Origin: Cryomorphaceae bacterium
Lineage (GTDB): Bacteria > Bacteroidota > Bacteroidia > Flavobacteriales_D > Crocinitomicaceae
NCBI GenBank assembly: GCA_027483605.1
Contig: JAIXUE010000003.1
Location: 31,566-95,565 of the forward strand
Direction of reading: 5' to 3'
DNA length: 64,000 nt
In this document: one piece after another, positions 1 to 64,000 of the stretch
Numbering within the stretch: position 1 is the first letter of the stretch
Layout: every line of letters begins with the position of its first letter
Translations under genes and position numbers: made by a program
Notes under the pieces: model-generated
The model's input: the letters and a program-made list of their open reading frames with translations, nothing else
What the model was told of the DNA's origin: nothing
The model's database searches: none

Positions 1-318
1 GTCATTTTGTAGAAAAGTGGTAGCCAATAAAAACATCAAAAAGGGCCCCACAAGCCAAGTGATGAGCAGAGAAAGAAAGAGCAATTTCCTATTTTGAAAA
101 ACAATTGGGATTTTTTTGAAATCGACCTTCACCAACGGAGGGATCATCATGATGATCAACCCTATGGCCAATGGGATATTGGTCGTTCCAACGGCAAATT
201 GATTGAGCCATTGATCCATATTCGGAAAAATGTTTCCGAGTACAACTCCTATACCCATGGCTAAAAAAATCCAAAGGGTTAAAAAGCGATCGACGAAATT
301 GAGTCTGCGGTTTTTCAT
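1..318 (-). CDS. ACR3-family arsenite efflux transporter (partial; C-terminus beyond left edge)
   Basis: Reverse-strand translation from ATG at 318: MKNRRLNFVDRFLTLWIFLAMGIGVVLGNIFPNMDQWLN...TNIPLAIGLIIMMIPPLVKVDF, typical ACR3 N-terminus; open to the window edge; next to ArsR. Confidence 0.85.
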   Translation of the reverse strand, partial: MKNRRLNFVDRFLTLWIFLAMGIGVVLGNIFPNMDQWLNQFAVGTTNIPLAIGLIIMMIPPLVKVDFKKIPIVFQNRKLLFLSLLITWLVGPFLMFLLATTFLQND

Positions 319-330
319 ACTTGCGATTTT

Positions 331-798
331 TTAACAACAGCCTGAACCAGGTTGGCAGCTCGTTTGTTTTTGCATTTCTTTGGGCAATTGAGTTTCGGGA
401 ATTCCACAATGTCCGGGTGCGAGACATGTGGTTTGTTTTGCCACAAATTGAAAACCAAAATCTTGGACCGATAAACCATAGGATTCAATTGTTTGACCTT
501 GGTATTCAACTTCTATTTCTTCATCTTTTAACCCAAAAAGTTGTTCGGACTTTTCGATGATGTCAAGTAGTTTGTTTGTACTCATGCGGTGCTCGGTGTC
601 ATTGGCAAGCCAAACTTGCATCGTGGCCTTGCGTTCTTGGCGCACCACGCCACTACAATCTACATAACTTTTGAGCACGAGGCCAATTTCAGTTATGTGG
701 TAATGTGGTTCAACAGGAATTCCATTTAGGTTGATAAATGATGGGTTTGCTTCTGGCTTTGCCAAGCGCAAAGCACTTTTGAATTGAGAGATTTTCAT
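331..798 (-). CDS. DUF6428-like protein of arsenic operons, Cys-rich C-terminus
   Basis: Supplied ORF 331..885; MKISQFKSAL start at 798 overlaps the arsR stop; C-terminus ...TSCQPGSGCC; lies between arsR and ACR3. Confidence 0.65.
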   Translation of the reverse strand: MKISQFKSALRLAKPEANPSFINLNGIPVEPHYHITEIGLVLKSYVDCSGVVRQERKATMQVWLANDTEHRMSTNKLLDIIEKSEQLFGLKDEEIEVEYQGQTIESYGLSVQDFGFQFVAKQTTCLAPGHCGIPETQLPKEMQKQTSCQPGSGCC

Positions 799-1121
799 GG
801 GCAACAAGTTGTTGTGTTCGATACTTGAATTTGTTTGATAAACGCGTCTAAAAATGGGAATTGCGTGCCATTGATGCAATAGCAAACTGATGTTCCGGAG
901 ATTTCTCCTTTGATGAGGCCTGCAGTTTTGAGTTCTTGAAGGTGTCTTGAAATACTGGCTTGCGAAAGCGGTAGTTCAGCAACAATGTCTCCACAAATAC
1001 AAGCGGATTGAGCCGATATATATTGGAGAATGGCTATTCTTGCCGGATGCCCGAGAGCCTTGAAGATGCTTGCAAGCGCTAAAGTTTGATCCGTGTAGGT
1101 TTCGGTTTTGGTAATACCCAT
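795..1121 (-). CDS. ArsR/SmtB-family metalloregulator
   Basis: 108 aa wHTH: FKALGHPARIAILQYI...CICGDIVAELPLSQASISRHLQELKTAGLI. Confidence 0.88.
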   Translation of the reverse strand: MGITKTETYTDQTLALASIFKALGHPARIAILQYISAQSACICGDIVAELPLSQASISRHLQELKTAGLIKGEISGTSVCYCINGTQFPFLDAFIKQIQVSNTTTCCP

Positions 1122-1200
1122 TTGGTGAATTTAGTAGAATTAAATGTATCTGAATTGCAAAGTTCTATTATTGAATTACAAGATATTAAATTATATATTG

Positions 1201-1220
1201 CAATATTACGATTAATATTG
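1201..1220. promoter_or_regulatory. Inverted repeat CAATATTA-CGAT-TAATATTG upstream of arsR (possible operator)
   Basis: Perfect 8-bp arms in AT-rich intergenic DNA 80 bp upstream of the arsR start. Confidence 0.35.
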
Positions 1221-1266
1221 ATACAACTTAACTTTTCGATCCATTGTCCCTGTAAAAATCATGAAT

Positions 1267-1845
1267 TTACCTCAAGCTGCCTGCATCGCGCAAGCCTTTG
1301 TTCCAAATGTGCGCAACTCGGATTGCAGGAACAACCTCTTCAGGCCTGTCTACTATTGTGTATAAATGCTTCAATTCATCGGGCATAAAACGCTCTTCTA
1401 CTGCTTTTTGCATGAGTAAGTTGAACACATCGAAATAACCGCGTGTATTGAGCAATACGATGGGTTTGGTGAATTGCGCGAGCTTTTTGAGTGTAATGGC
1501 TTCAAAGAGCTCTTCAAAAGTACCGGGGCCACCGGGTAGCGCTATCAACGCATCGGTACCTTCTAAAAATTTAGCTTTGCGTTCATGCATCGTTTGCGTA
1601 TAAACAAAGTCCGACACACCCTTGTGCCCCCACTCTACTTCGTTCATAAACTGAGGCATGATGCCTTTGATTTGGCCGCCAGCCGCTAAAACGCTGTCGG
1701 CGAGTTGGCCCATGAGGCCTGAAGAACCACCGCCAAAAACTACTTTGATATCGTTGTCGACGAGCAAATGCGCCAAGCGCGACGTTGCTTCAAAGTAATC
1801 GGAATGAATATGCCCGCTAGAGGCACAGTAGACACATACTTGCAT
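1267..1845 (-). CDS. LOG family protein (TIGR00730, Rossmann fold nucleoside 5'-monophosphate phosphoribohydrolase-like)
   Basis: MQVCVYCASSG...FGGGSSGLMG...ALPGGPGTFEELFEAIT: PGGxGTxxE motif. Confidence 0.9.
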   Translation of the reverse strand: MQVCVYCASSGHIHSDYFEATSRLAHLLVDNDIKVVFGGGSSGLMGQLADSVLAAGGQIKGIMPQFMNEVEWGHKGVSDFVYTQTMHERKAKFLEGTDALIALPGGPGTFEELFEAITLKKLAQFTKPIVLLNTRGYFDVFNLLMQKAVEERFMPDELKHLYTIVDRPEEVVPAIRVAHIWNKGLRDAGSLR

Positions 1846-1889
1846 GGCCTAAAGATAAAAACAACTCTTATTTCCCATGCGAATAATGC

Positions 1890-2465
1890 TTAAAATGTGA
1901 TCTTTCCGATGTCCTCTAAGGCAATCCGATGGGCGCCAGCCATCTTTCGAAATTGCGAAGGGGAGAATCCTGTCGTTTTTTTGAATTGATTAGAGAGATG
2001 TGCAATACTACTGTAATGCATTTTGTAAGAGATTTCAGATAAATTCATCTCGCGTTCAAGCAGGAGTTCTTTGATGCGCTCAACTTTATGTAGTATGATG
2101 AATTGCTGAATGCTCATGTTGTTTTCGGCATGGAAAACATTGGACAAATAAGTATAGTTTAGGTTGGTTTGTTCACTCAGGTAACTAGAGAAATTAGTTT
2201 TGATCTGCTCATCTGAATGATGTACCATCTGAATGACAATTAGTTTAATCTTTTCAGAGAGCAACATTTTTTTTTCTTTGATCAAATCTAGCCCCACTTG
2301 CTTTAGCTTGAACTGAAAATCGAGCTCTTGAATTGTGCTCATTTTTTGTTCAAGGCTCACCTCACCGAGTTTGATTTGCTGAAAAGGAAGACCCATATCT
2401 AGGAGGATGCCAATGACTTGACTGATGCAACTATTACTCACCATGTTTTTGATCTGTTTTTTCAT
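1890..2465 (-). CDS. AraC-family transcriptional regulator
   Basis: C-terminal AraC HTH: QQFIILHKVERIKELLLEREMNLSEISYKMHYSSIAHLSNQFKKTTGFSPSQFRK. Confidence 0.85.
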   Translation of the reverse strand: MKKQIKNMVSNSCISQVIGILLDMGLPFQQIKLGEVSLEQKMSTIQELDFQFKLKQVGLDLIKEKKMLLSEKIKLIVIQMVHHSDEQIKTNFSSYLSEQTNLNYTYLSNVFHAENNMSIQQFIILHKVERIKELLLEREMNLSEISYKMHYSSIAHLSNQFKKTTGFSPSQFRKMAGAHRIALEDIGKITF

Positions 2466-2569
2466 AATTTGATAGCTAGAGATGAGAGTAAGGTCAGCAT
2501 TTATTTTGAATCTAGATGTAACTTATGTTGCAGAGCCTAGGCGAGCTGTTTTGTCTTGTGCTTTCTGCT

Positions 2570-2577
2570 TATCTTTG
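2570..2577 (+). promoter_or_regulatory. Candidate Bacteroidota -7 element TATCTTTG upstream of galM operon
   Basis: TATCTTTG (TAnnTTTG) 20 nt before ATG 2597; TTTTG at 2549-2553 upstream but with short spacing. Confidence 0.4.
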
Positions 2578-2596
2578 AGTATGAAACAAAAACAAG

Positions 2597-3613
2597 ATGG
2601 CATCAGGTGTTCACATCATTGATTTAAAGGCATGTGCTGATGAGCGCCCCGTTTACCAGGTCCTCCTTGCCCATGCCCACGCAACGGTTTCCTTGTTTTC
2701 TTTCGGGGCAACACTTCAAAGTTTGACATTAGACCTGCCCGGATTTGCCAGGCGGGATGTTGTGTTGGGTTATCCGGATTGGAGAACCTATCAGAAAACG
2801 TTTGATTTTTCTGGTAACGCCTACATGGGCAGTATCATTGGGCCAATTGCCGGTCGCTTGGGTCGGGCAAGCATCCCGTGGAAAGATGGCAGTTGGTCTT
2901 TTGAACCCAATGAAGGTGTCAATTTACTTCATGGGGGTCGCAATTGTTTTTCAAATCACAATTGGAAAATCAAAAGTATAGCGCAAGCACCTTATCCAAG
3001 TGTTACTTTTGAACTCGAAGAAAAAGAGAAATTTAATTTACCCGGGCGCTTGAATTGTCAGGTTACGTATACCCTGATGGAAATGGAAATTCAAATTCAA
3101 ATTGAAACCATGGCATTGGAGGATACGATTGCCAATCCAACACAGCACGGTTATTTCAATCCGAATGGACATCAAGGCAGTGTGTTAGCTGCACAAACTT
3201 TTGTCTTTACTGAAAAATACTTAGAACTCAATCGGGAAAAACTACCTTCTGGTGTGCTTTTAAAAATCTCGGAAAATAGTGACCCGAATGAACCCCTACT
3301 TCTATCTGAGTTTGTTCAATATCCTCATGTAGACACTGCTTTTCTTTTGAATAAAAAACAGCGTCAGGCTCGATTAATAGCCGCAGATGGCTTTCAGTTG
3401 CAGTTTTCAACGAATCAACCCATTTTTCAGGTTTATATTGGTGGCGAGGTTGCTTTTCAAGGAAAAGAAGGCCAGGTATATCACCGGCACTCCGGCATTT
3501 GTTTGGAGCAACAAGCAGAGCCCGATGCGCCCAATCACGAGCATTTTAGCGATATTTACCTAAATAAAGGCCAAGCAAAAATCAATTCACTCACCATTCA
3601 ATTTGAACAATGA
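2597..3613 (+). CDS. galM: Aldose 1-epimerase (galactose mutarotase)
   Basis: GSIIGPIAGRLGRASIPW...LLHGGRNCFSNHNW, NPTQHGYFN, GICLEQQAEPDAPNH. Confidence 0.88.
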   Translation: MASGVHIIDLKACADERPVYQVLLAHAHATVSLFSFGATLQSLTLDLPGFARRDVVLGYPDWRTYQKTFDFSGNAYMGSIIGPIAGRLGRASIPWKDGSWSFEPNEGVNLLHGGRNCFSNHNWKIKSIAQAPYPSVTFELEEKEKFNLPGRLNCQVTYTLMEMEIQIQIETMALEDTIANPTQHGYFNPNGHQGSVLAAQTFVFTEKYLELNREKLPSGVLLKISENSDPNEPLLLSEFVQYPHVDTAFLLNKKQRQARLIAADGFQLQFSTNQPIFQVYIGGEVAFQGKEGQVYHRHSGICLEQQAEPDAPNHEHFSDIYLNKGQAKINSLTIQFEQ

Positions 3614-4656
3614 ACAAGTATTTTCACTTCCTGTTTTTACTTTCTTTTTCCTTGTCTTTATTGGCTTGTAAAGATAAACCCAAGCCCAAACCACCTACTC
3701 CGCCGGCGCCAACCACCTTCTTCAAAGGAGCAGACGTCAGTTGGTTGCCTCAAATGGAAGCCACAGGTTACGTATTTTACGATGAAAATGGCAACCCCTC
3801 GGATTGCCTAGACCTGCTCATGGCCAGAGGAATCAATGCGGTGCGCTTGCGGGTATTTGTTCATCCCAGTAGTGACAAGATAAGCGGGCATTGCAGCCCC
3901 GAAGAAACCGCACAAATGGCGCTGCGTGCCAAAGAAAAAGGCCTAGACGTCATGATCAACTTCCATTACTCCGATACCTGGGCCGACCCTGCGCATCAAA
4001 CCAAACCCGCCACTTGGGCCAATGTGTCATTTACTGCGCTTCAAGATTCTGTTTACGCGCATACACAATACACCCTCAACTTGCTCAAGCAAGTGGGCGT
4101 AACACCAAAGTGGGTGCAAATTGGCAACGAGATTCCGAGTGGTATGCTTTGGCCGCAAGGTCATATAGACAATCCGCAGCAACTCGCGCAGCTGATCAAT
4201 AAAGGGCATCAGGCCGTCAAAGACATTGATACGAGCATCCAAACAATTGTACATATTGATCAGGGCAACGACAACGCGCGTTTCCGTTGGTTTTTCGATC
4301 TGCTGACACAAAACGGAGCGCAGTTTGACATCATTGGCGCCTCTTATTATCCGCATTGGTTGGGTACCGACTACACCGTTACCATTGCAGATCTTGGCAA
4401 CAACCTACAAGATATGGTCACGCGCTACAACAAACCAGTAATGGTAGTGGAAGTCGGTGGCGACTACTGGCAGGTTCAAAATTCCAAAGACCTACTTGTT
4501 GCAACAATTGGCGCAGCCCAAGACGTTCCCAACAACGGTTGTTTAGGCGTTTTTTACTGGGAACCACAAGGTGCCAAGCCTTGGAGTGGTTATCAGCTCA
4601 ATTGCTGGCAAGACAACGGCCGCCCCTCACCTGCCCTCGACGCATTTTTATACTAA
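3610..4656 (+). CDS. GH53 arabinogalactan endo-beta-1,4-galactanase, lipoprotein
   Basis: Lipobox LLAC; GADVSWLPQMEATGYVFYDENG...RVFVHP...INFHYSDTWADPAHQ...VQIGNEIPSGMLWP; ATGA overlap with galM. Confidence 0.9.
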   Translation: MNKYFHFLFLLSFSLSLLACKDKPKPKPPTPPAPTTFFKGADVSWLPQMEATGYVFYDENGNPSDCLDLLMARGINAVRLRVFVHPSSDKISGHCSPEETAQMALRAKEKGLDVMINFHYSDTWADPAHQTKPATWANVSFTALQDSVYAHTQYTLNLLKQVGVTPKWVQIGNEIPSGMLWPQGHIDNPQQLAQLINKGHQAVKDIDTSIQTIVHIDQGNDNARFRWFFDLLTQNGAQFDIIGASYYPHWLGTDYTVTIADLGNNLQDMVTRYNKPVMVVEVGGDYWQVQNSKDLLVATIGAAQDVPNNGCLGVFYWEPQGAKPWSGYQLNCWQDNGRPSPALDAFLY

Positions 4657-4674
4657 GCTCATTTCTTTGTGCTC

Positions 4675-6933
4675 ATGAAAAACCTCCTTTTTTCCTTCAT
4701 TTTCATATTGTTTTGTTCCTATTCCTTTGGGCAACTTCAGCGAACTCTTTTCAACGATAATTGGGAATTTCAAGCAAAACCTTCGGACCCTGTTTCCATT
4801 GTCTCGTTGCCACACACGCCTCAATTAGAACCTCTAGTGATGAACGGTCAGTTTATTGGAGAGGTCGTTTACCGCAAAAGATTCGATTATCAGTTGCAAA
4901 AAGGCCGACGGCTTTTGCTGCATTTTGAAGGTGCCATGCATACGGCAAGTGTCGCGTTGAATGGCAAAATCATCGGTAACCATGTGGGTGGTTACTTGCC
5001 TTTTGAGGTGGACTTAACTGAAGCGCTTCTAGATTCTGCAAATGTTCTCGAAGTTTATTTAGACAACCGAGAAGATCCCACTATTCCACCAGGCAAGGCC
5101 ATCAAAGAACTCGATTTCTATTACCATGCCGGCATTTACCGCAATGTATGGTTAGAAGAAGTGGGTGGCATTCAAATACAAGATCCTTATTTTCAAACCA
5201 TAGATGCCAATACATCAGCGGCTATACTTCAACTTGATTTCGAATTAGCATATCAATCCGATTGGATCAACTTACCGCTGCAAGTTGTGGCAAGATTGGG
5301 AGAGCTTACATTCGCACTGACCAATGAATCATTTATAGATTCTACAAATGTCATTTCCTACACCGGTAAACTCAACCTGAAAACTCCTCAATTGTGGTCG
5401 CCTTCCGATCCGAATCTCTATGATTTAAAGATTGCTGTTATTTATGCACAAGACACCATTGCAAGGCAAGTTTTAAAAGTGGGCATTCGCAAGCCTGAAT
5501 TGAAGGCTGACGGTTTTTACCTGAATGGCACCAAACTCTTTTTGAATGGCACCAACAGACATCAGGAGTATCCGTACGTGGGTAATGCAGTTCCCGACAA
5601 CGCACAAAAACGAGATGCGCAATTGATCAAAGATGCAGGTTTTAATTTTGTCCGGCTTTCGCATTATCCGCAAGCACCCGCTTTTTACGAGGCCTGCGAC
5701 GAACTTGGCCTCATTGTCATGGACGCCATTCCTGGTTGGCAATATTTGAATACTTCATCGATTTTTACGCAAAGATGTAAAAATGACCTACATGCTTTGA
5801 CTTATAGAGACCGCAACCACCCTAGTGTCATTTTCTGGGAAAACTCACTCAATGAAACCGCCATGCCAGAGGAATTCATGCTGGATATGAACCGCATTTT
5901 AAAAGCGCAAATCGGCGCCAATGGTTTTTCTGCGGGTTGGCTTGATCACCCGAGTTACGATGTATTTATCCCTGCTCGCCAGCACGCCAAGGCCCCCGAC
6001 TACTGGGCGAACTACAAGCCCAAAGCGAAGGCGCTGCTCATTGCCGAATACGGAGACTGGGAATATTATGCGCAAAATGCAGGTTTCAATCAAACGCAAT
6101 TTGCCGATTTAGCACCTACGGAAAGAAATTCAAGGCATTTGCGTGGCGCTTCAGAAAAAGCATTGTTACAACAAGCTTACAATTTTCAAGAAGCCTCAAA
6201 TTCCAATCGCAAGGGTGCAAATATCATTGGTGAAGCCAATTGGGTTTGTTTTGATTACAACCGCGGATACAGTCCTGATTTAGAGGCATCTGGAATTTAC
6301 GACATCACGCGTTTGCCCAAATATGCGGTAGATTTTTATAAGAGTCAGTTGCTTGACGCTACTAAAAAACCTTATGTCAAAATTGCGACGAATTGGACTG
6401 CGTTGTCGCCAACAAGCGTAACGGTCTATTCAAATTGCGAACAAGTAGAGTTGTTTTTAAACGACAAAACCATTCTTAAAAAAACAGCGGCCCCAGGTAA
6501 GGCATCGGATTATTTACCGCACCCACCTTTTCAATTTGAAATCCCTGCTTTTGAATCCGGAAAGCTTGTTGCTAGAGGCTTCAGGCGTCAAGTCAGAGTA
6601 GCCTCAGACCAGGTTCAAACACCAGGAAAACCAGTTCGAATCATCCTAGAATTGGATACACTTCAACATGGAATTGATACTGCAAAAGCCGATCTTATTT
6701 TTGTGCGTGCCAAACTCCTCGATGCAAATGGAACAATTGTACCAACTCATAACTATAAAGTAACTTTCAGCGTCCAGGCGCAAGATGCAGGTCTTGTTTG
6801 TCCTGCAATTCAGCCTATTGAGGCTGGTATTGCCTCCGCTTTACTGAGAACTGAGGCGCCCAAAAATCCCATTACAATTAAGGTGTCACTTCCTGCCTTA
6901 GGTTTGAATGACCAACTCATTTGGCTACCATGA
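4675..6933 (+). CDS. GH2 family beta-galactosidase-like protein (secreted)
   Basis: Signal peptide; GH2 N-terminal sandwich; FNFVRLSHYPQAPAFYEACDELGLIVMDAIPGW; RDRNHPSVIFWENSLNE; ORF track opens at 4669. Confidence 0.88.
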   Translation: MKNLLFSFIFILFCSYSFGQLQRTLFNDNWEFQAKPSDPVSIVSLPHTPQLEPLVMNGQFIGEVVYRKRFDYQLQKGRRLLLHFEGAMHTASVALNGKIIGNHVGGYLPFEVDLTEALLDSANVLEVYLDNREDPTIPPGKAIKELDFYYHAGIYRNVWLEEVGGIQIQDPYFQTIDANTSAAILQLDFELAYQSDWINLPLQVVARLGELTFALTNESFIDSTNVISYTGKLNLKTPQLWSPSDPNLYDLKIAVIYAQDTIARQVLKVGIRKPELKADGFYLNGTKLFLNGTNRHQEYPYVGNAVPDNAQKRDAQLIKDAGFNFVRLSHYPQAPAFYEACDELGLIVMDAIPGWQYLNTSSIFTQRCKNDLHALTYRDRNHPSVIFWENSLNETAMPEEFMLDMNRILKAQIGANGFSAGWLDHPSYDVFIPARQHAKAPDYWANYKPKAKALLIAEYGDWEYYAQNAGFNQTQFADLAPTERNSRHLRGASEKALLQQAYNFQEASNSNRKGANIIGEANWVCFDYNRGYSPDLEASGIYDITRLPKYAVDFYKSQLLDATKKPYVKIATNWTALSPTSVTVYSNCEQVELFLNDKTILKKTAAPGKASDYLPHPPFQFEIPAFESGKLVARGFRRQVRVASDQVQTPGKPVRIILELDTLQHGIDTAKADLIFVRAKLLDANGTIVPTHNYKVTFSVQAQDAGLVCPAIQPIEAGIASALLRTEAPKNPITIKVSLPALGLNDQLIWLP

Positions 6934-8069
6934 AACAACTCCGCGTTTTAGCACCTGGCCGTATCAATCTATTGGGCGAGCACCTCGACTACAATCAGGG
7001 TATAGTATTGCCAGCCGCTATTGATCGTTATATTGAATTTGATTTCAAAGAAATAGAAGGTTCAAGGGTTTTGATTGAGGCGCTTGATTTAAAGGAACAG
7101 TGGGCGTTTTCTTGGGATGAATTAAATACTTCACTGCCAGCAGGTTGGAAGATTTATGTTAAGGGAGTTTTCCTTTTAATGGGTTTTGACTCCCACTCCA
7201 CGTTGGGCCTTCATATCCGTTTCAAAAGTACTATTCCAATTGGCGCTGGCCTTTCTTCCTCAGCTGCGCTCTGCTGTGGCTTGGCTTTTGGCCTCAATGA
7301 ATTTTACGCACTCGGTAAAACGCGCATGGAACTTGCTTTGCTTTCACAGCAAACAGAGCATGAGTTTGCCGGGGTCAAATGCGGCCTAATGGACCAAGTA
7401 GCATCGTTGTTTGGTCAAGCAAACCACTTACTTGCTTTTGATTGCATTTCAAACGAAATCACACCCTTTGAACTTCCATTGAATGGCGCCCAACTTTTTT
7501 TAATTGATTCTAAGGTCAAGCACAATCTAGCTTCCTCCGCCTACAATGAAAGAAGAGCCAGTATGGAGCATGCTTGGGCGTTGGCACAGGTTTTATTCCC
7601 CAACCTAAAGAACTGGCGCGATTTAAAACCAACTGAGTTAGCCCGATTGAACGCGAATTTAGACGCTACAACTCAAAAACGCTTGAGCTACGTAATCGTT
7701 GAAATGGCACGTGTGCAGGCAGTGCAAAAATTAGCCAACGAATTGGCTTTACTTGCTCCCAATCAAAATCCAGAAGCACTTCTTGCACAATTAGGCACTT
7801 GCCTCAATCAGACGCATGCAGGTCTTCGCAATTTATACGAAGTGAGTTGCCCGGAACTCGATTTTTTACATGAAGCAATTTGTGCCCAAAAAGGTGTCTG
7901 GGGTGCCCGAATGATGGGTGGTGGTTTTGGGGGTTGCTTGTTGGTTTTGGTTTCTCGAGAATTTGTATGCGATAACTTGCAAGCACTTGTTTCGAGTTAT
8001 AATTCGAATTACGGACTCCATTTAGAATGGATTGACATCCATTTAAGTGATGGTGTATACGTAGTTTGA
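6930..8069 (+). CDS. galK: Galactokinase
   Basis: APGRINLLGEHLDYNQG; IPIGAGLSSSAALCCGLAFG; GARMMGGGFGGCLLVLV (GHMP); ATGA overlap with GH2 stop. Confidence 0.93.
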   Translation: MKQLRVLAPGRINLLGEHLDYNQGIVLPAAIDRYIEFDFKEIEGSRVLIEALDLKEQWAFSWDELNTSLPAGWKIYVKGVFLLMGFDSHSTLGLHIRFKSTIPIGAGLSSSAALCCGLAFGLNEFYALGKTRMELALLSQQTEHEFAGVKCGLMDQVASLFGQANHLLAFDCISNEITPFELPLNGAQLFLIDSKVKHNLASSAYNERRASMEHAWALAQVLFPNLKNWRDLKPTELARLNANLDATTQKRLSYVIVEMARVQAVQKLANELALLAPNQNPEALLAQLGTCLNQTHAGLRNLYEVSCPELDFLHEAICAQKGVWGARMMGGGFGGCLLVLVSREFVCDNLQALVSSYNSNYGLHLEWIDIHLSDGVYVV

Positions 8070-8090
8070 TTAGGCTAAACCAGAAATATC

Positions 8091-8363
8091 CTATTTAGAA
8101 TTTAGTTGGTCATCACCAAAAAGGGATGTGTCAACCCCCTCAAAAAGTGTATTGATATCAATACCCAAGCCAGCAGCAATTTCTGCGAGATAATAGATGG
8201 TAGGATTGACCTTTCCTCTTTCTAGCCTATTGATGGATGGCTGATCTTTGCCGCAACGGTACGCTAGTTCCATTTGAGAGAAACCTTTCTTTACCCTTTC
8301 TTTTCGAACATTAAGTCCAATTGTTTTCAAATAAGCTTCACGTTCCACACCATGAAGTTCCAC
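8091..8363 (-). CDS. XRE-family HTH transcriptional regulator (GTG start)
   Basis: GLNVRKERVKKGFSQMELAYRCGKDQPSINRLERGKVNPTIYYLAEIAAGLGIDINTLF. Confidence 0.85.
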   Translation of the reverse strand: MELHGVEREAYLKTIGLNVRKERVKKGFSQMELAYRCGKDQPSINRLERGKVNPTIYYLAEIAAGLGIDINTLFEGVDTSLFGDDQLNSK

Positions 8364-8381
8364 ATTGTTGATCGCTTCAAT

Positions 8382-8399
8382 TATAACATATATGTTATA
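8382..8399. promoter_or_regulatory. Perfect 18-bp palindrome TATAACATATATGTTATA, candidate XRE operator
   Basis: Read directly; 18 bp upstream of the XRE start, within the divergent intergenic region. Confidence 0.55.
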
Positions 8400-8462
8400 T
8401 ATTTACATTTAATTATGAGTTAGCTCCTTTTCTCTTTTTTATTTCCATTTCTCCTATAAAAA

Positions 8463-8852
8463 ATGTCAAAAGTTTCCGCCTTTCTTTTTTTAATGACGAT
8501 TGTTCTAGTGCTGCTATTGGACCTGCTGCTGTATGTCAAAGGTAGAGCTGGTGTTTTTGGATTTTTTCATTTTTGGCCGAGTTGCGCTTGTGTGCTCTTA
8601 CTGCTGCTGAGTAAACAATGGTCTGTTGATTTTCTTTTGGAGAGAGTAGACCTTATCATTTACAGCTTCCCTAGGATTGTACTTCTTTTCTTCTTTCAAT
8701 TCTTTTTTATCTTCTTACTGCATGTGCTGCGCATCTTGCTGCCTAACTTCTTGTCTACTGATAGCACCATTTTGCTTTTTGGGCTTTATAGTTCTCCTGT
8801 CCTTCTGTTTTCTTTTTGGTATTCATACAGTAAAAACAAGCTAAACTCATGA
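8463..8852 (+). CDS. Small polytopic membrane protein of unknown function
   Basis: 129 aa, about 4 hydrophobic segments; stop overlaps the next start by ATGA. Confidence 0.55.
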   Translation: MSKVSAFLFLMTIVLVLLLDLLLYVKGRAGVFGFFHFWPSCACVLLLLLSKQWSVDFLLERVDLIIYSFPRIVLLFFFQFFFIFLLHVLRILLPNFLSTDSTILLFGLYSSPVLLFSFWYSYSKNKLNS

Positions 8853-9247
8853 GATTCATTGGCAAAAAACCGCTTGCATTGGAATTGATTTTTGGTCCGG
8901 TTAAAAATTGGGATAGTCGCGGTATTTCCAAGCAGTTCAATTTATGCCACCTAGCTGACACTGTTTTTGTCTTTAAAGATTTATCAAGTTATCGCAACAG
9001 GGATGTCGAACTTCAATTAGAGCCCATTAATGTGAAGCACATCATTTTAGCTAAACGATTTTTTAAATTAGAACTTGTTGCGAGAGACAAATGGACGGGT
9101 GCTTACCCTGAATTCATGGTGCCTTTTGGGCCTTGCCCCAAGAAAATGATTTTTCGTTATAGCAATACCAAAGCCACAGTGCAGCTTTTGCGAATGTACG
9201 CTGAAGAACAGCAAATTACGCTAAAGGAGTTGGGTGAGCTAGCGTAG
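8849..9247 (+). CDS. Hypothetical cytoplasmic protein
   Basis: 132 aa, normal soluble composition, translationally coupled to upstream ORF. Confidence 0.55.
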   Translation: MRFIGKKPLALELIFGPVKNWDSRGISKQFNLCHLADTVFVFKDLSSYRNRDVELQLEPINVKHIILAKRFFKLELVARDKWTGAYPEFMVPFGPCPKKMIFRYSNTKATVQLLRMYAEEQQITLKELGELA

Positions 9248-12194
9248 TTGCTTGCGCAAGCCGCACATCTTCCAAAAAAGGTAACTTTTCTAAATACAAC
9301 ACCTCTAGGGTCAAATAAGCAAATTCTTCTGCGAGCTTCCCTTTTATCAAATAAATGCCTTTGCCGTAAAAAGGATAGTCGATGACTACCTGCGGAAAAT
9401 GAACGGTGTCAATGAAGTCGCCGTTTGGATCTAGGAAAGTTCCGAAATTCATGGTATCGCCTTTACTGGTCTTGGTTTGCTTGATGCTGACTAAATATCC
9501 ATAACTGCAGACCTTTTTTCCGATGTATTTTGAAAAGTCTTTAGCGGCAACAAATGGCTCGCGGAGGGCTTCTTTTAAGAGTAGAAAAGGATCGCACAAC
9601 GGAAAGCCCAATAATTCAAATTGTTCAAAATTAATTTCAAAGGGATGCTCTTCTAGTTCGGGTAAATACTGTTGCTTTTGCCGGACTTCAAATAATTCGG
9701 GCTTATGGCGTTCTTTAAAAGCTTTGTTGTGATAGAAATAAGCTTGCCACAAGAGTGCTTTGCGCGCTTTTTGAAAACTGCGCAGGGCGTCTATTCTGAT
9801 CAGAATACTCAGTTGTTCAAGCGGAATAGCGATCCTTTTCAAGAGGTTTTCTAAGCTTAAAAAAACACCGTTTTGCGCGCGTTCTAGCAGGAGTTTTTCA
9901 ATGAGCGCAGCTTCTATACCCAATACTAAATTGAAGCCAAGGAGCAATCGTTTTCCTTTTAATGTGCAATGATAGGCACCTTCATTGATGCAGGGCGCTT
10001 CTATTTGTGCACCAAAGCGCCTGGCTTCATGCACGTAGATTTCAGTGCGGTAATAGCCGCCAAAATTATTGATGCAGGCGGTGAGGTAAGCCAATGGATG
10101 GTGTGCTTTAAGATATAGGCTCTGGTAGCTCTCCACCGCATAAGAGGCCGAGTGGCCTTTGGAAAAAGCGTAGCTGGCAAAGCTTTCGATTTGCCGCCAA
10201 ATGTCTGAAGCAAATTGGGCCTCGTGCCCTCTTTGAAGACAAGAAGCCATAAAGCTTTCTTGAATGCGCAAAAATTCGGACCTCGAACGGAATTTGCCCG
10301 ACATGCCTCGACGCAAGACATCGGCCTCGGCCAAACTGAGCCCCGCTAAGTAATGCGCCACCTTAATGACGTCTTCTTGATAGACCATAACGCCGTAGGT
10401 GTCTGGCATAATGGCCAAGAGCAGCGGATGGATTGCTTTGCGGCGTTCGGGCTCGCGGTGACGTAGGATATATTGTTGCATCATGCCAGATTGCGCGACG
10501 CCTGGCCTGATAATAGAGCTGGCGGCCACCAAAGCCAGATAGTTATCTACCTGGAGCTTAATGAGCAGCATGCGCATGGCCGGAGACTCTACGTAAAAAC
10601 AACCTAGGGCCCAGCCATTGCGAAGAAATTGCGCAATTTTTGGATCTTGTTTCAAGACTGATATATTGTGGATGTCGGGGTCTGCTTGCGCTGGATGGGC
10701 CTGACGAATGATGTCCAGGGCTTCTGAAATTTTACCCAAACCGCGCTGACTCAGGACGTCGAATTTATAGAGCCCGACGTCCTCGGCTTCTAGCATTGAG
10801 AATTGGGTGCAGGGATAACCTTTTGGAGGCATGAAACAGGCGCTGAATACGGCTAGCGGGCGCTCGCTAATGACAATACCTCCTGCATGCAGACTCAAGT
10901 GCGAGGGCAAGCCTTCGATGTATTTTGCATAGCGCAAAATGAGCACGCCGAGTTCGCTGAACTCCGCAATGCTGCCTTTGCCCCTACTGAGTGTTTTGCT
11001 GACGCCGGCAGGTAAGCCAAAAACCTTACCGAGCTCGTGAATACAGGCGCGGTATTGAAAGGTGCTGTAGGTACAGAGCCAAGCGGCATTGGGGTAGCGC
11101 TCAAAAATATAGCGAATGACGTCGTCGCGGTCTTTCCAGGAGAAATCGATGTCGAAGTCTGGTGGGTTTTTGCGGTAAAGGTTGATGAAGCGCTCAAAAT
11201 AGAGATCGAGTTCTAGTGGGTCGACGTCGGTGATGCGCAAGAGGTAAGCCACAAGGCTGTTGGCACCACTACCCCGCCCCACATAAAAATAGCCTTTGGC
11301 GCGCGCATAAGAAGTGAAGTCATGGGTAATGAGAAAATAAGAAAGGTAGTTTTTCTCGGCAATGACCTCGATTTCCATCTCGATGCGCGCGATGATTTCA
11401 TCGGTGATGGTATTGTAGCGGTAGCTCAGGCCTTCGGCACAAAGTTCTCTTAAGCGCTGTAGGTCGGCGGCTTTGGAGCCCAACAAGTTTTTAGGTTGTT
11501 GGGGAGCTGCTTTTTCCCCAAATTCAAAGTGTATGTTGCATTGGGCAAGTAGTTGTTGGGTATTTGTGAAAAGTACTGGCGCTACCGCATAAATATCTTG
11601 GCACTGGGCAGCAGCTAAAAGTTTTTCTGTGGGTGGCGCTTGGTCTTGTGGTGGCAATTTAGACAAGAGGCAATTGCTGGAAATGGCACGGAGCAAACGA
11701 TGGGTATTGTGATCGCGTTTGTGACGAAAAGTCATGGGGATATCTGCTACATATTTGGAGGTATCAAATGGCAAATCTTGCCGCTGCCATTTGAGGATTT
11801 GCTGTGGTTGTACAGCGATGAATTCATGAGCGCACAAAGCAAGGGGGTGCTGTTCTAAGGGGTACCAAACCCAACAATTTGAAAAGAAAGGCAGCGGCAG
11901 CGCGAACGATTTTTTAGCTAAGAGCTGTTGTGTAAGGTAGCTATTGAGTTCTTGAAAACCTTGGTTGTTTTGCGCAATAATGGTAGCGATGTGTTGTAGT
12001 CCGTTGCGCAGCTCTAGGCCAAGCAGCGGCTTGATGCCTTGTTGTTGGGCGGCGCGCACAAAGGAGAGCCCGGAACCCGTGTGGTTGATGTCGGTGAGCA
12101 GCAGTTGGGCATAGCCATTTTGCTGAGCCCAAAGCAGCAGTTCTTCTGGCTTGAGGATGCCATAGCCTAAACTAAAACAAGAATGTACGCGCAT
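9216..12194 (-). CDS. dnaE2: DNA polymerase III alpha subunit, error-prone DnaE2-like, paired with DinB
   Basis: PHP N-terminus MRVHSCFSLGYG...LLTDINHTG; PPDFDIDFSWKDRDDVIRYIF; GLYKFDVLSQRGLGKI; YQEDVIKVA; immediately downstream of dinB. Confidence 0.85.
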   Translation of the reverse strand: MRVHSCFSLGYGILKPEELLLWAQQNGYAQLLLTDINHTGSGLSFVRAAQQQGIKPLLGLELRNGLQHIATIIAQNNQGFQELNSYLTQQLLAKKSFALPLPFFSNCWVWYPLEQHPLALCAHEFIAVQPQQILKWQRQDLPFDTSKYVADIPMTFRHKRDHNTHRLLRAISSNCLLSKLPPQDQAPPTEKLLAAAQCQDIYAVAPVLFTNTQQLLAQCNIHFEFGEKAAPQQPKNLLGSKAADLQRLRELCAEGLSYRYNTITDEIIARIEMEIEVIAEKNYLSYFLITHDFTSYARAKGYFYVGRGSGANSLVAYLLRITDVDPLELDLYFERFINLYRKNPPDFDIDFSWKDRDDVIRYIFERYPNAAWLCTYSTFQYRACIHELGKVFGLPAGVSKTLSRGKGSIAEFSELGVLILRYAKYIEGLPSHLSLHAGGIVISERPLAVFSACFMPPKGYPCTQFSMLEAEDVGLYKFDVLSQRGLGKISEALDIIRQAHPAQADPDIHNISVLKQDPKIAQFLRNGWALGCFYVESPAMRMLLIKLQVDNYLALVAASSIIRPGVAQSGMMQQYILRHREPERRKAIHPLLLAIMPDTYGVMVYQEDVIKVAHYLAGLSLAEADVLRRGMSGKFRSRSEFLRIQESFMASCLQRGHEAQFASDIWRQIESFASYAFSKGHSASYAVESYQSLYLKAHHPLAYLTACINNFGGYYRTEIYVHEARRFGAQIEAPCINEGAYHCTLKGKRLLLGFNLVLGIEAALIEKLLLERAQNGVFLSLENLLKRIAIPLEQLSILIRIDALRSFQKARKALLWQAYFYHNKAFKERHKPELFEVRQKQQYLPELEEHPFEINFEQFELLGFPLCDPFLLLKEALREPFVAAKDFSKYIGKKVCSYGYLVSIKQTKTSKGDTMNFGTFLDPNGDFIDTVHFPQVVIDYPFYGKGIYLIKGKLAEEFAYLTLEVLYLEKLPFLEDVRLAQATTLAHPTPLA

Positions 12195-12199
12195 TTGTT

Positions 12200-13417
12200 T
12201 TAAATACTGCGATTGGCCAATAAAATGGGCGGTTCGCCATCGAAGGGATTGTGGTAGCCAATGCTTCTTGCCTCTAGACCTGCTGCTCTGACAACTGCGC
12301 GGTCTCCGTAGCGAGTTCGAATATGATCAAGGGCTTTGTAGAGGGCAGGAAAAGCGAGGTCTTGGTCAAAGAGCCGCAGTTGGTGAGCACCCGAAACCAA
12401 AGAGCTGAAGCGAACGCCGATGAGGCGCACCAGTACGCGCCGCTGGTAGAGTCGCTTGAAAAGTTCCTGAACCAAAGGCAGGAGCTCGTGGTCAGCGGCA
12501 GTATAGGCAATTTGTTGTTGGAGGGTTTGGGTCTGAAAATCTGCATAGCGGACCTTGACTGTAACCGTTCCGGTGAGTTTACCTGCTCGGCGCAATTGAA
12601 AAGTGAGGTTTTCGGCCATAGCGGTCAGGATGCCGCTGAGCTTACCGACGTCTGTGGTGTCTTGATGGAAGGTGCGCTCGTTAGAAATAGACTTGCGTTC
12701 GTTGTAGGGCTCTACAGGGCTCAGGTCTATGCCTTGGGCTTTGGACCAAATACTGCGGCCGTTTTCGCCGAGCGCCTGTTCTACGAGTTCTAAGGGCAAG
12801 GCTTGCAGGGTGCCGATTTTTTTGACACCTAAGCTGCAGAGTGTTTGATAGGTTTTGGGGCCAACCATCGGAATTTTTTGCACGGAGAGCGGCGCCAAAA
12901 AGTCTTTTTCTGAGCCGTAGTTGATGTGGAGTTGGTTGTTGGGTTTTGCTTCGCCGGTTGCCACTTTTGAAACCGTTTTGTTTTCGGACAAGCCAAAGGA
13001 AATGGGCAAGCCCGTTTCTTTGATGATGCGAGCGCGCAATTCGGAGGCGTAGGTCCAGATGCCGAAAAAGCGATCCATGCCGGTGAAGTCGATGTAAAAT
13101 TCGTCGATGGACATTTTTTCATAGATGGGAACAGCCTCTTTGATGACGTCGGTCACGAGTCTGGAGAATTTGCTGTAGGTTTGGGTGTTGCCTTTGATGC
13201 AAATAGCTTCTGGGCAGCGCTCTTTGGCCATTTTCATGGACATGCCTGAGTGCACGCCAAAGCGCCGGGCTTCATAGCTGCAAGAAGCAACAACTCCGCG
13301 TTCGCTGGTGCCGCCAATGAGAATAGGTTTGTGATGGAGGCGGCTATCTAAGAGGCGCTCACAAGAGACAAAAAAGGTATCGAGGTCCATATGAACAATC
13401 GAACGACGCGTAGCCAT
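12200..13417 (-). CDS. dinB: DNA polymerase IV (Y-family)
   Basis: IVHMDLDTFFVSCERL...YEARRFGVHSGMSM...EKMSIDEFYIDFTG; LPISFGLSENKTVSKVATGEAKPN. Confidence 0.92.
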   Translation of the reverse strand: MATRRSIVHMDLDTFFVSCERLLDSRLHHKPILIGGTSERGVVASCSYEARRFGVHSGMSMKMAKERCPEAICIKGNTQTYSKFSRLVTDVIKEAVPIYEKMSIDEFYIDFTGMDRFFGIWTYASELRARIIKETGLPISFGLSENKTVSKVATGEAKPNNQLHINYGSEKDFLAPLSVQKIPMVGPKTYQTLCSLGVKKIGTLQALPLELVEQALGENGRSIWSKAQGIDLSPVEPYNERKSISNERTFHQDTTDVGKLSGILTAMAENLTFQLRRAGKLTGTVTVKVRYADFQTQTLQQQIAYTAADHELLPLVQELFKRLYQRRVLVRLIGVRFSSLVSGAHQLRLFDQDLAFPALYKALDHIRTRYGDRAVVRAAGLEARSIGYHNPFDGEPPILLANRSI

Positions 13418-13633
13418 AGGTACTGTCAGTTTAAAAGTGAAACAATAAAAGTTCGATTGGTTGGTGCTACAAAATTAAACACATTGACGAATTACTCATC
13501 ATTAATTTGATTAATTTATCATCAAAAGTTATCAACAAATAAAAAAGACCAATAAACACCCTGACATTGTGTCATTTTTGTAACTTGGAACATAATTTGT
13601 AACAAGCACACCGAACACTTAAATCCGTAAAAA

Positions 13634-14188
13634 ATGAAACCAATTTATGTCGTCTTGGCCGCAATCGGCGCCCTACTCCTCTTCCTATTCTTAGGATATT
13701 ACAACATGTACAATAAAGCTGTTGGCCTTCAAGAAGGGCTCGACGAAAAATTTGCCAACGTACAATCTGCCTACCAGCGCAGAGCAGACCTCATTCCTAA
13801 TCTACTTGAAACCGTCAAAGGTGCTGCCCAAAATGAAAAAGATATCCTCACACAAGTCACGCAAGCAAGAGCGGGAATTGTGGGCGCCAAAACACCTCAA
13901 GACCTCGAACTCATGGGTCGCAAAATCAATACAGCCATCAATTTGGCTTATGAAGCGTATCCACAAATCCGCTCTACCGAAAACTTCAGTCAGTTTCAAA
14001 GTCAATTAGAAGGTACTGAAAACCGCATCAAGACAGAACGCGATCGCTACAACGAGTCGGTGAAGGAATACAATACGCACATCCGAGGCTTTTTTGCGCG
14101 CTTTTTCTTGAATAGCGAAGAGTTTCCAAGAAAAGAAGGATTTGCAGCTGCTGCAGGCTCAGAAAACGCCCCAAAGGTCAAGTTTTAA
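13634..14188 (+). CDS. LemA family protein
   Basis: YYNMYNKAVGLQEGLDEKFANVQSAYQRRADLIPNLLETVKGAA...YPQIRSTENFSQFQSQLEGTENRI. Confidence 0.93.
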   Translation: MKPIYVVLAAIGALLLFLFLGYYNMYNKAVGLQEGLDEKFANVQSAYQRRADLIPNLLETVKGAAQNEKDILTQVTQARAGIVGAKTPQDLELMGRKINTAINLAYEAYPQIRSTENFSQFQSQLEGTENRIKTERDRYNESVKEYNTHIRGFFARFFLNSEEFPRKEGFAAAAGSENAPKVKF

Positions 14189-14607
14189 TGCTCAGCAACC
14201 TCGAACAACAAAAGGTCTTGGCCAGCATTGCAGCAGCTGAGGCCACAACGAGTGGCGAGCTGCGCGTACACCTCGAGGCTTCTTGCTCCATTGATCCAGT
14301 GGCTCGCGCCGTCGATTTATTTTATGAACTCGGCATGCAAGCCACCGAACAACGCAATGGTGTATTGATCTACGTGGCCTACGAAACCAAAAATTTAGCC
14401 ATCATTGGCGATGTTGGCATCAATGAATTAGTGCCAGCTGATTTTTGGGATAGCGTGCGCGACATCATGGTAGCAAACTTTAAGAAAGGTCAAATTGCCG
14501 AAGGGCTCTGTGCAGCTATTGCCGAGGCTGGAATACAGCTCGCACAGTATTTTCCACCGCAGGCCAACGACCAAAACGAATTGTCAAATCAAATCAGTTT
14601 CGGATGA
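14188..14607 (+). CDS. TPM-domain protein (no signal peptide)
   Basis: ATTSGELRVHLEASC...GVLIYVAYETKNLAIIGDVGINELVP; overlaps lemA (TAATG). Confidence 0.82.
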   Translation: MLSNLEQQKVLASIAAAEATTSGELRVHLEASCSIDPVARAVDLFYELGMQATEQRNGVLIYVAYETKNLAIIGDVGINELVPADFWDSVRDIMVANFKKGQIAEGLCAAIAEAGIQLAQYFPPQANDQNELSNQISFG

Positions 14608-15371
14608 ACAAATCATTCTCTCTACTCCTGATCCTGACTTTTTTTGGTAGTTTATTTGGGCAAATCCCCAAGCCCATTTCCCCTCCCTGCTTTCTAAATA
14701 ACTATTCTACAACCAACATCCTTAGCGAAGCCCAAAGAGCACAAATTGAGCAGCGCTTAGACCAATTCGAACAAGAAACCAGCAATGAAATCACGGTCGT
14801 GCTCATCGATGATTTAGACGGAGACGAACCCTGGCATTTCGCCACCGAACTCGGAGAGCAATGGGGTGTCGGAAAAGCAGAAAAAGACAACGGTCTCGTT
14901 TTTTTGATCAAACCCACAGAAGAAAATGGCGGCAGGCAAGTCTATTTAGCACCCGGTCGTGGTTTAGAGGCCGTTATTACCGACCTCACCTGCCAGGATA
15001 TCGTTCAACACGAAATCTTGCCAAACTTCAAAGAAGGGCAATATGCCAAAGGGATCAATCAAGCGCTCGACGTCTTGTTTGGGCTCGCTAAAGGCGAAAT
15101 CAATGAAAAAAGCTACCGCAAAAACCTGCGTCAACACAACTGGTTTGGCGGCGTATTTTCTTTAATTTTCATCCTAGTTGCCCTCTATCTTTTGATCAAG
15201 CGCGGCGGCGGTGGAGGCACTACCTTTGGCGGCAGACGCAGCGGCCCAGGCTTCTTTTACTTTGGCGGCTTTGGCGGCGGCTACGGCGGCGGATCTTCTT
15301 CTGGAGGCGGCGGCTTTGGTGGCTTTGGCGGCGGTAGTTTTGGTGGCGGTGGCTCGGGCGGTAGCTGGTAA
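14604..15371 (+). CDS. TPM-domain membrane protein with Gly-rich C-terminus
   Basis: LDQFEQETSNEITVVLIDDLDGDEPWHFATELGEQWGVGKAEKDNGLVFLI; TM; (GGG)n tail ending GGSW. Confidence 0.88.
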   Translation: MNKSFSLLLILTFFGSLFGQIPKPISPPCFLNNYSTTNILSEAQRAQIEQRLDQFEQETSNEITVVLIDDLDGDEPWHFATELGEQWGVGKAEKDNGLVFLIKPTEENGGRQVYLAPGRGLEAVITDLTCQDIVQHEILPNFKEGQYAKGINQALDVLFGLAKGEINEKSYRKNLRQHNWFGGVFSLIFILVALYLLIKRGGGGGTTFGGRRSGPGFFYFGGFGGGYGGGSSSGGGGFGGFGGGSFGGGGSGGSW

Positions 15372-15445
15372 TTAAAGTATCGTTGAATAAAAGTGAAAAA
15401 GAAAGAATAAATTCGCACCACTGATTTAGTAATATCAACCGCACC

Positions 15446-16405
15446 ATGACAACACCATTATCAAAATATCTCTTCGGGATCTTTATTTTCCTGTTTCTTC
15501 AAACGTCGCTTGCGCAACAAACACAAACCATTGCGTTCTACAATGTAGAAAATCTATTTGACACCATTGATGGCAGCAACGACGACGCCGAGTTTTTGCC
15601 AAGTGCCGAAAGCAATTGGAATACAGAGAAGTACAACACCAAAATCCAACACATCCGCCAGGTAATGGCTGCGCTCAACATGCCAATGATCATGGGGGTT
15701 TGTGAAATCGAAAACAGAAGTGTATTAGCAGATGTCATTGGCCAAGACAAACGCTACGGAATTGTACACCACGACAGCCCCGACGCACGCGGCATAGACG
15801 TCGCTATGCTGTACCGAAAAGACTTACTGCGCTTGAAAGCTTCTGGAAAAATCCGTTTTACACTTCCCGGCGACAGCATCCCGACTTCCCGCGACATCGT
15901 TTGGGCCAAATACCAATACAAAAAAGAATATTTATATGTTTTGGTCAATCACTGTCCGAGCCGCCGCGGTGGCCAAGAAGAGAGCGCAGCCCGGCGCCTG
16001 ACAGCTGCACAGTATGCCACACAATTCATCGATTCGATTCAGCGCAGCGAACCCAATGCTAAAATCATCTTTATGGGAGATTTAAATGATCATCCGCAAG
16101 ATGCTGCTCCACAACTTATTGCAACCAAATTAACACCTCAAATTACCAAGGCGAGTGGCCAATTTGGCGGTTCATATAACTACAAAAACGAATGGGACGT
16201 GCTCGATCATATCTTTGTGTCTGCCAATGCCCTGAACGGAAAAATACAGTTTCAAACTGAAAGCGGCAAAATTCATGACTTTCCTTATTTACTCACCGAG
16301 TATAAAGGACAAACTGTTCCAAGCAGAACTTATGCAGGCCCTAAATATTTAGGAGGTTACTCCGATCACTTGCCCGTATCTATCCAAGTCATCTTACACC
16401 CTTAA
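15446..16405 (+). CDS. Secreted endonuclease/exonuclease/phosphatase family protein
   Basis: Signal peptide; IAFYNVENLFDTIDG...MGVCEIENRSVL...IIFMGDLNDHP...GGYSDHLPV. Confidence 0.87.
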   Translation: MTTPLSKYLFGIFIFLFLQTSLAQQTQTIAFYNVENLFDTIDGSNDDAEFLPSAESNWNTEKYNTKIQHIRQVMAALNMPMIMGVCEIENRSVLADVIGQDKRYGIVHHDSPDARGIDVAMLYRKDLLRLKASGKIRFTLPGDSIPTSRDIVWAKYQYKKEYLYVLVNHCPSRRGGQEESAARRLTAAQYATQFIDSIQRSEPNAKIIFMGDLNDHPQDAAPQLIATKLTPQITKASGQFGGSYNYKNEWDVLDHIFVSANALNGKIQFQTESGKIHDFPYLLTEYKGQTVPSRTYAGPKYLGGYSDHLPVSIQVILHP

Positions 16406-17748
16406 TCGAGCTTTGCCGAGGCAGTTTTCAAAGGTAGTTTTTGCTTGTAGAGAAACTTCTTTTGTGTCGACTCAAAAGGTCGGTAAATGAAATACACTTC
16501 GTTGTTGTGCACCCTCACCTTCTCGACATACCTGAAAGCCAGCTTTACTTTCTGCGTGATCAATCCGGTTTGTAAATCAATGAGGCCAACATAACAATGT
16601 CCTTGCTGCTCATATACAGCATAGATTTTTCCGGTATGGCGATCTTGTTGAAGGTTTCTCTGAAAACCACTCTGCTTGGCGTGGTAATGATGAGCAATTG
16701 GCGTGGAGCGCACAGGTGTGCCGTCGGTCAAAAATACCCGCAAGAGATCTTTGGGGTAATCAAAAATATAAATCGTGTCCTGCACCAAAAACAGTGGAGC
16801 GTAAACTGGCTGATAATACAAAGACTGTGTAAAATACGCTGCTCCAACATAAATTTCTGCGTCAATCCCGGTCTGATTTTCTAAATTTTTCGCCCAAAGC
16901 TTGGTGCGTACGTCTACCCACTTGTATTCTGATCGATACAGCTCCATCATGAGGTCATCTTGGATCTCTACCAGCATTTTATAAGTAGAATCAAGTTGAT
17001 CTACACTTCCGTATTCAAAAGCGGGATAAACATCGCTATAACTCGAGTAAAACAAACGTGTTTGATTACTGTCTACTATAGGCACAAGATATTTGAAAAA
17101 GTAATCCTTTGGGATGTTTACCAAATGATAATTGCTATCGATGACTTCTACGCCAAAAACACTTTCAGCTGTCAAGACATGTATGTTACCTCTGAAATCG
17201 CGTTTAAGGGCCTGTGCGCGCACTGGAATGGCTAAAATCGCTGCAGCATGATCTTCTTTAATGACCTGAAGCTGCGCATCTTTTTGCAGGTTTTTGTCAT
17301 AGGTAAGCAAAATAAGTTCGCCCTGAGCATCTAATTCAAAATCGGACACGCTGTATGTTTGAGAAGCGTAGACGGTGTCTGGCTGATTGGGCTTCAAGAC
17401 CACCTCTTTTTCTACTTGAATACGATCGGCTTTGAGCGCAATGCGAAGTTGGATGGTATCGGCTGATTCAAAATAAGGTATTTTACGCTTGCCTGTCGGA
17501 TAAAAAGCATGAGTGAAACTCAAAAAAGCCGCTTCCCGGTTTGCTGGATTGATTTGTGTCAGGGGCAACACAAGCGATCCATTTGACCTTGAGCTGCCAA
17601 AAGCCAAAGTGTCTGAGCCTGAAATAAGCCAGCATTGAACGTTGGGGATGCTATCTTTTGTTTGGAGATCAGTAAAGGTGCACTTTAGGGCTTGAGAAAA
17701 GCCCATCAAGCTAAAAAGCACAAAGAATATCAACCAGAACAGCCGCAT
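16402..17748 (-). CDS. Secreted hypothetical protein, possible beta-propeller
   Basis: 448 aa with signal peptide MRLFWLIFFVLFSLMGFSQ; no clear family. Confidence 0.6.
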   Translation of the reverse strand: MRLFWLIFFVLFSLMGFSQALKCTFTDLQTKDSIPNVQCWLISGSDTLAFGSSRSNGSLVLPLTQINPANREAAFLSFTHAFYPTGKRKIPYFESADTIQLRIALKADRIQVEKEVVLKPNQPDTVYASQTYSVSDFELDAQGELILLTYDKNLQKDAQLQVIKEDHAAAILAIPVRAQALKRDFRGNIHVLTAESVFGVEVIDSNYHLVNIPKDYFFKYLVPIVDSNQTRLFYSSYSDVYPAFEYGSVDQLDSTYKMLVEIQDDLMMELYRSEYKWVDVRTKLWAKNLENQTGIDAEIYVGAAYFTQSLYYQPVYAPLFLVQDTIYIFDYPKDLLRVFLTDGTPVRSTPIAHHYHAKQSGFQRNLQQDRHTGKIYAVYEQQGHCYVGLIDLQTGLITQKVKLAFRYVEKVRVHNNEVYFIYRPFESTQKKFLYKQKLPLKTASAKLD

Positions 17749-17786
17749 ATTAGTAATGATGCAAAGCTCAGTAGGTTTTCACAATT

Positions 17787-18860
17787 TTAGCAGACTTTCT
17801 GCACCCAATGCATGGTATCGGCGATTTCACCTGACTTTACACCATCGAGATGTGCTTTTATTCTCAAGGAAATTTCGCGGGTTTCGAGTGCTGGGAGCAT
17901 GATTTTCTCGTCGCGGTAACCAATAAGCGCAATAGGAGCAATGGTAGCGGCTGTGCCTGCACCAAAAGCTTCTTGAAGTTTTCCGGATTTAGCCGCTTCA
18001 ATGATTTCGGCAACGGTTACTTTGCGCTCTTCTACAGGAATACCCCAATGGCGTGCAAGTTCTAGCACTGTTTTCTTGGTGGTACCGCGCAAAATGGTAT
18101 CGGCATCTTCTGTGGGCGTAATGATTTTGTTATCCATGACAAAAACGATGTTCATGGTGCCAGATTCTTCAATGAAAGTATGGGTTTTGGCGTCTGTCCA
18201 GACCAATTGATGAAAGCCTTGTTGTTGAGCGAGTTTGGCTGGGTACAATGAAGCGCCATAGTTGCCTGCAGCCTTTGCTCGGCCCACCCCACCCTCGGCT
18301 GCCCGAGTGTAGTGTTCTTCAATTTTGACACGAACGGGCTCGGCATAATAGGCGCCTACCGGAGAATTAATGATGACAAATTTATAGTTGTCAGAGGGTT
18401 TGATGCCGACAAACTCGTCGGTGGCAAACATAAATGGGCGAATGTATAAGGCGTATCCGGGCTTGTTAGTTACCCAATTTGCGTCGGTGGCAACAAGCTG
18501 CTTCACGGCTTGTAAAAACAATTCTTCAGGAATTTCGGGCATGCACATGCGCGCTGCCGATTCGGCAAAACGACGTGCATTGAGCTCGGGTCTAAATAAA
18601 ACAACTTCGTTGTCTTTGTTGCGATAGGCTTTCATGCCCTCAAAGATGGATTGTCCATAATGAATGGCAGACATCGCTGGGTGCATGTCTATCGGGCCAA
18701 AGGGCAAAATTTCTCCTTGCTGCCATGCGCCATTGGCATATTCCATCACAAACATGTGATCGGCAAAGATTTTTCCGAAAGGGAGGTTGTCCCAATCAAC
18801 AGAGAGCAACTGACTGTTGGTATTGTGCGTGACGGGAAATGAAGCGTGAACTCCTGACAT
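17787..18860 (-). CDS. ilvE: Branched-chain amino acid aminotransferase
   Basis: PFGPIDMHPAMSAIHYGQSIFEGMKAYR; KAAGNYGASL; EESGTMNIVFVMDNKIITP; GTAATIAPI. Confidence 0.92.
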   Translation of the reverse strand: MSGVHASFPVTHNTNSQLLSVDWDNLPFGKIFADHMFVMEYANGAWQQGEILPFGPIDMHPAMSAIHYGQSIFEGMKAYRNKDNEVVLFRPELNARRFAESAARMCMPEIPEELFLQAVKQLVATDANWVTNKPGYALYIRPFMFATDEFVGIKPSDNYKFVIINSPVGAYYAEPVRVKIEEHYTRAAEGGVGRAKAAGNYGASLYPAKLAQQQGFHQLVWTDAKTHTFIEESGTMNIVFVMDNKIITPTEDADTILRGTTKKTVLELARHWGIPVEERKVTVAEIIEAAKSGKLQEAFGAGTAATIAPIALIGYRDEKIMLPALETREISLRIKAHLDGVKSGEIADTMHWVQKVC

Positions 18861-18914
18861 AAACGTGTTAATTGATGCGCGAATATACAGCTAAATCACC
18901 GAGCACACAACTTA

Positions 18915-18945
18915 TTGACCTTATTAAAAGCAATCCTTAACTTTG
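18915..18945 (+). promoter_or_regulatory. Candidate promoter for recQ: TTG-N20-TAACTTTG, ATG 5 nt downstream
   Basis: TTG 18915-18917, TAACTTTG 18938-18945, ATG at 18950. Confidence 0.5.
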
Positions 18946-18949
18946 TGTC

Positions 18950-20815
18950 ATGCACGCCTACATACAAGCCTTAGAAATCCTTCAAAAGCATTGGGGCTTT
19001 ACTGCATTTAGAACCAGTCAAGAACCAATTGTGCGTGCGGCCCTTGCAGGTCAAGATACCCTCGCGTTGCTCCCTACCGGCGGAGGCAAGTCTATTTGTT
19101 TTCAAGTGCCTGGTTTGCAGCGAGAAGGACTTTGCTTGGTGATTTCCCCACTCATTGCACTCATGCAAGATCAGGTCGAAAACCTCAATAAACGCGGCTT
19201 GCGTGCCAAAGCCATTACAAGTGGGCTTAGCTATCGAGAGATTGATCATATTCTTGATAATGCTCGGTTTGGTGGCCTTGATTTTTTATATACCTCTCCC
19301 GAACGCATCCAATCAGCACTATTTGTGGAGCGCTTCAAACGCATGAAAATCTCTTTGTTAGTTGTTGATGAAGCGCATTGTATTTCTGAATGGGGCCATG
19401 ACTTTCGGCCAGCCTTTCGTCAAATTGCCAAGTTGCGACAACTCCAACCCGAAGTACCCATTTTAGCACTTACCGCAACGGCAACCAAAGCGGTGCAGCA
19501 AGATATCTGCCTGCAATTAGAAATGCCCAAAGCACAGGTGCTTGAAGCGTCTTTCGCTAGAGATAATCTACAGTATCTTGTCCGCCCTGCACAAAATAAA
19601 ATACAAGAAATCTTAGCGCTTTGCCAAAGAGAAAAAGGAACGGGTATTGTGTATTGCCAAACCCGGCGCTCGGTCAAGGAAGTAGCTCGTGTTTTACTCG
19701 CCAATGGATTGCGCTGCGGTATTTACCATGGCGGACTGAGCGCCGAAGAGCGCAGTAAGAGTCTGCGTGCATGGCTCACAGATAAAAGCCAAATTATGGT
19801 CGCCACCAACGCATTTGGCATGGGCATAGACAAGCCTGACGTCCGTTTTGTACTGCATTATGAAATACCGACTTCTCCTGAAGCATACTTTCAAGAAGCG
19901 GGTCGTGGCGGTCGGGATGGCCTCCCTGCCTACGCACTGCTTTTACATGAACCCAAAGATTTTGAGCAAATGCAGCAGCAGCTCGACAAAAGCTTCCCAA
20001 GTGCCGAACGGGTTGTATTTGTGTACCGTGCCATCTGTAATTTCTTAAAAATAGCCATAGGTTCGGGTAAAGATGAGACCTATCCGTTTGACTTGAAAAC
20101 TTTTTGTCAAACTTTTGAGCTGCCCGAAGACGAAGTATACTACGCACTCAAGATCTTAGCGCACAATGGCAATTTAACGCTAGACGAAGCCTTTTTTCAG
20201 CCCACGCGCCTTCAGTTTATTGTCAGTAATGAAGTGTTGTATAATTTTCAGATCCAGCACGAAGCGTACTACACCCTTTGTGCAACTTTAGTCCGTAGTT
20301 ATCCGGGTATTTTTGATCAAATGACCCGCCTTCACGAAGATCAAATCATCCAAAGACTAAAAACAACTCCACAGCGTTTTGAAGAGCAACTAGACTTCAT
20401 GCAAAAAAATGGCATCATCGAACTGAGTAAAAAAAGCAACCTTCCCCTGCTCTATTTTACAAGCGAAAGGCTCCCGGAGTCTTACCTTCAGCTCAAACCC
20501 CAAATTTACCTCGAGCGCAAGAATGCTGCACAAGACAAATTGTTGGCCATGCAGCGCTACTGTCAAGTTCCTACTTGCCGCGCCCAACAACTCATTAGCT
20601 ATTTTGGACAAAGCATCACTACTTGTGGTCAGTGCGACGTCTGTTTACCTAGAACCTTAGACGAAAAAGCATTGCTGGCTTTTCTCAACGAGCCCCGCAG
20701 TATTTTAGATCTCGAAGCACACTTTTTATGTGCCAAGACCGAACTAGAGCCACTGATCAGGCCGCATTTACTCACAGAAAAAATCAAGTTCAAAGCGGGA
20801 AAATTCTACCTCTAA
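18950..20815 (+). CDS. recQ: RecQ-type ATP-dependent DNA helicase, no obvious HRDC domain
   Basis: LLPTGGGKSICFQVP; VVDEAHCISEWGHDFRP; FGMGIDKPDVRFVLHYEIP; Zn-binding CQVPTCRAQQLISYFGQSITTCGQCDVC. Confidence 0.92.
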   Translation: MHAYIQALEILQKHWGFTAFRTSQEPIVRAALAGQDTLALLPTGGGKSICFQVPGLQREGLCLVISPLIALMQDQVENLNKRGLRAKAITSGLSYREIDHILDNARFGGLDFLYTSPERIQSALFVERFKRMKISLLVVDEAHCISEWGHDFRPAFRQIAKLRQLQPEVPILALTATATKAVQQDICLQLEMPKAQVLEASFARDNLQYLVRPAQNKIQEILALCQREKGTGIVYCQTRRSVKEVARVLLANGLRCGIYHGGLSAEERSKSLRAWLTDKSQIMVATNAFGMGIDKPDVRFVLHYEIPTSPEAYFQEAGRGGRDGLPAYALLLHEPKDFEQMQQQLDKSFPSAERVVFVYRAICNFLKIAIGSGKDETYPFDLKTFCQTFELPEDEVYYALKILAHNGNLTLDEAFFQPTRLQFIVSNEVLYNFQIQHEAYYTLCATLVRSYPGIFDQMTRLHEDQIIQRLKTTPQRFEEQLDFMQKNGIIELSKKSNLPLLYFTSERLPESYLQLKPQIYLERKNAAQDKLLAMQRYCQVPTCRAQQLISYFGQSITTCGQCDVCLPRTLDEKALLAFLNEPRSILDLEAHFLCAKTELEPLIRPHLLTEKIKFKAGKFYL

Positions 20816-20824
20816 TTCTCGCTT

Positions 20825-22660
20825 ATGACCACCCCTTCTGTTTCAGAAGTGCCAAAACACCAATGGCATTTTTTGCTGGTTTTATTCCCATTTATCCTTG
20901 GGATCTACATAGCTGACTACCGTAATTTAACGGACGCCATGCTACTTTTTTTCAAGATCATATCATTTTTGAGTTTTTTGCTTTTGTTTTTCAAGTCAGC
21001 GAGGCAATTCGGACTTATTTTTTCCTTTCTAGCGCTTGGTTTTTGGCTTATGTTCAGCAGACAATCGTTGTTCAGACAGCAGCAACACATTCATTTTGAC
21101 CGAGAAACAATAGGTTTTTTTATTCCCGAGTCTATTGAAGAGAAGAGCCAATTTCAAAAAGCAAAAGGTCTTTTTTATTTTGGGAAAGGGCAGCAAAAAA
21201 AGTCGATCGGTCTTCAATTGTATGTTTTTACCCAAACGCCACTGTCATTAAGGAAGATTTATGGCCTGCACTGTCGTCCTGAATTACTGCAAAACGAGCG
21301 CTACCCGGGTGCATTCGATCAAGCGCGGTATTTCGAATTACAAGGTATCAGTCACCGCGCTTTTGTTCATTCTAGTCAGGTCCGAGCGCTAGCTCAGCAG
21401 CGCTTTTCGCCAACAAATTCTTATCTTACTGCTTTCAAACATCGACTTTCCACGACATTTGTAAGCGCACTCACACCTAGGTCTTCAGCTATTGGCAGAG
21501 CACTCATATTAGGAGAGCGCGATGGCATAAACGAGCAATTGCGTACTTATTTTTTAGCAACGGGTTCCATGCATATTTTGGCGGTTTCAGGCATGCATAT
21601 TGGACTTTTGATTTTGGCTTTACTCAAGATCTTTGGTTTCTTTTCTAAATGGGTGAGTCGCAAACAAGCTTTAATGTTGGTATTGCTGCTTGTTTGGTAT
21701 TATGCCGTATTGACAGGTTTGTCGGCGTCGGTGTTGCGCAGCGTATTCATGTTTAGCGTTTTGTTAGTGAGTCAGTTGGCGGGCAGGCAAATGAATCCGC
21801 TCTCTGCACTCCTTTTTTCTGCTTTTTGTCTTTTGCTTTATCATCCGCGCTATCTTTTTGACCTTGGCTTTCAGTTGTCTTATTTGGCCATGCTCGGTAT
21901 TTACCTCTACTACGACGCCATTCGAAACGCTGTTCAATTCAGATGGCGCATACTGTCTTATTTATGGGAGGGTACAGCGCTCGGCTTGGCTGCTACACTT
22001 ACCACACTTCCGCTGAGCTTGTATCATTTTCATTTGTATCCAAACTACGCACAGCTCGCCAATATCTGCCTGATGAGTTTGTCTAGCTTGATTTTAGTAG
22101 TGGGTATGTTTTTCCCATTACTGCAGCTACTGCCAGGTCTTGATCGCCTGAGTGCTGCTGTCTTAGAGACCGCCATTCAATGGATGCTTGCCATCATGCA
22201 GTTTTTTAGCGAGGCGCCAGGTGCCTTGGCAAAAGGATTTGCATTGCCATTTTGGTGGGTTTTACTCTTTTTGCTCGCGACTTTTTACTTTTTTTATGGA
22301 TCCAGGAGTTGGCAAAAACACCTCGCTCCACTTGGGCTGGCCACAAGCGTGCTTTTCATGGTGCTGCAGAGGCAACGCGCATTACACGATCGCGAACTTT
22401 GTTTTTATCAAAAAGACCGGGTGTTATTGATCAGAAATGGTGCTAAAGCACTGGCGATCGGACCAAAACCTGAAGAAAAATGTGCTTTTTTGTTGCCGAC
22501 CCTTGAAATCTATCACAATTGCGAAATCCGCTACAGGCAGGTCAAAGAAGGCACTACTAAAATAGAGTTGGAAACTTGTAAAATCGGGATTTCTCATCAA
22601 AGGAAATATCAAATTACTGTTCAAACCCAAAAGCAGACTAATAAAATGAAGGTCTATTGA
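20825..22660 (+). CDS. ComEC/Rec2-family competence protein
   Basis: ILGERDGINEQLRTYFLATGSMHILAVSGMHIGLL; polytopic; no C-terminal metallo-beta-lactamase domain apparent. Confidence 0.85.
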   Translation: MTTPSVSEVPKHQWHFLLVLFPFILGIYIADYRNLTDAMLLFFKIISFLSFLLLFFKSARQFGLIFSFLALGFWLMFSRQSLFRQQQHIHFDRETIGFFIPESIEEKSQFQKAKGLFYFGKGQQKKSIGLQLYVFTQTPLSLRKIYGLHCRPELLQNERYPGAFDQARYFELQGISHRAFVHSSQVRALAQQRFSPTNSYLTAFKHRLSTTFVSALTPRSSAIGRALILGERDGINEQLRTYFLATGSMHILAVSGMHIGLLILALLKIFGFFSKWVSRKQALMLVLLLVWYYAVLTGLSASVLRSVFMFSVLLVSQLAGRQMNPLSALLFSAFCLLLYHPRYLFDLGFQLSYLAMLGIYLYYDAIRNAVQFRWRILSYLWEGTALGLAATLTTLPLSLYHFHLYPNYAQLANICLMSLSSLILVVGMFFPLLQLLPGLDRLSAAVLETAIQWMLAIMQFFSEAPGALAKGFALPFWWVLLFLLATFYFFYGSRSWQKHLAPLGLATSVLFMVLQRQRALHDRELCFYQKDRVLLIRNGAKALAIGPKPEEKCAFLLPTLEIYHNCEIRYRQVKEGTTKIELETCKIGISHQRKYQITVQTQKQTNKMKVY

Positions 22661-22693
22661 GCAAGAATTTTATCTTTGCTAAAATTTGAAATC

Positions 22694-23011
22694 ATGAAAA
22701 TGCTCAGTCCGAAGACTGTTCTTCAGGCGCTCGAAGCGCAAAACAGTTGTTGCCTAATCGATATACGTGAACCCTATGAATTACTCAACTGTAAAATAGA
22801 TTGTCCGTCGGTACCGATGGCTACTTTTGCCGCAGCATATCCGCAATACCAACATTACGAACAAGTCGTGCTCATGTGCCAGTCTGGAAAGCGCGCCGAA
22901 GCGCTTGCTAATTTCATGGAGACCGAATTCAAAGCCGCAAATATTTGTGTTTTAGAAGGCGGTATCAATGCTTGGATTGAGCAAAACGCACCCCAAATCA
23001 CCTGTCAATAA
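22694..23011 (+). CDS. Rhodanese-like domain protein
   Basis: CLIDIREPYELLNCKIDCPSVPMATF...VVLMCQSGKRAEALANFME; ATG at 22694 preferred over the TTG at 22676. Confidence 0.85.
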   Translation: MKMLSPKTVLQALEAQNSCCLIDIREPYELLNCKIDCPSVPMATFAAAYPQYQHYEQVVLMCQSGKRAEALANFMETEFKAANICVLEGGINAWIEQNAPQITCQ

Positions 23012-23680
23012 ATGAACGCAGTTAGTCAGCTCCTCGATTTCATCTTGCATATCGACAATTACCTTTTCTTGCTTATCCAAGATTACGGCATTTGGGTTTA
23101 CGCCATTTTGTTTTTGATTGTTTTTGTTGAAACAGGCTTGGTTTTCATGCCTTTACTACCCGGAGACTCCCTGCTTTTTGCGGCGGGATCTTTTTGTGCA
23201 GGTGTGCAGATAGACAACGAATTGGCGCAACTGAATTTGTGGATCGTTTTAGGTTTGCTCATTGTTGCAGCCATTTTGGGTGATGCTCTGAACTTTTGGA
23301 TTGGTCAAAAATATGGTCGCAAACTCGCTGGGCTCAAAATCGGCCGCTATGCCCTACTCAAAGAAAAACACCTGCAGCAAACGCAAGAATTCTTCGAGAA
23401 ACACGGTTCCAAAACTATTATCATTGCACGCTTTGTACCCATTGTGCGCACATTTGCACCTTTCACTGCCGGTTTGGCCAACATGCGTTACAGTATCTTT
23501 TTGAAATTCAACATTATTGGTGGCATCGGCTGGGTCTTGAGTCTTACGCTTTTGGGTTATTTCTTTGGCAACCTTCCCATTGTTCGAGACAACTTTGAAA
23601 CCGTTATTTTCGGCATCATTGGTTTGTCTTTACTCCCGATGCTACTTGCTATTGTAAAAGAAAAAATGGCTAAGCGTTGA
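23012..23680 (+). CDS. DedA family membrane protein
   Basis: VFVETGLVFMPLLPGDSLLFAAG; GDALNFWIGQKYGRKL; RFVPIVRTFAPFTAGLANM. Confidence 0.9.
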   Translation: MNAVSQLLDFILHIDNYLFLLIQDYGIWVYAILFLIVFVETGLVFMPLLPGDSLLFAAGSFCAGVQIDNELAQLNLWIVLGLLIVAAILGDALNFWIGQKYGRKLAGLKIGRYALLKEKHLQQTQEFFEKHGSKTIIIARFVPIVRTFAPFTAGLANMRYSIFLKFNIIGGIGWVLSLTLLGYFFGNLPIVRDNFETVIFGIIGLSLLPMLLAIVKEKMAKR

Positions 23681-24194
23681 AACGCTGAAACTCATTTTGC
23701 AAATACGAACGGCATATCTCTGTCGGAAACTGTTCTATTTGCGCAGCAATCTCTAAAATTTTTGCAGCCAAATCTGTCGCGCTAGCCTGTGCATCTAAGG
23801 TGTTGGCAGCCATATTGACAACACGCAGCACCTCTTCTTTTGCTTGAATCAGCATTAGCCAGCCCTGGGGCGATACAAAAAGCTGTTGGGCAATATTGTG
23901 TTCAAATTCTTCTCTGACGGTCTTGACAAGTAAACTTTGTTGGGTTCGGGCGTTGTTGGTCACTTGTAGGGTGCGCAGCGTGAGGTTGGCAGGTGAAATG
24001 CGATCGAGTAGTAAAATACAGCGCTGATACGCTTCGAGCTTGCTTGGAAGGAAATAATTTTGACGCTGCAAACTGAGTTCGGTCTGGAGCTGCACGAGGC
24101 TTTGGTCGTGCTGGCGCTTGAGAAACAAATAAACGATTGTCACCATAGCCAAACTGACCAACAGAAATGAAATAACCACAAAAATGAGTTCCAT
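23670..24194 (-). CDS. Hypothetical protein with N-terminal TM helix
   Basis: 174 aa, MELIFVVISFLLVSLAMVTIVYLFL plus soluble domain. Confidence 0.6.
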   Translation of the reverse strand: MELIFVVISFLLVSLAMVTIVYLFLKRQHDQSLVQLQTELSLQRQNYFLPSKLEAYQRCILLLDRISPANLTLRTLQVTNNARTQQSLLVKTVREEFEHNIAQQLFVSPQGWLMLIQAKEEVLRVVNMAANTLDAQASATDLAAKILEIAAQIEQFPTEICRSYLQNEFQRFNA

Positions 24195-24241
24195 ACGTAT
24201 TTTTTTGAGGCAAATATAGTGCTTTGCGCTATTTTTACTTC

Positions 24242-25714
24242 ATGAATAATGTGTTACTCCCACTCATCTTGTTATTATATTTCGGGCTACTGCTCGCGAT
24301 CGCTTACTTTAGCTCAAAAAATGCAAGTAGCCATAGTTTTTTTACCGGTGACAAAAAAAGTCCTTGGTATTTAGTGGCCTTTGGCATGATCGGCACTTCG
24401 CTTTCTGGCGTGACCTTTATTTCGGTCCCGGGTGCGGTGAGTGCAGGCGCCTGGCATTATTACCAACTTGTACTCGGTTTTTTTGCTGGTTATTTTGTGG
24501 TCGCTTATGTGCTGTTACCACTCTATTACAAGTATCAATTGAGTTCCATTTATCGCTACCTCGAACTGCGCCTGGGCTTGCGCGCCTACCAATGGGGAGC
24601 TGGCTATTTTATATTGTCGCGCACACTCGGTGCAACGGTGCGGCTTTACCTCGTAATCAACGTATTGCAACTTTTCGTTTTTGAACCCATTGGCTTGGCT
24701 TTTTGGCAATCTACGCTCTTGATCATCATCATGATCTTAGCCTACACCCTCAAAGGCGGTGTCAAGACAATTGTCTGGACAGACACCCTTCAGACTTTCT
24801 TTATGCTCTTGGCCTTGGTAGTGTGCATTTTCACATTGCAGCAGCAAATGGATATCTCGTGGGCGGGGCTCTGGAAAAACCTGCAGCAAGAGCAACTTAC
24901 CCAAATATGGTCCTGGAATCCATCCAAAAGCGATTATTTCTGGAAACACTTCATAGGTGGCGCCTTTATCACCATCGCCATGACTGGCCTAGACCAGGAA
25001 ATGATGCAAAAAAACATCAGCGTCAAGACACTCAAAGATGCCCAAAAAAACATGGTGGTCTTTAGCTTCACTTTACTCGTTGTCAATGCTTTGTTTTTGT
25101 TACTTGGCAGTATCTTGAGTTATTTTGCCCTACAAAACGGTCTGCACTTTGCCCCAGACGACCTCTTCCCGCAAATCATTCAGCAATTTTTGCCGCATGG
25201 GGTTTTCATCATTTTTATCATTGGGCTTATTTCTGCATTGTTTCCATCGGTAGATGGCGCCATTACCGCCCTCACGGCTTCTTTTTGTATTGACATCATC
25301 GGTTTTGAACGCAAAAACCTTCCAGAAGTTGAGCGCATGCGGCTCAAAAAAATCGTACACCTTAGCTTTGCCGTTCTATTTACCTTATTAGTTTTCTTGT
25401 TTAAATGGTACAACGACAAAAGCATTGTGAACCTGATCTTCTTAATTGCAGGCTACACTTATGGCCCGCTTCTGGGCTTATTTGCCTTCGGTATCCTGAC
25501 CAAAAGAAATGTACCCGCAGTACTCATTCCACTGATTGTCGTGCTGGCGCCGCTATGCTGTTATTTTTTAAGTAAAAACGCAGACCTCATTTGGAAAGGG
25601 TATCAATTCGGAAACGAAATGCTAGTACTCAACGGATTGCTTACTTTTGTGCTGCTCTTTTTAAGTAGTTTTGCCTATCAACCCACGCAAACCGATGAAA
25701 CTCCTCTTATCTGA
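24242..25714 (+). CDS. Sodium:solute symporter
   Basis: SSS family: ILLYFGLLLAIAYFSSKNASSHSFFTGDKKSPWYLVAFGMIGTSLSGVTFISVPG. Confidence 0.9.
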   Translation: MNNVLLPLILLLYFGLLLAIAYFSSKNASSHSFFTGDKKSPWYLVAFGMIGTSLSGVTFISVPGAVSAGAWHYYQLVLGFFAGYFVVAYVLLPLYYKYQLSSIYRYLELRLGLRAYQWGAGYFILSRTLGATVRLYLVINVLQLFVFEPIGLAFWQSTLLIIIMILAYTLKGGVKTIVWTDTLQTFFMLLALVVCIFTLQQQMDISWAGLWKNLQQEQLTQIWSWNPSKSDYFWKHFIGGAFITIAMTGLDQEMMQKNISVKTLKDAQKNMVVFSFTLLVVNALFLLLGSILSYFALQNGLHFAPDDLFPQIIQQFLPHGVFIIFIIGLISALFPSVDGAITALTASFCIDIIGFERKNLPEVERMRLKKIVHLSFAVLFTLLVFLFKWYNDKSIVNLIFLIAGYTYGPLLGLFAFGILTKRNVPAVLIPLIVVLAPLCCYFLSKNADLIWKGYQFGNEMLVLNGLLTFVLLFLSSFAYQPTQTDETPLI

Positions 25715-26822
25715 CCACCAATTGCATTTGCGCTTTGCGCCACTGACCCTCACGCGTCCATTGGCAGAATTGCGCTGTGGCCTTTTCACCAATACCGAGC
25801 GCTGGAAGCATTTGCTACCCGCCGCGCAAATTGGGTATCAAACCGAAAGCTATTTGCAAGCAAAATACCCGAGCAACAACGGTATTTGGGTCAATGCACA
25901 AGTCATTCCAGACCGGAATTTAGCCTTGGCGGTTAGCCAACTCAAGAATGGCGAACAACTGTATATGAATTCGGTTTTACTTGCTCAAAATGGCGCTGGT
26001 CATGACAAAATAGAATATTCCGAGTCAAGCATCATTATCCTTGAAAACCGCTGGGATCTCTATCTTCAAAATACAAGCATTTTAGAGCAAGATTTTGCAT
26101 TGGTTACTCAAGGAAGAACAAGTCAATTATTGAGTGCGAGTAATCGCCTTATTGGCCCTGCAGCCCAATTATTCATAGAAGAAGGCGCACGCATTGAAGG
26201 CGCCATTCTCAACACCCATGAAGGCCCAATTTACATTGCTAAAAACGCAGAAGTCATGGAAGGTGCCATGCTGCGCGGTCCGCTTGCTATCATGGATGGC
26301 GCCGTTGTTAAAATGGGAGCCAAAATATACGGCGCCACCACTATTGGCCCAGCATGTCGTGTTGGTGGCGAAGTCAGCAACAGCATTTTCCAAGGTTTTT
26401 CCAACAAAGGTCATGATGGCTTTATTGGCAACGCCCTCATTGGCGAATGGTGCAACCTAGGTGCAGACACCAACTGCTCCAACCTCAAGAACAACTACGG
26501 AAAAGTCAGCACATACAGTTACGAAGCCCAAGATCAAGTCAAGACCGATCAGCTCTTTATGGGGCTTACCATGGGTGACCACAGCAAATCGGCAATAAAC
26601 GTACAATTCAATACCGCAAGTGTTGTGGGGGTTTGCAGCAATGTATTTTGTAGTCATTTTCCAGAGAAGCACATCGCTTCCTTTCAATGGGTTTCAGACG
26701 AGTCTAAAGAAGATTATCACCTAGACAAAGCCATTGAAGCCGCTACTGCCATGATGGCCAGAAGAAAAGTAGCTTTTAGTCCAGAAGAGCGCCAAATCTT
26801 TGAATTCTTGGCAAACAACTGA
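25695..26822 (+). CDS. Putative sugar nucleotidyltransferase (GlmU-like, left-handed beta-helix)
   Basis: MKLLLSDHQLHLRFAPLTLTRPLAELRCGLFTNTERW; hexapeptide-like repeats; IGEWCNLGADTNCSNLKNNYG. Confidence 0.82.
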   Translation: MKLLLSDHQLHLRFAPLTLTRPLAELRCGLFTNTERWKHLLPAAQIGYQTESYLQAKYPSNNGIWVNAQVIPDRNLALAVSQLKNGEQLYMNSVLLAQNGAGHDKIEYSESSIIILENRWDLYLQNTSILEQDFALVTQGRTSQLLSASNRLIGPAAQLFIEEGARIEGAILNTHEGPIYIAKNAEVMEGAMLRGPLAIMDGAVVKMGAKIYGATTIGPACRVGGEVSNSIFQGFSNKGHDGFIGNALIGEWCNLGADTNCSNLKNNYGKVSTYSYEAQDQVKTDQLFMGLTMGDHSKSAINVQFNTASVVGVCSNVFCSHFPEKHIASFQWVSDESKEDYHLDKAIEAATAMMARRKVAFSPEERQIFEFLANN

Positions 26823-26888
26823 CTTTTTTGCAGCGTTTCTGCCTTTGGCATGCATCTTGACACCTCACCCGCTTGAAACAATTCTATT

Positions 26889-29348
26889 ATGAGCAATCTC
26901 TTTGATCAAGGTTATTTTGGTTTATCTGGCTATGACGCCGATGCGGAGTTCATTCCACTCATCACCGCAGAGGAAGAAGAGCACATGAACAAACAAGAAT
27001 ACCCTGAAGAACTTCCTATACTCCCGCTGCGCAATAACGTCCTCTTCCCAGGCGTGGTTATTCCCATTACAGTAGGCCGAGACAAAAGCATCAAACTCAT
27101 TCAAGAAGCCAACAAAGGCAGCAAAATTATCGGGGTGGTTTCACAGAAAAACCAGGACGTAGAAGCTCCTCAGTTCATTGATTTACATCAGGTGGGTACG
27201 GTGGCTCAAATCATTCGCTTACTCAAAATGCCCGACGGTAGCTCTACGGTTATTATCCAAGGAAAGCGTCGTTTTGAAATGCTCCAAGCCACTCAAACAG
27301 AACCTTACATGAAGGCTAAGGTGAGGGTCCTGACCGAACAACCGCTAGACGCCGCCAACAAAGAACTCGAGGTCATGTTCAACACCATCAAAGACCTCGC
27401 CTTACAAATCATTAGAGAAAGCCCAAATATTCCTTCTGAAGCACAATTTGCCATTGGCAACATCGATAGCCCAAGTTTTTTAGTGAATTTCATCTCGTCC
27501 AACATGAACGCCGATGTAGCTAAAAAACAAGCGATGCTCGAAGAAATGGACATGAAAAAACGCGTCATGATGGTGCTCGAGCACCTAACGGCAGAAATCC
27601 AAGTGCTCGAGATGCGCAACGAGATCCAAAACAAAGTCCGCAAAGACCTAGATAAACAACAGCGCGAATACTTTTTGCATCAGCAAATGCGCACCATCCA
27701 AGACGAACTCGGAGACAACCCCCAAATTCAAGATGCGCGCGAGCTTGAAAAAAGAGCTCAAACTAAAAAATGGGATGCACGTGTGGCCAAACTTTTTGGC
27801 AAAGAACTCGAAAAACTGCAGCGCATGAATCCGCAAGGTGCTGAGTACACCGTTCAGCTCAACTACCTCGACCTCTTGCTTGAACTCCCTTGGAACGTCT
27901 ACAGCAAAGATAAACTAGATTTGAATATTGCTAAGCGTGTACTTGAGCGCGATCATTTTGGTTTAGAAAAGGTCAAAGAACGCATTTTAGAATACCTTGC
28001 CGTTCTCAAGCTCAAAGGCAATATGAAGGCGCCTATTTTGTGTTTTTACGGCCCTCCAGGAGTTGGAAAAACCTCTTTAGGTAAGTCTATTGCCGAAGCA
28101 TTGGGGCGCAAATATGTCCGCATGTCGCTCGGTGGACTCCACGACGAAGCTGAAATCCGCGGACACCGAAAAACCTACATTGGCGCCATGCCGGGCCGCA
28201 TCATGCAAAACCTCAAGAAAACCGAAACAGCCAACCCTGTTTTTGTCTTAGACGAGATAGACAAGCTCGGTCGCAGCAACCACGGTGACCCCTCTTCTGC
28301 CCTGCTAGAAGTCCTAGATCCAGAGCAAAATGGCAATTTCTACGACAACTACGTCGAAACCGAATTTGACCTTTCTAAAGTTTTGTTCATTGCAACAGCC
28401 AACAACCTTCAAAGTATCCAAGGACCTTTGCTAGACCGCATGGAAATCATTGAGGTCAATGGCTATACCCTCGAGGAAAAAATAGAAATTGCAAAACGTC
28501 ACTTATTGCCAAAACAAATTGCAGCACATGGCATACAGAAAAACGATATTTCTATAGATAAAAAGTTATGGCAGCAAATCATCGAGTCTTATACCTTTGA
28601 ATCTGGTGTGCGTGGTCTCGATAAAATAGTAGCCAAATTGGTGCGCAACCGCGCGCGTCAAATTGCCATGGAAGAAACCTTTGATGCCAAACTCACCAGC
28701 GCAGACCTCTTCTCCTTTTTAGGAGCGGGCCGCATGCGCACCAAATACGACAACAACGATGTAGCTGGCGTCGTAACGGGTCTGGCCTGGACGGCTGCAG
28801 GTGGAGACATCCTCTTTATCGAAAGCCTCATTTCAGAAGGAAACGGCAAGCTCAACCTCACCGGAAATTTGGGCGACGTCATGAAAGAATCTGCCGTCAT
28901 CGCCCTCGAATACCTCAAAAGCCACCACGAATTACTAGCTCTTGACCCCAAATTATTTGGTGCTTACAATGTTCATATCCACGTTCCCGAAGGCGCCACG
29001 CCTAAAGACGGCCCGAGCGCTGGTGTCACTATGCTTACAGCGCTCGCTTCGCTATTTACGCAGCGTAAAGTCAAGAAAAACCTCGCCATGACCGGCGAAA
29101 TCACCCTGCGTGGCGATGTACTGCCCGTTGGCGGCATCAAAGAAAAGATTTTAGCGGCCAAAAGAGCGGGCATTAAAGAGATCATCTTGTGCACCAAAAA
29201 CAAACAAGATGTCGACGAAATTGCCGCCGACTACCTCAAAGGACTTTCTATTCATTACGTTGACAAAATGGCTGAAGTATTGCAATTAGCTTTGCTCCAA
29301 GAAAAAGTAAGTGCTCCAAAAAAGCTGGTGGTGCCCGAGAAAAAGTAA
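26889..29348 (+). CDS. lon: Endopeptidase La (Lon protease)
   Basis: [70 protein letters not shown]. Confidence 0.96.
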
Positions 29349-29749
29349 TGACTGGTTACTATAGTCATGTAGTCGTATACGATGGCGTTTGTATCCTCTG
29401 CAATCGCCTAATCAACTACTTACTCCAAAAAGACCAACAGCAACGCCTGCTGTTCAGTACTTATCAGGGTTTACCCGATGTCATTTCTAAAAACGGCCTT
29501 CAATTCCCTTTGGAAGAAAGTATTTCATACTACCGAAAAGGAAGGTGGTGGCAGCAAAGCACTGCTGTTCTGCTGATTTACAAGGATATTCACGGGGCTT
29601 ATCATTGGTCACAATTAGCCTGGATTTTCCCTCGTGTTGCCAGAGATTTCATTTACCGAATAGTTTCCAAAAACAGATACCGTTGGTTTGGCAAACACGA
29701 AAGTTGCCTCGTTCCAGACCCTTCAATCCGAGCTCGTTTTATTGGCTAA
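29348..29749 (+). CDS. DCC/DUF393 thiol-disulfide oxidoreductase-like protein
   Basis: VVVYDGVCILCNRLINYLLQKDQQQRLLFSTYQ; DGxCxLC motif. Confidence 0.85.
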   Translation: MTGYYSHVVVYDGVCILCNRLINYLLQKDQQQRLLFSTYQGLPDVISKNGLQFPLEESISYYRKGRWWQQSTAVLLIYKDIHGAYHWSQLAWIFPRVARDFIYRIVSKNRYRWFGKHESCLVPDPSIRARFIG

Positions 29750-29782
29750 AATATTGTAAATTGGAGGCGTAAATAGCTTCCT

Positions 29783-32700
29783 ATGCCTCAAAAACTATTC
29801 TTTCTAGCGCTTTTTTTCTTTCCTTTTTTGAATGCTGTCTTGGCGCAGCAAATGCCCAAACCCTCTAGTGTAGAAATCGCTGGCTTGCCACAATGGGCAC
29901 AACTCATGTACGCAGAGCAGGCCAATATTTTTGAGATACAAAATGCATATCAAGATTATTTCCGAACGCATCCTTTTGTCAAGACTTACCACACGCAATA
30001 CTACAAGCGCTGGATCCGCCAAAACCAATACTTGGTCAATGATGCCGGAACCATACAAGAACCAACTTCAGAAGAATTGAGCCTTGCCAATCAAGCGTAT
30101 CTCAAAAAGCAAAAGCAGCAGCACAAAACTTCCGACTGGACCATCGTTGGCCCAATTACGAACTACCAAGAAGGCCTCACGCAAGGTTCCGGGCAAACAA
30201 ATGTGTACAGTTTTGATCAGTGCGCTGGCCAACCCAATACATGTTATTGTGGCACTGAACCCGGAGAAGTCTACAAAAGCACAAATGGAGGAGTCAATTG
30301 GCAACTGGTCTCTAAAACCATTGATTTTGGCTCAGGGGTAACAGCAGTAGAGGTGCATCCAACCAATGCCAACTTTGTTTTGGTTGGAGGCAATAAAGGC
30401 CTTTTTCTCAGTACCGATGGCGCCCAAACTTGGGTCAACACCTTGCCGAGTTCAGGTTTGAATGTCAATGAAATCTATATTTTACCCAATGACCCCAATG
30501 TCATTTTAGCTGCTACAGACAAGGGCTTGTATCGCAGTACCGACGCCGCCCAAACCTGGACACAGCTCTACACCCAAAAAACTTACGATATCAAACAAAA
30601 GCCAGGAAGTTCTCAAATCCTATATTTACTCAAAAATAACCCTGCGCTCATTCGTTGTGAGTTTTTTGTTTCTACAGATGCTGGCCTTACCTGGACGCTC
30701 CAAGATACAGGTTGGTACAGTTCAACAGATCCTGCGCGCATAGATGGCGGCGGAAGGCTTGCAGTAAGCGCTGCCGATCCCGAGCGCGTCTATGCCTACC
30801 TCATTGGCGATTCCAAACCCAATGATTTCGGTTACATTGGTTTGTACAGAAGTAATAATGCCGGACAGAATTGGACCTTGCCGAATGGTCCTGTCGGCTG
30901 GCCATATACCGCCACTCACGTCAATCTAGCGCAAGGTACGCCTACTTGGAATTATCATCAGGGTTTTTATAATTGCGCACTTGTTGCCAACCCGACCAAT
31001 GCAGACGAACTCTTAATTGGCGGTTTAAATCTCTACCGAAGTACTGATGGCGCTGCTTCTTTTTCTTCTGTTTCTGGTTATGTAGGCGGCCCGCTGAACT
31101 TACACGTAGACAACCAAGATTTCAGAGTCATCGGAAACCATACCTGGGTCACTACTGATGGCGGCATTTACCACAGCAACAATTTTGTAAACACACAGCC
31201 CGACTTTTACATGTCTGGGGTGCACGGCTCTGATTATTGGGGCTTTGACAATGGCTGGAACGAAGATGTTTTGGTTGGTGGCCTGTATCACAATGGAAAC
31301 TTAGCGTACCATGAAAATTACGGAGCAGGTAACTTTCTAGAATTGGGCGGAGGAGAAGCCCCTACTGGTTACGTCAATCCCGGCGACAACAAACTCACTT
31401 ACTATTCAGATGTCAATGGCAAGCGCATTCCAGCCACGCTAGATGGCGCCATTCAAAATGCATCTTTTGGCATAGACCCAAATGAAAGTTATTGGGCTGC
31501 TGAATCTACCGAGTTAGTTTTTCATCCGAATTGCTATGCGATTGCTTATACTGGAAAAGACAACCAACTCTTTCGCACCAATGACAAAGGCGCCTCTTTT
31601 GAACTTGTTCAGACTTTTGGCTCTAACCCAAATGAGCGCATTAACTATATAGAAATCGCTTCAGACAACCCACAAATCATTTACCTCAATCAGAAAGCAG
31701 CCAGCGGCAATACAGGCAAATTATGGAAAACAACTGACGGCGGACTCACCTGGACTCAATTGAACATTCCTGCAGGCAACTCAAGTCGTATGTTATTAGC
31801 ACTCAACCCCTCCAATGCGCAAGAGTTGTGGTTGGCGTATCCGAGCGGCGGAAACGGTTTTAAGGTATTCAAAACAAGTACAGGTGGCGGCAATTGGCAA
31901 AACCTCACGAGTAGTTTACTCAACAATGAATCAGTGCAATCTTTGGTGCATATTGCAGGCACCGACGGCGGTATTTATGTAGCGACGAACTACGCTGTTT
32001 ATTACCGCAACAATACCAGTGATTTTGTTTTGGAAAACAACGGCTTGCCCCTCTTTACCAACGGCAACATTCTCAAACCTTTTTACCGCGACCAAAAAAT
32101 CCGCTTAGCGACCTACGGAAAAGGAATTTACCAAAGTAATTTAGTTGAAAATCCGAGTGAAGTCATTGCGCGCATTACCGTAGACAAACTCAGTCAGACA
32201 GCTGTATGCTTGATCGATTCTTTTTATTTTGACGACTACTCTTTTTTGAGTCATCAGGGCGCCACTTGGCAGTGGAGCTTTCCAACTGGCAGCCCTAGTT
32301 CATCTACATTGCGTAACCCAACGGTGTATTTTCAGAATCCGGGGCAGCACCTCGCAATTTTGCAAATTACTGATGGCACTGGCCTCACCGATACCGACTC
32401 TTTATTTGTAACGCTCTCTTTGTTTGATTATCAGCCAGGAATTCAAGAAGATTTTCAGCAAGCTTTCTTGCCCAATGGCTGGAGTGTCAAGGACCACAAC
32501 GGCAGCGGTACCTGGACGCTCTCTACAAGCGCTGGAGGCTTTGGCAACTCAAGTCAAGCGACGGTTTTCAACAACTACGACATCGATTCGCAAGGTAGCT
32601 TTGACGACCTAATTATGCCACTCGAAACGAGTTACTTGAGCACCCAACCCTATCTTTATTTCGATGTAGCTTACGCACGCTGGGGCAGCGGTTATACTGA

Positions 32701-33199
32701 TTCTTTACAGGTGGTTGCCTCTACAGATTGCTTTGTAACAGCTCAAGTTTTGTATTTCAAAGGAGGTGAAAATTTGGCCACCTCTCCGGATAACCAAAGT
32801 TTTTTTACACCAACCAACAACCAATGGAGGAAAGACTCTGTCGATTTGAGTAGTTATGCCAATCAAGGTAATTTACAAATTGCCTTCAGAAATATTGGCG
32901 GTTGGGGCAACTGCATCTATCTAGACAACATTCATATTGGTTCCATGGCTGCGATCGCACAAGTACAGCCACTCAAGCGCAGTGTTTATCCGAATCCGGC
33001 GTGTCCGGGAGCGGTGCTTCAACTCAATGGGAGCCCCTCAGATTTTGCGCGCTTAATTGATCAAAAGGGCAAAGAAGTAGCCAGGTGGATGGCTGGGTCT
33101 GAACTCAAACTCGATGACGCTCTGAAAGCCGGAGTCTATTTATTGCAATTACACAGCGCACAATTGATCAGCAATCACCAGATTGTGGTCATTGATTAA
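29783..33199 (+). CDS. Secreted BNR/sortilin-like propeller protein with PKD-like region and T9SS C-terminal domain
   Basis: Repeated STDGAQTW/STDAAQTW/TTDGGLTW Asp-box motifs; C-terminal VYPNPACPGAVLQL. Confidence 0.85.
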   Translation: MPQKLFFLALFFFPFLNAVLAQQMPKPSSVEIAGLPQWAQLMYAEQANIFEIQNAYQDYFRTHPFVKTYHTQYYKRWIRQNQYLVNDAGTIQEPTSEELSLANQAYLKKQKQQHKTSDWTIVGPITNYQEGLTQGSGQTNVYSFDQCAGQPNTCYCGTEPGEVYKSTNGGVNWQLVSKTIDFGSGVTAVEVHPTNANFVLVGGNKGLFLSTDGAQTWVNTLPSSGLNVNEIYILPNDPNVILAATDKGLYRSTDAAQTWTQLYTQKTYDIKQKPGSSQILYLLKNNPALIRCEFFVSTDAGLTWTLQDTGWYSSTDPARIDGGGRLAVSAADPERVYAYLIGDSKPNDFGYIGLYRSNNAGQNWTLPNGPVGWPYTATHVNLAQGTPTWNYHQGFYNCALVANPTNADELLIGGLNLYRSTDGAASFSSVSGYVGGPLNLHVDNQDFRVIGNHTWVTTDGGIYHSNNFVNTQPDFYMSGVHGSDYWGFDNGWNEDVLVGGLYHNGNLAYHENYGAGNFLELGGGEAPTGYVNPGDNKLTYYSDVNGKRIPATLDGAIQNASFGIDPNESYWAAESTELVFHPNCYAIAYTGKDNQLFRTNDKGASFELVQTFGSNPNERINYIEIASDNPQIIYLNQKAASGNTGKLWKTTDGGLTWTQLNIPAGNSSRMLLALNPSNAQELWLAYPSGGNGFKVFKTSTGGGNWQNLTSSLLNNESVQSLVHIAGTDGGIYVATNYAVYYRNNTSDFVLENNGLPLFTNGNILKPFYRDQKIRLATYGKGIYQSNLVENPSEVIARITVDKLSQTAVCLIDSFYFDDYSFLSHQGATWQWSFPTGSPSSSTLRNPTVYFQNPGQHLAILQITDGTGLTDTDSLFVTLSLFDYQPGIQEDFQQAFLPNGWSVKDHNGSGTWTLSTSAGGFGNSSQATVFNNYDIDSQGSFDDLIMPLETSYLSTQPYLYFDVAYARWGSGYTDSLQVVASTDCFVTAQVLYFKGGENLATSPDNQSFFTPTNNQWRKDSVDLSSYANQGNLQIAFRNIGGWGNCIYLDNIHIGSMAAIAQVQPLKRSVYPNPACPGAVLQLNGSPSDFARLIDQKGKEVARWMAGSELKLDDALKAGVYLLQLHSAQLISNHQIVVID

Positions 33200-33286
33200 A
33201 GAAACACTTGTAAACGAGCGATTGATTGCCCCAAACATTTCGTGGATTTGGCATAATTTATGATATTTGCACTGAAAATTATTTTT

Positions 33287-33925
33287 ATGCGTTTTTTACT
33301 CGTTTTTGTTTTAAGTCTGTTCAGTATCAATGCCATGGCGCAAGATGCAAAAGCACAGGGAATACTCGATAAGTTATCGACCAAAATGAAGGGGATGAAA
33401 TCCTTCTATATTGAATTCAATGCCAGTGTCAAAAACAGCACCAATGGCACCAATGAAAACGAAATTGGCAAAGGCTGGGTGAAGGGCAATAAATTCTATG
33501 CTTCTTACGGAGACAACACCATGATCTGCAACGGTGTCAAAACCTGGACAATCGTTAAAGATGAGCGCTCCGTTTATGAGTCAGATGCAAGTGCCGACGA
33601 TGAAGAATCTATTAATCCAAAGCGCCTAATGACCATCTGGGAAACCGGTTTCAAGAACAAATACGACCACGAGGACAAACTCAACGGAGAAGCCGTACAC
33701 GTCATCAACCTCTATCCTAAAGTACCTTCAAAGGCTGAATACCACACCATTGTGTTGTATATTTCCAAAACAGGTAACGAACTCTTGAAAGCGAGCATGA
33801 AGGCCAAAGACGGCACCACCATGACTTACGTAGTAACCAAGTTTACTGCCAACCCCGATATCGACGACGCCAAATTTGTCTTTGATAAAAAGAAATATCC
33901 TGGTTACCCGGTAATCAAGGATTAG
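33287..33925 (+). CDS. LolA-like outer membrane lipoprotein carrier
   Basis: MRFLLVFVLSLFSINAMAQDAKAQGILDKLSTKMKGMKSFYIEFNA...GKGWVKGNKFY. Confidence 0.85.
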   Translation: MRFLLVFVLSLFSINAMAQDAKAQGILDKLSTKMKGMKSFYIEFNASVKNSTNGTNENEIGKGWVKGNKFYASYGDNTMICNGVKTWTIVKDERSVYESDASADDEESINPKRLMTIWETGFKNKYDHEDKLNGEAVHVINLYPKVPSKAEYHTIVLYISKTGNELLKASMKAKDGTTMTYVVTKFTANPDIDDAKFVFDKKKYPGYPVIKD

Positions 33926-34374
33926 CGCTTTAGCAAGCGATCCATCTCGCGTTTATCGTCTTTTTCTTTGAGGTCCTGACGCTTGTCATGTAGTTTTTTA
34001 CCTGTTGCACAAGCGATTTCGAGCTTCACCCAACCTTTTTCTGATAAAAACAACTTGAGCGGCACCATTGTGTGCCCTTTGATTTTTAAGAATTTTTCAA
34101 TTCTGGTGATCTCTTTGCGCTGCAAAAGCAGTTTGCGGTCTGCTCTGGGTTTGTGATTGTAGAATGAGCCGTTTTCATATTCAGTGATGTGCATGTTGCG
34201 CAACCACACCTCCCCTTTATCAAACAGACCATAAGCTTCAAGAATACTGGCCTTTCCGCTTCTGATGCTCTTGATTTCGGTGCCGGTCAAGACAATACCC
34301 GCCTCGAATACTTCATCGAGGTGAAATTCAAAACGCGCGCGTTTGTTACGGATATTGAGTTCCTTGTTGGCCAT
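33922..34374 (-). CDS. smpB: SsrA-binding protein
   Basis: NIRNKRARFEFHLDEVFEAGIVLTGTEIKSIRSGKASI...KLHDKRQDLKEKD; start at 34374, not 34542. Confidence 0.95.
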   Translation of the reverse strand: MANKELNIRNKRARFEFHLDEVFEAGIVLTGTEIKSIRSGKASILEAYGLFDKGEVWLRNMHITEYENGSFYNHKPRADRKLLLQRKEITRIEKFLKIKGHTMVPLKLFLSEKGWVKLEIACATGKKLHDKRQDLKEKDDKREMDRLLKR

Positions 34375-34400
34375 GTGTGCAAAGTTACTAATTTTAAGCC

Positions 34401-35012
34401 ATGCAAATTCCGTCGGTTTATTTAGAACAAGCAGTGGATCAACTCGGCAGCCTGCCTGGTATTGGGCGCAGAACAGCCCTGCGCCTCGCCCTGGATTTAC
34501 TGCAGCGCAGCGATATCGAGATTGACGACTTCGTGTCGGCACTGAGTGCGCTCAAAGACAAGGTGTTGCGCTGTGCTTCTTGTGGCAACATCAGCGACAC
34601 ACCTATCTGTGGAATTTGCAGCAATCCGAGACGCGACCCTACCATTATTTGTGTTGTCGAAGACATTAGAGATGTAATGGCAATAGAATCTACGAGCACG
34701 TTTAATGGTCTTTACCATGTATTGGGTGGGCTGATTTCACCAATGGACGGCGTTGGCCCCCAAGATTTAAATATTGCTAGTTTACCCGAGCGCATGGCGA
34801 AAGCCCAGCCAAAAGAAATCATCTTGGCGCTCAGTCCCACTATGGAAGGCGACACGACCAATTTTTATATTTACAAAAAAATCAAAGTTTTCGAGGTGTT
34901 AATTACACGGATCTCCAGAGGTATTGCGGTGGGATCGGAGTTGCAATATGCAGATGAACTGACACTCGGGCGCAGCTTGCAACAGCGTCAGGTTTTTGAT
35001 TTTGGTCAATAA
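34401..35012 (+). CDS. recR: Recombination protein RecR
   Basis: AVDQLGSLPGIGRRTALRLALDLL; CASCGNISDTPICGICSNPRRD; Toprim VVEDIRDVMAIE. Confidence 0.95.
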   Translation: MQIPSVYLEQAVDQLGSLPGIGRRTALRLALDLLQRSDIEIDDFVSALSALKDKVLRCASCGNISDTPICGICSNPRRDPTIICVVEDIRDVMAIESTSTFNGLYHVLGGLISPMDGVGPQDLNIASLPERMAKAQPKEIILALSPTMEGDTTNFYIYKKIKVFEVLITRISRGIAVGSELQYADELTLGRSLQQRQVFDFGQ

Positions 35013-35045
35013 GACCCACTGAAAAAAATATAAACCTGGCGGTCT

Positions 35046-35816
35046 TTAATCTATTTTAAAGACGCGTGTTTTCTTTTTGAGATAGCGCATGCCGTAACCA
35101 AACACAACAATGAAAAGCGCCATACCAATAAGCTCCCATTGATTCGGTTTGAGCACACCAAGAATATAAGTTTGGAATAAAAGCAAGACCCAAGCGGTAG
35201 TCATGGAGGCTGCCCAACCTGAGTATTCGTTTTCAAGCACTACTTTAATGGAAAAGGGCTGCGGATTGGCATTGAACTTCCAGAGAGCTGGCAATAAAAG
35301 TGGGGTTTGACTTTTCCAATCTAAATAGGCCTGACCAAACTTGCGGGTCAAGAATTGCTCTTCTGCATAAATAATGAGACGGTAATACGCAACAAACAAG
35401 ACTAAAAACAAAGGCACCAACCAATCAATACCCGTAAATACAGCCCAGCCGATGTAGGTAGTGATATTTCCGAGATACAATGGGTGACGCACCATGGAGT
35501 AAATACCTGTAGAATTGACGGCTTCTGCCACTTGCTCGTCGCGGTTGCGGCCAGAGGTATGCGCAGCGCGTTTGCCCACCGCGAGCGCTCTGATGAGATG
35601 CCCAAGTAGCACTAAGCCAATTGCAGTATAAATGTAGCGGGGATCTTGCCAATTTTGCTCCTTTGGAAAGAAATGCATGAGGATAAATGCGGCGACAAAA
35701 AAGAGAACGGGGATTTGCCCTCGGTACTTAAAAAACTGATTTCCTAGCTTTTCCAATTGATTTTGTGCTGACATTGGCGAATTTTTTGTAGATTTAAAGA
35801 ATGCCAAAGTTAACAA
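35046..35816 (-). CDS. Isoprenylcysteine carboxyl methyltransferase-like membrane protein
   Basis: GIYSMVRHPLYLGNITTYIGWAVF...YYRLIIYAEEQFLTRKFGQAYLDWK; likely start MSAQNQ downstream. Confidence 0.75.
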   Translation of the reverse strand: MLTLAFFKSTKNSPMSAQNQLEKLGNQFFKYRGQIPVLFFVAAFILMHFFPKEQNWQDPRYIYTAIGLVLLGHLIRALAVGKRAAHTSGRNRDEQVAEAVNSTGIYSMVRHPLYLGNITTYIGWAVFTGIDWLVPLFLVLFVAYYRLIIYAEEQFLTRKFGQAYLDWKSQTPLLLPALWKFNANPQPFSIKVVLENEYSGWAASMTTAWVLLLFQTYILGVLKPNQWELIGMALFIVVFGYGMRYLKKKTRVFKID

Positions 35817-35831
35817 TAAATCTTGGGGTCA

Positions 35832-36215
35832 ATGAAAGAAAAATACAAGCTTGAGTTTCTACTCAAAACCTCACCTCGCGTGCTCGACAAACTCATCAGT
35901 ACACCAGATGGCCTAGCCGATTGGTTTGCAGACGACGTCAGGGTCAATGACGACATCTACACCTTTGAATGGGATGGCAATGCCGAAAATGCCCGCTTGG
36001 TGCAGCTCAAAATGAACTCCAAAATACGCTTCCAATGGCTAGAAGACGAACAAGACGGCCTAGACACCTACTTTGAACTCGCCTACATCATTGACCCCAT
36101 GACCAATTCAGTCATTTTGCACATCACCGATTTTGCCACTGCCGCTGACCAAGAAAGCAGCGCCGCACTCTGGCACCAAGCAATTAATGACCTCAAGCGC
36201 ATTATCGGCGCTTAA
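35832..36215 (+). CDS. START-like/SRPBCC domain protein
   Basis: MKEKYKLEFLLKTSPRVLDKLISTPDGLADWFADDVRV...FEWDGNAENARLVQLKMNSKIRFQWLED. Confidence 0.8.
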   Translation: MKEKYKLEFLLKTSPRVLDKLISTPDGLADWFADDVRVNDDIYTFEWDGNAENARLVQLKMNSKIRFQWLEDEQDGLDTYFELAYIIDPMTNSVILHITDFATAADQESSAALWHQAINDLKRIIGA

Positions 36216-36251
36216 ACCCACTACTTCTTTTACCAAATTGGTTCGGCTTTA

Positions 36252-37673
36252 TTGCTTAAATTTGCCCAAACTACGCGCTTGAAACGACTCGTTCAGTTTA
36301 GCCTCAAGTCTTTTACCGGACCCTTCATCGTGACACTCCTGATCTCGATGTTCATGCTCATTTTACAATTTTTTTGGGTCTACATCGATGACCTCATGGG
36401 CAAAGACCTCGGTGTTTTGGTTATTCTAGAACTTCTGTTTTATGTATCGGCTAGCATTATTGAATTGGCCTTACCCCTCACCATTTTGCTTTCCTCCCTC
36501 ATGACCATCGGCAATCTAGCCGAACACAACGAACTCACTGCACTTAAAGCCAGTGGATTTTCACTCTTGCGCATCCTTAGGCCCTTAATTGTGATCGTGT
36601 TGCTTTTAGCCTGCACCACTTTCTTTTTTTCGAATTACGTGATTCCTGCGGCCAACCTGAAGTGGCACACACTGATGTACGATATCCAAAATAAGAAAAT
36701 TGCGAGCTTGCTCACTCCTAAGGTCTACTCTAGAAATTTTGAAGGCTATGCAATCAAAGTAGACTCGCTCAAGGGCAATCATTGTGTCGGTATCACCATC
36801 CACGACTACACGCAACCGACGCAATTGCGCACTGTTCGGGCCAAAGAGGCCGATGTATACAAATCTGTTAATGGCAGGTTCGTTTTTCTGAACTTAAAGA
36901 ATGGCAGCATTTTAGAAGAACTCGATTTGCAGAATCCGATGTACTTACCCAACAATACCTTGAGCAAACGCTCTGGGCGCCCTTCCAGGGTTTCTACTTT
37001 TGAACAAGGTGTATACAAGTTAGATTTAGAGGGCCTCGACCTGAACCGTTCAAAAGAAGACTTATTTACCAATAAATACGAAATGCTCAACGTGTTTCAG
37101 ATCGATGAAGCCATTGATTCCATTGAAGTTAAAAAAGAACGCCTTCGCGCTAATTTTGTCCAGCAAAGTATGCAGGGTTTTTTGAGTCTTCATCAGCAAA
37201 TAACTCAGCTCAAAGCAAACGACCCTAGTCTTGCAACCAAACATGACGAGCCAATCAAACCTATTCAATTCAAGCAGCTGAGCCCAGCTGATCAACAGCT
37301 CAGCATCCAATTGACACTCTCTAAAATCCGGCGCAATCAGCAGCAATTAGCCAACCAAACACAGTTCTTGACCACCTTAGATCGTGAAATTGACCTATAC
37401 TGGATTGAATTTCACCGTAAATTTGCCCTCACTTACGCCATTGTGGCACTTTTCTTTGTGGGTGCCCCGCTCGGCGCACTCATTAAAAAAGGTGGTTTTG
37501 GCGCGCCAGTGGTAATTGCAGCACTTATTTTTATGCTCTACTTTGTTTTGAGTTCTATCGGTGCTAATTTAGCCAACACAGGAACTGTGGCCCCTTTTAT
37601 TGGCATGTGGATGGCTGCCCTTGTTTTTACGCCAGTGGCCATCTATTTCACTAAAAAAGCGCTGGCTGTTTAA
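36252..37673 (+). CDS. LptF/LptG-family permease
   Basis: GPFIVTLLISMFMLILQFFWVYIDDLMGKDL...LPLTILLSSLMTIGNLAEHNELTALKASGFSLLRILRPL. Confidence 0.92.
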   Translation: MLKFAQTTRLKRLVQFSLKSFTGPFIVTLLISMFMLILQFFWVYIDDLMGKDLGVLVILELLFYVSASIIELALPLTILLSSLMTIGNLAEHNELTALKASGFSLLRILRPLIVIVLLLACTTFFFSNYVIPAANLKWHTLMYDIQNKKIASLLTPKVYSRNFEGYAIKVDSLKGNHCVGITIHDYTQPTQLRTVRAKEADVYKSVNGRFVFLNLKNGSILEELDLQNPMYLPNNTLSKRSGRPSRVSTFEQGVYKLDLEGLDLNRSKEDLFTNKYEMLNVFQIDEAIDSIEVKKERLRANFVQQSMQGFLSLHQQITQLKANDPSLATKHDEPIKPIQFKQLSPADQQLSIQLTLSKIRRNQQQLANQTQFLTTLDREIDLYWIEFHRKFALTYAIVALFFVGAPLGALIKKGGFGAPVVIAALIFMLYFVLSSIGANLANTGTVAPFIGMWMAALVFTPVAIYFTKKALAV

Positions 37674-37683
37674 CTAAAGTCCA

Positions 37684-38880
37684 TTGAAAATACTCGTCTT
37701 AAGTCATAAGCCACCCTATCCCATCTTAGACGGTGGCTGCTTGGCTATGTCTCGCCTGCTCGAAGATTTGTTGTCCTTGAAGCAAGTGAGCGAACTACAC
37801 TACCACACCTTAGCTACAGCCAAACATCCATATGATGCAACAGCCTTTCCGGTAAACGACAAGCTCCATTTGAAAGCGCACCCAATTGATACAAAAGTGA
37901 CGCTTTTAGGCGCCTGCATCAGTCTCTTGAAACAAGAGTCTTATAATTTAATTCGTTTCAAGAATACAGGCATTCGCCAAGAACTGCAGCATGTACTCCA
38001 ACACAATGATTTTGATTTTGTGATCTTCGAAAGTCTTTTCGCAGCAGTATATGCACGCTCATTACGGTCTTTTTCAAAGGCAAAATTCATTTACAGGGCA
38101 CACAATATAGAGCATCAAATTTGGAAAGACCTCGCAGTAAATACCAAACTTATCTTTAAAAAATGGTACTTGCAGCAACTGGCCTATTCGCTTAAGTGGG
38201 CAGAGCGCAGTATTTGGAGTGAAGACCAAGGAGGCCTTGACCTGATTTTGAGCATCTCTGACACCGATCTCAACATCATTGAAGGCCAGACCTTAACCGC
38301 CTGTCGTTACTTACCTGCATCCATCTTAAAACCCAACATCAAGAGCAATTTAGCGCCGCAAAAAATTTGTTTTCTTGGCGCCTTCAATTGGCAGCCAAAT
38401 GTGGAGGCCGTAGATTGGTTCTTGAAAACTATTTTCCCTTCACTGCGGCAACAACACCCTCAACTTGAATTCCATATCGCTGGTAAAGGTGCCCAACAAC
38501 ACAAGCACTGGTTAAGAACAGGAGTAGTGGTGCATGGTTTTGTTCCTGATGCCAAAGCGTTCATTGCCACCCACGGTGTTTTTGCAGGCTGTTTACAGTC
38601 TGGTTCTGGCGTCAAGATGAAAATCATTGAAGCCATGAGTGTGGGTGCTCCAATTGTGTTTAGTGCTAAATCTGCCGACGGACTTCCTGCCTTTGAACCA
38701 GCATTGCTCCATTTTTCAGCAGCCACATTTCTTGCAGAAATGGCTCGTTTACTTGAAAACCAAGATGAGCTTGCGCACCGTGCACAATTTGGCAGCACTT
38801 ACTTTGAGCAGCATTTTGAAGCCAAGCAAGTACAAAAACAACTCTTGCAAATACTCGAAGAACTTCAAAATAATCGCTAA
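37684..38880 (+). CDS. Glycosyltransferase (GT4-like, TTG start)
   Basis: MKILVLSHKPPYPILDGGCLAMSRLL...CFLGAFNWQPNVEAVDWFLKTIFP...SGSGVKMKIIEAMSVGAPIVF. Confidence 0.85.
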   Translation: MKILVLSHKPPYPILDGGCLAMSRLLEDLLSLKQVSELHYHTLATAKHPYDATAFPVNDKLHLKAHPIDTKVTLLGACISLLKQESYNLIRFKNTGIRQELQHVLQHNDFDFVIFESLFAAVYARSLRSFSKAKFIYRAHNIEHQIWKDLAVNTKLIFKKWYLQQLAYSLKWAERSIWSEDQGGLDLILSISDTDLNIIEGQTLTACRYLPASILKPNIKSNLAPQKICFLGAFNWQPNVEAVDWFLKTIFPSLRQQHPQLEFHIAGKGAQQHKHWLRTGVVVHGFVPDAKAFIATHGVFAGCLQSGSGVKMKIIEAMSVGAPIVFSAKSADGLPAFEPALLHFSAATFLAEMARLLENQDELAHRAQFGSTYFEQHFEAKQVQKQLLQILEELQNNR

Positions 38881-38889
38881 TATTGCTTC

Positions 38890-40050
38890 ATGCTCCAGGT
38901 TTTGTTCTTTGTTGGCCTCATTTTTTTGCTCTACAGCTATATTTTGTATCCTTTTTTACTGAAGTATTTACTGCAAAAGAGTCCAAATAAGGAAGCTTAT
39001 CCATTGCAGCAACAGTTTCCGCCATTGAGTATCATCATTGCGGCTCACAACGAAGAAAAGGTACTCCGAGAAAAACTAGACTCCATTTTACAAAGTGCTT
39101 ATCCGCAAGAACTCATTGAAATATTGATAGGTATTGACGCAAGTTCGGATCTCAGTGCGCTCATTGCAGAAGAGTACCAAAGCAAATTCGCGGCTTGTCT
39201 GGTTTTTGAATTCAAAGAAAGACAAGGTAAAATCAAGATTGTCAACGCCCTGGTACCCAAAGCCCAACACGCCTTGATCGTACTCACCGATGCCAACGTA
39301 TTGTTTACCGAGCAAACGTTAATGCATTTGCAAGCACCGTTTGTCGATCCGAAAATTGGTTTGGTAGACAGTACCATGAAACACTACGGCCTGAAAAACA
39401 CTGGTATTTCCATGCCAGAATCCACTTACATTGCCGGAGAAGTCTTGCTCAAGGAGGCCGAAGGAAAACTCTGGGGAGCCATGATGGGGCCATTCGGAGG
39501 TTGCTTTGCCTTTAGGAAACGTTGTTTTGAACCGATTCCTGAACATTTTTTGGTCGATGATTTTTACATCAACATGATTTGCATCGAGAAAGGTTTGCGC
39601 TGTGTTACCCAAACGGAAGCAATTGTATTGGAAGATGTCTCCAATGACCTCTCCATTGAATTCAAGCGCAAAATCAGAATATCTTCTGGTAATTTTCAGA
39701 ACCTTCGCCGCTTCTGGCCTTTACTTTTTAAATTCAATTGGGTTTCTTTTGCATTCTTCTCTCACAAGGTGCTGCGCTGGATTCTACCTGTATTCTTAGT
39801 CTTCATGACGCTGCAAATCATACAAAAACAAGAGAGCTCTTGGTTTTATCAAGTCCTTTATTTTATATTGCTCTTGATCCCGATTTCTTTTGTAGTGGAT
39901 TATCTAGCGCGCCGACAAGGCACTCATTTAGTTTGGCTGCGCTACATCATTCATTTTGTCAGTATGAACATCGCCTTGCTTATTGGTTTATTTCGCTTTT
40001 TTGGCGGTATTCGCTCCTCGGTTTGGCAACCAACCAAGCGACATCAGTAA
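38890..40050 (+). CDS. GT2-family glycosyltransferase, membrane-associated
   Basis: PPLSIIIAAHNEEKVLREKLDSIL...LTDANVLFT...VDDFYINMICIEKGLR. Confidence 0.88.
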   Translation: MLQVLFFVGLIFLLYSYILYPFLLKYLLQKSPNKEAYPLQQQFPPLSIIIAAHNEEKVLREKLDSILQSAYPQELIEILIGIDASSDLSALIAEEYQSKFAACLVFEFKERQGKIKIVNALVPKAQHALIVLTDANVLFTEQTLMHLQAPFVDPKIGLVDSTMKHYGLKNTGISMPESTYIAGEVLLKEAEGKLWGAMMGPFGGCFAFRKRCFEPIPEHFLVDDFYINMICIEKGLRCVTQTEAIVLEDVSNDLSIEFKRKIRISSGNFQNLRRFWPLLFKFNWVSFAFFSHKVLRWILPVFLVFMTLQIIQKQESSWFYQVLYFILLLIPISFVVDYLARRQGTHLVWLRYIIHFVSMNIALLIGLFRFFGGIRSSVWQPTKRHQ

Positions 40051-40058
40051 GTTTTTTG

Positions 40059-40066
40059 TATCTTTG
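40059..40066 (+). promoter_or_regulatory. Candidate -7 element TATCTTTG upstream of cold-shock gene (about 80-nt leader)
   Basis: TATCTTTG 80 nt before ATG 40146. Confidence 0.35.
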
Positions 40067-40145
40067 CAGTCAAATTACGCCTGCGTCTTGTAAGTTGCCT
40101 CCCTTCCTACTCTGCTCACGGCACTTATTCTCTTAACGCAAATAA

Positions 40146-40604
40146 ATGGCTAAATCCAAAGAAACCTTCTCCAAGAAGGAAAAAGAAAAACTCAAAGCAA
40201 AAAAGAAAAAAGAAAAATTGATTCGTTCTGAGGAGCGCAAATCCAATGCAAGTGGCGGAGGCTTAGATAGCATGATGGCTTATGTAGACGAATTTGGTCG
40301 CATCGTTGACGCTCCAATTGACCCAAGCACAAGAGTAGAAATCGACGCAGAAAGCATCGAAATTGGCATACCACGCCGCGAAGAAAGTGACGAAGACGAA
40401 GCATCTGACTCTGGAACTGTTATTTTCTTCAATGATTCAAAAGGCTATGGCTTCATCAAAGACAAAGCTAGCGGAGAAAACATCTTTGTACACGCAGCCA
40501 ACCTCTCTCAACCTATAGCCGAACGCGACGAAGTCAGTTTCGAAAAAAGCAAAGGTCAAAAAGGTTGGGTAGCCCTCAATGTCAAGATCTTACCCAAAGT
40601 TTAG
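40146..40604 (+). CDS. Cold-shock domain protein with Lys-rich N-terminal extension
   Basis: SGTVIFFNDSKGYGFIKDKASGENIFVHAANL. Confidence 0.88.
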   Translation: MAKSKETFSKKEKEKLKAKKKKEKLIRSEERKSNASGGGLDSMMAYVDEFGRIVDAPIDPSTRVEIDAESIEIGIPRREESDEDEASDSGTVIFFNDSKGYGFIKDKASGENIFVHAANLSQPIAERDEVSFEKSKGQKGWVALNVKILPKV

Positions 40605-41740
40605 TCCTTTAGATAAGTTGGCATCATGCCAAATCCGAATCGAGGCAAATTAGCTTCGGTGAGTAGCAAAACAACGACATCAAATTCCCTGACCAAGCCC
40701 TTGTAATCTTTTTGGTCTTTAAGGAAGGTCGTTGCTCTTCCAGGCACCAATCTTTCGTGGTTGTAATACCAAAATTCACCACCCTCAAACACGTGCTGCA
40801 TCATGCCCCAATTGTACATGCCGTAGTAAAAGCTGTCTCCAATCACCAATACTTTGGGGGCTTTTTTTCCTTTTGACAAGGGCTTGATTTCAAATTGAGG
40901 GTAAGCCATTTTCAAATCCGGAATATCACGTAATAAGTTCATGCCCAGCTCAATATCGTCGTCTCGATCACGAGGAGTGTTGGACTTTTCTATTTTTTTG
41001 AGCACCATCTTAGGGAATTCCTTCTTGGTGAGCTGCGCTAAGTTTCTAATGAGCGAATCTGCAACTAAATATTCGCCATAACTACTCCAATGAATCCCTG
41101 TTTTAGGATACAACGGATACGGTGCCGTTGCTTTCATTTTTAAAAACCAATCTTGCACGTCAAAAAGCGGAATCTTTTCTGCAATAAGTTCCCTAACAAA
41201 ATCGGGGTAATTCCTGCCAATACTTCCATTGTAGCGGTAGTCATCAGGCATTTTGTCCGGAAAAAAGGATCCTTTACCAGGTGCAATACATACCAGAAGT
41301 TCCTTTCCACTTTGCTTGAGGTCGCGCTGAACAAAAGCCAGCGATTGCACCAGTTCATTGATCGAATCTAGGCCGATGTAATCCTGGCCAGAAGCAGCCA
41401 ACAAGTAATTCTCTTCAAAGAGATAGCCATCTTTACCCATAATGACCCCTTGGGCTTGGTATTCGCCAAAAAGCCTGTCAAATACTTCATTGTAGAAACG
41501 CACCATAAATGGACGCAAACCAAAATGTTCACTGATGTATTTTTCCTGACCTACTTGGAATTTCGCAGTGCGCCAGTGCGCAGTAGAGAATTTAATATTT
41601 TCTGAGCTAGGCTGAGCACCGCCAAGAGGTTTTGATTCAAAAATGTGTTCGTTTTGCTCGAGCCAAGGCAAAAGCAACAAGGCCAGCACCACTCCAAAAA
41701 GTGCGTTCTTGATGATAGTATCTTTTGTTGGCACTTTCAT
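40601..41740 (-). CDS. AlgX/AlgJ-like SGNH acetyltransferase (secreted)
   Basis: VIMGKDGYLFEENYLLAASGQDYIG; GIHWSSYGEYLVADSL; VLVIGDSFYYGMYNW. Confidence 0.82.
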   Translation of the reverse strand: MKVPTKDTIIKNALFGVVLALLLLPWLEQNEHIFESKPLGGAQPSSENIKFSTAHWRTAKFQVGQEKYISEHFGLRPFMVRFYNEVFDRLFGEYQAQGVIMGKDGYLFEENYLLAASGQDYIGLDSINELVQSLAFVQRDLKQSGKELLVCIAPGKGSFFPDKMPDDYRYNGSIGRNYPDFVRELIAEKIPLFDVQDWFLKMKATAPYPLYPKTGIHWSSYGEYLVADSLIRNLAQLTKKEFPKMVLKKIEKSNTPRDRDDDIELGMNLLRDIPDLKMAYPQFEIKPLSKGKKAPKVLVIGDSFYYGMYNWGMMQHVFEGGEFWYYNHERLVPGRATTFLKDQKDYKGLVREFDVVVLLLTEANLPRFGFGMMPTYLKD

Positions 41741-43164
41741 CAGAAACGGTAATAGATAAAGGGGTTTAAATTGGATGCCGAAAGAAAGACAATGCTCAAA
41801 AACAAAAGTAATATGGAAATGAGGGTAACTAATGTGGCTTTAGAAACCGACAAGATTGGATTTTCTGAGGTGAGAAATAGGGTGGTTTTCTCCATCAACT
41901 GAGATCTTCCAATAATGGAAAACAAAATCGCAAGGAGCAATACTAAATAAAAGCTATTGTTTAATTCAATGAATTTAACATCTTTCCAATCAAACAGTTG
42001 TGAGTAAAATAATTTTGCATCATTCCAACTTTCTAAGCGAAACAAAACCCAAGCCATAGCCACCGTAAAGAAAGTGAAAAGAGTGGCAGGCACCCTCCCT
42101 ATTTTTTCTAAAAAATTGAGTAAGAAGAGCCTGTCTAGGATCAAGAAAAAACCATGAAAAGCACCCCACAGCACAAAATTCCAAGATGCGCCGTGCCATA
42201 AACCGGACACCAAAAATACCAGCCATAAATTGAAATACAAGCGCCATTTGTTACTCACGCGGTTTCCGCCGAGTGGAATGTATAAGAAGTCGCGCATGAA
42301 GGCGCCTAAGGTGATGTGCCAACGGCGCCAAAATTCGGTGATGCTTCTTGAACTATACGGTGAGTCAAAGTTTTCAGGGAAACGGAAACCCATCATGCGG
42401 GCCAAACCTATAGCCATGTCTGAATAGCCTGAAAAATCAAAGTAAATCTGAAAAGTATAGGCTAGAATTCCGACCCAGGCTTCATCAAAACTCAACTCAC
42501 TGAGCTCACCACCCATGTAAAGATCAGCTTGCTTGGCCAACACATTGGCAATCAGTACTTTTTTAGCGAGGCCAACACTGAAGCGAAACAAACCAATGAG
42601 GCGGTCGTCTGGGGTTTCGGTGCGGGCCACCACCTGCTGCGCCACACTCTTGAATCTGATAATGGGCCCTGCAATGGCATGGGGAAAAATCAATTTATAA
42701 AGTAAGTACTGCGAGGGTTTTTCAAAGGGCGCGTGGTCTTGGCGATACACCTCTATGGCATACGTAAGGGTCTGAAAGGTAAAAAAGGAGATGCCAATAG
42801 GTAAAGCTACTTGTGTCCACGACAATTGCTCAAATCCCAGAGAACCAAGTGCTGTATTGACATTTTCAATGAAAAAATTGGCATACTTGAAATAAGCCAA
42901 AAGCCCCAAATTAAGCACGAGAGAAGTCGTTAAGAATAACTTTCTTCTTGTTTGATTTTTAGTAAAGTAAATACCTTTCACCAAATAAAAGTCTAGTAAA
43001 CTTGTTGCCAATACGACATAAATAAAGTTCGGCGCGCCCCAGGCATAAAATAAGATACTCACCAACAGCGCCCAATGGTTTTTCCAGCTTTTGGGCAGCA
43101 GCACATACACCAGCATAAAAACTGGCAAAAAGTACAATAAGAACAGGATACTGCTGAAAACCAT
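41740..43164 (-). CDS. MBOAT-family O-acyltransferase (AlgI-like)
   Basis: GISFFTFQTLTYAIEVYRQ; FWRRWHITLGAFMRDFLYIPLGGNRVS; SGLWHGASWNFVLWGAFHG; ATG at 43164 (MVFSS) preferred. Confidence 0.92.
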   Translation of the reverse strand: MVFSSILFLLYFLPVFMLVYVLLPKSWKNHWALLVSILFYAWGAPNFIYVVLATSLLDFYLVKGIYFTKNQTRRKLFLTTSLVLNLGLLAYFKYANFFIENVNTALGSLGFEQLSWTQVALPIGISFFTFQTLTYAIEVYRQDHAPFEKPSQYLLYKLIFPHAIAGPIIRFKSVAQQVVARTETPDDRLIGLFRFSVGLAKKVLIANVLAKQADLYMGGELSELSFDEAWVGILAYTFQIYFDFSGYSDMAIGLARMMGFRFPENFDSPYSSRSITEFWRRWHITLGAFMRDFLYIPLGGNRVSNKWRLYFNLWLVFLVSGLWHGASWNFVLWGAFHGFFLILDRLFLLNFLEKIGRVPATLFTFFTVAMAWVLFRLESWNDAKLFYSQLFDWKDVKFIELNNSFYLVLLLAILFSIIGRSQLMEKTTLFLTSENPILSVSKATLVTLISILLLFLSIVFLSASNLNPFIYYRF

Positions 43165-43166
43165 TG

Positions 43167-43195
43167 TTTTTGTAAATCGCTGCAATTTACAAAAA
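43167..43195. promoter_or_regulatory. Perfect 11-bp inverted repeat TTTTTGTAAAT-N7-ATTTACAAAAA abutting the AlgI-like start
   Basis: Read directly; repeat edge lies 2 nt from the ATG complement at 43162-43164. Confidence 0.6.
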
Positions 43196-43276
43196 GGAAG
43201 GCAAATATGCAGTTTTCACCATTCAGACATGGCTTTCTAAAAAAAAATCTTATATTTAAATCATCAATAACAAGTC

Positions 43277-44266
43277 ATGCGCCTATCCCTACTCCTTTCC
43301 TGCTTTGTTTTTCTAGGTTTAAAACAAAGTGTTCTTGCACAAGCAGCCAACATCTGGATCAAGCCTAATGCTGTTTGGCACTATGATATCGATAGCTTTA
43401 GTGGCACTTATGGATTCATCAAAACAGCGTATGTCGGCGACACGATTATTGAAGGATACAGCACCCAAATATTGACCTCAGTAAGGTATTTATTTGGTTT
43501 TGATACCAATGATATTCTTCATCTTTCGGCTGTCCAAAACCTACCTACTAACTACACGCGCAACAATGAGAATCAAGTTTTTTATTGGCTCAATAACCAA
43601 TTTGAAATACTCTATGATTTTACAAAAACTCCAGGTGAGTCATATACGGTGGTAAGTATCGAGCCAACAGTTCAATTCTGCAACCCAAGCTCTTCTGTAA
43701 CGGTTCAAAGCACCTCAAGTACTACAATTGGCAATCAGACCTATCCTACAATTGAGCTCACCTCAGACCAAGCAAATTTTTCGCGATTGAGCGGCCAAAT
43801 CAATGCCCGCTACGGCAATCAGACTAATACATTTACCCCTCAAGCTTGGCTCTTCCCAGTAAACAGTTTTTACATGGATGGAATACTGTCAGTTTCACCA
43901 TGCGATACAAATTTGATGATCGATTATATCCATTATAAATTTCGCTGTTTTCAGGATGATAGCCTAATCGTGAATCCGAGTAATGAAGACTGTGAATATT
44001 TACTCAACAATGTAGGAATTAATGATTTAACTAAAGAAGGCTACATGTTATTTCCAAATCCAGCAACAAACTTCATTACTTTGGTTGCTCCTTCTGAAGA
44101 AAATGAAGTAGCTATTTACAATTCAATGGGAACACTTGTATTAACGACCAAAACAACCAAAAAAATCGAAGAAATCCCCTTAAACTTACCAAGCGGCACC
44201 TACTTCTTAAAGTCTTCTTCAAACCAATCCGAAGTATTTTACAATAAGTTCGTGATCCGACAATGA
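43277..44266 (+). CDS. Secreted protein with T9SS type A sorting domain
   Basis: Signal peptide; C-terminal LFPNPATNFITLVAPSEENEVAIYNSMGTLV. Confidence 0.8.
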   Translation: MRLSLLLSCFVFLGLKQSVLAQAANIWIKPNAVWHYDIDSFSGTYGFIKTAYVGDTIIEGYSTQILTSVRYLFGFDTNDILHLSAVQNLPTNYTRNNENQVFYWLNNQFEILYDFTKTPGESYTVVSIEPTVQFCNPSSSVTVQSTSSTTIGNQTYPTIELTSDQANFSRLSGQINARYGNQTNTFTPQAWLFPVNSFYMDGILSVSPCDTNLMIDYIHYKFRCFQDDSLIVNPSNEDCEYLLNNVGINDLTKEGYMLFPNPATNFITLVAPSEENEVAIYNSMGTLVLTTKTTKKIEEIPLNLPSGTYFLKSSSNQSEVFYNKFVIRQ

Positions 44267-44271
44267 CTCAC

Positions 44272-45435
44272 TTATTGAATTTCAAATGGCAAATCACCTC
44301 GATGGCTCTCAAAATATTCGAGTAACGCTTTTTGAAATAAAACATCTTTTGCCATTTTTTGAAAGAGGACTTGCTGGTAAAAACTGATTCTGTTTCGTTT
44401 TTTATCTTTTAAGATGATTTCTGATAGCTCCTGGCGATGGATTTCAAAAACTTCATCGATCACAGATACTTCTTTGTCAAAATCTGTAAATATCGCTTCG
44501 TAACAAAAGGCAGCCAACAAATGAAATTGCGCACTATTTGCCAATTCTTGTTGACCATTAATGCCAATACAAACATGCGTTTGTATTTTCCCTTTAGGAG
44601 AAATTGAATCAATCAAGAAGAATCTGGAGGCGACTTCAAAGAATTGAGCTTTTGAAAATGGAGCTTTTGGCTGCCCTACTCCGCTTGCATCAATGGCGCG
44701 CATCATGGTCAACACATTGGTGCTTAAAGTTGAATCCTGGATCAGTATACGAAGGTATTCAGCTTTCAATTCGAGGGTGTCGGGATACAAGCCAAAGAGC
44801 TTTTTCCTCGCCTCTGCCTGGTCTGGAGCATGAATTTTTGGTGCGTTCAAAATAATGTAATCAAAACGCCTTTTGTAAGCGCTGTATGCACTTTTCGGTG
44901 AATGCCAAGCCATGGCGCCAGCTTTTTGAACGCCGTTTTGCTCGAAAGTTTGAATGTCGATATGCAATTGTGAAGCAATTTGACAACTGTGTTGTATCCT
45001 TAGGATCTCTTCTTCTTTGGGCGTCTGAAACGCCAATGGAGTTGCTTCTCGATACAACTTCAAATAAGCCTCCCCTTTCTGACACTCACCAAGCATACAA
45101 TGAATGTGCATCATGTTCCAGTAATCCGCATCGGTAGGCACCTTGATTTTTGAATAAGCAGCAATGGAACTGCGCAATAAGGAGCTATCTTCACGACTTA
45201 GATAGACCTGATAATAAGCCATACCTAAGTCTTTGTAATAATAATCTAAATTAGATGTAAATGGAGTAGTGTCTATAGCAAGCAATTCGCTCAGTACGTC
45301 ATTGACAATTGTCGAATCTAGCACCGTACAAGTCGGGTGCTGCTTTTGTTTTCTGAATATTTTGTAGTCTGTCGTTTGAGCGCATACAAAGCTCGATATA
45401 AAGGTAAAAATGCTGATGACGAATACTGATCTCAT
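44272..45435 (-). CDS. Secreted hypothetical protein
   Basis: 387 aa with signal peptide MRSVFVISIFTFISSFVCAQ. Confidence 0.6.
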   Translation of the reverse strand: MRSVFVISIFTFISSFVCAQTTDYKIFRKQKQHPTCTVLDSTIVNDVLSELLAIDTTPFTSNLDYYYKDLGMAYYQVYLSREDSSLLRSSIAAYSKIKVPTDADYWNMMHIHCMLGECQKGEAYLKLYREATPLAFQTPKEEEILRIQHSCQIASQLHIDIQTFEQNGVQKAGAMAWHSPKSAYSAYKRRFDYIILNAPKIHAPDQAEARKKLFGLYPDTLELKAEYLRILIQDSTLSTNVLTMMRAIDASGVGQPKAPFSKAQFFEVASRFFLIDSISPKGKIQTHVCIGINGQQELANSAQFHLLAAFCYEAIFTDFDKEVSVIDEVFEIHRQELSEIILKDKKRNRISFYQQVLFQKMAKDVLFQKALLEYFESHRGDLPFEIQ

Positions 45436-45486
45436 ATTTAAATTTACGATAAATAAAAAGATAGAAAGGCTATTAAAACCGGTTAA

Positions 45487-45753
45487 TTAAGTTTTTTGCG
45501 AATGCTCACTAGCTTGCATTTTAAAGTGGTCGAATTCAACCACTTTAAAATTCGGGTTATAGATCAACTCCCAAGTTCCTAAAAATTCGAGTGTATATCG
45601 TGTTCTTATCCAATTTTTGATCACATCTGCTGCACGACTTTCCTGAGATTTCCCTTTTGCCATATCTGTCAAACAGATATAATCATCGCCATTAAAAGAT
45701 GAAATGGATACAGCTAAATTTTGAATTGATATTAATTTATTCTTCCTAATCAT
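45487..45753 (-). pseudogene. KilA-N domain protein remnant (C-terminally truncated)
   Basis: DYICLTDMAKGKSQESRAADVIKNWIRTRYTLEFLGTWELIYNPNFKVVEFDHFKMQASEHS then stop; matches the first part of KilA-N proteins. Confidence 0.7.
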
Positions 45754-45841
45754 TCGAAAATAATTCAGACCAATTAAATGAAAAAACTATCGTCAAGATT
45801 TATCAAGCCCTAATCCGTAAATTAGCGGAATCCAGAACCAC

Positions 45842-46468
45842 ATGAAACATCTCGTCGTCTTTTTAATGATCCTTGTAAGTTTGAGCTTAAGCGCACAAGT
45901 AAAAATCAATCCGATTGACTCCCTACCCGACAAGCAAAAAGCATATGGCGTTCGCTTGCTACCGAGCGTTGTGCCTCAATTTTATGGCCTTGCACTGGGT
46001 TTGGTTGGTTCTGATGCCATATGCAATTTGCCTTACACCAAAACCACCAACGGCATCAATATCCAACTTTTTGGAATGGGCTTTTTGGCTTTATTGAATC
46101 CGAAAGAGTTTTCCTATGAGGCCTTGTTCAACAAAGAAAGCGGCTGGATGCTCATTCCAAACACAACGCCAAAGGCAGTGCACAACGGGCTGCTCATCTC
46201 GGGTATTGGCACCACTACGGCTGTTTCAAACGGTTTTGTCATCAGTGGCTTGAGCAGCATGGGTAAATTGATGAATGGTTTGGCCATCACGGGGCTTCAA
46301 AATAAATACACCGAAGCAAATGGCATTTGTATTGCGCTCATCAATCAGTGCTACGCGCAAAACGGAATTCAAATTGGCTTGATCAATAGAAGCACCAAAC
46401 TCAAAGGCCTCCAAATTGGTCTTTGGAATATCAATGGCCAGCGAACGTTGCCTTTGATCAATTTCTAG
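45842..46468 (+). CDS. Secreted protein with NGxxIxG repeats (LA_2272-type surface repeat-like)
   Basis: HNGLLISG, SNGFVISG, MNGLAITG, ANGICIAL, QNGIQIGL, LKGLQIGLWN. Confidence 0.65.
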   Translation: MKHLVVFLMILVSLSLSAQVKINPIDSLPDKQKAYGVRLLPSVVPQFYGLALGLVGSDAICNLPYTKTTNGINIQLFGMGFLALLNPKEFSYEALFNKESGWMLIPNTTPKAVHNGLLISGIGTTTAVSNGFVISGLSSMGKLMNGLAITGLQNKYTEANGICIALINQCYAQNGIQIGLINRSTKLKGLQIGLWNINGQRTLPLINF

Positions 46469-47901
46469 TTCACCACTAGCCTTTGGGTTGCGAGCTTTTC
46501 TCCCTCTTGATTCAGCAACTTGAAAAGATAGATTCCAGGGTTCAATTCAATATCTAAAGTTTGAGAAAATCCTGAATTTATCAGCATTTGCGTATATACG
46601 AGCTGCCCATTTAAATTGAAAAGCTGAATTGCTTGCCCTGCCTCAAAAGGCGCTTCGATGATGAATTTACCTGAACTGGGGTTTGGAAAAACAGAAAGAT
46701 CGATGCTTGGCGCTTCATCGACAGCCACTAAAGTAAATACAGAACAATTGAAGTTTGGAGATTCATTAAAATTACCAACTCCTAAATACCCCCAATGATT
46801 GAGACCAGCTGAACAAATTGATAATTTATTAGCAGTTAAACACAAAGTGTGGTAGCCAAATGGCAGGTCTGGCCCATCAAAAAAAGAAGGTCCAGAAACA
46901 ACTGCTACTTGGTCATAGGTCGCGCCATTGAGAGAAATAAGTGTTGGAGAGGTGATATTGCCTAAATTACCATTACCAAATTGGCCATCGCCATTGTAAC
47001 CCCAACCCCAGAGCGTCTTGTCATTCTTCAACCCTAGAAAAAAAGTAGACCCATTGTAAATTTTTGACCAATCGTAGTCAAAACCTAATTGCGTCGGTAC
47101 CGAACGATCATAGTTATCACCAAAGCCTAAAAATCCACTATAATTAAAGCCCCAAACCCAAAGTGAGCCATTGATATGAATTGCGGCCGAAGTGTTATTT
47201 CCTGCACAAACATATTGGTATAAAAAAGGATCGTAAATAATTGGCGTGTTTTGTATGGTTCCAGAATTTGCTCCCCAACTAGATTGCCCCCAAAAATACA
47301 TATGACCAGCACTATCTAAACCTAAAGCGTGTCGAGTACCGCACGATACTTGTTTCCAGCTGGAACTTGAGCCCACCTGGGTCGGTGTTTCTACCCATGA
47401 AGTAGTATCATTCAAACCTAGTTGCCCAAAGTTATTCGCCCCCCAAGTCCATAAGGTGCCATCTGCTTTAATTGCTGCATAAAAATTATATCCTGCAGAT
47501 ACAGAGACAAAATTAGAGTCCTCACCAATCTGTTCTGGCGTATAAACAAGCTCAGGATTACTGGCATTTACATTTTTTTTACAGCCCCAGCCCCAAATAG
47601 TGCCATTGGCTCTAATTGCAACGGTATATGCTTCGGCGCAATCAACTGCAATCCAATCTTGGTAAGGCGTTTCAACTTGCACAGGAACATTGTTATAGGC
47701 AAGACCAGGGCCACCATTGAAAGATGCTGTTCCTATACCCAACTGCGCAAAGTTATTTACACCCCAAGACCATAAAGTACCTTCTGAATGCAGCGCCACA
47801 CTAAACCCAGGTCCAACAGTGACTGTTTTCCAAGTCCCTTGAGCGAAAAATGTTTGAGATAGCGTTAAAAAAAGAAATAGAAGGTATAGTTTGTTCATCA
47901 C
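46465..47901 (-). CDS. Secreted RCC1-repeat propeller with T9SS C-terminal domain
   Basis: LWSWGVNNFAQLGIG, LWTWGANNFGQLGLN, LWVWGFNYSGFLGFGD, LWGWGYNGDGQFGNG; VFPNPSSGKFIIEAP. Confidence 0.9.
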   Translation of the reverse strand: MMNKLYLLFLFLTLSQTFFAQGTWKTVTVGPGFSVALHSEGTLWSWGVNNFAQLGIGTASFNGGPGLAYNNVPVQVETPYQDWIAVDCAEAYTVAIRANGTIWGWGCKKNVNASNPELVYTPEQIGEDSNFVSVSAGYNFYAAIKADGTLWTWGANNFGQLGLNDTTSWVETPTQVGSSSSWKQVSCGTRHALGLDSAGHMYFWGQSSWGANSGTIQNTPIIYDPFLYQYVCAGNNTSAAIHINGSLWVWGFNYSGFLGFGDNYDRSVPTQLGFDYDWSKIYNGSTFFLGLKNDKTLWGWGYNGDGQFGNGNLGNITSPTLISLNGATYDQVAVVSGPSFFDGPDLPFGYHTLCLTANKLSICSAGLNHWGYLGVGNFNESPNFNCSVFTLVAVDEAPSIDLSVFPNPSSGKFIIEAPFEAGQAIQLFNLNGQLVYTQMLINSGFSQTLDIELNPGIYLFKLLNQEGEKLATQRLVVN

Positions 47902-47950
47902 ACATTATTTTTAATACATACGAATTTGATGTGCAAAAAGGGGTGTAGTA

Positions 47951-48697
47951 TTAAGTTTTACCCTGAAGCCTGGTGTTTCTGCGCGCTAGTTTCTGTTCGA
48001 GCAAACCTTCTTTCTCCGCTTGAATTTCTTCGTTGGTGCGCGGTTTGTAAAAGCCGTCGAGGATACTGAGCCGCATGAGTTCGTTGGAGGTTTTGACCTG
48101 ATAGGCTTTCAGTAGCCTGGTGCGAATCAGGTCAACAGTTTTTTTGGAGACATGAATTTGTTCGGCGATGTACTTGCTGGTAAAGCCATCACAGAGCAGT
48201 TGGAGCACTTTAAGGTCTCTATCTGAAAAACCTTTTTCGAGTTGCATCTGCTGCAACTCATTGATGTGGTGTTTTTTGCTTGCGAATGAACTTTCGGCGA
48301 AGGCACTCAGGTAAGCTCCATTTTGCTGAACTTGTATGATGGCTTCCATCATTTCGGAGAGGGAACATTCCTTGAGTAAGTAAGATGCTGCACCCAAACG
48401 CAGACACTCCAGCGCAATTTCTGGGTCGTCGTGCATGGAGAGCATGATTGCTTTGACGTCTGGATAGCGCGTACTCAGCTGTTGTAAGGTTTCTACGCCA
48501 TTCAGCTGAGGCATTTCGATATCCAGCAAGACGATATCAATAGGTTGTTGCGAGAGCTGCGCTAAGAAATCTTGACCATTGTTGGCAATGATGAGTAATT
48601 CAACTTGTGGATATTCGCGCAACATACTTGCCAAACCTTGGCGGACAATCGCGTGGTCGTCTACGAGTGCCAGACGAATCGCTTCAGATTGTGGCAT
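47951..48697 (-). CDS. NarL/FixJ-family response regulator
   Basis: LALVDDHAIVRQGLASML, DIVLLDIEMPQLNG, LuxR HTH GFTSKYIAEQIHVSKKTVDLIRTRLLKAY. Confidence 0.93.
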   Translation of the reverse strand: MPQSEAIRLALVDDHAIVRQGLASMLREYPQVELLIIANNGQDFLAQLSQQPIDIVLLDIEMPQLNGVETLQQLSTRYPDVKAIMLSMHDDPEIALECLRLGAASYLLKECSLSEMMEAIIQVQQNGAYLSAFAESSFASKKHHINELQQMQLEKGFSDRDLKVLQLLCDGFTSKYIAEQIHVSKKTVDLIRTRLLKAYQVKTSNELMRLSILDGFYKPRTNEEIQAEKEGLLEQKLARRNTRLQGKT

Positions 48698-49511
48698 GTG
48701 ACAGGTTTTGGATTGCTAAATAAATTTGCCCTTTATTGGCAAGACATTCAAAAGAAAGCACGGCCTGAATTTGGGCACAACGGTAACTGATATTTTGCAT
48801 GCCCAGACCAGTGGAAGTAGCTTGCAAGACTTCAAACTCTTGCTGCGTTAGCGCTGCGCCATCGTGTTCAATCAATAATTGCAGCCCGTCGTTGGCATCT
48901 TTGAGTTCCATCCGCACAGATTTCGGATGGCTGTGCTTGATCAGGTTTGTCATGAGCTCGCTGGCGATATAAAAAAAGTGTGTCATGGTTTGCTCCTCCA
49001 AGACGATAAATTCTGGCAAATCTGACACAAATACAAATTTTTCACTGAGGGCATTTGTTTTTTGTTGTCCCATGCGCTCCAATCCTTTGGCTAAGCCAAA
49101 TTTCTTGAGGTAAAATGGCGTTAAATCTTTGCTGATGGTTCGGATTTCTTCAATGCTTTGCTGAATGAGTTCAGTGGCATTATGGAGCGCTGTTTTTTGT
49201 GTGGTTTCAGTCAAATTCGCCTCCTGTATCAGTTGCAAATTTTTCTGAGCCATAGAGAGCAAGGCACCGAGATCGTCGTGAAGAATCCGGGCAATTTTAC
49301 CGCGCTCACTCTCTTGCGTCGCAACTGTTATGGCAAGTTTGTCATTATGTTGCCGCTCAATCTCTTCTTGCAAGAGTTGTGCACCAAGCGCCGTAATTTG
49401 TCTGTTTTTATTAGCAAGTATTACCATGCCAATGCCCATAGCAAACGCAAATAACATCCCTAAAATGATCAATATGGTCAGTTCTTGCGATTCATTCATG
49501 GAGATCAGCAT
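48684..49511 (-). CDS. Sensor histidine kinase (HisKA_3 type)
   Basis: ESERGKIARILHDDLGALLSMAQKNL; LMTNLIKHSHPKSVRMEL; GLGMQNI. Confidence 0.88.
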   Translation of the reverse strand: MLISMNESQELTILIILGMLFAFAMGIGMVILANKNRQITALGAQLLQEEIERQHNDKLAITVATQESERGKIARILHDDLGALLSMAQKNLQLIQEANLTETTQKTALHNATELIQQSIEEIRTISKDLTPFYLKKFGLAKGLERMGQQKTNALSEKFVFVSDLPEFIVLEEQTMTHFFYIASELMTNLIKHSHPKSVRMELKDANDGLQLLIEHDGAALTQQEFEVLQATSTGLGMQNISYRCAQIQAVLSFECLANKGQIYLAIQNLSHATI

Positions 49512-50181
49512 TTTTGCGCAATAAATAAAGTATGTAAATGAAGGTCAGATACATACTGATAAACAGGAGGTATAGAATGGAAAAAACAACGACGGCTAAG
49601 AAATAGGTGTAGCGGATTTCATCTTCAAACACTACAAAAATGAGCATAACCATCGAAAAGATGAGAAAAACAGAACAAATCAGAAACTGTATACGTGCAA
49701 GACGCGCACCTTCTTTGATGAGTGCCACATAAAAAAGCAAACTGAAACTCACGTATTGAAAAACACTGAAAATCCAGTTGTTTTCAAAGATATTTTGCAT
49801 GTAGAGCTCTTGACCAATGAAAACAATTAATATTAGCAAAAAGGCCTGCCAGCGATAGCGCGCCAACGCTTGCCAAATTGTCGATAACATATAAAAGACA
49901 AGGTAAGCTTCTATCGGCATGATAAAATGCGTTGCCGGAAACACGGTATGGTAAAGCGAACAAACATATTCGTAAACCGGGCGATTGACGCCGTTAAACA
50001 CGAGATAGACAACAAAGGCCTTTACAAATTCAGACTTCGGCAACTGCTTGTAAAACAGCAAATAAAGTACTGGAATAATTATTTCTAACCAGTAATTGAT
50101 GTACCAAAGCACATCTAAATAAATGGGTAGTTGCATGGGCATTGTACTAACTAAATTACGCAATTGCTGCGCTATTCGCAC
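49492..50181 (-). CDS. Polytopic membrane protein of unknown function, upstream of the histidine kinase
   Basis: 229 aa, about 7 hydrophobic segments; overlaps the kinase start. Confidence 0.65.
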   Translation of the reverse strand: MRIAQQLRNLVSTMPMQLPIYLDVLWYINYWLEIIIPVLYLLFYKQLPKSEFVKAFVVYLVFNGVNRPVYEYVCSLYHTVFPATHFIMPIEAYLVFYMLSTIWQALARYRWQAFLLILIVFIGQELYMQNIFENNWIFSVFQYVSFSLLFYVALIKEGARLARIQFLICSVFLIFSMVMLIFVVFEDEIRYTYFLAVVVFSILYLLFISMYLTFIYILYLLRKNADLHE

Positions 50182-50194
50182 TACCCGACAGTAC

Positions 50195-50214
50195 TTTTAG
50201 AACATGTTCTAAAA
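50195..50214. promoter_or_regulatory. Perfect 20-bp palindrome TTTTAGAACATGTTCTAAAA
   Basis: Read directly; lies between the LuxR stop (50222) and the next gene's start (50181). Confidence 0.6.
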
Positions 50215-50221
50215 AATTCGT

Positions 50222-50716
50222 CTATTTCAATCTAGTTAATCTCCTTTCTTCTCTTTGTTGGGCCAAACCATCCTTCTCTGCTTGAATGGCTTCATTGGTG
50301 CGCGGGGTGTACAAGCCGTCAATGATACTCAGCCTGATGAGCTCATTGGAAGTTCTTACTTCATAAGCTCTTAATAATTTGGTCCGAATAAGGTCTACTG
50401 TTTTTTTGGATACATGCAATTGCTCGCCGATTTCTTTGCTTGTAAAACCATCGCAAAGTGCATGCAGTACCTTGAGGTCTCTATCGGTAATCCCTTTAGC
50501 CTGCAGTTGTTCCTCAAGCTGAACTACCCTACTCAGCGGTCTGGTTTGGTAATATCGTTTCAATTCATCGAGCAGGATTTCATGAATAGCATCTGTTTGG
50601 TTCAATCCATTGACAACGACTTCTAATATGTCAACCTCTATTTGCTGTCGTGTGAATTGTGCAAGCAACGCGTCGTCAAGAAGGGTAAATCTGATGGTGT
50701 AATTTTGTTCTAGCAT
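50222..50716 (-). CDS. LuxR-family HTH regulator lacking a canonical receiver
   Basis: GITDRDLKVLHALCDGFTSKEIGEQLHVSKKTVDLIRTKLLRAYEVRTSNELIRLS; N-terminus without the phospho-acceptor motifs; ORF track opens at 50743. Confidence 0.82.
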   Translation of the reverse strand: MLEQNYTIRFTLLDDALLAQFTRQQIEVDILEVVVNGLNQTDAIHEILLDELKRYYQTRPLSRVVQLEEQLQAKGITDRDLKVLHALCDGFTSKEIGEQLHVSKKTVDLIRTKLLRAYEVRTSNELIRLSIIDGLYTPRTNEAIQAEKDGLAQQREERRLTRLK

Positions 50717-50793
50717 GAAATAAGTCTCGGTTACAAAAAACAATTTGTATCCAAATACGCTTATTTTCTCGTTTTAGTATCCGGCGCTTTTGA

Positions 50794-50812
50794 TTTAGAA
50801 CAGAGTCCTAAA
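50794..50812. promoter_or_regulatory. Imperfect palindrome TTTAGAACAGAGTCCTAAA, related to 50195-50214
   Basis: Same TTTAGAAC / TCTAAA half-site pattern in the LuxR / TIGR03790 divergent intergenic region. Confidence 0.45.
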
Positions 50813-50861
50813 ATAATGCCGCAATGGCTGCGTTCTAGTCACCAATTATTAATTTTACAGG

Positions 50862-52208
50862 ATGAGATTTTTTGCTATTAGTTTTTTGTTTATTGCATTT
50901 CAGGGCTTAGCGCAGAGTATCAACTACAATGATGTTGGTGTCATCATCAATCTCAATAGCCCAGCTTCAATGCAAATTGGAAGTCATTTTAAAAATGCGC
51001 GCAACATCCCTACCCAGAACATGATTTATGTGAGTGTCCCCACTACTGAGGTCATTAACGATATCGAATTTGAGCAATTGCGCACGCAAATCGAAAATTA
51101 CCTCACGAGCCAAAACCTCCAAAACCAACTCAATTATCTAGTCACTACCAAAGGTATTCCGCTCAAACGCAATGGCATCGATTGCATCGTGAACACCAAC
51201 CAAGGCGACTGCGGTTCTGTAGATCAAGAATTGAGCCTCATCCTTGGGCCTCATGCGGGCGGAATCGGCGCCACAAACGGCTACAGTAATCCTTATTATA
51301 ATGAAAACACACACTTTTCACGTGCACAATTCGGCATTTATTTAGTGACCCGCCTCGATGGCTATGAACTTACCGACGTCATTTCTCTGATAGACAGAAG
51401 CGGCCCCAATACAGGCGTTAATCAGCAAGAAGCGCAGGTTGTGTTGGATATTTTTGAAACTACCTCCATCGATACTTTCTATTTTATCGACAATTTTTTG
51501 GAACCTAGCCAATTAGAGCTTCAAAATCAAAACTGGAATAGCACTACTGATTATCAAATTGGGACCCCAAGCTCTGTTCAAAATGCTTTGGCATATATTG
51601 GCATAGGCCATGGCCCAACAGATTCAGTAGTATTGAACTACAAATGGCTGCCCGGCTCATTTAGCTCCATGAACACCTGTAGCGGCGCACATACCTTTAA
51701 CATAAGCAGTAATCCGACCGATCAATTTTTACTTGCCCAATTGATCCAAGACGGCTGCACAGCTGCACACGGCTATGTCAATTGCATGTACTTTTCTCAA
51801 CTTTTAGAGACTGACATTATGCTCAATCGCTATTTAAATCCGAACGCAGGCTATAATTTAGCCGAAAGTTATTTCATGGCTGAGCGCTTTTTATCCCATC
51901 AGAGCGTAATCATCGGCGACCCTAAAGCATCTGTTATCATCGATCATACGGCTGGTATTACAGAGCCAAACGCTAGCTCACTCACCCTCTATCCCAACCC
52001 GAGCCTTGGCGTTTTCAGATTCAAAGGCTTGGCAGCTTTATCGGGCCAACTGCGCATTGTGGTAAGCAACACCTACGGGCAAATTGTTTGGGAAGAAAGC
52101 ATCACCGACGCCTACCAGCAATTCACGATAGAAAGCCCCGGCGTCTATTTGGTCAGTATCTTTGAAAACGACCAGTTACTGCAAACTTTTAAACTTTTGA
52201 GGTATTAG
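50862..52208 (+). CDS. TIGR03790-like secreted protein with T9SS C-terminal domain
   Basis: NYNDVGVIINLNSPASMQIGSHFKNARNIPTQNMIYV...LNYLVTTKGIPLKRNG; LYPNPSLGVFRF. Confidence 0.8.
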   Translation: MRFFAISFLFIAFQGLAQSINYNDVGVIINLNSPASMQIGSHFKNARNIPTQNMIYVSVPTTEVINDIEFEQLRTQIENYLTSQNLQNQLNYLVTTKGIPLKRNGIDCIVNTNQGDCGSVDQELSLILGPHAGGIGATNGYSNPYYNENTHFSRAQFGIYLVTRLDGYELTDVISLIDRSGPNTGVNQQEAQVVLDIFETTSIDTFYFIDNFLEPSQLELQNQNWNSTTDYQIGTPSSVQNALAYIGIGHGPTDSVVLNYKWLPGSFSSMNTCSGAHTFNISSNPTDQFLLAQLIQDGCTAAHGYVNCMYFSQLLETDIMLNRYLNPNAGYNLAESYFMAERFLSHQSVIIGDPKASVIIDHTAGITEPNASSLTLYPNPSLGVFRFKGLAALSGQLRIVVSNTYGQIVWEESITDAYQQFTIESPGVYLVSIFENDQLLQTFKLLRY

Positions 52209-52238
52209 CATTCGGTTTTGGGAAATATCTTTTAATTT

Positions 52239-52258
52239 AACTTCATGTTTTTGAAGTT
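52239..52258. other. Small hairpin AACTTCA-TGTTTT-TGAAGTT
   Basis: Perfect 7-bp arms, 6-nt loop; no clear U-tract. Confidence 0.35.
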
Positions 52259-52285
52259 GAAATTGGTTGAAATCAAAGCGAAATT

Positions 52286-53359
52286 ATGAAGCATCAAATT
52301 GTCATCTTATTATTTATTTTATCCTTCTCAAGGATCAGTTTTGCTAGCCAGAATGCGTATTACGACCTCATTAATTTAGCAGAAGAAACGTTTGTAAAAA
52401 AGAAAAATCAAGAATGTTTTGCATTTTACGACCAAGCTTTTGAGGTGAAGAAAGCCAAGCACTTTGCTAAAGACGCCTATGTTGCTGCAGAAATCGCTTA
52501 TTACTTAAAGGATGACGAGCTTGTCAAGAAGTACTTTAAAAAAGCCTTCGAACTCGGGATGCCATTTTCGGCAATACATTCCGGCAGCATCTTCAGTAAC
52601 CTTGAAAAAACGAGTCTTTACCCTGAAATCACAAGAATATATAAAACTTGTAAGAAACCAACTTTTGACCTTGAAACCAGAGAGCGGGTCTACACCTATT
52701 GCTTTGCTTCTGATAGCATTAAATTTTTGTTGCGACCTAATTTACCGCAACAAGATCAAGCTTATCATCAACTTGAAAATGAATTCAGGGCTTATTTATT
52801 TGACGAATTCCTATCAAAAGGACAATTTCCGAATGAAAACATGATTGGCATAGCCAGTGATTCGCTTTTTTCTGACTTTCTTAAAAGAAACAATAAGGTC
52901 GATCAATGGCAACAAGCGGCTATCAAAATGTTCGGAAGCGATGAGCCAGAGGTGATGGAAAACAATTTTGTTTCAAAGTTTTCTTTTTCAGTTTTGCTGC
53001 ACTCGCATTGTTCTTTCCCTAAATTTCAGCCTTATTTGTTGAAAGCGGTAGAAAATGGCTACATGCAACCGAGCGAATACGCACTATTGAAAGAGACGAG
53101 TATTTTATGGAATCAGGATTCTAAAAATCCTTGGGATGACTGCAAGCTGGAGCTCAACAAGGCCTATTTTAACATTTTAAGTTTCGATCCATACAAGAAA
53201 AACCAAACCTACGTTGATCCCAAAAACAAAGAGCTCATGCTACTTGTCGAACAAAATAGAGCCGCAATTCATATGCAAAAATGGAGCGTCGATAACGAAA
53301 AAATAAAGTTGCAGAAAGAACTGGGAATCCGATTTTTCTTTGGATTTTTAATTAGATAG
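52286..53359 (+). CDS. Secreted hypothetical protein (TPR-like helical)
   Basis: 357 aa, signal peptide, alpha-helical composition. Confidence 0.6.
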   Translation: MKHQIVILLFILSFSRISFASQNAYYDLINLAEETFVKKKNQECFAFYDQAFEVKKAKHFAKDAYVAAEIAYYLKDDELVKKYFKKAFELGMPFSAIHSGSIFSNLEKTSLYPEITRIYKTCKKPTFDLETRERVYTYCFASDSIKFLLRPNLPQQDQAYHQLENEFRAYLFDEFLSKGQFPNENMIGIASDSLFSDFLKRNNKVDQWQQAAIKMFGSDEPEVMENNFVSKFSFSVLLHSHCSFPKFQPYLLKAVENGYMQPSEYALLKETSILWNQDSKNPWDDCKLELNKAYFNILSFDPYKKNQTYVDPKNKELMLLVEQNRAAIHMQKWSVDNEKIKLQKELGIRFFFGFLIR

Positions 53360-53397
53360 TGACCTACTCCACCACCAAGGTTGATGATTCCAGCACC

Positions 53398-53749
53398 TTA
53401 TAGTTTGCATTTGAACGGAATCAAATCTTTTGATATGATATCCTCATTTGTTGATCTAAAAACACTTTTGATTTCTTCTTTAGAATAATTACTAATTGTT
53501 TTCTTTGAATAAATGGAGGAAATTATAATTTTACTGCTTCTTTCAGAAATGATGAAATAAAGGCGATAGCCTCCACTTTTTTCGTTGAGAATTGAATTTG
53601 TCACTCTGGATTTTTTAATAGTCGAGTTTTTTCCTTTTGGCCCCAAGGTTTCATCAACATTCCTGACATTTTCTATGGTTTCAAGCTCAATAAAAAAACT
53701 ACAAATATCCTGTTTGACATTTTTTGTAGGTTTCTTCTTAGAAAGCTAA
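53398..53749 (-). pseudogene. RelE/ParE-like toxin remnant (N-terminally truncated, no ATG in frame)
   Basis: Frame extended upstream of the supplied ORF: LSKKKPTKNVKQDICSFFIELETIENVRNVDETLGPKGKNSTIKKSRVTNSILNEKSGGYRLYFIISERSSKIIISSIYSKK. Confidence 0.5.
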
Positions 53750-54187
53750 ACCACCTTCAATACTTGCCGCAATAGAATGCCATTCGTCGTCGTGTTTTAA
53801 AGCAAGACTAGATAGCATGTCTTCGGCGGCTTCTTGCATTTCTGAAATTACTGTTGCAAAATTTTCGAGTGTAGATTTCAGGGAAACTTTAAAGAATTCT
53901 TGTGTGGCAAAAACGACATGGAATTCTTTTGATTTCTCAACTAGAACGAGCATCAGCGCGGCAATATTTTTATACACCGATTCTTGATCAGGGCTGCAGG
54001 AAGAAAGTTCTGAAATTTGAGCAAAGGCGCTATTGTTGATTTCATGACCCAATTTAATGAGTACTTCAAAATGCTTTTTAACCTTATTAGACGAGTCTAG
54101 TAGCTCATTGATATCATGAGAAATAATACCAGATTGCTCTTCGTATTTTTGGATGTTCTTACTGATTTTACTTACCGCTGTTTCCAT
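53738..54187 (-). CDS. Hypothetical helical protein
   Basis: 149 aa ORF, predicted mostly helical. Confidence 0.5.
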   Translation of the reverse strand: METAVSKISKNIQKYEEQSGIISHDINELLDSSNKVKKHFEVLIKLGHEINNSAFAQISELSSCSPDQESVYKNIAALMLVLVEKSKEFHVVFATQEFFKVSLKSTLENFATVISEMQEAAEDMLSSLALKHDDEWHSIAASIEGGLAF

Positions 54188-54249
54188 GACTAGACAATTG
54201 TAAATTTACCAAATTATTTGCGTATCAGAACGTTGATAATTTGATTTTA

Positions 54250-55134
54250 TTATTCCACAACCCACTTCACACACTGCCCATCCTTGCGAATGAAATACGT
54301 ACCTGGATGTAAACTTGAGAAACGCATTTGGTTAACCCCGGCTTGTAAATCAAAGGATTGAATGGTTCGACCTATGGCATCAGTGAGTTGGATGTTTTCT
54401 AAGGGAAGCTCAGATTCAATATAAAGTTGGCCTGAACTTGGATTGGGCCAAATTTGAACTGAACGCATGAATGTATTTTCCTCCACCCCAACCAAATATT
54501 CACAATCGTTGGCATAGAATGGTTTGTAGGTGCTGAAATTGTCATCCGAATAACAGCGGAAAGGACCGCCTTCGTTGCCGTCAAAAGCCATGGTGCACAT
54601 GTCAAATGGCAGCATGTAAGAACCCGTGAAGCCAATTTTTTCGATGATGGTGTCTTGGAAACCTTGACTTGTAAGGTCGGGGTTGCAAAAGTCTACGACC
54701 AAGTATTTTAAGGTTTGGGCATTGATCACTTTTGTACCTGTGGCCAAGACCTTCAATTGACTGTTTTCTGTGCAACCACCAAACTCAGGCAGGGGCGCCA
54801 TGGGCCAATGCTCACCTACCACCGCATTGAAATTATAGAGCGTTTTCCATTGATTCTGCTCCAAGACATACACCACCCCATTGCTTTCATAAGTGTAGGT
54901 GGTATCGAAAATATAATTTACTGGCGTTACGCCAAAATGCAGCCCATTGAAAGTTTTCTGCAACTTCTGGCAAGTTTGCCCCGCAATAATGGTATCGCCC
55001 ACATTGGCAATCTCTACATACCCGCTTGAAAATCCGATATAGGTATAATGCCATTTTGCACCGGCTGGCGCCCAGTTTTGCGCAAAAGAGAGCGAACTGA
55101 AAACGAGTGCGAAAACGAGGAGTGATGATTTCAT
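54250..55134 (-). CDS. Secreted protein with T9SS C-terminal domain, related to 43277-44266
   Basis: Signal peptide; IWPNPSSGQLYIESELPLENIQLTDAIGR; GAKWHYTYIGFSSGYVEIANVGDTIIAGQ. Confidence 0.8.
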   Translation of the reverse strand: MKSSLLVFALVFSSLSFAQNWAPAGAKWHYTYIGFSSGYVEIANVGDTIIAGQTCQKLQKTFNGLHFGVTPVNYIFDTTYTYESNGVVYVLEQNQWKTLYNFNAVVGEHWPMAPLPEFGGCTENSQLKVLATGTKVINAQTLKYLVVDFCNPDLTSQGFQDTIIEKIGFTGSYMLPFDMCTMAFDGNEGGPFRCYSDDNFSTYKPFYANDCEYLVGVEENTFMRSVQIWPNPSSGQLYIESELPLENIQLTDAIGRTIQSFDLQAGVNQMRFSSLHPGTYFIRKDGQCVKWVVE

Positions 55135-55156
55135 GGTGTTGATTTACAGGATGAAA

Positions 55157-56329
55157 TTAGCGATTAAACTGAAAACCGATGCCCAGGTTGCAGCCAAAAT
55201 TGATGTATTTACGGTAGCTGAAAATCTCTGGTGGCGTTTTGACGCTATTGAAATTCAGATAGGGCGTTAGCGAGACAAACAGGTTCTGACGGTTGGCGCG
55301 CAGTTCTACCTGTAAGCTTTGTTGGAAGTTGAATTTCGGGCTCAAAAAGGCGTACATACCTACGCCATTTCTGTTCGGGTAGTAGCCGATTTGCTCTTTG
55401 ACACGTGTACCGATGGAGGCGCTATATTTCGGGATCACTGAAAAACCATTTCTTTGGAAGCGATAGCCAATGCTCAAGGGGATTTGAATGAATTGGTATT
55501 CATTTTTATTGACGTATTTGGCTTTAAAATAAGTGGTGTCTTGTAAACCTAAATAAGTTAGAGATGGAGTCAAGGAGTAGTCTATGTAATCATAGTTGGC
55601 TTGCTCGCCCAGACTCGTTAGCCAGATTCCGGCACCCCATTGCAGCTTACCTGAGTAATTGTAAAACTGGAGGCCAAAATTGGTGGTGGTCAGTACAGAT
55701 TCTGATTGTGTCAGCTTCAAATCATAGGCGCTCACCACATTGAAATCGCTGTATAAATAGCTTTTCGTAAAATTCACGCCAGAATAAACGCTGGCCTCCC
55801 ACTTGCGTTTTGGGGTTTGCTGAGGGCGCTGTGTTTTAAAGGTGTTTAACTGCGACGGAACAAGCAAACCAAGAACTAATGCTTTCATAGTTTGAAGTGA
55901 AGATCCAATACGCGGCGTGTCAATTGTCAATTCTTGACGGTTTAGAATAGCACTATCAAGAGGCGGTAAATTTGAAGCCTCTTGCATAAGTTCTATCTTA
56001 TTTTCTGATTGAGGTAAAGTATTTTTAATGATTGATAATGATGAATTTAGCTGTGCATTTTTACTTTGATGTATCAAAGATTCATACGGAAAAGAGGGTG
56101 TTTTAATCTGCAGTAAATTTGGCTCATTCAAGAATGAACTCATGCCGTAAATCAAGAAAGTGATGCTGAGCGCCATGCCTTTGAGCCAATCCAAAAAGAA
56201 CCCGCCTCTGCGCTTTTTTTCGTCTAGGCGCTTTTCTAGATCTTGCATGAAATCTAAATCAAGCGAAGGCATCTCACCAAGTGCTGCTTCCCGATATTGT
56301 GTTTCAAATGAAGTCAGTTGATTCTTCAT
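55157..56329 (-). CDS. Putative trans-envelope anti-sigma factor: cytoplasmic segment, one TM helix, linker, C-terminal outer-membrane beta-barrel (Dma-like)
   Basis: MKNQLTSFETQYREAALGEMPSLDLDFMQDLEKRLDEKKRRGGFFLDWLKGMALSITFLIYGMSSFL; C-terminal amphipathic strands ending NLGIGFQFNR; ATGA overlap with ECF sigma gene. Confidence 0.65.
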   Translation of the reverse strand: MKNQLTSFETQYREAALGEMPSLDLDFMQDLEKRLDEKKRRGGFFLDWLKGMALSITFLIYGMSSFLNEPNLLQIKTPSFPYESLIHQSKNAQLNSSLSIIKNTLPQSENKIELMQEASNLPPLDSAILNRQELTIDTPRIGSSLQTMKALVLGLLVPSQLNTFKTQRPQQTPKRKWEASVYSGVNFTKSYLYSDFNVVSAYDLKLTQSESVLTTTNFGLQFYNYSGKLQWGAGIWLTSLGEQANYDYIDYSLTPSLTYLGLQDTTYFKAKYVNKNEYQFIQIPLSIGYRFQRNGFSVIPKYSASIGTRVKEQIGYYPNRNGVGMYAFLSPKFNFQQSLQVELRANRQNLFVSLTPYLNFNSVKTPPEIFSYRKYINFGCNLGIGFQFNR

Positions 56330-56871
56330 GATGTTTTGTTTTGTAGTTGTTCGGCAATCAATTTGCGGGCTTTGAGAATGTGCCACTTCACTAAACCATA
56401 GCTGATCCCAAGCTGTTGCGCAATCTCTTCACGAGTGAGCTCTTCAATGACATAAAGATTGAAAATCACGCGGCTCGCTTCTGGCAAGGCATCGACAAAC
56501 TCAAAAAGTATTTTGGATGCATCTTCTTGCTGCAAAATCAAATCTGTTGGTACGCTGTCAGGCAGGTCTATGTTGCTATCCACTTGCTGAAAAAAGGAAT
56601 GGTACCTTTGTTTTTTTCGATACTGGTCTATAAATTCATTTCTGACAATAACGCTCAAAAAAGCTGGAAAAGACTTTTGCAAATCGAAAGTTTCTATGCG
56701 GTCTAGGGCCTTTAAAAATGCCGTGTTGGCTATGCTCATTTGGTCTTCTTTATGCAAGCTCAAACGAGCCAAACGCTGCAGCATGAACGGAAAACAATAG
56801 GCATACAATTCCATGATGAAGCGACGGTCTCGCTTTTGAATCAATGCTATTTTATCTTTTGTAAGTTCCAA
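56326..56871 (-). CDS. ECF-family RNA polymerase sigma factor
   Basis: AFLKALDRIETFDLQKSFPAFLSVIVRNEFIDQYRKKQRY; region 4 LPEASRVIFNLYVIEELTREEIAQQLGISYGLVKWHILKARKLI. Confidence 0.9.
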   Translation of the reverse strand: MELTKDKIALIQKRDRRFIMELYAYCFPFMLQRLARLSLHKEDQMSIANTAFLKALDRIETFDLQKSFPAFLSVIVRNEFIDQYRKKQRYHSFFQQVDSNIDLPDSVPTDLILQQEDASKILFEFVDALPEASRVIFNLYVIEELTREEIAQQLGISYGLVKWHILKARKLIAEQLQNKTS

Positions 56872-56893
56872 ATGTGTACGCTTGTGCTGAACG

Positions 56894-57721
56894 CTATTTT
56901 CTATTCAAATAATATTTCAAACCAAACATATGGCCAGACTGAAAAGAAAACCAAGATGAAGGCACGTTTTTCACCGCGAAGAAATCATAACAGATGCGGT
57001 TTTCATAAGTCAAAAACCAACGCTGATTTTCAGCAAGTTTGTCGTGCAGGCTATATTCTAGGCCAAAACTGGCGTAGATTCCTGCATTGAAGTTGTGTTT
57101 GGCAAAATTGCCGATAACATCTTGACTTAACAAATCGCTGGCACTATAACCATGAATACCATAAATTTCACCATATGTAACAGTTGAACTCAAGATTGTG
57201 CTGATCTGATTACCGAGACTAAAACCCACATAAAGACCTGCACCAAAATGAAACAATAATTGCTTGTTAATTTTGACTTGTTGGAGGTAAGCGTAATCAA
57301 TAGTTAGAACAGGCGAAGTATGGTTTACACGCATATCGTTGATGGCACCAAAAGGAAATGCCACTGAATCAGGATAAGTTATGTATTGCGTTAAAAAAGA
57401 ACTCAGCATTCTAGAATTCAGAGAGATGCCAAAGCGTTGCGCGGCGTTAGTCTTTGAATTAAACAATTGAACATTTGCGTTGTAAATAGGGCGCATGCGC
57501 AAATTGGTGAGCGCTTTAGGTGTGCCCCAAACCAAAACGCCCTCGTACTGATTTTGAAGAATAGCCTCATAGTTGGCATAGGAAGCAGCTGGTATTTTGG
57601 TACTCATGACACCACCCGCATTCAATTGATAACTATCTAGTTTCCAATTATGCACTTTCTGAGCATTTGCCACAGCGCTGAGCAGTAGACAAGTGGTAAA
57701 TGCTATTTTTATTTTCATCAT
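56894..57721 (-). CDS. Outer-membrane beta-barrel-like secreted protein, unknown function
   Basis: Signal peptide, alternating hydrophobic strands, 22 nt upstream of the sigma gene. Confidence 0.6.
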   Translation of the reverse strand: MMKIKIAFTTCLLLSAVANAQKVHNWKLDSYQLNAGGVMSTKIPAASYANYEAILQNQYEGVLVWGTPKALTNLRMRPIYNANVQLFNSKTNAAQRFGISLNSRMLSSFLTQYITYPDSVAFPFGAINDMRVNHTSPVLTIDYAYLQQVKINKQLLFHFGAGLYVGFSLGNQISTILSSTVTYGEIYGIHGYSASDLLSQDVIGNFAKHNFNAGIYASFGLEYSLHDKLAENQRWFLTYENRICYDFFAVKNVPSSWFSFQSGHMFGLKYYLNRK

Positions 57722-57839
57722 GATTTGAAGTTTACACCTATCTTACGCTACGTTTTGCAAATAAGGAAGTCGAATGCGCAAAAAAAAATAAATGATTGAC
57801 CTTGCTTCCTTTTTGACCGCTTTGTACGTAAAGTTAAGT

Positions 57840-58508
57840 ATGAAAACAATAATAAATATCTTAAGCACCCTTTTCGCTGTTTGTTTATTCACTCAAAAAG
57901 TTGATGCACAGCATCAAATTTCCATCCAGACAAATCCATTGAATTATTTTTTTGACCAGACACCTCAAAAGACCAATGATGATGGTTTTTCACCATTTTC
58001 CTTGGGGCTTCAATATCAATATCAAAAACCCTCACTAAAACTAGTTTCAGTTCAATTCAATATTTTTAGTGATGCAAATAAATGGAGCGCTGGATCCGTA
58101 GATTCCGTTTGTCTTAACTTACGGAGAATCAAAGAAACAAATGTCCTTTTTTCAAATAAAAAGCAGTTCGTCAATAAATTAAACTGGACCTATGGTCTAG
58201 GTCCAACGCTAAGAACGGAATTTTTTGCAATCGACACTGTAGCTACGCCCCAAGATGCTGAACTTATTGATTATTATCAAAGTAATCACCTACAATTAGG
58301 CGTTAAAGGGCAAATAGCTATTCATTACACACCATTGAATTGGCTCACAGTATACAGCCAATTGAACTTTTCTGGCTATTTGCTAAGCAGACAGATTGCC
58401 AGAAACTACAACGAGGATTTCATTAATGATTTCGGACTCAATCAACGCTTCAATTACCCAAGCCGCTTTCATGCTTCATTGACCTTTGGCGTGGGCATCA
58501 ACTTTTAA
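57840..58508 (+). CDS. Outer-membrane beta-barrel-like hypothetical protein
   Basis: MKTIINILSTLFAVCLFTQKVDAQ signal peptide; C-terminal SLTFGVGINF; ORF track opens at 57792. Confidence 0.6.
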   Translation: MKTIINILSTLFAVCLFTQKVDAQHQISIQTNPLNYFFDQTPQKTNDDGFSPFSLGLQYQYQKPSLKLVSVQFNIFSDANKWSAGSVDSVCLNLRRIKETNVLFSNKKQFVNKLNWTYGLGPTLRTEFFAIDTVATPQDAELIDYYQSNHLQLGVKGQIAIHYTPLNWLTVYSQLNFSGYLLSRQIARNYNEDFINDFGLNQRFNYPSRFHASLTFGVGINF

Positions 58509-58523
58509 ATCTGTTCAAAACAC

Positions 58524-59156
58524 ATGAAAAAACTACTGTTCTTCCTTTTCTTTATCTGTTCGACAAACTTGTTTGCGCAGTACATCGACAATATTGTACT
58601 CAACAACAGCACGCCACCATCGCTACACATTTATGGCGCATATGGCAGTACGGGTATTTCAATTACCTCCATTACGCATGAAGTATCAGACACATTCAAA
58701 ATCAAGCTCTTCTTCAAGGATTGCCCGGGCCTAACCGTAATTGTTCCTTTTGACACTATCATACAGTTCGATAACAACTGGCCCGCTGCACCCACCCAAC
58801 TCCAAGCGCTCTCCATTATAGACACCAACACCACCGACCTCAATTGCGGCCCCGTCACCGCATTCGACACACTCTACACCTACAATGCCACTTGGCAAAG
58901 CCTCAATGTCGGCAACCATCCTGTCAAGCCCAATGTCAAGGTCTACCCCAACCCTACTTCAGATTTCATCACGATTGAAAACAACGATGCCGAGCCATTT
59001 CTTTCGATCGAACTACTCGATTACGCAGGCAAACGCATTAAAAGTTTTGACCCGAGTAATACTTCAGTCAATCTGAGCGATTTAGCACCAGGTGTTTATT
59101 TGCTTCAAATGATCACTGCGCAAGGTAAGTTTTGTGAGCAGATTTGTTTGGAGTAG
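58524..59156 (+). CDS. Small secreted protein with T9SS C-terminal domain
   Basis: VYPNPTSDFITIENNDAEPFLSIELLDYAGKRIKSFDPSNTSVNLSDLAPGVYLLQM. Confidence 0.85.
   Translation: MKKLLFFLFFICSTNLFAQYIDNIVLNNSTPPSLHIYGAYGSTGISITSITHEVSDTFKIKLFFKDCPGLTVIVPFDTIIQFDNNWPAAPTQLQALSIIDTNTTDLNCGPVTAFDTLYTYNATWQSLNVGNHPVKPNVKVYPNPTSDFITIENNDAEPFLSIELLDYAGKRIKSFDPSNTSVNLSDLAPGVYLLQMITAQGKFCEQICLE
58935..59156 (+). repeat. T9SS C-terminal cassette copy C
   Basis: Nucleotide similarity to 61781-62005 and 63635-63860. Confidence 0.75.
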
Positions 59157-59419
59157 TTGAAATTTATAAAAAAACGACTATCACATTTCTCAAAGAAAAT
59201 AAACAATCGTTCGTTCAACGTTAAACAACTTTCCGTTTTCTTTGATCACCTCGCTGTTCGAATACGCCAGCCATTTCTCAAGCGTGAGTTCTTGACCCCT
59301 AGCCCCAAGAAAAATGCAATAAATGGAAATAAAGAGGCGAATCATGCGTGGAAGCTAAGAAAAATACAACCGGAAAATCAAAATTATTGATTTTCAATAT
59401 CTGTTATAAAACACCACTA

Positions 59420-60106
59420 ATGAAACTACTCATCTATTTTCTACTGTCCATTCTGACCTTTAAAGCTTTCACCCAAGACAATTCCCAATTCAATAAATTT
59501 CAATTCGGTATCAATGTCTCACCAGATTATAGCTTTAAAACCTACCGAAGTTTCTACGAGCGTCCGAAGTTAGGTTATACCACCGGGCTCAACGCGTGTT
59601 ATCAACTCAATCGGCGTATTTCACTTGAGACAGGCCTTCAATATTCAAACAAAGGATGTCAAACAGAAACAATTGATATCGTTTTGAATGAACCTGATCC
59701 TGCTGTTCCAAATCAAGCTAAATACATCTACAACCTACACTTTATCGATATTCCCCTCAAAGCTAATTTATACTATGGCAGCGGAAAGTCTCGGTTTTTC
59801 ACAAGTATTGGCCTCACGACCAATTTCTATATCAATGAAACACAAACCAATATCTTCACTTATCCGGCCCGTAGAGAACGCGAAAGCTTTATCACCGATG
59901 CAGACCTACGAAAGGTCAATTTCTCACCAACCTTAAGCTTCGGTTTCGATTATCAAATCAATGCGCAAAACCACATCAGGTTTGAACCGACTATTCGCTT
60001 TGCACTTTTAAACGTAACTGATGGCGCATCACTTATCAATTTACCATCAGGGAAATTGTTCAATGCGGGCTTGAATATTTCTTATTATTTGGGAGGGGCC
60101 AAATAA
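59420..60106 (+). CDS. Porin family / outer membrane beta-barrel protein
   Basis: MKLLIYFLLSILTFKAFTQ; FQFGINVSPDYSFKTY...LETGLQYSNKGCQTE...FIDIPLKANLYYG; ORF track opens at 59348. Confidence 0.78.
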   Translation: MKLLIYFLLSILTFKAFTQDNSQFNKFQFGINVSPDYSFKTYRSFYERPKLGYTTGLNACYQLNRRISLETGLQYSNKGCQTETIDIVLNEPDPAVPNQAKYIYNLHFIDIPLKANLYYGSGKSRFFTSIGLTTNFYINETQTNIFTYPARRERESFITDADLRKVNFSPTLSFGFDYQINAQNHIRFEPTIRFALLNVTDGASLINLPSGKLFNAGLNISYYLGGAK

Positions 60107-60427
60107 CTACTTCGTAAAGAAACTTTTGTGGGAAACTTCTATTGAAGAATGAATTATTTTGAAAATCAGAAGATAAAACATTTAGGTCAGCAGTTATCCT
60201 TATGAAATCATCTTCAGTAAAAACGGGCAGGAAATACGCCGACATTGTGGCTTTACGCTCGAGGCTAAAGAGGATTATTTCATTCAAACTAAAACCTTGA
60301 TTGAAAAACTTCTTTTAGAAAAAACATCTTAATTGGAGTCTATTTTGAGGCAACGTTTTAATTGAGCGTTCAGAATGCACCACCCAATTTTCAAATGGGA
60401 AGCGTTACAATTGCGTAATATACTTTT

Positions 60428-62005
60428 ATGAAGCACTTCCTTTTTCTTTGCGCCTTTCTACATTTCTCAGATGCGATTGCGCAGATCAGTTCGATCTCTA
60501 GTCAATTTTGCATAGGTTCAACATCAAGCGACATCGCAGTTAAACAGGCTCGGCTGAGTAACGGTAATAAAATTTTAATCACTCAAAGTAATTCCCCTGC
60601 TTCTGGAGATAAAACTGAGAATAGCCGTGGTGATTACGATATTTGGATTGTTTGTTTGGATCCGAATGATCAGATTGTTTGGGAGAAAACCATTGGTGGC
60701 ACCAACATTGACCTTCCTTCGGATCTCTTGATTAGTGCTGATCAAAACATCTACATCGGAGGAACCACAAAATCGCCAGCAAGTTTCGAGCAAAGTAATC
60801 CATTATATGGCTCTTGGGATGCTTGGTTAATTAAAATGACTAGCTCAGGAAACATTTTGTGGGATAAAAATTACGGTGGAACAGCAATGGACGGATTCTC
60901 AGATTTAATTGAACTTCCATCTGGAAACATAATGGCATTTGGTTCATCTGCATCGAGTAATTCAGGAAATAAGACCTCTATAAGCTTTGGCTCGATCGAT
61001 GTTTGGTGCCTAAAACTCAATTCAAACGGTACTGTACTTAACGATTGGAGTATTGGTGGTGCTGACATTGATACAAGACCAATTGTTGTGCAGTCGAGTC
61101 CTAATCATCTAAAGCTAGTATGCGAATCGTTATCGAATATTTCTGGTTTAAAATCAGAAAATTGCTTTGGGGCAACTGATCTTTGGGCACTTGATTTAGA
61201 TACAAATTGTGCTATTCAGCAACAAAAAACAATTGGAGGTTCAGATATCGATGGAGTTTCTGATATTTTACTGAGTAACAATGGAGACTTACTTATATTG
61301 TCTCAAAGCTGGTCTAATATATCAGGTCTTAAATCTGAAGATTCATATGGCTTGATGGATACTTGGCTATTGAAACTAAACAACAATTTAGAAATTGTCT
61401 TACAAAAAACAATTGGTGGAGTTGGTCAAGATTATGGAAGTCGCATTCATGAACTAGCGAATGGAAATATTGTTGTTGCCGCAAATTCTGACTCCCCTCA
61501 AAATCCTTTTAAAACCGAAGCAAACATCGGACTTACGGACGTTTGGATGTATGCAGTTGCTGCGAATTTCAATTTTATTGCAGATCAAACATTAGGAACA
61601 ACTTCAGATGACAATGTGGTTGATTTTGAATTGGAACAAAACGCAGCCAACATTAGCGTTCTCGCATCCTCAAACGGTTCTGCGCAAAATGACAAATCAT
61701 GCCCTGGAAATGGCGCTTTCGACATTTGGGGCTTTACACTGAATTCTACGCTTCAAACAAAAGACATTCCATCCACATCATCCATTAAGGTCTACCCCAA
61801 CCCCACCTCCAATTTCATCACCATTGCAAACAACAACGCCGAGCAATTGCTTTCCATCGACCTACTCGACTACGCAGGCAAACGTCTTAAAAGTTTTGAC
61901 CCGACAAGTACTTCTTTATCCTTAGCGGGTTTCTCTCCAGGAATTTATTTACTTCAAATGACTACTGCTGGTGGCCAGTTTTGTGAACGAATACGTTTAG
62001 AATAA
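60428..62005 (+). CDS. Secreted 7-repeat beta-propeller-like protein with T9SS C-terminal domain
   Basis: Seven DxW blades (YDIWIV, WDAWLI, IDVWCL, TDLWAL, MDTWLL, TDVWMY, FDIWGF); VYPNPTSNFITI. Confidence 0.85.
   Translation: MKHFLFLCAFLHFSDAIAQISSISSQFCIGSTSSDIAVKQARLSNGNKILITQSNSPASGDKTENSRGDYDIWIVCLDPNDQIVWEKTIGGTNIDLPSDLLISADQNIYIGGTTKSPASFEQSNPLYGSWDAWLIKMTSSGNILWDKNYGGTAMDGFSDLIELPSGNIMAFGSSASSNSGNKTSISFGSIDVWCLKLNSNGTVLNDWSIGGADIDTRPIVVQSSPNHLKLVCESLSNISGLKSENCFGATDLWALDLDTNCAIQQQKTIGGSDIDGVSDILLSNNGDLLILSQSWSNISGLKSEDSYGLMDTWLLKLNNNLEIVLQKTIGGVGQDYGSRIHELANGNIVVAANSDSPQNPFKTEANIGLTDVWMYAVAANFNFIADQTLGTTSDDNVVDFELEQNAANISVLASSNGSAQNDKSCPGNGAFDIWGFTLNSTLQTKDIPSTSSIKVYPNPTSNFITIANNNAEQLLSIDLLDYAGKRLKSFDPTSTSLSLAGFSPGIYLLQMTTAGGQFCERIRLE
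61781..62005 (+). repeat. T9SS C-terminal cassette copy A
   Basis: Long identical stretches with 63635-63860. Confidence 0.8.
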
Positions 62006-62119
62006 TCGCTATAAACGAGTCATTTACACTCGTAAGCTTTGAATTGAATAAATGCAATTTTGTTTAGTATGAATCTTACAATTGAATGAAAACCAATTGT
62101 TAAACCAAACAAATCAAAG

Positions 62120-62194
62120 ATGAAAAAACTAATTTCCTTCTTGATTACATTGAATATAATCTTGTTAGCCCTTTCTCTTTTTTCGATTGGCTAG
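62120..62194 (+). other. 24-codon micro-ORF encoding an orphan signal/anchor peptide
   Basis: MKKLISFLITLNIILLALSLFSIG*. Confidence 0.3.
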
Positions 62195-62276
62195 GTGCAG
62201 TTGCGTGTTGCCTTGACTTTGAATAAACAGTGTCGACCACTCCAAATGTCTTTCGCAAACGTTTAGCTAGAAAACT

Positions 62277-63860
62277 TTGCGTATGAGACATTACATCTAC
62301 TTTCTGACTTTATTTATTGGTGTCAATAGCTGGGCTCAGTTTGGTTCCATTACTAGCCAGTATTGTATTTATTCTACTGAATCTGATATACCAATTAAGG
62401 AAGCTTTGTTGGAAAATGGCAACCGTATTATTCTTTTATTGAGCAACTCAGATGCTTATTATGACAAAACAGAAAACGCAAGAGGTGAACATGATTTCTG
62501 GGTGCTTTGCTTAGATCCAAATGATCAAATTGTTTGGCAGAAAACAATTGGAGGAATCGGTTTTGATTTACCATCCGGTCTATTAATTACCGAGGATCAA
62601 TCCATTTATATTTGTGGCTCAACTTTATCACCACCAAGTTTTGAGCAAACCAATGAATTGTATGGTGATACAGATGCTTGGCTGATTAAAATGAATAGCA
62701 CGGGTACCATTCTATGGAATAAAAACTATGGTGGGGCTCAAGACGATGATTTCAATGATTTAATTGAACTGCCCTCCGGAAATATATTGACTTTTGGAGT
62801 GTCTTACTCGGGAGTATCTGGCAATAAAACATCTACAAACTATGGATGGAGTGACATTTGGATTATGAAATTAAGTCCAAATGGCGAAATAATAAACGAT
62901 TTGAGCATTGGTGGTGAGGATCATGAATTAAAACCTATCGTCATACAAACGGCACCTAATCAAATTAAATTAGCCGCTTTCTCCTATTCTGATATTTCTG
63001 GTCTGAAAACAGAGCCAAGCTATGGGAGTTCAGACATATGGGTGCTCGACTTAGATACGAATTGCAACTTACTGCAGCAAAAGTCTATAGGAGGTTCAGC
63101 AGATGATCGCCCCTCTGATTTATTAATGAATATAAATGGAGATTTACTCATACTAGCTGAAAGTACTTCAAATCAATCGGGCCTAAAAACAGAAAATTCA
63201 TTTGGTGAGACAGATTCTTGGATTCTAAAATTAGATGATCAATTGAATATCATTCAACAGAAAACCGTCGGAAGTGATTTGCAAGATTTTGGAGGTCAAT
63301 TCATCGAATGGCCTAATGGAAATATCTGCGTCGCTGTTAATTCATTTTCAAATACCAATGTATTCAAGTCAGCGCCCAGAATCGGAGCAACGGACATTTG
63401 GATGTACGCACTAGATGCCAACTTTAATTTTCTCGGTGACAAAACGCTTGGCACAAATCAATTTGAATTCCTCGCCACTTTGCGTTTAAGCCCAAATCTA
63501 TCAGACATTCATCTTTTAGTCGGTACAACCGGAAGTGATTCAAATGATAAAACATGTATGAACTATGGTGACGAAGATCTCTGGGGTTTCACTGTTAATT
63601 CTACGCTCGAGGTAAATGATATTCAAACCTCACCATCTATAAAGATCTACCCCAACCCCACCTCCAATTTCATCACCATTCAAAACAACAACGCCGAGCA
63701 ATTGCTTTCCATCGACCTACTCGACTACGCCAGCAAACGCCTCAGAAGTTTTGACCCGAGTATTACTTCAGTCAATCTAAGCGCTTTAACACCTGGCATT
63801 TATTTACTTCAAATTTCCACTACCCAGGGCAACTTTTGTGAGCAGATTCGATTGGAGTAG
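62277..63860 (+). CDS. Paralog of 60428-62005: 7-repeat propeller-like protein with T9SS C-terminal domain
   Basis: CLDPNDQIVWQKTIGGIGFDLPSGLLITEDQSIYICGSTLSPPSFEQTNELYGDTDAWLIKMNSTG; IYPNPTSNFITI. Confidence 0.85.
   Translation: MRMRHYIYFLTLFIGVNSWAQFGSITSQYCIYSTESDIPIKEALLENGNRIILLLSNSDAYYDKTENARGEHDFWVLCLDPNDQIVWQKTIGGIGFDLPSGLLITEDQSIYICGSTLSPPSFEQTNELYGDTDAWLIKMNSTGTILWNKNYGGAQDDDFNDLIELPSGNILTFGVSYSGVSGNKTSTNYGWSDIWIMKLSPNGEIINDLSIGGEDHELKPIVIQTAPNQIKLAAFSYSDISGLKTEPSYGSSDIWVLDLDTNCNLLQQKSIGGSADDRPSDLLMNINGDLLILAESTSNQSGLKTENSFGETDSWILKLDDQLNIIQQKTVGSDLQDFGGQFIEWPNGNICVAVNSFSNTNVFKSAPRIGATDIWMYALDANFNFLGDKTLGTNQFEFLATLRLSPNLSDIHLLVGTTGSDSNDKTCMNYGDEDLWGFTVNSTLEVNDIQTSPSIKIYPNPTSNFITIQNNNAEQLLSIDLLDYASKRLRSFDPSITSVNLSALTPGIYLLQISTTQGNFCEQIRLE
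63635..63860 (+). repeat. T9SS C-terminal cassette copy B
   Basis: Mosaic similarity to copies A and C. Confidence 0.8.
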
Positions 63861-63943
63861 TTTTTTAGACGCGGCAGTTGTTCCCTGTAACTTTTGTCAC
63901 AGCTTCTTTGTTCTATTCTCAGAACCAACAAATTAACCTTATT

Positions 63944-64000
63944 TTGAAAAAGTTAAGCCTCTATTTTTTGAGTTTCTTATTGCTTACAACCACTGCTTGC
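63944..64000 (+). CDS. Lipoprotein N-terminus (partial at right edge, TTG start)
   Basis: MKKLSLYFLSFLLLTTTAC lipobox, open to the window end. Confidence 0.5.
   Translation, partial: MKKLSLYFLSFLLLTTTAC

Follow-up and report, generated by a model that had tools for sequence, protein, structure and literature searches.

A distant, predicted Dma-like sigma/anti-sigma pair with a probably local regulon in a Cryomorphaceae bacterium

The window analyzed here, a 64,000-nucleotide stretch of contig JAIXUE010000003.1 from a Cryomorphaceae bacterium, encodes an ECF sigma factor followed by a protein that is most plausibly a distant Dma-like anti-sigma factor. This reading, already put forward in a first-pass annotation made from the letters of the sequence, is supported by the architecture of the protein, by a fold search, and by profile linkage to Dma2 orthologues, while sigma binding and insertion into the outer membrane are predictions. 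Architecture and homology, together with synteny, co-occurrence, and a conserved pair of promoter-like elements, suggest a Dma-type sigma/anti-sigma pair whose regulon is very local, a reading to which we assign a probability of roughly 0.78. Dma definitions used here are those of PMC13088901. The Dma-like architecture itself is already known from gut Bacteroides, of which the window pair is best read as a distant further case; what is new here is the paired outward-facing elements of the divergent intergenic region.

Gene content and conservation of the module

The identity of 56326-56871 as an ECF sigma factor was borne out by matches to Pfam (Sigma70_r4_2, 1.5e-11; Sigma70_r2, 7e-9) and NCBIfam (sigma70-ECF, 2.4e-23), and its start codon, TTG, aligns with a TTG in each of the five orthologues. 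Likewise, the ATGA overlap with the next open reading frame is present at 56326-56329 on the minus strand, both neighbouring genes lie 22 nt away as claimed, and the sigma and anti-sigma genes are kept as neighbours in the five orthologous loci compared. Strong orthologues of the anti-sigma factor were detected in the window genome and four others (60 relatives searched, with a sixth sigma carrier, G322, outside this search). Among named genomes, that of Flavobacteriales bacterium UBA7468 is the closest.

Sigma orthologues (E < 1e-60) and the operon outer-membrane protein (OMP) gene were detected in exactly the same six of 61 genomes of the genus, and the divergent gene was restricted to sigma carriers (five of the six). 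In the sixth carrier the match to the operon OMP is partial and the contig apparently ends there. A gene-by-gene comparison of five genomes showed the order divergent gene, operon OMP, sigma, anti-sigma to be retained throughout. Judged by synteny and co-occurrence, the module is the divergent putative OMP gene plus the OMP-sigma-anti-sigma operon (Table 1). The interval originally delimited for it (54250-57721) left out the divergent gene at 57840-58508 and the shared promoter region. The product of the divergent gene had no Pfam match, and its putative barrel nature derives from the sequence pattern. The operon OMP matched neither Pfam nor NCBIfam models; its structural model, built from two sequences (mean pLDDT 41.5), consists of a signal helix and eight strands and offers a hint only.

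Table 1. Features of the module and its flank, in window coordinates
Feature	Position	Strand	Basis
T9SS cargo gene (Por_Secre_tail 1.1e-7), judged outside the module	54250..55134	-	independent distribution
Predicted Dma-like anti-sigma factor, 390 aa	55157..56329	-	AlphaFold2 model, fold search, profile comparison
Residues 188-390: predicted 8-stranded outer-membrane beta-barrel	55160..55768	-	AlphaFold2, fold search, profiles
Residues 68-187: disordered periplasmic tether	55769..56128	-	low pLDDT, low orthologue identity
Residues 44-67: predicted inner-membrane helix, preceded by KKRRGG (N-in)	56129..56200	-	AlphaFold2, hydropathy
Residues 1-43: cytoplasmic N-terminus, two predicted helices, presumed sigma-binding	56201..56329	-	AlphaFold2, orthologue identity
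ECF sigma factor, 181 aa, TTG start	56326..56871	-	Pfam Sigma70_r2 and Sigma70_r4_2, NCBIfam sigma70-ECF
First operon gene, 275 aa, signal peptide, putative outer-membrane beta-barrel protein	56894..57721	-	co-occurrence, low-confidence model
Predicted ECF promoter of the operon, ACTTCC-N17-CGTA	57744..57770	-	5/5 genomes, exact spacer
Predicted ECF promoter to the divergent gene, GCTTCC-N17-CGTA (ACTTCC in the other four genomes)	57804..57830	+	5/5 genomes
Divergent gene, 222 aa, signal peptide, putative small outer-membrane protein, predicted sigma target	57840..58508	+	synteny, co-occurrence

A four-gene operon that included the T9SS cargo gene had also been suggested, and this part of the proposal failed: the cargo is replaced or separated in three of the five loci and is present in genomes that lack the sigma factor. 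Specifically, it adjoins the anti-sigma gene in the window and G016 only, an unrelated gene intervenes in G008, and a different cargo takes its place in G015 and G035. The gene was found in 17 of the 61 genus genomes, including sigma non-carriers with 89% identical copies, and this scatter, independent of the sigma factor, led us to reject it as a module member.

Two further observations concern the surroundings of the module. The tract 54251-55437, which spans the cargo gene together with the final ~280 nt of the anti-sigma gene, is 82% identical in DNA to G016, a genome otherwise more distant from the window than G008; recombination or transfer of this tract is possible. In two of the five genomes (L004:2967-3527 and L006:516-1439), the module is adjoined by a gene that, judged by eye, resembles those of abortive-infection (Abi-type) proteins.

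Promoter-like elements in the divergent intergenic region

The divergent intergenic region carries two outward-facing (A/G)CTTCC-N17-CGTA elements in each of the five genomes. All ten sites have a 17-nt spacer, and ACTTCC is found in all but one, which has GCTTCC. Mononucleotide shuffles of the same regions yielded CTTCC-N16-18-CGTA at a rate of 0.00048 per sequence and strand. Across the five genomes, CGTA is 24-29 nt before the operon start and ends 9 nt before the ATG of the divergent gene (57804-57842), whose transcript may therefore be almost leaderless. In Flavobacterium psychrophilum, a -10 CGT box is reported to suggest ECF promoters (PMC9723704). We infer that the window sigma factor reads the ACTTCC-N17-CGTA pair.

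These elements could instead be sites of another regulator, an explanation that we consider unlikely. Their symmetry about the intergenic region makes them usable by another DNA-binding protein, but the identical 17-nt spacing on both strands, the CGT -10 box, and the position of one element upstream of the sigma factor's own operon all argue for promoters of the window sigma factor, as does, by eye, a CGT stretch just upstream of paralogous sigma genes that have different upstream boxes.

Seven exact matches to the pattern were found in the whole genome versus eight for a reversed-pattern control, and the five copies outside the intergenic pair all lie inside open reading frames, so that only this pair is in promoter position. 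A wider regulon defined by the exact pattern was rejected on both grounds; the scan covered exact matches only, and weaker targets may remain. Judging from these sites, control by the window sigma factor is probably limited to its own operon and the divergent gene.

The paralogous sigma genes L002, L010-L014, L016, and L017 are preceded, by eye, by CACC/CTCC-like stretches and CGTTA-like boxes. Their upstream boxes are related to, but different from, ACTTCC-N17-CGTA.

Layout and structural model of the predicted anti-sigma factor

The 390-aa protein, whose N-terminus is charged, matched no Pfam or NCBIfam model, anti-sigma domain models included, and a profile search of PDB sequences returned no credible match. 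An AlphaFold2 model of 55157-56329, the check proposed in the first-pass annotation, was computed from a 16-sequence alignment and predicts a C-terminal 8-stranded barrel, with eight main strands within residues 189-388. Helices are predicted at residues 2-16, 25-40, and 44-67, the last being the transmembrane segment. The model is of moderate confidence (mean pLDDT 59.6, pTM 0.45): pLDDT is 75-93 in several blocks of the barrel and 43-58 in others, and the tether is mostly of low confidence (pLDDT <50 at 68-149 and 151-187), with a short helix at 142-155. The N-terminus, helix, linker, and beta region described beforehand are thus all recovered in the model, but the linker spans ~120 aa and not ~100. 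In a PDB fold search with this model the listed matches were outer-membrane proteins, among which NspA, OprF-N, and OmpA had the highest target-normalised TM-scores (0.6-0.7).

Mean pairwise identity among the five orthologues was 65% in the barrel, 58% in residues 1-43, 42% in the transmembrane segment, and 20% in the tether, which is also variable in length. This conservation exceeds chance. By hydropathy, the transmembrane helix scores weakly in the window copy (best 19-residue mean 1.38), and some orthologues show it more clearly. The first-pass annotation overlooked another conserved hydrophobic stretch, at tether residues ~141-159. A second transmembrane pass at this point was considered unlikely: the stretch is short, and the barrel would end up cytoplasmic.

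Kinship with Dma proteins

According to PMC13088901, the B. thetaiotaomicron operon that encodes Dma2 also contains DUF4943, and DUF4858 and nitronate-monooxygenase-like genes lie close by. Orthologues were sought via DUF4943 in the taxonomic family of a Prevotella genome, where 20 genomes had it, and the ten neighbourhoods opened contained a sigma factor, a protein with a transmembrane helix, a tether, and a C-terminal domain, DUF4943, and a nitronate-monooxygenase-like gene. By synteny, the proteins in these ten neighbourhoods are Dma2 orthologues.

The profile link between the window protein and Dma2 runs through intermediates. On its own, the five-member window profile matched paralogues of the genus at 5e-27 but did not convincingly reach Dma2 orthologues (E 0.004, a weak match confined to the N-terminus). 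The window-family profile matched barrels of other Bacteroidota at 1.7e-11, and a pooled profile with intermediate families reached both Dma2 orthologues (4.9e-16) and the Dma-like proteins of Prevotella and Capnocytophaga (9e-18). Against two control families of ECF partners, the C-terminal part alone gave E >= 0.08. At full length, one of these families did match the N-terminal segment (E 5e-4, probability 31%); the N-terminal module is therefore not specific to barrel proteins and may be a shared one.

The protein might also be an inner-membrane anti-sigma factor whose C-terminal beta domain senses in the periplasm without insertion into the outer membrane. Some barrel strands are of low confidence, the hydrophobic stretch at 141-159 could keep the C-terminus near a membrane, and many related ECF partners of Bacteroidota combine an N-terminal transmembrane helix with a non-barrel C-terminus. 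We nevertheless regard this as quite improbable: the fold matches listed are outer-membrane proteins, and homologous barrels from Prevotella, Muribaculaceae, and one Bacteroides-type Dma2 orthologue score over the Pfam OMP_b-brl/OMP_b-brl_2 cut-off. The Dma-like reading, with a predicted barrel in the outer membrane, is preferred.

Sigma phylogeny and the partners of related ECF sigma factors

In a tree of 99 sigma factors, the window sigma factor and its four genus orthologues fall within a clade of 17 (100/98), and Das2 orthologues form a separate clade of 13 (100/98). Barrel-type partners require five changes on this tree, at least three of them forced by well-supported branches, so the type of partner changed repeatedly. 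In the window genome, the sigma factors at C39:37688 and C23:34127 (L046 and L047) group with the window sigma clade; their partners have no match to barrel profiles, a pattern resembling an exchange of the sensor part.

Few ECF sigma factors of Bacteroidota have a classical anti-sigma neighbour: 6% of those in Bacteroidetes adjoin a Class I anti-sigma domain (ASDI) protein (PMC7406223). Our data bear on this open point, since, in contrast to this scarcity, a protein with an N-terminal hydrophobic helix is encoded beside the sigma gene in 113 of 117 ECF loci, in a sample biased to relatives of the window sigma factor. That the window protein is instead an OMP co-expressed with, or acting positively on, the sigma factor is very improbable. 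The lack of a match to any anti-sigma domain model would fit such a role, but the sigma-plus-transmembrane-protein arrangement is nearly universal in these loci, the modelled layout is that of Dma proteins, whose deletion frees sigma (PMC13088901), and a plain OMP would have a cleavable signal peptide.

The ECF partners L041 (L041:2119-2970, minus strand; G000 C42:17746-17898 region), L072, L098, L108, L117, and L130 have an N-terminal transmembrane helix and end in a T9SS type-B sorting-like domain, with no barrel. Pfam identifies CHU_C in L041, L072, and L098, and PKD also in the latter two. Such an ending is possibly another route for an anti-sigma factor to the outer membrane. As a tentative and somewhat doubtful generalization, ECF anti-sigma factors of Bacteroidota might broadly share a common cytoplasmic and transmembrane front, joined to an exchangeable outer-membrane docking module and accompanied by private promoters for local surface genes. 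With the same reservation, the docking module could be a barrel (the window) or CHU_C (C42 of the same genome and several Bacteroidales).

Proposed mechanism and significance

We propose that the first ~43 residues of the anti-sigma factor would hold the sigma factor in the cytoplasm, at the inner membrane. The protein would cross the inner membrane once, span the periplasm with a flexible tether of ~120 residues, and place its 8-stranded barrel in the outer membrane. On sensing a change there, through its occupancy, its assembly, or a pull on the tether, the barrel would bring about release of the sigma factor, perhaps via cleavage or a conformational change. Once free, it would act at the two outward ACTTCC-N17-CGTA promoters, raising expression of its own operon (putative OMP, sigma, and anti-sigma) and of the divergent putative OMP gene. 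This would amount to positive autoregulation capped by newly made anti-sigma factor.

To our knowledge, experimental work on Dma proteins comes from one gut species, and the signal that they sense is not known. The window adds a distant Dma-like member with an apparently minimal circuit of two promoters, two putative OMP genes, and a sigma/anti-sigma pair, and the question of input and output is therefore directly testable. The predicted regulon is unusually small, and the host is a little-studied relative of flavobacteria.

Comparison with known systems

Class I anti-sigma domain proteins (e.g., RseA; PMC7406223) are membrane proteins that sequester ECF sigma factors, as the window protein is predicted to do, whereas the latter matches no anti-sigma family. 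Within the window genome, a second barrel-type pair (C39:41693-42971, L002) belongs to the same larger sigma clade and has the same layout, with a barrel just under the OMP_b-brl cut-off (25.8 bits). It differs in being only 25% identical to the window pair, in its promoter-like boxes, and in that no adjoining OMP gene was seen within the retrieved stretch. The Dma-like pairs of Prevotella, Muribaculaceae, and Capnocytophaga (L079, L118, L128, L109, and L131) have the architecture of the window pair and a similar C-terminal barrel, but their sigma factors form one clade with Das2 orthologues, outside of which the window sigma factor lies.

Dma2/Das2 of B. thetaiotaomicron (BT_1558/BT_1559; PMC13088901) differs from the window pair in the clade of its sigma factor and in its operon, which has DUF4943 and DUF4858 genes downstream, whereas that of the window has an OMP gene upstream instead. 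Unlike Dma2, the window pair shares two outward promoter-like elements with a divergent putative OMP gene, and it has no known role in vesiculation. On the other hand, in both systems the sigma gene directly precedes that of its partner, and the partner combines an N-terminal sigma-binding part, one transmembrane helix, a long disordered tether, and a C-terminal barrel, all predicted in the window, with the two barrels joined by profile comparison.
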